DNA from: a virus
DNA: 24,089 nt
IMG/VR virus record: IMGVR_UViG_3300035162_001325
Location: 1-24,089 of that record
Strand: one strand, 5' to 3'
Positions 1 to 24,089 of this stretch are shown in pieces. A program made the position numbers and the translations under genes. Positions within the stretch are counted from its first letter, which is position 1, and each line of letters begins with the position of its first letter. Below the pieces are notes generated by a model, which searched no databases, was not told the origin of the DNA, and saw nothing but the letters and a program-made list of their open reading frames with translations.

Positions 1-534
1 CAATGGAACATGTTCTACGAGCTCGTAACCGAAGACATGGGCCTCGAGCGGTTTGGCCAGATGTTGCTGTACGAGCTGAACACCCGTTTCGATAAGCTTG
101 AGCCGCTGATCTGGGGCGATCCTGCCGGGTCAAAGCGCGATGAGATCTTTGAGGTGACAGCGTTTGACCATCTCCGAACCCTGGGCCTGAACGCCAAACC
201 AACCGCGACGAATGACTTTCAGGTGCGCCGCGAGGCTGGTGCTGCGCCGATGACCAGGCTGATCAACGGCAAGCCGGGTTTGCAAGTCCATAAAGATTGC
301 GCTCAGCTCCGCAAAGCTCTGACCGGCGGATATTATTTCAAGCGCGAAGCAATCAGCGGTGGCCAGGAGCGCTTTCGCGATAAGCCATATAAAAACAATT
401 CGAGCCATGTCGGTGACGCCTATGGATATATCTGCCTCGGTGGTGGTGAGCATCGACGGCTCACGCGCGGATCGCATCGACCAGGCATCAATACCGAGCC
501 GGTGATTGCGAATACGGAATTCAGTGTTTTCTGA
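1..534 (+). CDS. terL: Terminase large subunit, C-terminal part (partial at left edge)
   Basis: The reading frame is open at base 1 (codons caa tgg aac before the first ATG at 10), so this is the 3' end of a longer gene. The 177 visible residues match the RNase H-fold nuclease domain of phage terminase large subunits, which cuts concatemeric DNA during packaging. WGDPAGSKRDE (fragment residues 38-48) has the first acidic strand with Asp40, and SHVGDAYGY (residues 134-142) carries the conserved late Asp139, followed by the LGGGE ending usual in this family. The ATPase domain with its Walker motifs must lie outside the window. In T7 the terminase genes follow the fibre gene; here the gene sits just upstream of the portal block. 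The function call rests on recognised motifs, not on a search. Confidence 0.85.
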   Translation, partial: QWNMFYELVTEDMGLERFGQMLLYELNTRFDKLEPLIWGDPAGSKRDEIFEVTAFDHLRTLGLNAKPTATNDFQVRREAGAAPMTRLINGKPGLQVHKDCAQLRKALTGGYYFKREAISGGQERFRDKPYKNNSSHVGDAYGYICLGGGEHRRLTRGSHRPGINTEPVIANTEFSVF

Positions 535-561
535 AAAAAACCCCCGGCACTGGGCCAGGGG
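534..561 (-). terminator. Hairpin plus T-tract, terminator-like on the minus strand
   Basis: Read on the minus strand, CCCC(T)GGC pairs with GCCGGGG around a CCAGT loop, and seven T residues follow (complement of 534-540). This is the shape of an intrinsic terminator. Read on the plus strand there is no T-tract after the stem. It would block antisense transcription entering the terminase gene, or act as a plus-strand 3'-end stabiliser after the terL stop codon, which it touches. Confidence 0.5.
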
Positions 562-620
562 AGTTTCCGCCAGGGAGACGGGAGGAGAACAAGAAACGCG
601 ATATTATATGCGAGCTCGGC

Positions 621-1100
621 GTGATTGATTTTCAAAACTTTATAAATTTGCCCGACGGCTATCGCCTGATCCCGTTTTCTCCCGCGCATTTCTATCTGTA
701 CGACTATTCCGAGATCGAACGCGCCAGCTTTGCGGCGTTCCCTGGGTACCTTGATTGGCTGACCGCGCAATCGCAGATCGGTCCATCCGCAACAGCCATG
801 CGCGGCGGTGAGTGTGTGATGTCGTTTGGCCTGGTGCCGCTGCTCCCCGGCGTCCTCGAGCTCTGGATGTTGCGCGGGTCGGGTCTACGGCACCACGGGC
901 GCCCCTTTCTGCGTTCCGCCAGACAGTTTTTCGATGCCCTGGGTACCGTGCCGGACCTGCGGCGGGTCCAGTTCACGGTCCACACACAAAACTTTGCCGG
1001 TGTCCGGTTCGCCGAGTGGTTAAATTTCGACATCGAGGGGACGCTGCGGCAGCTTTTGCCAGGCGGTTCCGATGCTTTTCAGATGTCGAGGATATATTAA
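621..1100 (+). CDS. GNAT-fold (acetyltransferase-like) phage protein, T7 gp13-like
   Basis: This 159-residue protein has the pattern of the phage GNAT-like family found near internal-virion genes (T7 gp13 type). The middle has a helix region resembling the acetyl-CoA loop (LRGSGLRHHGRPFLR, residues 84-98). The C-terminal third reads like the last GNAT strands: VHTQNFAGVRFAEWLNFDIEG (residues 120-140), then LLPGGSDAFQMSRIY. In T7-like phages such proteins help form the internal core; whether they acetylate anything is unclear. The start is GTG at 621 without a good nearby Shine-Dalgarno. A strong GGAGGAG lies at 581-587, too far for 621, so an ATT start at 603 is possible. The stop (TAA, 1098-1100) overlaps the next ATG by one base, implying coupled translation. 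Confidence 0.6.
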   Translation: MIDFQNFINLPDGYRLIPFSPAHFYLYDYSEIERASFAAFPGYLDWLTAQSQIGPSATAMRGGECVMSFGLVPLLPGVLELWMLRGSGLRHHGRPFLRSARQFFDALGTVPDLRRVQFTVHTQNFAGVRFAEWLNFDIEGTLRQLLPGGSDAFQMSRIY

Positions 1101-1348
1101 TGGGTGCTCTTTTTTCTGCGCCGAAAACTCCAGCCCCAGATCCCTCAATCGCAGCGAGCCAGCGGAAGCAGGAAGATATTCTCAAAAAGCAGGAAAAGCG
1201 GACTGCTGAGAAAGAGCGCCTGGCCGGTGATAAGCTAATGGCACGAAACCGCGCACTGCGGTCTGGCGGTCAACGCATGTTGCTATCGTCAGTACGCGAC
1301 GATTCCCAGGCAGGGATCAGCGACCTCAAAACGACGCTAGGCGCCTGA
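1100..1348 (+). CDS. Small conserved phage protein upstream of portal
   Basis: This 82-aa protein starts with MGALFSAPKTPAPDPS, has a Lys/Glu/Arg-rich probable helix (about residues 20-50), and ends with RSGGQRMLLSSVRDDSQ...TTLGA. That plan (short proline-rich start, charged helix, an R-x-G-x-x-x-LL/ILT-like stretch, a TLLG-like end) is familiar from small proteins beside the portal gene of many podoviruses. Their function is not known to me. The ATG at 1100 shares a base with the preceding stop, and GAGGA at 1089-1093 is a suitable Shine-Dalgarno. The stop overlaps the portal ATG (TGATG), so the three genes are translationally linked. Confidence 0.65.
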   Translation: MGALFSAPKTPAPDPSIAASQRKQEDILKKQEKRTAEKERLAGDKLMARNRALRSGGQRMLLSSVRDDSQAGISDLKTTLGA

Positions 1349-2901
1349 TGAAGTTATCCGTCGCGCAGGTAATCAAGCGCGCCGAAACGGCTGACCGGCG
1401 AAAAGACCTGTGGCGCGGCTTGTTGTCCGAGTGCTACGAATTCGCCCTGCCCCAGCGCAATCTTTATGACGGCAATTATGAAGGCGGCACAGTAGGCCAG
1501 CCGAAGATGGAACGGGTCTATGACTCGACCGCCATAAATTCAACGCAGCGATTTGCGAACAGGCTTCAATCCACGTTATTCCCGCCTTATCGAAACTGGT
1601 GTCGCCTCGATGCTGGCACTGATATCGACCCCGAGCAAAAAGAAGGGCTCCAGCGCGCGCTCGATATCTACAACGAGAAAATGTTTGCCGTCATCCGTCA
1701 GACTAATTTCGACCTGGCAATGTCGGAGTTTCTGCTGGATCTCGCAGTCGGCACGGCGGTTATGCTTATCCAGCCTGGCGATGAGGACACGCCCGTCCGG
1801 TTTGAGTGTGTGCCGCAATTCCTAGTATCGCTCGAGGAAGGGCCGCATGGCTCGGTTCAAAACGTATACCGCAAAATGCGGATGCGCTGTGAGGCAGTCC
1901 CGCAGCACTGGCCGGATCTGACGGTTACGCCCGAGCTCCAGAAGCTCATCGACGAGAAACCGACCGACGAGATCGAGCTCCTCGAGGCCACGATATACAA
2001 GCCTGACGAAGATTATTATTGCTATCACGTCATCTGGCCGCAGAAAAAAGAGGAACTGGTTTTCCGCGAAATGGATAGCACCCCCTGGGTTGTCGCCAGG
2101 TACAGCAAAATCGCTGGCGAGGTCATGGGGCGCGGCCCCCTGATTTCCGCGATCAGTGATATCAAGACCTTGAACCTGGTTAAAAAGCTGATCTTGCAGA
2201 ATGCCAGCCTGTCGATCAGCGGCGTCTATACCGCAGCCGACGATGGTGTGCTCAATCCGCAGACTGTCCGCATTCAGCCCGGCTCGATCATCCCGGTTGC
2301 GCGCAATGGTGGCCCCCAGGGCGAGAGCCTCAAGCCCCTGCCCCGTGCTGGTGATTTCAATACCGCTCAGATCGTGATCAATGACCTGGTGGTGAGTATC
2401 AAGAAGATCATGCTCGACGACACGCTCCCGCCTGACACGATGTCTGCGCGCTCAGCGACCGAAGTCTCGGCGAGGATGAAAGAGCTCGCGCAAAATCTCG
2501 GATCCGCTTTCGGCAGACTGATCACTGAGGCCATGACGCCAATCGTCAGCCGTGTGCTCACGGTAATGGATCAGGCCGCGATCATCGATCTGCCGCTGAA
2601 GGTTGACGGCCAGCAGGTCAAGATCGTCCCGATATCCCCGCTTGCCCAGGCACAGAACCTCGATGAGCTCGAGGCGGTGATGCAATTCATGCAAATCGCC
2701 CAGGCGGCGGGACCGAGTGGTCAACTGGCTATTAACCAGGACAAAGCGATTTCGTTCATCGCCGACCGCCTCGGTGTGCCGATGTCGATCCTCAATACCC
2801 AAGAGGAAAAAGAGGAAATACTGGCCCAGATTGAGCAACAGGCAGAGGAAGCTATGGCCGCACAGGCTGAGCAGGAAGGCGCACCGAATGCCGCAACCTA
2901 A
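1348..2901 (+). CDS. Portal (head-tail connector) protein
   Basis: The 517-aa length fits podovirus head-to-tail connectors (T7 gp8 is 536 aa). The N-terminus has the family signature: KRAETADRRKDLWRGLLSECYEFALP (residues 10-35 by count), then KMERVYDSTAINSTQRFAN and the LFPPYRNWCRL segment. The C-terminus is a Gln/Ala/Glu-rich helix. Portals form the dodecameric ring at one capsid vertex through which DNA is packaged and ejected, and which carries the tail tube. The gene starts inside the preceding stop codon (TGATG at 1346-1350) and its 3' end overlaps the next gene by 14 nt. This is among the most secure calls in the window. Confidence 0.9.
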   Translation: MKLSVAQVIKRAETADRRKDLWRGLLSECYEFALPQRNLYDGNYEGGTVGQPKMERVYDSTAINSTQRFANRLQSTLFPPYRNWCRLDAGTDIDPEQKEGLQRALDIYNEKMFAVIRQTNFDLAMSEFLLDLAVGTAVMLIQPGDEDTPVRFECVPQFLVSLEEGPHGSVQNVYRKMRMRCEAVPQHWPDLTVTPELQKLIDEKPTDEIELLEATIYKPDEDYYCYHVIWPQKKEELVFREMDSTPWVVARYSKIAGEVMGRGPLISAISDIKTLNLVKKLILQNASLSISGVYTAADDGVLNPQTVRIQPGSIIPVARNGGPQGESLKPLPRAGDFNTAQIVINDLVVSIKKIMLDDTLPPDTMSARSATEVSARMKELAQNLGSAFGRLITEAMTPIVSRVLTVMDQAAIIDLPLKVDGQQVKIVPISPLAQAQNLDELEAVMQFMQIAQAAGPSGQLAINQDKAISFIADRLGVPMSILNTQEEKEEILAQIEQQAEEAMAAQAEQEGAPNAAT

Positions 2902-3298
2902 TAGTAATATCTTGTTAGCTGATCGAAATGTTGCCGATGTGCGGAAGTCTTTGCAGTTGACCCCACAAGAACAACGGATTGTCCAATATCACGATCAAAC
3001 GATAGCAAAAGGCACAGTTGGCAAAGATGACCAAGGGCGTCCCGTCACGGTTTATTCCACTGGCATAAAAATACCAGCGGGCGAACCGAACGCCGGTAAA
3101 TTTGTCTCGGTTCCCGGTTACGACAACGTAAAGAAGAAAATTATGACTGAAGGCGAAGCATACAAGCGTTGGAAGTCTGAAATAAATTCGGGGGATTGGC
3201 CGATATACAGTTCCGGCGCAGAGCTCAACGCACGCTCAAACGAGATTCATAGGATCATGGATACGGACGCGGCGGAAGCAACAAGGGCACGGAAATGA
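2888..3298 (+). CDS. Conserved phage protein of unknown function
   Basis: The start is the ATG at 2888, inside the portal 3' end, because AGGAAG at 2875-2880 lies 7 nt upstream; the frame extends further upstream but only as a portal shadow. The 136-aa product is basic. It contains TPQEQRIVQYHD (residues 25-36) and a C-terminal block with EGEAYKRWK, DWPIYSSGAELNARSNEIHRIMD. A block of this type (acidic plus aromatic residues, then W-P-x-Y, then an R-x-x-x-x-H-x-x-M-D helix) recurs in many phage structural-region proteins. I do not know a demonstrated role. Its place between portal and scaffold suggests a head or connector-associated function. The stop overlaps the next ATG (ATGA). Confidence 0.7.
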   Translation: MPQPNSNILLADRNVADVRKSLQLTPQEQRIVQYHDQTIAKGTVGKDDQGRPVTVYSTGIKIPAGEPNAGKFVSVPGYDNVKKKIMTEGEAYKRWKSEINSGDWPIYSSGAELNARSNEIHRIMDTDAAEATRARK

Positions 3299-3549
3299 GC
3301 ACCACCTGGGCAGATCTGACCCGCGAAACCAGCGACAGCGCCGAAGATATCGACAAGCTGCACCTGCGCGTTTTCTCAACGGAAGATGGCGCCAAACTGC
3401 TGCGATACCTGCGCGGCGTGACTGTGGAACAACCGACCTGGTACCCCGGCGAAGATGCCAGCCACGGCTATGCGCGTGAGGGCCAGAATTCACTCGTCCG
3501 CGAAATTGAGCGGCGATTAACCAGAGCGAGGATCATACCTGATGGCTGA
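3295..3549 (+). CDS. Bbp19-like small phage protein
   Basis: This 84-aa protein has the pattern of the Bbp19-like family named after Bordetella phage BPP-1: LRVFSTEDGAKLLRYLRGVT (residues 24-43), then a tryptophan/proline segment, and finally a Gly-Gln-x-Ser-Leu-Val-Arg-x-Ile helix (GQNSLVREIERRL). Members lie between portal and scaffold genes, and their role is not established as far as I know. The gene starts within an ATGA overlap at 3295-3298 and overlaps the scaffold start by 8 nt, so it belongs to the head-assembly operon. Confidence 0.65.
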   Translation: MSTTWADLTRETSDSAEDIDKLHLRVFSTEDGAKLLRYLRGVTVEQPTWYPGEDASHGYAREGQNSLVREIERRLTRARIIPDG

Positions 3550-4345
3550 CGAAACACTGACCGTCGAAGGCGATAACCAAGAGGCCGCCACCGACGACAA
3601 TCAGAGCTTGCTGAACGTCAAATCAATCGAACCCGAGACTGACGAATACGAGGCGCCGCCGCACGTTGAAGGCGATGAGCCCGAAGCTGCCGCTGAGCCA
3701 GCCGAGAAACCGGAATACATCGATGATCAATTTTGGAATGCAAAAACGGGGGAGCTCGATGCCGAAAAACTGGCAACGTCGTATCGAGAATTGCGCGCGA
3801 AAATGTCGGCGGGAAAGCACAAGGCTCCTGCGGACGGCAAATATTCTACTGACGAGCTCGGCGATATTGATGCTGAAGATCCTATGCTGGCCGATTTTCT
3901 GGACATCGCGAAAGATGAAGGATTTTCTCAAGATCAATTCGAGCGACTAACGAAATTTTACCTCGAGTCCCAAGGCGCGCTGAACGAGGAAATCAAATAT
4001 CGCCGCGACGACGAAATGGGCAAGCTTGGCCGCAACGCCGAGAAGATCATCGGCTCAATGGATGCCTGGCTAACCAAGTTCGGCACCGCTGGCACGCTCA
4101 GCAATGACGAGCTCGAGTCGATTGCAAATGCGTCGAACAATGCGACGTTTATCAACGCGATGAACAAGATCCGCCGCAGTTACGGCGAAAGCGATATCCC
4201 GCCCGCAAGCGCATCAATGGATGTCGGCGCGACGACGATGGACGAGATCCAGGAATTGATGGCTGACCCGCGCTATGGGCAGGATATGGCCTACACCTCG
4301 AGGGTTGAGAAGAAGGTCTATGCCCTGCACGGTGAGAGTTTTTAG
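3542..4345 (+). CDS. Capsid assembly scaffolding protein
   Basis: The 267-aa protein is strongly acidic over its first 65 residues, with many Glu/Asp, Ala and Pro, followed by the DDQFWNAKTGELDAEKLATSYRELRAKM segment (about residues 61-88) typical of podovirus scaffolds. The rest is predicted mostly helical and charged, ending in DPRYGQDMAYTSRVEKKVYALHG. Scaffolds (T7 gp9, 307 aa) guide coat protein polymerisation into procapsids and then leave. Position directly before the major capsid gene supports the call. The start ATG at 3542 overlaps the preceding gene by 8 nt with a GCGAGGA-type Shine-Dalgarno upstream. A 139-nt untranslated stretch follows the stop. Confidence 0.85.
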   Translation: MADETLTVEGDNQEAATDDNQSLLNVKSIEPETDEYEAPPHVEGDEPEAAAEPAEKPEYIDDQFWNAKTGELDAEKLATSYRELRAKMSAGKHKAPADGKYSTDELGDIDAEDPMLADFLDIAKDEGFSQDQFERLTKFYLESQGALNEEIKYRRDDEMGKLGRNAEKIIGSMDAWLTKFGTAGTLSNDELESIANASNNATFINAMNKIRRSYGESDIPPASASMDVGATTMDEIQELMADPRYGQDMAYTSRVEKKVYALHGESF

Positions 4346-4365
4346 TAAAACTTTGTTTGTTGCGT

Positions 4366-4417
4366 CGTTTGGCCTGGTCGTATTCTGATCGCGACCGATA
4401 ACCGTTTGGCCGGTCGT
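4366..4417 (+). repeat. Imperfect direct repeat upstream of the capsid gene
   Basis: CGTTTGGCCTGGTCGT (4366-4381) recurs as CGTTTGGCCGGTCGT (4403-4417), one base shorter and 37 nt further on. Both copies lie in the only long untranslated gap of the head region. Self-complementary pieces (GGTCG with CGACC; GGCCG with CGGCC) could fold in the transcript. A very weak sigma70-like pair is also possible (TTGTTG at 4357, TATTCT at 4381, 18-nt spacer). This may be a control region for capsid expression; no function is shown. Confidence 0.35.
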
Positions 4418-4448
4418 TATGATTGTCGGCCCAGCCCACTGGATAACC

Positions 4449-4469
4449 GCGAAAACATTTTTCGTTTTT
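4449..4469 (+). terminator. Weak A/T-rich hairpin with T-tract before the capsid gene
   Basis: GCGAAAA pairs with TTTTCGT around a 3-nt CAT loop and is followed by further T residues ending at 4469. The shape resembles an intrinsic terminator, but the stem is AT-rich and lies only about 15 nt before the capsid start, next to its Shine-Dalgarno (GGAGGG at 4475-4480). It could reduce read-through, act as an RNA processing or stability element, or be insignificant. Confidence 0.3.
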
Positions 4470-4484
4470 AACCTGGAGGGCTAA

Positions 4485-5324
4485 ATGGCCACGATCTCAA
4501 ACGCCTTCACAACCCTGTTTGATCAGGAAGTGAAGCAAGCATACCAGGCGTCACGCAAGCTCGGCGGATTGATCCGCGAGAAGAACGCCCAGGGTGCCAG
4601 CACTGTTAAATTTCCGACGCTCGGCAAGGGCATCGCATCCGTGCGGACCCCGATGACCGACGTTGTTCCGATGAACCTCGCTTTTTCCTCGGCGACCGCG
4701 ACGATGACCGATTACATCGCCGCAGAATATTCGGACATTTTCAATCAGTCCCACGTTAATTTCTCCGAGCGCCAGGAACTCGTCCAGGCTGTCGGTAAAT
4801 CGATTGGGCGGCGCATGGATCAGGTCACGCTCGACGCGCTGACCGCAGCATCCGGCACCGGCACCGTTGCAAACAGCCTCGGCGGCGCAAACACGGACCT
4901 CAATATTGAAAAACTCCGTGAAACCAAGCGCCTAATGGATGCCGCTAATGTTGATCCGGATGGTCGCGTATTTGTTATGCACGCCAACAATCTTGAGGCA
5001 TTACTTGGGGATACGGAAGTTACTTCGAGTGATTTCTCAACGGTAAAAAGTTTGGTAAGCGGTGAAGTAGATCAGTACATGGGCATGACCTTCGTGATGC
5101 TTGGCGACATGGACGAAGGTGGTTTGGTCAAAGATGGATCGAACGACCGGACTCTGTTCGCTTTCCACAAGTCGGCGCTCGGTATGGGTACGTCGATGGA
5201 TCAGCAGAGCCGCGTCGATTACATCCCGGAGAAAACTTCGTTCCTGGTCGCGTCAATGTTCTCGGCTGGTGCTGTCGCCATCGAGGGCGCGGGCATTGTC
5301 AAAATTACTTGCAGAGAGGCATAG
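4485..5324 (+). CDS. Major capsid protein (HK97-fold, podovirus type)
   Basis: The 279-aa protein matches the podovirus major capsid family I know as Phage_capsid_2. It opens with MATISNAFTTLFDQEVKQAYQ and continues with KLGGLIREKNAQGASTVKFP (residues 26-45), DYIAAEYSDIFNQSHVNFSE and GKSIGRRMDQVTLDAL, a layout conserved in these coat proteins. The C-terminal region (RVDYIPEKTSFLVASMFSAGA...) is the usual end of the fold. It would form the icosahedral shell. The start has an excellent Shine-Dalgarno (CCTGGAGGG, 5 nt from ATG), stronger than its neighbours, fitting high expression. It is preceded by a gap with repeats and a hairpin and followed two bases later by the next small gene. Confidence 0.92.
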   Translation: MATISNAFTTLFDQEVKQAYQASRKLGGLIREKNAQGASTVKFPTLGKGIASVRTPMTDVVPMNLAFSSATATMTDYIAAEYSDIFNQSHVNFSERQELVQAVGKSIGRRMDQVTLDALTAASGTGTVANSLGGANTDLNIEKLRETKRLMDAANVDPDGRVFVMHANNLEALLGDTEVTSSDFSTVKSLVSGEVDQYMGMTFVMLGDMDEGGLVKDGSNDRTLFAFHKSALGMGTSMDQQSRVDYIPEKTSFLVASMFSAGAVAIEGAGIVKITCREA

Positions 5325-5326
5325 AT

Positions 5327-5602
5327 ATGGCTTTTTCCCGAACAGGCTGGAATCCCGTTGGCGGACAGTCGAAAAAAGGCTCCGGCAACGCGCTGTGGTT
5401 TTATGCCTCGGCTGATGCAATCGCGACGGTGCGAGCGGCTGGTTACTTCAACAATGTGTCCGATGAGGTTTCTATTCGCGATGTAATCATCGTGACCGAC
5501 ACCAACACGCCGACCACTAACCTGGTCAACGTGCTCAGCAACGCCTCTGGTGTCGTTGACGTATCGGACGGCACCGCAATTGTCGAAACGGACAGCGACT
5601 AA
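5327..5602 (+). CDS. Probable small head/virion protein following the capsid gene
   Basis: The 91-aa product begins MAFSRTGWNPVGGQSKKGSGN, with FYASADAIATVRAAGYFNNVSD next and several short beta-like stretches (VSIRDVIIVTDT). Proteins of this plan (R-x-x-W-x-P-x-GGQS...W-x-Y-x-x-x-D-x-x-x-x-V-x-A-x-x-YF) are common immediately after the capsid gene in phages and are probably virion components, perhaps capsid-decorating, though I cannot prove that here. ATG 5327 is preferred over the in-frame TTG at 5309 because AGAGAGG at 5313-5319 lies 7 nt before it and the TTG falls inside the capsid gene. A strong hairpin follows the stop. Confidence 0.65.
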   Translation: MAFSRTGWNPVGGQSKKGSGNALWFYASADAIATVRAAGYFNNVSDEVSIRDVIIVTDTNTPTTNLVNVLSNASGVVDVSDGTAIVETDSD

Positions 5603-5611
5603 CTGACGACC

Positions 5612-5638
5612 GGGCGGGGGGCATTGCGCTCCCCGCCT
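5612..5638 (+). terminator. Strong GC-rich hairpin between head and tail-tube genes
   Basis: GGCGGGGGGC (5613-5622) pairs with GCTCCCCGCC (5628-5637) through ten base pairs, one of them G-U, closing a 5-nt ATTGC loop. The downstream bases TCTCACTTCTC are pyrimidine-rich but not a real T-run. It could be a partial terminator giving more capsid than tail transcript, or an RNA 3'-end barrier. It ends about 20 nt before the next ATG. Confidence 0.5.
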
Positions 5639-5657
5639 CTCACTTCTCGGAGGGTCT

Positions 5658-6278
5658 ATGGCGTCGGGCGATACAAAATTATCGATCTGTTCAGACAGTC
5701 TGATCATGTTGGGGGCATCGCCCCTTTCGTCGTTTTCTGAAGGCACCGACGCCGCACAGATCTGTGACCGTCTATATGATGACATAACGGATTTTGTGCT
5801 CGGCCTTTATCCCTGGAGCTTCTCATACAAAAAAGTCCAGCTTGCCAGGGAAGTCGATACCCCGGCAACCGAATGGAAATATCAATACGTCATGCCAGCC
5901 GACCTGATTGGCAGCGGCGCGCGGGCTCTGTTCACGTCACCGACGCCAGGCTCCCGCGCGGTTGTTGATGGCTGGGAGATATCAGGCGGCAAATTAATGA
6001 CCAGCCTCGATACTGTTTTTATCGATTATCAATACCATCCGTCGGAAGCGATCATGCCAACGTTTTTCGTGCAGCTTTTGAAATACTGGCTTGCCTGGCA
6101 TTTTGCGGAGACGGTGACGGATCAGATCACGAAGGCGCAATATTTCCAGCTTCTCGCCGTCGGATCTCCTAGCGAAAATATGCGCGGCGCTATGACACGC
6201 CAGGCTATGCAGATTGAGAGCGCCAACACGCCGAACATGGTGATCGACGACTACGACCTTATCGCCGTCCGGTTCTAA
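5658..6278 (+). CDS. Tail tubular protein A (T7 gp11-like)
   Basis: The 206-aa length is close to T7 gp11 (196 aa). The family pattern is clear: an N-terminal helix ICSDSLIMLGASPLSSFSEGT (residues 10-30), then ALYP-type LGLYPWSFSYKKVQLAR (residues 48-64), and YQYVMPADLI (residues 75-84), equivalent to the Y-x-LP-x-D motif. In T7 this protein forms the ring of the tail that attaches to the portal and carries the nozzle and fibres. The Shine-Dalgarno CGGAGGG is 5 nt upstream of the ATG. The stop is directly followed by the ATG of tubular protein B. Confidence 0.85.
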   Translation: MASGDTKLSICSDSLIMLGASPLSSFSEGTDAAQICDRLYDDITDFVLGLYPWSFSYKKVQLAREVDTPATEWKYQYVMPADLIGSGARALFTSPTPGSRAVVDGWEISGGKLMTSLDTVFIDYQYHPSEAIMPTFFVQLLKYWLAWHFAETVTDQITKAQYFQLLAVGSPSENMRGAMTRQAMQIESANTPNMVIDDYDLIAVRF

Positions 6279-8258
6279 ATGAGCCGCGTTGTCCGCATTC
6301 AGACTAATTTTTCTTCGGGTGAAATCGATCCGCTGTTACGCGCCCGCGTCGATCTCGAGCAGTATTACAACGCCCTGCAAACCGCGACGAACGTGGTGGT
6401 GCAGCCGCAGGGAGGCGTGAAGCGCCGAGACGGTCTGAAATACATCGCCGAGCTCCCCGCTGCGGCCAATCCGCAGTCTGGCGTCAGGCTGATCCCGTTC
6501 GAGTTTAGCGTTGACGACAGTTATATGTTCGCCCTGGTAAACCAGAAAATTTTCATTTTTCGGGCTGGCGCACTGGTCACGAATATCAACGGCACCGGGA
6601 ACGATTTTCTGGCGGTGAGCGCCATCACATCGGCAATGCTCTCCAAAATCAGACACGCGCAATCTGCCGATACCATGATCTTGGCGCACGAAGATCTGAC
6701 GCCTCTGAAAATTGTTCGCGGCGCAACCAATAGTGATTGGACCGTATCGGCGATTACCTTTACGAACCCGCCGCAATATCCGTTTTCCATAACGTCATCC
6801 AATCCAGCCGCCGACATCACCCCCACCGGCACAACTGGCAACGTTGAGATCACTGCGAGTGCTGGCGTTTTTCTCGCTGCCCATGAAAACCAGTACATTA
6901 ACGTAACCGGCACATATGGCCGCATTCGCATAATTGAATTTGTCAGCACCACAAAGGTCAAAGGATTTTGTGAAATTGGTCTGTTTGACACAACCGCGAT
7001 TGCTGCAAGTTCCTGGGAGCTCGAAACCGGATACGAAGATGCCTGGAGCGCTACTCGCGGATATCCGGTATCGCTTACGTTCCACGAAGGCCGGTTATAT
7101 TTCGCGGGGAGCCGGTCGCTGCCAACGACGTTCTGGGCCAGTGTCGTCTCAAACTTTTTTGATTTTGAGCTTGGCGAAGGATTGGACGATCAGTCTGTCT
7201 CGGCCAGCATCACCACGTCCAGCCTAAACGCAATCGTCGATGTTTTCAGCGGTCGCGATTTGCAGATTTTCACAACAGGCGGCGAGTTTTATATACCGCA
7301 ATCCGTGGGTGAGCCGATCACGCCCGGTAATCTCACGGTGAAGGTCGCCACCAGAAACGGCGCGAAGCCAGGTGTGCCGGTTGCCGGTCTGGATTCCGGT
7401 ACAATCTTCGTACAGCGCCAGGGCAAAAGTTTGAATGAACTTCTGTTTACGGATGCGGAGCTCGCGTACACGACCGCAGCACTCAGCCTGTTATCCGGCC
7501 ATCTTCTCAAATCGCCGACCGATATGTCGATCCGCCGCGCGACATCGACCGAGGAATCCGACCGACTTTTTATAGTCAACGGCGACGACGGAACCATGTC
7601 AGTGTTTTCGCTCAATCGCGCGCAACAGGTAATCGCGCCGAGCTCTTTCACGACGGACGGTAATTTTGAAGCGGTCGGCATAGACATTGATACGGCCTAT
7701 GTGATCGTCAAGCGGACCATCGGCGGCGCGGCAAAGTATTATGTCGAGATATTCGATAGCACGCTGCACACCGACAGCGCCGTTTATTCGGCCTCTGCAA
7801 GCGCTACAGGAGCAGCAGCGCAGCTTGAGGGTAAACTGCTCGATATCATAGTGGATGGCAACGTACAGGCTGATAAAACAGTGTCTAGCGGCACTGTAAC
7901 ATTCGACAACGCCAGCGCGTCCAACTACGAAATTGGTCTACCGTTCGCGATCTCAATTGTGACGATGCCGGTCGAGCCCAGGCTGCAATCCGGCTCGATC
8001 AAAGGATTTAAAAAACGGATTCTCGAGGTCAATGCCGAGGTCCACGACAGCCAGGCTATGACGGTCAACGGCCAGCTTGTCGCGTTCCGGCAGTTCGGCG
8101 AGGACGTGCTGGACAGTTCTGTCCAAAAATTTACAGGCATAAAAAAGGTCGGCCCACTTCTGGGCTACACCGATGAGGGAACGATCACGGTGTCTCAATC
8201 TGTTCCACTCGACCTGAATTTGTTGGCGCTTGATTATAAATTATCGGTGGGTGTCTAA
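6279..8258 (+). CDS. Tail tubular protein B / nozzle protein (T7 gp12-like)
   Basis: This 659-aa protein starts with the signature QTNFSSGEIDPLLRARVDL (residues 8-26) followed by YYNALQTATNVVVQPQGGVKRR (residues 29-50), conserved in phage tail nozzle or stabilisation proteins. The body is beta-rich, and AWSATRGYPVSLTFHEGRLYFAGS-type sequence near the centre matches the propeller-like region of this family. In T7 (gp12, 794 aa) it forms the long end of the tail channel. It adjoins tubular protein A with no spacer (TAA then ATG), as in T7-like phages, and is followed directly by the first core protein gene. Confidence 0.88.
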   Translation: MSRVVRIQTNFSSGEIDPLLRARVDLEQYYNALQTATNVVVQPQGGVKRRDGLKYIAELPAAANPQSGVRLIPFEFSVDDSYMFALVNQKIFIFRAGALVTNINGTGNDFLAVSAITSAMLSKIRHAQSADTMILAHEDLTPLKIVRGATNSDWTVSAITFTNPPQYPFSITSSNPAADITPTGTTGNVEITASAGVFLAAHENQYINVTGTYGRIRIIEFVSTTKVKGFCEIGLFDTTAIAASSWELETGYEDAWSATRGYPVSLTFHEGRLYFAGSRSLPTTFWASVVSNFFDFELGEGLDDQSVSASITTSSLNAIVDVFSGRDLQIFTTGGEFYIPQSVGEPITPGNLTVKVATRNGAKPGVPVAGLDSGTIFVQRQGKSLNELLFTDAELAYTTAALSLLSGHLLKSPTDMSIRRATSTEESDRLFIVNGDDGTMSVFSLNRAQQVIAPSSFTTDGNFEAVGIDIDTAYVIVKRTIGGAAKYYVEIFDSTLHTDSAVYSASASATGAAAQLEGKLLDIIVDGNVQADKTVSSGTVTFDNASASNYEIGLPFAISIVTMPVEPRLQSGSIKGFKKRILEVNAEVHDSQAMTVNGQLVAFRQFGEDVLDSSVQKFTGIKKVGPLLGYTDEGTITVSQSVPLDLNLLALDYKLSVGV

Positions 8259-8870
8259 ATGGCAGAACTTGCAGTAGCCGCGAGCGTTGTCAGCGCGATA
8301 GGCACCATGAAATCGGGCTCGGCTCAGAAAGCGATGTACGACGCCCAGGCCGCGCAAACGATGGTTCAAGCGCGCAGCAACGTGATCAAGTCGCGGCGTG
8401 AGGCTCTCAAATACAAACAGGACGGGGTCGCTGTCCTGGATAAAATGCGAAAGACAATTGCAACCGTTTCCGCGCGCGGCGCAGCCGGATCCATTGACCC
8501 ATTCAGCGGATCCACCGGCAACCTCCAGATCAATATATTTGACCAGGGATACTTGGATTTCTCGATCAATACAGACAATACGAACATGGCGCGCGAAAAC
8601 ATGAACATCATACAGAAATCCGCCGAGTATCAGGCCGGGATCTATCGCGCGGCAGGCAAGCAAGCCAAGCAATCGGCAATGTTTAAAGCGGTTTCATCTG
8701 TCGCGATGGCGGGTTTTAATTACGGACAGGGGTTTGTTGGTGGCAGTGCTGGTGCGGGCATAGGTAGCGCTGGCCAATCAACCAGCCAATTCGTGTCGGG
8801 TTACGGCGCACCGATAGGCGGCGGTCCTGCTGGGTTTAGTCCTGGTGGCTCTGGGTACAGTACAATCTGA
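8259..8870 (+). CDS. Internal virion/core protein (T7 gp14-like)
   Basis: The 203-aa product is about the size of T7 gp14 (196 aa) and occupies the same place. It begins with an alanine-rich hydrophobic stretch (MAELAVAASVVSAIGTMKSG) that could insert in membrane, followed by a long helix with many Ala, Gln, Lys and Arg. The middle carries VSARGAAGSIDPFSGSTGNL and the glycine-rich C-terminus (about residues 155-200) looks flexible. In T7 the homologous-position protein is ejected and forms a pore in the outer membrane. The Shine-Dalgarno is GGTGGG about 7 nt before the ATG. The stop overlaps the next gene (TGATG). Confidence 0.75.
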   Translation: MAELAVAASVVSAIGTMKSGSAQKAMYDAQAAQTMVQARSNVIKSRREALKYKQDGVAVLDKMRKTIATVSARGAAGSIDPFSGSTGNLQINIFDQGYLDFSINTDNTNMARENMNIIQKSAEYQAGIYRAAGKQAKQSAMFKAVSSVAMAGFNYGQGFVGGSAGAGIGSAGQSTSQFVSGYGAPIGGGPAGFSPGGSGYSTI

Positions 8871-11140
8871 TGGCCCCCAGATATCCCACATATCAACGGT
8901 CGGCACAGCTAAGCGCCAGCATTGTCACGCCGCCCAACATCGACCAGGCCGCTCTCCGCGAACAGGCCAAAGGTTACGCCAGCATGGCGGAAGGCGCCGA
9001 CCGCGTGATGAATTTCGCGTTCAAGGAAGGTGAGAAAAGAGCAAAATCTCGCGGCACAGCATCCGGTGCGGCAGATCCGACAGGCACTCTTGAGCAATTC
9101 GGCGGTCAGCGGCCAGTAAGTAATTTTGAGCAACAGGCCGCATTCGACGCGGCGGTGGGTTTGGCGTCTGTCGAGATCGAGACGGAAGCGCGCGTGGCGA
9201 TGCAGCAGACAATGCTGCGGTACCAGAAGGACAAGGGCAACCCGCAGGATTTGCAGCAGGAGCTCGACGACATCCGCGAGGGTTACGCCAGCGCTGTTGA
9301 TGATCTCGATCCGCTGTCTGCCGCCAAACTGAACGCGAAACTCAGCGCAGCGGGTCAATCGCTATTCCTGAACTATTCCGCTGATGATCTGCGTGTGCAG
9401 GAAAAAGAGCGCCAGGCGCAGGGCGAGGCACTGTTTGCCGATGCCAAACGCGAGGCCGATACCCTGGGGCGCCAAACCGGATCCGATGACGACCTAGCGA
9501 CGATGCTCGCATATTACACCGACAGCGCCGAGCAACTCGGCCAAACCGGCACACCCGCTTTTGCGCGCCGCATCGAGACAATCAAAAACGATTTTCATAT
9601 TGCTCGCGTTCGCGGTGCGTTTGAAAAGTCAGGTGACAAAGAAACGTTCATCGAAGAATTCCGCGACGACCTGGACAAAGGCACGGGCCTGGCGCGCGGT
9701 TTATTCGAGGCCGACAAGAAGACCCTGGGCAACGAGCAACTGACCTGGATGCGTGGCGACCTGGCCGCGAAAAGACGCGCAGCGACAGAACATAAAGCGC
9801 AGCTTCGGGCTGACATTAGAGATATCGGAAGCGATGTTCGCGAGATCAACAAACTTGTAGGCCAGAATTTCGAGCAAGGTCGTGAAAAAATTGCAAGGCT
9901 GGTGAAGCGCGCCACCGACACAGGCGATAAAGAATTAGAAAGAGACGCCCTCGCGCTGCAAGCAAATGTGGCAACCATGTCGTACTTTCGCAAAGCCTCG
10001 CCTATGGCGATTCGCGCAGCAGCAACAGCATTCGAGAAGCAAGCAAACGCGGATCGTGACGTAAATCCATTTGAAGCCTCCCGGATCACGATGCTGCGGA
10101 AAATGGCAGATGCCGCCGAGGCAGGGCTCAGCAAAACCGCTGATTACCATAACGAAGTAAATCCCGAGGCGCCGTTCGCGCCCATCACACCGGACTCCCG
10201 TTCAATGCAATCGCGCGTCGAAGCGGCGGACGATTTTGCTGTTTCGATGGGGCTGCAACGAGCTCAGACATATCTCACGACCGGCGAAGCGAATTTTTAT
10301 GGTGATCGGTTGGCCGATTCAGACACTAATGAACAGATCGCGATATTTACTCAGCTATACGCCGGGTTCGGCAAGGCAACGCCGACAGTCATGCAGCAGA
10401 TTGCCAAATCCAATCCTATTGCGGCGCGGATCGGTGGGATGACGTATGCCAGCGGCGACGTGGACTTTGCTCGTCAAACACTCAACGGTTTTAACGCGAT
10501 GAGCCCTGGACCTGGATTACCGGGCCAAACATTAGAAAAAGAAAACAGTGATGTCATAGAAGCGGAGATCGCCAGGGTTATGCCGAATATGCCTGGTGAC
10601 GAATATGCCAGAGTGTTGCGTACAGCCGAAGCTGCCGTAATTGGATCGCGAATTGCTAAGGCGCCGCTCGATGTTGGTAAACTCGACGTAGTTGAAAAAC
10701 TGGTGAACCAGGTGCTCGGCGCGAAGTATGTCAACGGTGAGCAATTTGGCGGCGCAGCTAATTATAGCGGTCGCTCCGTGATGGTTCCCAATTCCGTCCG
10801 CGCAGAGGGTGGGCTCGAGGATCTGATCAAGGGAAGACGTGTCAACGCGCCAATGCGAGGGCGACAGACGGGGACTTCGGGATTCTCTCGGGGTGTTACG
10901 GATTATCAAGGCGGCATAACCGGTGAAGAATTAGCCGATATAGGTATCGTTTTATATATGCGCGGCAAGCCTATCGCCATCGATGACAAGTTCCGCGAAT
11001 CCATCATGCCGAAAACCTTCGACGGCAAATCTGTCTATCTGACCATCGGCAACACCGACCAGGCGCTACAAGATGCTAACGGTGATTATGCGCTGATCGA
11101 CCTCGATGCCTTGATGAACGTTCGCAACGCGGGGTACTGA
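8870..11140 (+). CDS. Internal virion protein (T7 gp15 position)
   Basis: The 756-aa product is close in length to T7 gp15 (747 aa) and sits between the gp14-like and gp16-position genes. The opening PRYPTYQRSAQLSASIVTPPN and NIDQAALREQAKGYASMAEG-type helix are familiar from podovirus core proteins. The rest is predicted largely alpha-helical, rich in Ala, Asp, Glu, Lys and Arg, without a signal peptide or clear membrane segment. I see no lytic transglycosylase motif. Such proteins are stored in the capsid and ejected to build the periplasmic channel for DNA entry. The start shares a base with the preceding stop, and its stop overlaps the next start in the same way, suggesting matched production of the core proteins. 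Confidence 0.72.
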   Translation: MAPRYPTYQRSAQLSASIVTPPNIDQAALREQAKGYASMAEGADRVMNFAFKEGEKRAKSRGTASGAADPTGTLEQFGGQRPVSNFEQQAAFDAAVGLASVEIETEARVAMQQTMLRYQKDKGNPQDLQQELDDIREGYASAVDDLDPLSAAKLNAKLSAAGQSLFLNYSADDLRVQEKERQAQGEALFADAKREADTLGRQTGSDDDLATMLAYYTDSAEQLGQTGTPAFARRIETIKNDFHIARVRGAFEKSGDKETFIEEFRDDLDKGTGLARGLFEADKKTLGNEQLTWMRGDLAAKRRAATEHKAQLRADIRDIGSDVREINKLVGQNFEQGREKIARLVKRATDTGDKELERDALALQANVATMSYFRKASPMAIRAAATAFEKQANADRDVNPFEASRITMLRKMADAAEAGLSKTADYHNEVNPEAPFAPITPDSRSMQSRVEAADDFAVSMGLQRAQTYLTTGEANFYGDRLADSDTNEQIAIFTQLYAGFGKATPTVMQQIAKSNPIAARIGGMTYASGDVDFARQTLNGFNAMSPGPGLPGQTLEKENSDVIEAEIARVMPNMPGDEYARVLRTAEAAVIGSRIAKAPLDVGKLDVVEKLVNQVLGAKYVNGEQFGGAANYSGRSVMVPNSVRAEGGLEDLIKGRRVNAPMRGRQTGTSGFSRGVTDYQGGITGEELADIGIVLYMRGKPIAIDDKFRESIMPKTFDGKSVYLTIGNTDQALQDANGDYALIDLDALMNVRNAGY

Positions 11141-14100
11141 TGTTTCTCTCCCGCACAGATGAAATCCGCGCAATATCCGAGGCATCGCTGACCCCTGCCG
11201 AGGGTTATGAAACCGGGTTTATCGAGAACCTGAACACAAGCATAGACGCTGTTAGATTTCTCGATACGCATCGAGCCGAGCAAGATGCCATCATCAAAGT
11301 GCTCGAGCCGTTTGTCGAAGCTGCGGGGAGTGATCACAATCCTGGATTTTTCCGCGATGCTCTAAACGGTTCGTCCCGTGCTCGCGCAACGGGCAGACTG
11401 CGGCAATTTGATGAGATTGATGAAGCCTCGATGCCGGAGGCGCCGTTTTACGAATACCGTATGCGGTTGCAAAAGATGAACGCCGCGCTCGAGGCCGAAG
11501 GCAAGCCAACAATTTCCGAGGAGCAGGTCAACGAAAAGGCGCGCGAAATAGCGTTGAAAGCGCGCTCTGACCAGCAGGATATATCCTCGCGCTCGACAAC
11601 CATGGGCGATGTCGGCTCACTGTTGGGCGGCGCTTATTCAGAGATGCGGTCCCTGCTCCGCTCTCCGGCTGCGCCGAGCCTGGTTGCTGGTGCATCGATC
11701 AAAGCTGGGATTCTGAAAACCGCACTGGTCGAGGGCGTGATCGGCGCAAGCCAGGTGGCACTGGCACAGCCCGATGTTGCGAAATGGTACGGATCGCTCG
11801 GCCTCAAATACACCTCCGAAGATTTCCAGCGCAACGTGTTTAGCGCTTTTGTTGGCGGCGCTGCGTTCGGTGGATTGGTCAAGAGCGTCATTAAAGTAGC
11901 GCCGATTGCTCGGGATTACGCTGATCCCGTGGGTGCGCTCGGTCGCGAGATATCGAAGCAGGTAGACGAAACAAATCTATTCGAGGTCGATCAGGCGCTC
12001 CGAAACATGAGCGAAAAGGATGCGATTGCCGGTCTGAAAGCGCTCGAGAAGGCTGGCGTCCCGATCAACAATGAAGCCGCTGCGGTGATCCGCCAGGTGG
12101 CAAACGATGACGCTGACGAGAACCCGCTTCTCGGTGACGGCCTCGATGCCCAGGCTGAGCACCTCGAGCGCCAGTTAGCCGTAGAGCTCGCCCTGGACGC
12201 CGACGAGATCCCGGTGCTGACGGACAAGCCAGCAATCCCGCCGAAGGTTCCCGACGACATCAATCATTACGACAATCTCGATGGTACTGTTTTCCGTTTT
12301 GATCCCGACGAGATCGGGGTCGATGCGGAGACATTCCAATATAAAAGCGGCGGCGATCAACAGGGCGTGACCGACAAGTACCGCGCAACAACAGTCTGGG
12401 ATCCGTTCAAGGCGGGTCAAATTCTTGTTTACGAATACGCTGATGGGCGGAAAGTGATCGCTGATGGGCATCAACGTCTTGGCATGGCAAAGCGGATTAA
12501 GGCCGCAGACCCATCTCAGAAGGTAATTCTGTACGGTAGCGTTTTGCGCGAGCAGGACGGAATAACGCCTGAGATGGCAATGGTGATTGCGGCGAGAAAA
12601 AACATCACCGAGGCAATCGACGCCCCAGGCAACAAAGTCATAGATGCGGCCAAACTCGAGAGATCGGTGCCTGGTGCGTTGGACGATCCTTCTTTACCAG
12701 TTGGCACGAGTTTAATACGGACGGCCCGTGACCTGGTAAATCTGTCCGACGAAAATTTCGGCATGGTCGTCAATGAAATCGTACCGGCAAACTATGCGGC
12801 AATTGTTGGGCGACTAGTCGATGATCCGGGCAAACAGAACGCGATCCTGCGGATCCTGGTAGAAACAAACCCGGCCAACGTTACCCAGGCCGAGGCCATT
12901 GTCCGCCAGGCGCGTCAAATTGAATTTCGTGAGGCGACCCAGGAAGGTCTATTCGGCACTGAGGAATTCACAAAATCGTTGTTTGCCGAGCGCGCCAAAG
13001 TTCTCGACGCCACACTGAAGCGGCTGCGAACCGACAAAAAAGTATTCAACAGCCTGGTCGAAAACCAGAACCGCATCGAGGCGGAGGGCAATCAGCTCGA
13101 CGCCGACTCAAATATCTCCAGGAGCATGACAGATGGCCAAGCGCTCGAAATCATCGCGGCGCAAGCAGACCGCAAAGGCGGCATCGCCGACGCCCTCAAC
13201 CTCGCAGCGCGTGAGCTCGCCGATGGCAGACCCCTCACAGAAGTCAGCCGCAACGTTGCCGATGCTGTCAGACGAGCAATTGACGACGGCGATATCGATG
13301 GCTCAACTGTACGTCTTCAAGGACGCGGTATCGATGTTGAAGCGGAAGGGGATCGCCTCGCGGCAGGTCCAGAACGGCTAGACGAATTTGACGAGCCAAA
13401 CGGCAAAGGATCTCAGGACCAGGCCGATGCGTCAGAAACGACACTGCGCGAGGAAACGGAGATCACAGAGGCCGCTCAGCCGGACGAAGCGCTGCGGGAA
13501 GACCTTGGGCGCGTAGTCGATGAGGGTGCAACGCCGGAACAGATTGACGCGCATCCAGCGGTCACGGACGCCCTCGAGCGCGCTATGGCAATCCCTCTCA
13601 CAAAAGAGGTTGAGGGCTATGGCGGCGATGCCTGGCGCGCCGGTCGAGAGTTTCGCTTTGGCAATGAAACGGTTGTCGGCTACGAAGCCGGTGTGCAGCG
13701 TTTATATGAGAACGCGAAACGGCTCGGCTGGGAGGATGACGGTAAAACTTTCCCTGGGCAGATCGAACAAGGCCGTCGCGCGACGATCATGCTCGGCCCT
13801 CCTGCCAGCGGTAAATCCTATTTTGCCAACAAAGTTGCCCAGGCGCGCAACGCGGCAATTGTAGATAGTGACGAAGCCAAAAAGGTATTGCCGGAATACG
13901 GTGGCGGGATTGGCGCTACGGCTGTTCACGCAGAAAGCACCACACTGGCCGAAGAAGTTTTGCGTAAAGTTATATCGAACGGCGATAATTTCGTAATACC
14001 GCGCACAGGTAAGGCGTTAAGCGAAATAGAACCGATCATCGCGCAGTTAAAAGAGAACGGCTATGAGGTCGATATCATTTTGATGCAGGTCAGCGCCGAC

Positions 14101-14670
14101 ACTGCTTACACGCGCATGATTAGCCGATTCATTAAGACCGGCAGATTGATACCGCCCGACGTTGTGCGTGGTGTTGGTGATAATCCACAGATCACATATA
14201 ATGCAGTTAAATCAAAGGCAGACAGATATGCCCAAATCGAAAACGAAAGCCCCATCGACAGCGCAAAAGGCGTCCTCGATGAAGGCCCAGACAGCCCCCT
14301 CCAAGACGTTGACTTACGACTACGACGAGGATCAGAGGTTAGCGGACGAGAGCCTGATCGCCTGGATGCGACAGAACCTACCGCCCAAGGTGAACAAGCC
14401 TTAATCGAGGGCGTTGCCCCTATTACATCTGCGACACGCGCCCAGGCCGGTGTTGATGCACCCATGTCAGGCGGCGCTCGGCCTATGGATGAGGGTCTAT
14501 TCGACACTGGATCGCGCGCGCAGATGGATCTCCTGGACATGGCCATTCCTGTCGGACAGCGCATTGATGATGCCGGTGAGCTCGTCGCCGAGACCCAATC
14601 CGTGCGCGATATCCTGACTGAATTTGATAACGACAAATCCATGCTCGACAGATTGAAGGATTGCGTATGA
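11140..14670 (+). CDS. Large internal virion 'polyvalent' protein: ParB/DdrB-like plus zeta-toxin-like kinase
   Basis: This 1176-aa protein lies at the T7 gp16 position, so it is probably packaged and ejected. Residues 1-380 look like a core protein, with small-residue-rich segments (e.g. VFSAFVGGAAFGGLVKSVIK). Residues about 390-510 resemble a ParB/DdrB-like domain: VWDPFKAGQILVYEYADGRK followed by IADGHQRLGMAKRI, with DGHQR at 442-446. Residues about 875-1015 resemble a zeta toxin-type kinase: Walker A GPPASGKS at 886-893, candidate catalytic acids in VDSDEAKK (D909, D911), HAES at 930-933, and R992, R996 and R1002 in RMISRFIKTGR. Zeta toxins phosphorylate UDP-N-acetylglucosamine; the substrate here is unknown. 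Linkers are acidic. The architecture fits phage 'polyvalent' proteins that act in the new host at infection. Domain calls are by motif recognition only. Confidence 0.8.
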   Translation: MFLSRTDEIRAISEASLTPAEGYETGFIENLNTSIDAVRFLDTHRAEQDAIIKVLEPFVEAAGSDHNPGFFRDALNGSSRARATGRLRQFDEIDEASMPEAPFYEYRMRLQKMNAALEAEGKPTISEEQVNEKAREIALKARSDQQDISSRSTTMGDVGSLLGGAYSEMRSLLRSPAAPSLVAGASIKAGILKTALVEGVIGASQVALAQPDVAKWYGSLGLKYTSEDFQRNVFSAFVGGAAFGGLVKSVIKVAPIARDYADPVGALGREISKQVDETNLFEVDQALRNMSEKDAIAGLKALEKAGVPINNEAAAVIRQVANDDADENPLLGDGLDAQAEHLERQLAVELALDADEIPVLTDKPAIPPKVPDDINHYDNLDGTVFRFDPDEIGVDAETFQYKSGGDQQGVTDKYRATTVWDPFKAGQILVYEYADGRKVIADGHQRLGMAKRIKAADPSQKVILYGSVLREQDGITPEMAMVIAARKNITEAIDAPGNKVIDAAKLERSVPGALDDPSLPVGTSLIRTARDLVNLSDENFGMVVNEIVPANYAAIVGRLVDDPGKQNAILRILVETNPANVTQAEAIVRQARQIEFREATQEGLFGTEEFTKSLFAERAKVLDATLKRLRTDKKVFNSLVENQNRIEAEGNQLDADSNISRSMTDGQALEIIAAQADRKGGIADALNLAARELADGRPLTEVSRNVADAVRRAIDDGDIDGSTVRLQGRGIDVEAEGDRLAAGPERLDEFDEPNGKGSQDQADASETTLREETEITEAAQPDEALREDLGRVVDEGATPEQIDAHPAVTDALERAMAIPLTKEVEGYGGDAWRAGREFRFGNETVVGYEAGVQRLYENAKRLGWEDDGKTFPGQIEQGRRATIMLGPPASGKSYFANKVAQARNAAIVDSDEAKKVLPEYGGGIGATAVHAESTTLAEEVLRKVISNGDNFVIPRTGKALSEIEPIIAQLKENGYEVDIILMQVSADTAYTRMISRFIKTGRLIPPDVVRGVGDNPQITYNAVKSKADRYAQIENESPIDSAKGVLDEGPDSPLQDVDLRLRRGSEVSGREPDRLDATEPTAQGEQALIEGVAPITSATRAQAGVDAPMSGGARPMDEGLFDTGSRAQMDLLDMAIPVGQRIDDAGELVAETQSVRDILTEFDNDKSMLDRLKDCV
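13133..13381 (+). CDS. Candidate overprinted gene inside the polyvalent protein gene (first)
   Basis: An 82-aa ORF in the +1 frame relative to the host gene starts at ATG 13133, with AGGAG at 13120-13124 giving an 8-nt spacing. The first half is basic and Ser/Pro-rich (MAKRSKSSRRKQTAKAAS), which could be a shadow. The second half reads like real protein (LSDEQLTTAISMAQLYVFKD, then AVSMLKRKGIASRQVQNG). By hand count, host-frame codons across the second half have G or C at the third base in only 15 of 42, against 25 of 39 directly after the ORF ends, as expected if another frame constrains those bases. It falls in a linker, host residues 665-747. No function is suggested. A biased linker without a second gene is the alternative. 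Confidence 0.35.
   Translation: MAKRSKSSRRKQTAKAASPTPSTSQRVSSPMADPSQKSAATLPMLSDEQLTTAISMAQLYVFKDAVSMLKRKGIASRQVQNG
14228..14404 (+). CDS. Candidate overprinted gene inside the polyvalent protein gene (second)
   Basis: A 58-aa ORF, in the same +1 frame as the candidate at 13133, starts at ATG 14228 (AAAGG at 14214-14218 is a weak Shine-Dalgarno). An in-frame ATG at 14201 is an alternative start. The start is Lys/Ser/Ala-rich and resembles the other candidate; the end (YDYDEDQRLADESLIAWMRQ, then NLPPKVNKP) looks like an ordinary acidic helix plus tail. Host-frame codons over 14314-14400 are unusual for this phage (runs of CGA, CTA, TTA, GGA; G or C at third base in 11 of 33). It lies after the kinase domain, host residues 1030-1088. 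Function unknown; it may be only a shadow. Confidence 0.33.
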   Translation: MPKSKTKAPSTAQKASSMKAQTAPSKTLTYDYDEDQRLADESLIAWMRQNLPPKVNKP

Positions 14671-17129
14671 GCGATTTATTAACTTGCATCGCCAACGGCA
14701 TCACCGAGGGATCGATCACACCAGAACAGGGCCGCGCAGCCGGCGAAATGTTTGAGAATATCCGCGATGCGTTGACTGACCGTATGGGTCCAGAAGCCGC
14801 ATCAGCCAGCGCAGCGCGTCAAACGTTTGACCAGCTTGCCGCTGACGCAGCGCATAAAAAGCGCACGAAGCTGATGCAGATCCAACGATATCGTTCTCTC
14901 GAGCGCAGCATGAATGAGTTTGAGAGCGACAAGCCAGGCAAGGCGCTCCAGGCACTCATCTCTGAAGATCCGCGCGCAAATTATCAAAACCTTGATGGGG
15001 TCTATGACGGCACGCGCAAAGCAGTATTTGCGGAAATGGATCAAATCCTGGGCCGATATCGAAAGGGCGTCGTTGGCCAAACCAGGTATTCAGCCGAGCT
15101 CCCTGCCCTAGTCAAAGAAGTATTTGGCGAAAGCACCGGAAACGTTCCCGCCCGCGAGATGGCAGAGGCGTGGCGGATGGTGTCGGATACACTACGGAAG
15201 CGCGCGAACGCCGCAGGAATGCGGATCCCGAAGCGCACCGATTGGGGTTTGCCGCAATCACACGATATGCTCCTGGTCAGAAAAGCCAGCTCGGACGAAT
15301 GGAAAGAATATATTCGCGGGCGCCTTGATCCGGGAAAAATGATTGACGAAAACACCGGGCTTCCCATGACACCGGAAACCCTTGAGCTCGCGCTAACTGA
15401 GATCTACGAGACAATTACCACGGGCGGACTAAACAAGATCAACGAGCCGCAGTTTCATGCCGTTGGCAAGTCACTGGCTAACCGCCGCACTGATCATCGA
15501 TTCCTGGTTTTTAAAGACGCGGACTCTTGGCTCGAGTATCAGCAGAAATTTGGCGAACCTGATCCGTTTGCGACAATGATCCGGCATGTCGAAAGCATGA
15601 GCCGCGACATTGCGACGCTTGAGGTTTTTGGGCCTAATCCGGCTGCGATGGTCACAGCACTGAAAATGCGCGCCAAGAAAATGGTCGTAAACACTGGCGG
15701 CGAAAAAAGTCTCCAGGGCGATTTAAGTAAATTCGACGCGATGTTTGATTCATTCAGCGGAGCCGCCAACGTCGCCGATAATCAGTTATATGCAGATTGG
15801 GGCGCTGGCACTCGCAATATCATAAATTCGTCATTACTCGGTGGCGCATTTTTGACAGCGTTGTCGGATCTCAGCAGTCAGCGCATGGCCGCGATGATGG
15901 TCGGAATGCCGCAGACAAAACTGCTCAGCAAAATTATCGCAGAATTCTCCCCGCTCAACATCGAGGAACGCGGTCGCCTTGCAGTTCGCCTCGGCCTGGG
16001 CGCCGATAACTGGATTTCGACTGCTTACGCCCAAGCGCGGATCTTCGGGGAGGTAACAGGCCCGGAGGTGACGCGCCGGATCAGCGACACGGTTATGCGG
16101 GTGTCAGGCCTGTCTCCCTGGACCCAGGCCGGGCGCCAGGCGTTCGGAATCGAATTCACTGGCTATCTGACTGATAACATCAAACGGCGCTTTGACGAGC
16201 TCGACAGCGGCTTGCAAGATATGATGCGCCAGCAAGGTATCGGCGCTGATCGATGGGATATCATTCGTTCAACCCCGCTGTACAAAGATGCCGATAGCGG
16301 CATGACGCTTCTCCGGTTCTTGGATGTCGAAAAGCGCACCGACTTGGCGCCAGGTCTTGCCAGGGAAATATCTACGCAGGGAATGTCCCTGGTCAAAGTT
16401 CTGACGGACCTTGCCGTACCGATGAGCTCTACACGGGCTCGAGCTTCACTTGTCGGCACAACGAAAGGCGGTTCGCTGTCGGGGGAAATTATGCGCAGTT
16501 TCGCGCAATTCAAAAACTTTCCCGTGACCATTTTTCACGAACATATTCATCGGTATTTCCTTATGGAAAGCGGCGCGAGCAAGGCGAAGTACATGATGAA
16601 TTTCGTCATCGGCACGACCGTCATGGGCGCCCTGGCGCTGCAACTTAAAGACATGGCAAAGGGCCGAGATCCAAGGCCAATGGATAACCCGGCATTCTGG
16701 TCTGCGGCAATGCTCCAGGGTGGTGGGCTCGGCATATTTGGCGATTTCATGTTCAGCCAGGTTAATCGGATGAACACCGGATTGAAGGGGGCCATTGCCG
16801 GGCCGAGTGTTGGTATGTTGGACGATTTCAGAAATTTGACACTCGGAAATCTGACGCAACTTAGCCAGGGTGAGGATACGAAATTCGGCCCGGAGCTGGT
16901 AAAATTCGCCTCGAGATACACGCCAGGATCATCGATTTGGTATTTGCGCGCCGGGCTCGAGCGACAGTTATTCGACCGGCTCCAGGATTGGGTTGATCCA
17001 GATGCGGCAAAGAAGTTCCGGCGCAAGGTCAAACTGTACGAGCGGGAATATGGGCAAGGAATGTGGTGGGCGCCCAACGAGAACCTGCCCAGCCGCGCAC
17101 CAAATTTTGAGAATGCGCTCGGACAATGA
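14667..17129 (+). CDS. Large internal virion protein (DNA-ejection/core type)
   Basis: The ATG at 14667 (ATGA overlap with the previous stop, GAAGGA 6 nt upstream) gives 820 aa. The N-terminal 120 residues are charged helix. Hydrophobic stretches occur near residues 386-415 (SSLLGGAFLTALSDL), 642-662 (YMMNFVIGTTVMGALALQL) and 675-700 (AFWSAAMLQGGGLGIFGDFM). Between them is FAQFKNFPVTIFHEHIHRYF, a segment I recognise from large podovirus core proteins that end the internal-virion operon. Together with the preceding 1176-aa protein it occupies the place of the single T7 gp16 (1318 aa). It may insert in the inner membrane as the last part of the DNA conduit. No lysozyme or transglycosylase motif is visible. 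Confidence 0.7.
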   Translation: MSDLLTCIANGITEGSITPEQGRAAGEMFENIRDALTDRMGPEAASASAARQTFDQLAADAAHKKRTKLMQIQRYRSLERSMNEFESDKPGKALQALISEDPRANYQNLDGVYDGTRKAVFAEMDQILGRYRKGVVGQTRYSAELPALVKEVFGESTGNVPAREMAEAWRMVSDTLRKRANAAGMRIPKRTDWGLPQSHDMLLVRKASSDEWKEYIRGRLDPGKMIDENTGLPMTPETLELALTEIYETITTGGLNKINEPQFHAVGKSLANRRTDHRFLVFKDADSWLEYQQKFGEPDPFATMIRHVESMSRDIATLEVFGPNPAAMVTALKMRAKKMVVNTGGEKSLQGDLSKFDAMFDSFSGAANVADNQLYADWGAGTRNIINSSLLGGAFLTALSDLSSQRMAAMMVGMPQTKLLSKIIAEFSPLNIEERGRLAVRLGLGADNWISTAYAQARIFGEVTGPEVTRRISDTVMRVSGLSPWTQAGRQAFGIEFTGYLTDNIKRRFDELDSGLQDMMRQQGIGADRWDIIRSTPLYKDADSGMTLLRFLDVEKRTDLAPGLAREISTQGMSLVKVLTDLAVPMSSTRARASLVGTTKGGSLSGEIMRSFAQFKNFPVTIFHEHIHRYFLMESGASKAKYMMNFVIGTTVMGALALQLKDMAKGRDPRPMDNPAFWSAAMLQGGGLGIFGDFMFSQVNRMNTGLKGAIAGPSVGMLDDFRNLTLGNLTQLSQGEDTKFGPELVKFASRYTPGSSIWYLRAGLERQLFDRLQDWVDPDAAKKFRRKVKLYEREYGQGMWWAPNENLPSRAPNFENALGQ

Positions 17130-17177
17130 CTGATTTTGTTTTGATTCTGAATTACAATACCCATAAGGGGGCTATCG
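17130..17177 (+). promoter_or_regulatory. Gap before fibre genes with a -10-like box
   Basis: This 48-nt gap is locally AT-rich. TACAAT at 17153-17158 matches five of six bases of a sigma70 -10 box, but no convincing -35 lies 16-18 nt upstream (CTGATT at 17130 is the best). AAGGGGG at 17165-17171 is a strong Shine-Dalgarno for the fibre gene. A promoter here is only a possibility. Confidence 0.25.
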
Positions 17178-17879
17178 ATGGCTGATTATCCTATCACTGC
17201 GGTTGATCGCCGCACCGTTCTGTCTGGCAGCGCTGGCACTGGGCCATATGCGTTCAACTTCCCGGTTCTAACACAGACGGACATCGACGTTTACAAAGAC
17301 GACACCAAGCTCACGCTAACGAACGATTACACCGTCGCCATCGGCACGGCTGGCACGGGGTCAATTACCCTGGCAATCGCTGCAACAGTGTCAAATAACA
17401 TCACCATCGTCGGCGCCAGGGCGATCCAGCGGACCACGGACTTCGTGACGGCTGGCGACCTCCTGGCATCGAGCCTGAACACTGAGCTCGACAGCCAAAC
17501 GATATTCGCTCAGCAAACGTCCGAGGATGCCGACCGCGCAATCAAGGCGCCGGTTACGGATCCGACGTCGATTGATATGACGCTGCCTCTGAAGGCAACC
17601 CGCGCGTCAAAGGTTCTTGGTTTCGATAGTTCTGGCGACCCGGTTGTGTCAACGCTGACGCTGGCGGCGATAGAAGCCACATCATCCGACTCTGCGGGAT
17701 CAGCGGCAGCAGCGGCGAATAGCGCCACCGCAGCAGCGGACTCGGCAACAGCAGCCGCCTCAAGTGAATCGTCCGCAGCAAGTGCTGCAACCACGGCTCT
17801 GGCCGCAAAAATAACTGTTTCAACCTCCAGCCCAACCGGTGGATCAGACGGAGACGTTTGGTTCAAAGTTTCTGCATAA
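17178..17879 (+). CDS. Tail fibre adaptor with T7 gp17-type N-terminal domain
   Basis: The 233-aa protein begins with the T7 tail fibre N-terminal domain: an R-x-x-x-x-G-x-x-G-x-x-x-Y-x-FxFP pattern (RRTVLSGSAGTGPYAFNFPV, residues 11-30), then DIDVYKDDTKLTLTNDYTV and the RAIQRTTDF segment, in all about residues 5-115. This domain docks the fibre on the tail. Residues 163-210 are an Ala/Ser/Thr-rich, coiled-coil-like stretch, and the last 23 residues (STSSPTGGSDGDVWFKV) are a common short fibre ending. A receptor-binding domain is absent (T7 gp17 is 553 aa), so other proteins downstream probably supply it. This is the first gene after the core operon, with its own good Shine-Dalgarno. Confidence 0.85.
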   Translation: MADYPITAVDRRTVLSGSAGTGPYAFNFPVLTQTDIDVYKDDTKLTLTNDYTVAIGTAGTGSITLAIAATVSNNITIVGARAIQRTTDFVTAGDLLASSLNTELDSQTIFAQQTSEDADRAIKAPVTDPTSIDMTLPLKATRASKVLGFDSSGDPVVSTLTLAAIEATSSDSAGSAAAAANSATAAADSATAAASSESSAASAATTALAAKITVSTSSPTGGSDGDVWFKVSA

Positions 17880-17897
17880 CCCGAAAGGAAATACCTT

Positions 17898-18302
17898 ATG
17901 TCTGCTCTCTCAAATAGCGCCGAAAAATTACTGCTCGATTTTATGATGACCACAGGTTCGGCCACTCGGCCAACGGCTTGGTACGTTGCGCTATATACCA
18001 GCGCGCCAAACGACGCCTCCACCGGCAGCTCAGGCGGCACTGAAGTAAGCGGAAACGGCTACTCGCGGCAGCAGGTGAGCTTCGCCTCAGCGTCCTCACC
18101 GGGCGGGACGACGACCTCTACAAACGCCCAGAGCTTTACCGCGTCCGGTGGCAATTTCGGCACCGTGGGTTGGATGGCAATTGCTGATGCTAGTTCGGGC
18201 GGAAATCTACTATGGCATGGAGCGCTAACCACACAGAGAACCGTGAATGACGGCGATACGATAACGTTCTCAAGTGGTAACATCGACCTAACCTTGGCCT
18301 AA
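17898..18302 (+). CDS. Small beta-rich tail fibre-like protein
   Basis: The 134-aa product has a widespread phage tail protein pattern: a short N-terminal helix, WYVALYTSAPNDA (residues 28-40), GGTEVSGNGYSRQQVSF (residues 46-62), Ser/Thr/Gly-rich beta strands, GWMAIADASSGGNLLWHGAL (about residues 91-110), and an ending in TFSSGNIDLTL. It is probably a compact beta-sandwich unit of a fibre or adhesin. Such genes are often found as separate modules beside fibre genes. AAAGGA lies a suitable distance before the ATG. Only four bases separate its stop from the next start. Confidence 0.7.
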   Translation: MSALSNSAEKLLLDFMMTTGSATRPTAWYVALYTSAPNDASTGSSGGTEVSGNGYSRQQVSFASASSPGGTTTSTNAQSFTASGGNFGTVGWMAIADASSGGNLLWHGALTTQRTVNDGDTITFSSGNIDLTLA

Positions 18303-18306
18303 AACG

Positions 18307-19641
18307 ATGACCGCCATCCGTCTCAGATATACTGAAAGCGACGATCCTCGCGTTGATGAGAGTGGTAACGCTCGCGTTGGCGAAGGACACTTCGTGGACG
18401 GGCCGCGCATTGATGAGGCGGGTAATGATCGCATCAGTGAGGCGGGTGATGCTCGTATCACCGAGCAGTACGCAGAGGCGGCTACCGCGTTAGCTGCGTC
18501 TGGGTCAATCGCTGGTGCGGCACTGAGATCGACTATCGGCGCTACTGCTCTATCTGCGGTTGGGTCAAAATTAAGTGCCGGAGAGCGCACAGCGTTTGGC
18601 GCTGTCGCACTCAGCGCAACCGGCACAATTGCAGCGGCGGGTCTACGGTCAACTACGGCTGCGATTGCGCTGTCGGCTGCTGGATCGGCAGCGGCAGATG
18701 CGGGGGTATTCCTCGACGCTGCAACAGCACTATCTGCGACCGGCTCGAGATCGGCTGCGGCACTTCGGTCAACGACAGGTGCAGCAGCCCTCGCGTCAAC
18801 TGGATCGCAAATAGTGGCCGGAGCGCGCACAGCATTCGGCGCTTCTGCTCTCAGCGCAACCGGCACGATTGCGGCGGCTGGGTTGCGGTCAACGATTGGC
18901 GCTGTCGATCTAGCTGCGGTCGGGTCAAAAATATTTGCCGGTGAAAAGGTAGTGTCCGGCGCCGTCGCATTCAGCGCCTCTGGCACGACTGCGGCTGCGG
19001 CACTGCGCTCAACGGTAGGTGCATCTGCCCTGGCGGCAACCGGCTCGCAAATAGTGGCCGGTGGGGTGGAGACGTTTGGTCTAGCTGATCTATCCGCTAA
19101 CGGAAGCGGCTCTTTCGACGCCTCCGTCAACCGAAAGGGCTTTGTCAGTGTATCCGCAGCCGGATCTATGTCGTCGGCAGCGGCCCGCAGCACATCAGGC
19201 GCATCAGCACTTTCTGCGGCTGGGCAATTAGCCGCCGCTACTACAACTACACGCGTTGGCGCTGCGGCGCTGTCGGCTGCGGCATCTATGTCACCGGCAT
19301 CCACGATCACCGTGACAAGTCTGTTCTCGGCCACGGGTACTGTTGCCAGTGTCGCGTTGTTGCAGGCTGACGCAGCGGCTGCGATGTCAGGTTTCGGAAC
19401 TCTTACCGCAGCAAACAGCAATATCACGGCTAACGCACCACTCAGTGCAGTGAGTTCAAAGCTCTCAGCAGGAGAACGAACGACGTTCGGGCATATGGCA
19501 GCTAGTGCGTCGGGCGTGATAACGAATGAGGCAGAATTAACGATGTTCATTCATGCGGCTATGTCGTCGGCAGCAAACATTCAGGCCTCCGAGGCTGTTT
19601 ACAAAAACGCGCATTTCGATCTGTGGGGGGCTGTCGGTTAA
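18307..19641 (+). CDS. Repetitive fibre shaft-like protein with 20-residue repeats
   Basis: This 444-aa protein has a short N-terminus with three octapeptide repeats (DESGNARV, DEAGNDRI, SEAGDARI), then from residue 61 a strict 20-residue period: thirteen repeats in exact register to residue 320, followed by about five looser ones to residue 417 and a 27-residue end. The repeat consensus is A-L-S-A-x-G-S/T-x-x-x-A-G-x-R-x-x-x-G-A-x, with two alternating flavours (AALRSTIG and AGERTAFG types). Strand-turn spacing suggests a beta-solenoid or fibrous shaft, which is inference. It has Ala, Gly, Ser and Thr in great excess and almost no Cys, Trp or Pro. It lies among fibre genes, so an adhesin or fibre role is likely. 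Confidence 0.75.
   Translation: MTAIRLRYTESDDPRVDESGNARVGEGHFVDGPRIDEAGNDRISEAGDARITEQYAEAATALAASGSIAGAALRSTIGATALSAVGSKLSAGERTAFGAVALSATGTIAAAGLRSTTAAIALSAAGSAAADAGVFLDAATALSATGSRSAAALRSTTGAAALASTGSQIVAGARTAFGASALSATGTIAAAGLRSTIGAVDLAAVGSKIFAGEKVVSGAVAFSASGTTAAAALRSTVGASALAATGSQIVAGGVETFGLADLSANGSGSFDASVNRKGFVSVSAAGSMSSAAARSTSGASALSAAGQLAAATTTTRVGAAALSAAASMSPASTITVTSLFSATGTVASVALLQADAAAAMSGFGTLTAANSNITANAPLSAVSSKLSAGERTTFGHMAASASGVITNEAELTMFIHAAMSSAANIQASEAVYKNAHFDLWGAVG
18355..18459 (+). repeat. 24-nt (octapeptide) repeats at the start of the repetitive fibre gene
   Basis: Three copies encode [D/S]E[A/S]G[N/D][D/A]R[I/V]: 18355-18378, 18412-18435 and 18436-18459, the last two in tandem. 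A related run (RVTEAGVPRSIE) begins the protein encoded at 19641. Motifs like R-I-T-E-D/A-G repeated in short tandem are frequent in phage tail proteins and may be attachment or assembly elements. Confidence 0.6.
18487..19557 (+). repeat. 60-nt tandem repeats coding for 20-residue units
   Basis: Each 60-nt unit encodes one 20-residue repeat. Units four apart are especially alike: the DNA around 18608-18655 and around 18848-18895 differs at few positions, and ATAGTGGCCGG-containing units near 18810 and 19050 are also close, a higher-order period of 240 nt. This pattern implies growth by duplication and could let the gene gain or lose units by recombination. Confidence 0.8.
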
Positions 19642-19925
19642 TGTTGATCGGCCAATTCACATATCCCGGATACAGGGGTGTCGAGACGAACGACACAGAT
19701 CAGCGTGTAACGGAAGCAGGCGTGCCTCGGTCGATTGAATCACCGAACGCGTCCAGGGGAACTATCAGCGTCACCGAGACATACATCTCGTTTTCTGGCG
19801 CAATCTCGGTCAAAAATTCCGGCTCGTTTCAGACGCCAGTTACATACGTCAAACGCAACGGCGCGTGGGTTACAGCGGCGACGGCCTACTACTACGACAC
19901 CAACGTATGGAAAAGGATTTTCTAA
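19641..19925 (+). CDS. Small tail/fibre-associated protein
   Basis: The ATG at 19641 shares a base with the stop of the repetitive gene (TAATG), and GGGGGG at 19625-19630 is a distant Shine-Dalgarno. The 94-aa product starts MLIGQFTYPGYRGVETNDTD, contains the RVTEAGVPRS motif related to the octapeptide repeats of its neighbour, and ends in beta-like sequence with aromatic residues (TYVKRNGAWVTAATAYYYDT, then NVWKRIF), an ending often seen in short phage fibre or baseplate-type proteins. Its role is probably structural. An in-frame upstream GTG at 19623 is less likely. Confidence 0.6.
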   Translation: MLIGQFTYPGYRGVETNDTDQRVTEAGVPRSIESPNASRGTISVTETYISFSGAISVKNSGSFQTPVTYVKRNGAWVTAATAYYYDTNVWKRIF

Positions 19926-20402
19926 ATGGCAAATGTAAAAATCTCCGATATGACAGAAAAAGGGGCTGTCCTCGCGGTCAACGACGAATTTGAGATCGCC
20001 GAGGCGGGCAACACGACCAAAAGTGTGACTGGCCAAAACATCGTCGATGGAGTCATCGCAGCGGGCAACCTCGTCGCGACCAACGTTGATAACACCTTAA
20101 CGGCGGGGTTCGCTTGCACGGCTGATGCCGATGGCACGAAGAGCAGCGGCACATACACCCCGACCACGGCTGGCGGTAACATGAAGACCGCAGTCAACGG
20201 CGGGGCGCATACTCTGGCACCTCAGACACAAGTTTCCACTATCGTCATCCAGTACACCAACAACGCCTCTGCCGGGACAATCACGACATCGGGTTGGGAT
20301 AAGGTTGAGGGTGCTTTCACAACCACCAACGGCGATGACTTCATGGTTTATTGCACTGTCATCGGGACGTTCCAGCATCTTAATATCGTGGCCATGCAAT
20401 GA
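19926..20402 (+). CDS. Tail fibre-like structural protein
   Basis: This 158-aa protein starts with a common phage tail module: VKISDMTEKGAVLAVNDEFE (residues 4-23), then IAEAGNTTKSVTG, in which a short helix is followed by D-x-F-x-x-A-x-x-G strands. The rest is Thr/Gly/Ala-rich beta sequence ending in WDKVEGAFTTTNGDDFMVYC and TVIGTFQHLNIVAM, like the outer domain of small tail or head fibre proteins. The ATG follows the previous stop directly, with AAAGGA 8 nt upstream. Its stop overlaps the next gene (ATGA at 20399-20402). Receptor contact is possible but not shown. Confidence 0.65.
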   Translation: MANVKISDMTEKGAVLAVNDEFEIAEAGNTTKSVTGQNIVDGVIAAGNLVATNVDNTLTAGFACTADADGTKSSGTYTPTTAGGNMKTAVNGGAHTLAPQTQVSTIVIQYTNNASAGTITTSGWDKVEGAFTTTNGDDFMVYCTVIGTFQHLNIVAMQ

Positions 20403-21061
20403 GCTTTATTCCTTTAGTAACTGGCCCAGCAGTCATCCCATTCGGCGTAACGTTTCTATCTAACAGCGGCCTTGTGGATAACGTTGACACCAAAACGCTG
20501 ACAATTTCCAACGTAGGGTTGGGGTCGTACACCGGAACCAAGCACATCATTTTTGGGGGTAACTTTAAGGCTGAACCCGGCCCGCTCACGACAGTCACTA
20601 TTGCTGGCGTAACCGCAACTATTATCCGAACAGGTGGCCCTGCCTTAAATCAACATCAGGTAATCCTGGCCATAGCGGAGGTCACAGGCGTTACGTCTGG
20701 TGACATCGTGGTAACAACGATCGGTACGTACCCAATTAGAGAGTATGTCTATTCTGTATTTGAGATGCTGAGTGGCTCAATCACTCCGACCGATGACTTT
20801 TACGATGAGTCATCGACCAACCCTACAGGCACACTCGACATCGTCGAGGGTGGCTTTGCCGTAGCGATTGCTGGGGCGAATACTAGCGCCTCGTTTGTCT
20901 GGACTGGCCTTACCGAGAATTACGACCGAGGGGCTAACATTGCATACTCCCATGCATACGACATCGGATTAGGGGCGGAGACAGGGCGCACAATCACCGC
21001 CGACCCATCAGGCTCACCAACACAACGCATAGGCATAGGCGCATCATTTGGCCCCGCATAA
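20399..21061 (+). CDS. Beta-rich virion/adhesin candidate, function unknown
   Basis: The 220-aa product has no transmembrane segment or signal peptide. It consists of short beta-strands rich in Gly, Thr, Val and Ile (LTTVTIAGVTATIIRTGGPA near residue 65) and a C-terminal stretch (IVEGGFAVAIAGANTSASFV, then WTGLTENYDRGANIAYSHAY) of a type seen in several phage proteins next to fibres. It may be the outermost receptor-binding protein, since it is the last large beta protein of the fibre cluster. I do not recognise a characterised family. It begins in an ATGA overlap and ends 12 nt before the next gene. Its codons contain more A/T-ending triplets than the head genes. Confidence 0.55.
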   Translation: MSFIPLVTGPAVIPFGVTFLSNSGLVDNVDTKTLTISNVGLGSYTGTKHIIFGGNFKAEPGPLTTVTIAGVTATIIRTGGPALNQHQVILAIAEVTGVTSGDIVVTTIGTYPIREYVYSVFEMLSGSITPTDDFYDESSTNPTGTLDIVEGGFAVAIAGANTSASFVWTGLTENYDRGANIAYSHAYDIGLGAETGRTITADPSGSPTQRIGIGASFGPA

Positions 21062-21073
21062 AGGATTATTATC

Positions 21074-21505
21074 ATGGACTACCTAATCAAAAAATCAGAC
21101 GCAACTGCCGCCAGCCAGGGCAGGACTATCAACAAGATCAAGCTGCCTGAACAGACAGGCGGTGACGTTACCTTTCCGGGTGACAAGCGGCCTGTCGATC
21201 TAGGCGACTATATACTGGTCGAGGCTGCTGAGATCACAGAAACGCTGAATGCGGCACAGAAGTACGGCGAAAAAACCGTCGATGTGGACGTTGCAGCGCA
21301 GACGGTTACGGTCACAAGACCAGCCGTTGCCAAGGACGCCGCTGATCTGCTTCAGGATGTCATTGACGCACGTTTAGCCCCAATCGCTGATGGCGGGTAC
21401 GGCACACTAGGGGAGCAGTTTGAAATCCTAGGCGAGCAGGGTATCGGTCCGTATCAGAAGCATATCGCAGATGTTAAGGCGGCTAATCCGAAGGGGGGTA
21501 TATAA
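21074..21505 (+). CDS. Tail-assembly-like phage protein
   Basis: The 143-aa protein has an N-terminal part rich in Val, Lys and Thr strands (residues 1-85), a helical segment DAADLLQDVIDARLAPIADG (residues 87-106), and a C-terminal block YGTLGEQFEILGEQGIGPYQ followed by KHIADVKAANPKGG. The ending resembles the Y-P-S-x-x-E-Q-L-D...I-x-x-V-K-A-x-x-P-K motif found at the C-terminus of many small phage proteins encoded after fibre genes, including assembly chaperone-like ones. A chaperone or accessory role for the fibres is an inference. AAGG precedes the ATG at a proper distance. It is the last fibre-cluster gene before the lysis genes. Confidence 0.55.
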   Translation: MDYLIKKSDATAASQGRTINKIKLPEQTGGDVTFPGDKRPVDLGDYILVEAAEITETLNAAQKYGEKTVDVDVAAQTVTVTRPAVAKDAADLLQDVIDARLAPIADGGYGTLGEQFEILGEQGIGPYQKHIADVKAANPKGGI

Positions 21506-21604
21506 ATGGTACGCCTACCAGCGGTCGCTGCGCTGTTCCTGACTTGGGATGAGGACGGCAACAAAAGCGGAATTCTTTATGATTGGCCGGAGTTAGAAAA
21601 ATGA
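21506..21604 (+). CDS. 32-aa micro-ORF
   Basis: The ATG follows the previous stop directly, and AAGGGGGG at 21491-21498 is an excellent Shine-Dalgarno 7-8 nt upstream. The product starts MVRLPAVAALFLTWDEDGNK and ends SGILYDWPELEK; the hydrophobic part (PAVAALFLTW) is too short for a normal membrane helix. Its stop overlaps the next ATG (ATGA). Function unknown. Position and translation signals are the main support. Confidence 0.5.
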   Translation: MVRLPAVAALFLTWDEDGNKSGILYDWPELEK

Positions 21605-21693
21605 GCCAGGCAATAATGATTTCGTACGGCGAGATAATGATCTTAGCCGTCGTGATGATCACGCTACTTTTCGCGGCGTTTAGAAAAAAATAA
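21601..21693 (+). CDS. 30-aa single-span membrane peptide in the lysis region
   Basis: The ATG overlaps the previous stop (ATGA at 21601-21604), and GGAG at 21589-21592 gives an 8-nt spacing. The product is MSQAIMISYGE followed by a hydrophobic stretch of about 16 residues (IMILAVVMITLLFAAF) and a basic RKK end, which places the C-terminus in the cytoplasm by the positive-inside rule. Its position just ahead of the holin and lysozyme suggests a part in lysis timing or membrane damage, which is only inference. Confidence 0.5.
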   Translation: MSQAIMISYGEIMILAVVMITLLFAAFRKK

Positions 21694-21696
21694 ATC

Positions 21697-22059
21697 ATGG
21701 ACGGCGCGATAGACCTACGCCTAATCATCACCTTGGGCGGCATTTTATTTAGTGTCGCGGGCGCTGCAATGGTCGGCAAAATGCAGATAAAGCAACTGAC
21801 CGAGGAAACGAAAAGCCTGTTTGCCGATATTCGCTCGCTCGATACTCGGTGCGACAAGCTGCACACGCTGACTGAGACTCAAGAGCAGCGCATCGACATT
21901 CTTGCAAAGATGAGCAGCCCGGAGAATTTGCGCCGGGATCACATGACGCTGGCCGGGATACAAGCCGACGTTGAGTTCTTGAAAGCCGAAGCGGCGCGAA
22001 TGCACAAAATTCATAATGGTGTACATCCGCCTGTGGCAAGCGAGAGGAAGGCGACATGA
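21697..22059 (+). CDS. Membrane-anchored coiled-coil protein (holin/spanin-like candidate)
   Basis: This 120-aa product has one N-terminal membrane helix (about residues 7-27, LRLIITLGGILFSVAGAAMV) followed by a long charged helix (about 30-105) with heptad-like Leu and Ile spacing (QLTEETKSLFADIRSLDTRC). That plan occurs in inner-membrane spanins (Rz type) and in small phage accessory proteins of lysis cassettes. I looked for a lipoprotein partner (Rz1-like lipobox) in the other plus frames of this interval and saw none, so the spanin idea is weak. No good Shine-Dalgarno precedes the ATG, which is 3 nt after the previous stop, so translation is probably coupled. The stop overlaps the holin start (ATGA). 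Confidence 0.55.
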   Translation: MDGAIDLRLIITLGGILFSVAGAAMVGKMQIKQLTEETKSLFADIRSLDTRCDKLHTLTETQEQRIDILAKMSSPENLRRDHMTLAGIQADVEFLKAEAARMHKIHNGVHPPVASERKAT

Positions 22060-22451
22060 TTGGACTGATCGCAGGACTTGTGAAACCCCTCGTTGGTGGC
22101 GTGGTTGATTACGTTACCACCGGGCAAGAGATCAAAAAGGCCGAGAAGGAGAACCGCGCCCGGCTTATGAGGGACAAGCAAAGCAATAACCACGATTGGG
22201 AGATGGCATCGCTCGCCGATAAGGATAAATGGCTGCGCCGCATTTCGTTTTCAATGTTTTCCGCACCTTTCGTCTGGGCGTTGTTTGATCCTGTCGGCGT
22301 CGAAACGTATTTTACAATCGCTCTGAGTTCTGTCCCATCCTGGTGGTTAGAAATGTATGGCGCGATGGTCGGCGGTGTGTGGGGTATTTCGGCGCTAAAG
22401 AACACTATGCCAGCGCTGGTCGGCGGTGTGGCGAAAGCCCTGCGTAAATGA
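22056..22451 (+). CDS. Holin, three-transmembrane (GTA-holin-like)
   Basis: The 131-aa protein has a hydrophobic N-terminal segment (IGLIAGLVKPLVGGVVDYV, residues 2-20), a charged middle (EIKKAEKENRARLMRDKQ), then two clustered hydrophobic regions (ISFSMFSAPFVWALFDPVGV, residues 63-82, and MYGAMVGGVWGISAL, residues 100-114). This matches the three-helix holin family also found in gene transfer agents. Holins open the inner membrane to release the cell-wall enzyme. AGGAAGG precedes the ATG. It overlaps both neighbours by four bases, and the lysozyme follows at once, as in a standard lysis cassette. Confidence 0.75.
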   Translation: MIGLIAGLVKPLVGGVVDYVTTGQEIKKAEKENRARLMRDKQSNNHDWEMASLADKDKWLRRISFSMFSAPFVWALFDPVGVETYFTIALSSVPSWWLEMYGAMVGGVWGISALKNTMPALVGGVAKALRK

Positions 22452-22903
22452 CCTTCCTCGAGCAACTGACCGAGATCCTGCATCGCGAGGAAGGTGAGGT
22501 CTTGGCGCTATACGACGATCACCTGGGCAAAAAGACTGCTGGCTGCGGGCACCTGCTGATCGAGGCGGATGGCGATCTGTTCGATGCGCCGCTCGGTACA
22601 CCTATCAGCCAGGAGCAAAGCGATGCCTGGTTTAAGCAAGACGTTCAGACCTGTATCAATGATGCGCGGTGGCTGCACCCTGACCTCGATGATCACCCCC
22701 AGGCGGTCGGCGTCGTGATCAGCGCGATGGCCTATCAATTAGGTCTGCCATCTCTGAGCCGGTTTAAATTATTTCACCAGGCAATCCAGGACCGGATATA
22801 CGACCGGGCGGCGGATGAAATGATCGACAGCAAATGGGCTCGCATTGATACCCCTGCCCGAGCGAAGCGCATGAGCTGGATGATCCGAGCGCTTGCGGCC
22901 TGA
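22448..22903 (+). CDS. Endolysin: T4-type lysozyme (GH24 muramidase)
   Basis: The 151-aa protein aligns by eye with T4 lysozyme (164 aa). The catalytic triad Glu-8-Asp-5-Thr is present as E15, D24 and T30 in REEGEVLALYDDHLGKKTAG, followed by the CGHLL motif with G34 and H35. C-terminal SKWARIDTPARAKRMSWMIR matches the T4 segment S-x-W-x-x-x-T-P-x-R-A-K-R. It hydrolyses the glycan backbone of peptidoglycan at lysis. No signal peptide or SAR anchor is visible, so it depends on the holin encoded just upstream, with which it overlaps (ATGA at 22448-22451). Confidence 0.9.
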   Translation: MTFLEQLTEILHREEGEVLALYDDHLGKKTAGCGHLLIEADGDLFDAPLGTPISQEQSDAWFKQDVQTCINDARWLHPDLDDHPQAVGVVISAMAYQLGLPSLSRFKLFHQAIQDRIYDRAADEMIDSKWARIDTPARAKRMSWMIRALAA

Positions 22904-23225
22904 GTCACACATTGCTGGCGACCTGGCCGAGACGCTGGCAGCGGCGCATTATATTCGGCTGGGTTATTTCACGTTCACCCCACTTTCGAGCTCGAGCCCC
23001 ATTGATTTGGTGATCGTCAACGCCGACGGGACGCGGTTGATCCAAGTCAAAAAGAACTCCGAGCGCGTCAATCCAGGTCGGCGCCATCCAACGCGGATCA
23101 ACCGAAAGCGGACGGCCTTACAAAAATCGCTCGGCGTGCAGATGGTGTATGTCGATATAGCTACCGGCAACGTTGCAGAGACTGACCACGATTATCTATC
23201 ACGCGGAAAAGCCGATACCGTCTAA
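22893..23225 (+). CDS. PD-(D/E)XK-like nuclease with QxK motif
   Basis: The 110-aa product reads like a small PD-(D/E)XK-fold nuclease: E13 in a helix (GDLAETLAAAHYIRLGYFTF), SSPIDLVIVNADG with the active-site D38, then LIQVKK with Q51 and K53 in place of the usual E-x-K. The QVK form is known in some homing-endonuclease-like and resolvase-like members, so activity is possible. The role could be DNA branch resolution, late cleavage or homing. The frame has no ATG near its 5' end; TTG 22893, inside the lysozyme 3' end, is the likely start, but a later start cannot be excluded. Its 3' end overlaps the minus-strand regulator gene by 27 nt. Confidence 0.65.
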   Translation: MRPESHIAGDLAETLAAAHYIRLGYFTFTPLSSSSPIDLVIVNADGTRLIQVKKNSERVNPGRRHPTRINRKRTALQKSLGVQMVYVDIATGNVAETDHDYLSRGKADTV

Positions 23226-23447
23226 GTGACCCGTGATTACGATGCCGCGCTCTCGGCCAGGCACGCGCTCAATCAGATCGTTTGCCTCAAGCCGCCGCAA
23301 CCTGGTGACAATTGTCTGCAACGAAATTGGCTTGATGCCCATCCACGCCGTCATCTCGATCAGCGTCGGCGCGAAGTGTTTCGCCTCGATCTCTGAGCGG
23401 ATAAAATGAAACAGCTCGATGTCCTTCGGGAAAAGCGGTTCAGTCAT
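23199..23447 (-). CDS. LexA-type winged-helix DNA-binding protein (no peptidase domain)
   Basis: The 82-aa product covers only the kind of fold seen at the LexA N-terminus: DIELFHFIRSEIEAKHFAPT (residues 9-28, with the APT turn at 26-28), LIEMTAWMGIKPISLQTIVT, then RLRRLEANDLIERVPGRERG and IVIT as the wing. The autocleavage domain of full LexA (about 200 aa) is absent, so it cannot respond to RecA by self-cleavage. It is probably a small repressor or activator of phage genes. It starts inside the 3' end of the exonuclease gene (8-nt overlap, same strand) and its end overlaps the plus-strand nuclease gene. An anti-sense interaction between the two transcripts is possible. Confidence 0.7.
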   Translation of the reverse strand: MTEPLFPKDIELFHFIRSEIEAKHFAPTLIEMTAWMGIKPISLQTIVTRLRRLEANDLIERVPGRERGIVITGHLDGIGFSA

Positions 23448-24089
23448 TGATCTTTACCTTAATTGATTTCGCCCTGGCGGCGGGTCGGTCGGCGACGGTG
23501 TAACCTGCCCTCGATTTGTTAAATCCCCAGGTCACAGTGCCGATCTGTTTGCCATCTTCCATAACCAGCCCGTCAGCCGCGTTGCCCATTGCGTTCATAA
23601 TTGCAGTCGAAATCTCTGTTTTCAGTTTGTTGATCGCGGCGCCCGCGCGCATGGCATCGTCGTATTCCATTGCCAACTGGCTGAGCTCATGGCTGAGCGT
23701 GACGGGCGGGTCTCCCTGGTCAACATTGCGCCAGGTATTCGCGGCATCGTTTGGCGTCAGCGCAGGATACCAATCCCGGTCGCCATGATTTTTATAACCA
23801 TCAACCCGCGCCTGGAAATCGAGCACATCAGCCGCGATCTTTGCCTGGCGTGACGGGTCTGCCGGCAGCAGATAGATCCGCAATTCAGTGCCTTTGTACA
23901 GCGTCCCGATTGCCGCCCATTTATAGCCGCAACACATCATGCAACCTTCGACCTGGATCGGGCCGCGATACAATGCTGGCTCAGTGCTTGGCGGCGCGCC
24001 TGTCAATTTACTCTCGAGGATGCCGGGACCGTCGAGCACGATCTCATCGGCGCCGATCACATAGATCCCGCGAGCCGGGTCAGTGGTAA
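23440..24089 (-). CDS. YqaJ/lambda-Exo-like recombination exonuclease (partial at right edge)
   Basis: The frame remains open to the right edge, so the N-terminus is missing (a GTG at 24058-24060 is internal). The visible part has the PD-(D/E)XK core IVLDGPGILESKLTG with the metal-binding D and the E-x-K pair. It continues with YRGPIQVEGCMMCCGYKWAA, the conserved Q and W helix of YqaJ-type phage exonucleases, and IYLLPADPSRQAKI. The rest (about residues 85-206 of the open frame) is helical. Such enzymes process DNA ends for single-strand annealing together with a Bet/RecT/Erf partner, which would be expected nearby outside the window. The CMMCC run is unusual. The opposite strand to the late genes marks an early or middle operon. 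Confidence 0.72.
   Translation of the reverse strand, partial: TTDPARGIYVIGADEIVLDGPGILESKLTGAPPSTEPALYRGPIQVEGCMMCCGYKWAAIGTLYKGTELRIYLLPADPSRQAKIAADVLDFQARVDGYKNHGDRDWYPALTPNDAANTWRNVDQGDPPVTLSHELSQLAMEYDDAMRAGAAINKLKTEISTAIMNAMGNAADGLVMEDGKQIGTVTWGFNKSRAGYTVADRPAARAKSIKVKIND

Follow-up and report, generated by a model that had tools for sequence, protein, structure and literature searches.

A probable ejection protein of an epsilon15-type podovirus with an exchangeable cassette, here a zeta-family kinase

The gp16-position protein (hereafter P) encoded in the window, by which we mean the whole 24,089-nucleotide stretch of IMG/VR record IMGVR_UViG_3300035162_001325, probably belongs to the internal virion (ejection) proteins of a podovirus of the epsilon15 type and also carries a swappable nucleotide-directed effector enzyme. 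Sequence comparison resolves P into a conserved scaffold, made up of an N-terminal region, a ParB-fold core and a tail with a lone cysteine, and one variable cassette. The cassette in the window is by sequence a zeta-family kinase whose ATP-binding and catalytic-base residues are intact. The interchangeability of the cassette and the sole cysteine at the C-terminus of P are new relative to the original prediction made for this DNA.

P comprises 1176 residues and is encoded by a single open frame of 1176 codons that spans exactly positions 11140-14670 (Table 1). IMG/VR relatives match residues 22-1176 at E=0 with 64-65% identity, so the entire stretch is conserved. The genomes with the kinase form are all metagenomic or MAG sequences. 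Matches to cultured phages in the collection cover at most half of P, and no match has both the P core and the P kinase; among 385 genomes from the Aquisalinus class only two more matches turned up, both weak and lying within frames of 1929 and 1995 codons. The polyvalent architecture originally predicted, with a kinase and a ParB-fold core in one large polypeptide of a late structural operon, was borne out, as were the positions of DGHQR (442-446), GPPASGKS (886-893), VDSDEA (908-913), HAES (930-933) and RF..GRLIPP (996-1006).

P lies between a gp15-like and a gp17-like (phrog_684) protein, the location of the epsilon15-type gp16-position ejection protein, and the order gp14/gp15-like, P, gp17-like is held in most loci of sufficient reach. 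The gp17-like protein matches phiV10, SPN1S and other phages, and when used as a query for further slot variants it returned three loci. The gp15-position protein gave no match at E<=0.01 in the phage collection. P had been assigned to the gp16 slot of a T7-like operon. Its place among the genes for internal virion (ejection) proteins stands, but it fills the slot that gp16 occupies in epsilon15: since the downstream neighbour is phrog_684, that is phiV10p20/epsilon15 gp17, the operon is of the epsilon15/phiV10 type, and the T7-like assignment was dropped once this match was seen. The N-terminal lytic transglycosylase domain of T7 gp16 is absent from P in a Pfam search, and the protein that truly corresponds to T7 gp16 in function could be the large gp17-like protein rather than P. 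In epsilon15, gp15 and gp17/16 are named as components of the packaging/injection device (PMC12391199).

Table 1 Features of P and its neighbouring genes, in coordinates of the window.
Feature	Position	Strand	Basis or remark
gp14-like internal virion protein	8259..8870	+	phrog_418, E=5.5e-8
epsilon15 gp15-position protein, 756 aa, cysteine-free	8870..11140	+	position
gp16-position protein P	11140..14670	+	start overlaps stop of preceding gene (TGATG); stop overlaps start of next gene (ATGA)
N-terminal ejection-type region, residues 1-385	11140..12294	+	hydrophobicity peaks near residues 190-257
ParB/Noc-fold core, residues 386-720	12295..13299	+	AlphaFold2 model and structure matches; phrog_10691, E=1.6e-57
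DGHQR motif in ParB-like core	12463..12477	+	motif match
Constant linker LDEFDEPNGKG directly before cassette	13378..13410	+	comparison with relatives
Swappable cassette, residues about 773-1078, containing the kinase here	13456..14373	+	bounds from L003/L028 DNA breakpoints
Zeta-toxin-family P-loop kinase domain, residues 881-1027	13780..14220	+	Pfam PF06414, E=1e-19
Walker A GPPASGKS; K892 = zeta K46	13795..13818	+	alignment to zeta
VDSDEA; D911 aligned with zeta catalytic D67	13861..13878	+	alignment to zeta
VIPRTGK; P954 at place of zeta E116, K958 at place of zeta R120	13993..14013	+	alignment
SRFIKTGRLIPP; R996 aligned with zeta R158, R1002 probable counterpart of R171	14122..14157	+	alignment
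Constant C-terminal tail, residues 1079-1176, ending DNDKSMLDRLKDCV	14374..14667	+	conserved in relatives
Codon of Cys1175, sole cysteine of P (position 1175 of 1176)	14662..14664	+	
gp17-like virion protein, phiV10p20 homologue	14667..17129	+	phrog_684, E=1.2e-175
Sole cysteine of gp17-like protein, residue 7	14685-14687	+	

The central segment had been described as ParB/DdrB-like. For an AlphaFold2 model of residues 386-720 (mean pLDDT 84.8), all 27 top places against PDB structures were taken by ParB/Noc (best E=6.9e-4, probability 1.00), with at most about 220 aligned columns and a TM score of up to 0.59 to the target and a moderate 0.2-0.4 to the query. The ParB/Noc fold is thus upheld by the model matches; the DdrB-like part of the description is not supported, as PF18763 (ddrB-ParB) gave zero matches even at E<=10 in this genome and the records of six relatives. 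Pfam finds nothing in the ParB-like part of P, and the sequence profile of the core returned only TAL-repeat and coiled-coil noise from the PDB. Within the core ADGHQR is invariant, and a KNI motif lies further on. Some family members lack the ParB core, and kinase-bearing relatives of this type keep the N-terminal region (in L147, P residues 121-254, E=8e-15). Other members lack the cassette, therefore neither element is necessary for the basic virion role.

When relatives are compared, the kinase proves to be one of several interchangeable cassettes, flanked by an otherwise conserved protein and the conserved tail. Among 97 relatives with a post-core region, 44 have the kinase and 30 a synthetase-type domain termed R1 (9 of them with an additional PAR2 domain); the remainder comprise R2 (8), R1 with R2 (1), an ADP-ribosyltransferase-like (ART) domain (1), no cassette (6) and unclassified regions (7). 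Pairs whose cores are 94-100% identical bear different cassettes, and on a tree of 68 cores at least 23 cassette changes are required. The DNA of L059 and L068 is 99.2% identical before the cassette and 99.1% behind it, and that of L003 and L028 is 89% and 84% identical on the flanks; in both pairs the breakpoints are sharp. The contigs are of metagenome origin and the breakpoints fall at conserved borders, as would be expected if the differences between near-identical contigs were assembly chimeras. We regard this as highly improbable. In L003/L028, L051/L053, L088/L094 and L080/L086 both flanks differ by 10-20% with only the cassette swapped, which identifies them as separate lineages, and the cassette types recur over many independent contigs and branches.

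The R1 cassette of the relatives matches Tas1 (6ox6) by profile at E=1e-17. Its model (pLDDT 94.4) has Tas1 and alarmone synthetases as top Foldseek matches (Tas1/Apk1 E=1.8e-8). R1 is thus, by sequence and predicted fold, a Tas1/Apk1-like (p)ppApp-synthetase-type domain; Tas1/Apk1 itself is a known ATP-depleting bacterial toxin. R2 is a second synthetase-like domain that is only weakly linked to R1 (hhalign probability 68%, E=5e-5; the R1 model matches L098, again weakly, at E=2.6e-4) and for which a PDB search yielded no nameable identity. One could suppose that these folds are inert filler, structural or packaging spacers inside the ejection core. Cassette-free proteins exist, and in the group that combines PAR2 and R1 (L029, L047, L060) the E.Q motif of the R1 domains no longer has its Gln. 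Against this, the D..R and E residues are retained in R1 and R2, 19 divergent kinases share without exception the Walker A lysine, the catalytic Asp and the putative lid Arg, and unrelated spacers are unlikely all to be nucleotide-using enzymes. An inert role therefore seems unlikely to us, and a carrier of effector enzymes remains the preferred reading.

The zeta-toxin-type kinase originally claimed for P is well founded. Pfam Zeta_toxin scores 71.2 bits against a cut-off of 22.3 (E=1e-19), and the profile of the relatives matches the solved structures of zeta toxin (1gvn, E=4.8e-12), Pnkp1 (4e-10) and PezT (1e-7). R1002 is invariant in the family, yet lies outside the stretch aligned to zeta on which a comparison with R171 would depend. 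In HCTV-5, an archaeal halovirus whose host is not known to have murein, a related zeta domain accompanies a ParB domain. No antitoxin gene lies beside the kinase, both neighbouring genes overlapping P.

Family membership, with the Walker A lysine and catalytic Asp retained, would suit a classical zeta action, in which the injected kinase phosphorylates UDP-N-acetylglucosamine, so that the wall is weakened or growth stops and the DNA enters more easily or rivals are hindered. Iyer et al. put forward such an action for the zeta domains of MuF and polyvalent proteins (PMC5512222). E116 of zeta is essential for toxicity and for ATPase (PMC6356619). Its position is occupied by proline in P and throughout the 19 family members aligned, and that of zeta R120 by Lys in P and by variable residues in the family, which retains H.ES and P..G motifs of its own instead. 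Because a residue essential to zeta is replaced by proline, UDP-GlcNAc kinase activity is not supported, and the UDP-sugar kinase envisaged in the original prediction is weakened. The occurrence in HCTV-5 also speaks against wall precursors as the target. We consider the classical action improbable for P; the substrate of its kinase is probably not UDP-GlcNAc in the manner of zeta.

A second recurring feature is a terminal cysteine pair, a pattern defined in the present analysis rather than by a published criterion. Of 78 complete P proteins, 77 have a cysteine within the last 10 residues, and 74 have no other; the gp17-like protein has exactly one cysteine, inside its first 10 residues, in 66 of 66. 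The lone-cysteine pattern is also seen in phiV10, SPN1S, Shamal, YeP5, JSF33, K300, SI2 and ZCVPP1, and the pair recurs in epsilon15-type phages even where the gp16-position protein has no detected similarity to P. That it is a by-product of gene overlap was ruled out, as it persists without overlap (SI2, phiV10) or adjacency (ZCVPP1). No single-chain fusion of P and gp17 was found among the longest proteins, and the giants of at least 2671 residues are cysteine-free. We tentatively suggest, as a reading that may fall somewhat short of even chances, that epsilon15-type podoviruses use a two-chain ejection protein. The C-terminal cysteine of the P-type chain would be joined to the N-terminal cysteine of gp17, probably by a disulfide that arises in the periplasm or already in the virion, the pair being a functional counterpart of single-chain T7 gp16; the effector end could then be exchanged with the conduit end untouched.

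We propose that P is packaged alongside the gp15-like and gp17-like proteins, its tail contacting the gp17-like N-terminus, and is ejected on infection. The cassette would enter the cytoplasm and phosphorylate a substrate of nucleotide type, be it a nucleotide or nucleotide sugar, NAD(P) or the end of a nucleic acid, and would in this way change host nucleotide metabolism or blunt a defence within the first minutes. Cassette swaps may track differing host defences or rivals. The folds concerned (Apk/Tas1, ART, zeta) are common to MuF and type VI effectors and are exchanged as modules, which also fits a polymorphic toxin, a virion-delivered growth inhibitor that acts against competitors or shifts the outcome of infection, a role put forward for the MuF toxins that temperate phages carry. 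A small immunity ORF stands behind 89% of MuF toxin genes (PMC5576092). P and the gp17-like gene share 4 bases in all 37 kinase forms out of 37, as they do in most other loci, leaving no room for a gene between them; a small immunity ORF is therefore missing at that place in every cassette class. P also has no MuF domain (no PF04233 match). We give the polymorphic toxin perhaps a minor share of the probability, as the foremost of the rivals to an effector directed at host nucleotide metabolism or defence.

The ejected proteins of short-tailed phages are known chiefly as DNA conduits; P looks like a carrier of exchangeable effectors, with payloads related to weapons known from bacteria (zeta kinase, Tas1/Apk synthetase, ART). 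Since near-identical phages differ in payload only, natural swap pairs make the contribution of a virion-delivered enzyme testable. The lone-cysteine pair, present also in phiV10, offers a simple way to approach by biochemistry how the epsilon15-type ejection machine coheres.

Among known systems, the polyvalent phage proteins of Iyer et al. 2017, for which ParB-like, zeta-like, RelA/SpoT and ART domains are all listed (PMC5512222), resemble P in that one large protein from a late gene, predicted to be injected, brings together several enzymatic domains unrelated to one another. P differs in occupying the epsilon15 gp16 slot, in having no recognisable peptidase, and in its one defined cassette position, exchange among near-identical proteins and constant C-terminal tail. 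The giant polyvalent proteins of Ruegeria phage 45A6 and Halocynthiibacter (3900-5300 aa) share the ParB-fold core at 42-43% identity, but are multidomain and have no C-terminal cysteine, that of 45A6 being entirely cysteine-free. MuF polymorphic toxins, including Apk2 (PMC5576092, PMC12226406), likewise pair a virion-associated carrier with interchangeable toxin domains, among them (p)ppApp synthetases, and a MuF-zeta fusion is present in cyanophage PSS2. Theirs is a portal-associated minor head protein, whereas P is a podovirus ejection-type protein with an internal rather than C-terminal cassette, no MuF domain and no small immunity gene behind it.

The kinase of P shares with zeta/PezT toxins the fold, Walker A and catalytic Asp, and probably a lid Arg; it differs by Pro for E116, Lys for R120, its own H.ES motif, the lack of an antitoxin neighbour and its position inside a virion-type protein. 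Tas1/Apk1, a Pseudomonas type VI effector, resembles the R1 cassette of close relatives in sequence and fold, but R1 is borne by a phage ejection-type protein and is absent from the window, whose cassette is the kinase. Finally, gp16 of epsilon15/phiV10 (phiV10p19, SPN1S_0018), although only 600 aa long, free of Pfam domains and of other PHROG families, shares with P the position between gp15 and gp17 and a single C-terminal cysteine (C596 of 600).

The evidence best supports reading P, the product of the open frame listed first in the table, as the ejection protein of an epsilon15-type phage that holds a single interchangeable effector cassette. The start of P overlaps the stop of a preceding 756-aa gene and its own stop shares ATGA with the start of the next gene, which is thereby likely located (table). 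A podovirus head-tail module in the window comprises a portal (Head-tail_con, E=2.2e-95), a capsid protein, two tail tubular proteins and a gp14-like protein. The protein encoded directly after P (gp17-like) belongs to phrog_684 (E=1.2e-175). It has matches in 112 phage records, and in 88 of these the match covers at least 80% of its length; among the records are phiV10, SPN1S and phages of Pseudomonas, Yersinia, Vibrio and Pelagibacter. In phiV10, p18 occupies the gp15 position and is followed by p19, whose annotation notes similarity to epsilon15p16, and then by p20, which gp17-like matches. Since p20 matches the neighbour of P, this order puts P at the gp16 place in an operon of the epsilon15 type and not in the T7-like slot of the original prediction. 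Every motif which that prediction named was found at its residues in P. The listed parts of the epsilon15 packaging/injection apparatus include gp15 and gp17/16 (PMC12391199), and internal proteins are reportedly ejected by epsilon15 on infection (PMC8954989). We infer that P is present in the virion.

Coordinates of features in the window
Feature	Position	Strand	Remark
P, open frame	11140-14670	+	1176 residues
Cassette, mapped from relatives	13456-14373		P residues ~773-1078
Single cysteine of P	14662-14664		residue 1175 of 1176
Likely start of gp17-like gene	14667		
Single cysteine of gp17-like protein	14685-14687		residue 7
Repeat protein	18307-19641		444 aa; many alanine-rich repeats (ALSATGT-like)
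Lysozyme gene	22448-22903		
Small PD-(D/E)XK nuclease-like protein	22893-23225		PDDEXK_5, E=7.4e-6; overlaps lysozyme gene

Elsewhere in the window, the repeat protein is probably a tail fibre or adhesin, and a 420-aa frame opposite it is likely an artefact of that gene's composition.

The core of P gave no Pfam match; residues 394-712 match phrog_10691 (E=1.6e-57), giant 3925-aa proteins of unknown function. An AlphaFold2 model of residues 386-720, built on an alignment of 39 relatives, has a mean pLDDT of 84.8, and its 27 top-ranking PDB hits are without exception ParB or Noc. The alignments run over about 110 to 220 columns and in the majority of hits extend into the helical part behind the nucleotide-binding part. 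The predicted ParB character is thus borne out, whereas the DdrB-like assignment is not, as the ddrB-ParB profile found no match in this part even at E<=10. When viral structures are compared, other large phage proteins rank first, and the annotation of some includes large polyvalent protein associated domains. ADGHQR is invariant in core relatives and, judging from the pattern, would occupy the place of ParB GERR. ParB requires its Glu for CTP hydrolysis, and an E93A structure of ParB is present among the PDB matches; the residue at this place in P would be His, which makes CTPase, clamp or nuclease activity at most a possibility.

A search of IMG/VR with the core alignment returned 366 relatives, and the 80 best were retrieved. 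What lies between core and C-terminus was classified in 97 proteins with sequence beyond the core, a few of whose loci share contigs: kinase (44), R1 (30), R2 (8), R1+R2 (1), ART-like (1), none (6) and unclassified (7). R1 is related to the type VI (p)ppApp synthetase Tas1/Apk1 by sequence (E=1e-17) and by its model (pLDDT 94.4; Foldseek E=1.8e-8). Most R1 members keep the spacing of the alarmone-synthetase D..R and E.Q residues (PMC12691689), the Gln being missing at three loci (L029, L047, L060). R2 is probably a distant relative. The ART-like case (L084) is a weak ART-PolyVal match (E=0.0058), under the curated cut-off. Nine of the 30 R1 proteins have an extra domain, PAR2; in one subgroup (L029, L047, L060, L065, L087) it lies N-terminal to R1, spans 85 residues, bears an LDGNSTYAIA motif and resembles a second ParB/Srx-type domain. 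Three loci (L010, L011, L012; 2080-aa protein) have core and C-terminal cysteine as in P, with about 1175 residues after the core. These contain a metallopeptidase-like HEVGEH motif as well as a stretch resembling ART, and gave no Pfam match.

Proteins whose cores are identical or nearly so carry different cassettes: kinase and R1 (L056/L065; core identity 100%, preceding 300 residues 99%), R1 and R2 (L087/L088; 100%), and kinase and R2 (L059/L068, 100%; L003/L028, 94%). DNA alignments break sharply about 135-170 bases past the core and resume ahead of the stop codon. The flanks adjoining the cassette are 99% identical in L059/L068; in other pairs both diverge by 10-20%, which speaks against chimeric assembly. 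On a quick tree of 68 cores, some of whose branches are long, the cassette type must have changed at least 23 times. Locus L023 combines the R2 cassette and the tail of L022 with a more divergent core, possibly through further recombination or a frameshift. A kinase-side search found seven proteins of 720-752 aa (L147, L150, L160, L164, L167, L171, L186) in the same operon position, with kinase and cysteine-bearing tail and no ParB core; L147 retains the N-terminal region of P. The core is therefore a module too.

By sequence, the cassette of P holds a zeta-family enzyme. Pfam Zeta_toxin matches residues 881-1027 (E=1e-19), and a profile of the domain ranked a solved zeta toxin first (E=4.8e-12), followed by Pnkp1 and PezT. 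K892, D911 and R996 align with zeta K46, D67 and R158 and are invariant across 19 divergent family members. Replacement of zeta E116 by Ala abolishes toxicity and ATPase (PMC6356619). This position is Pro954 in P and Pro throughout its family, R120 is Lys958, and the family retains motifs of its own (H.ES and P..G). The substrate site thus differs from that of kinases of UDP-N-acetylglucosamine; the zeta-type part of the original prediction is supported and its UDP-sugar kinase-like part weakened. Kinases of this family also occur on other phage proteins, which lack the tail (L155, L166, L172-L176, L182, L188, L194), with ART-PolyVal in L166 and LPD38 in L194. Zeta domains lie beside MuF in cyanophage PSS2 and beside ParB in archaeal virus HCTV-5, whose gp114 (L019), annotated with both, is encoded between the portal and capsid genes. 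All identified cassettes are predicted to be enzymes that use nucleotides (kinase, synthetase-type, ART-like); they may therefore act on the nucleotide metabolism of the host or on defences based on nucleotides. No immunity gene was found between P and gp17-like, the two genes overlapping by 4 bases in each of 37 kinase forms and in the majority of the remaining loci.

P and its gp17-like neighbour have a single cysteine each, close to the C-terminus of P and to the N-terminus of gp17-like. A cysteine lies within the last 10 residues in 77 of the 78 P proteins that are complete, and 74 contain no other. Each of the 66 complete gp17-like proteins with a placeable start has a single cysteine, which falls among its first 10 residues. 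The same pair (gp16-position protein; gp17) is found in phiV10 (C596 of 600; C5), SPN1S (C596; C5), Shamal (C634 of 640; C5), YeP5 (C423 of 430; C5), JSF33 (C386 of 390; C5), K300 (C384 of 391; C5), SI2 (C790 of 792; C6) and ZCVPP1 (C612 of 615; C7), whose gp16-position proteins, SI2 excepted, produced no match with P. The pair is conserved across epsilon15-type phages despite otherwise dissimilar gp16-position proteins. Gene overlap as its cause is ruled out by ZCVPP1, in which the two genes are non-adjacent. From sequence, the tail of P would contact the gp17 N-terminus, and the two cysteines would probably form a disulfide.

Polyvalent proteins and MuF toxins are already known to carry, likewise, differing toxin-like domains on virion proteins. 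We found no description of the ejection slot, internal cassette, missing immunity gene and cysteine pair in the open-access papers searched; one may exist. P differs from these known systems in its podovirus ejection slot, in a cassette that is internal and flanked by two constant parts, in the missing immunity gene and in the paired lone cysteines.
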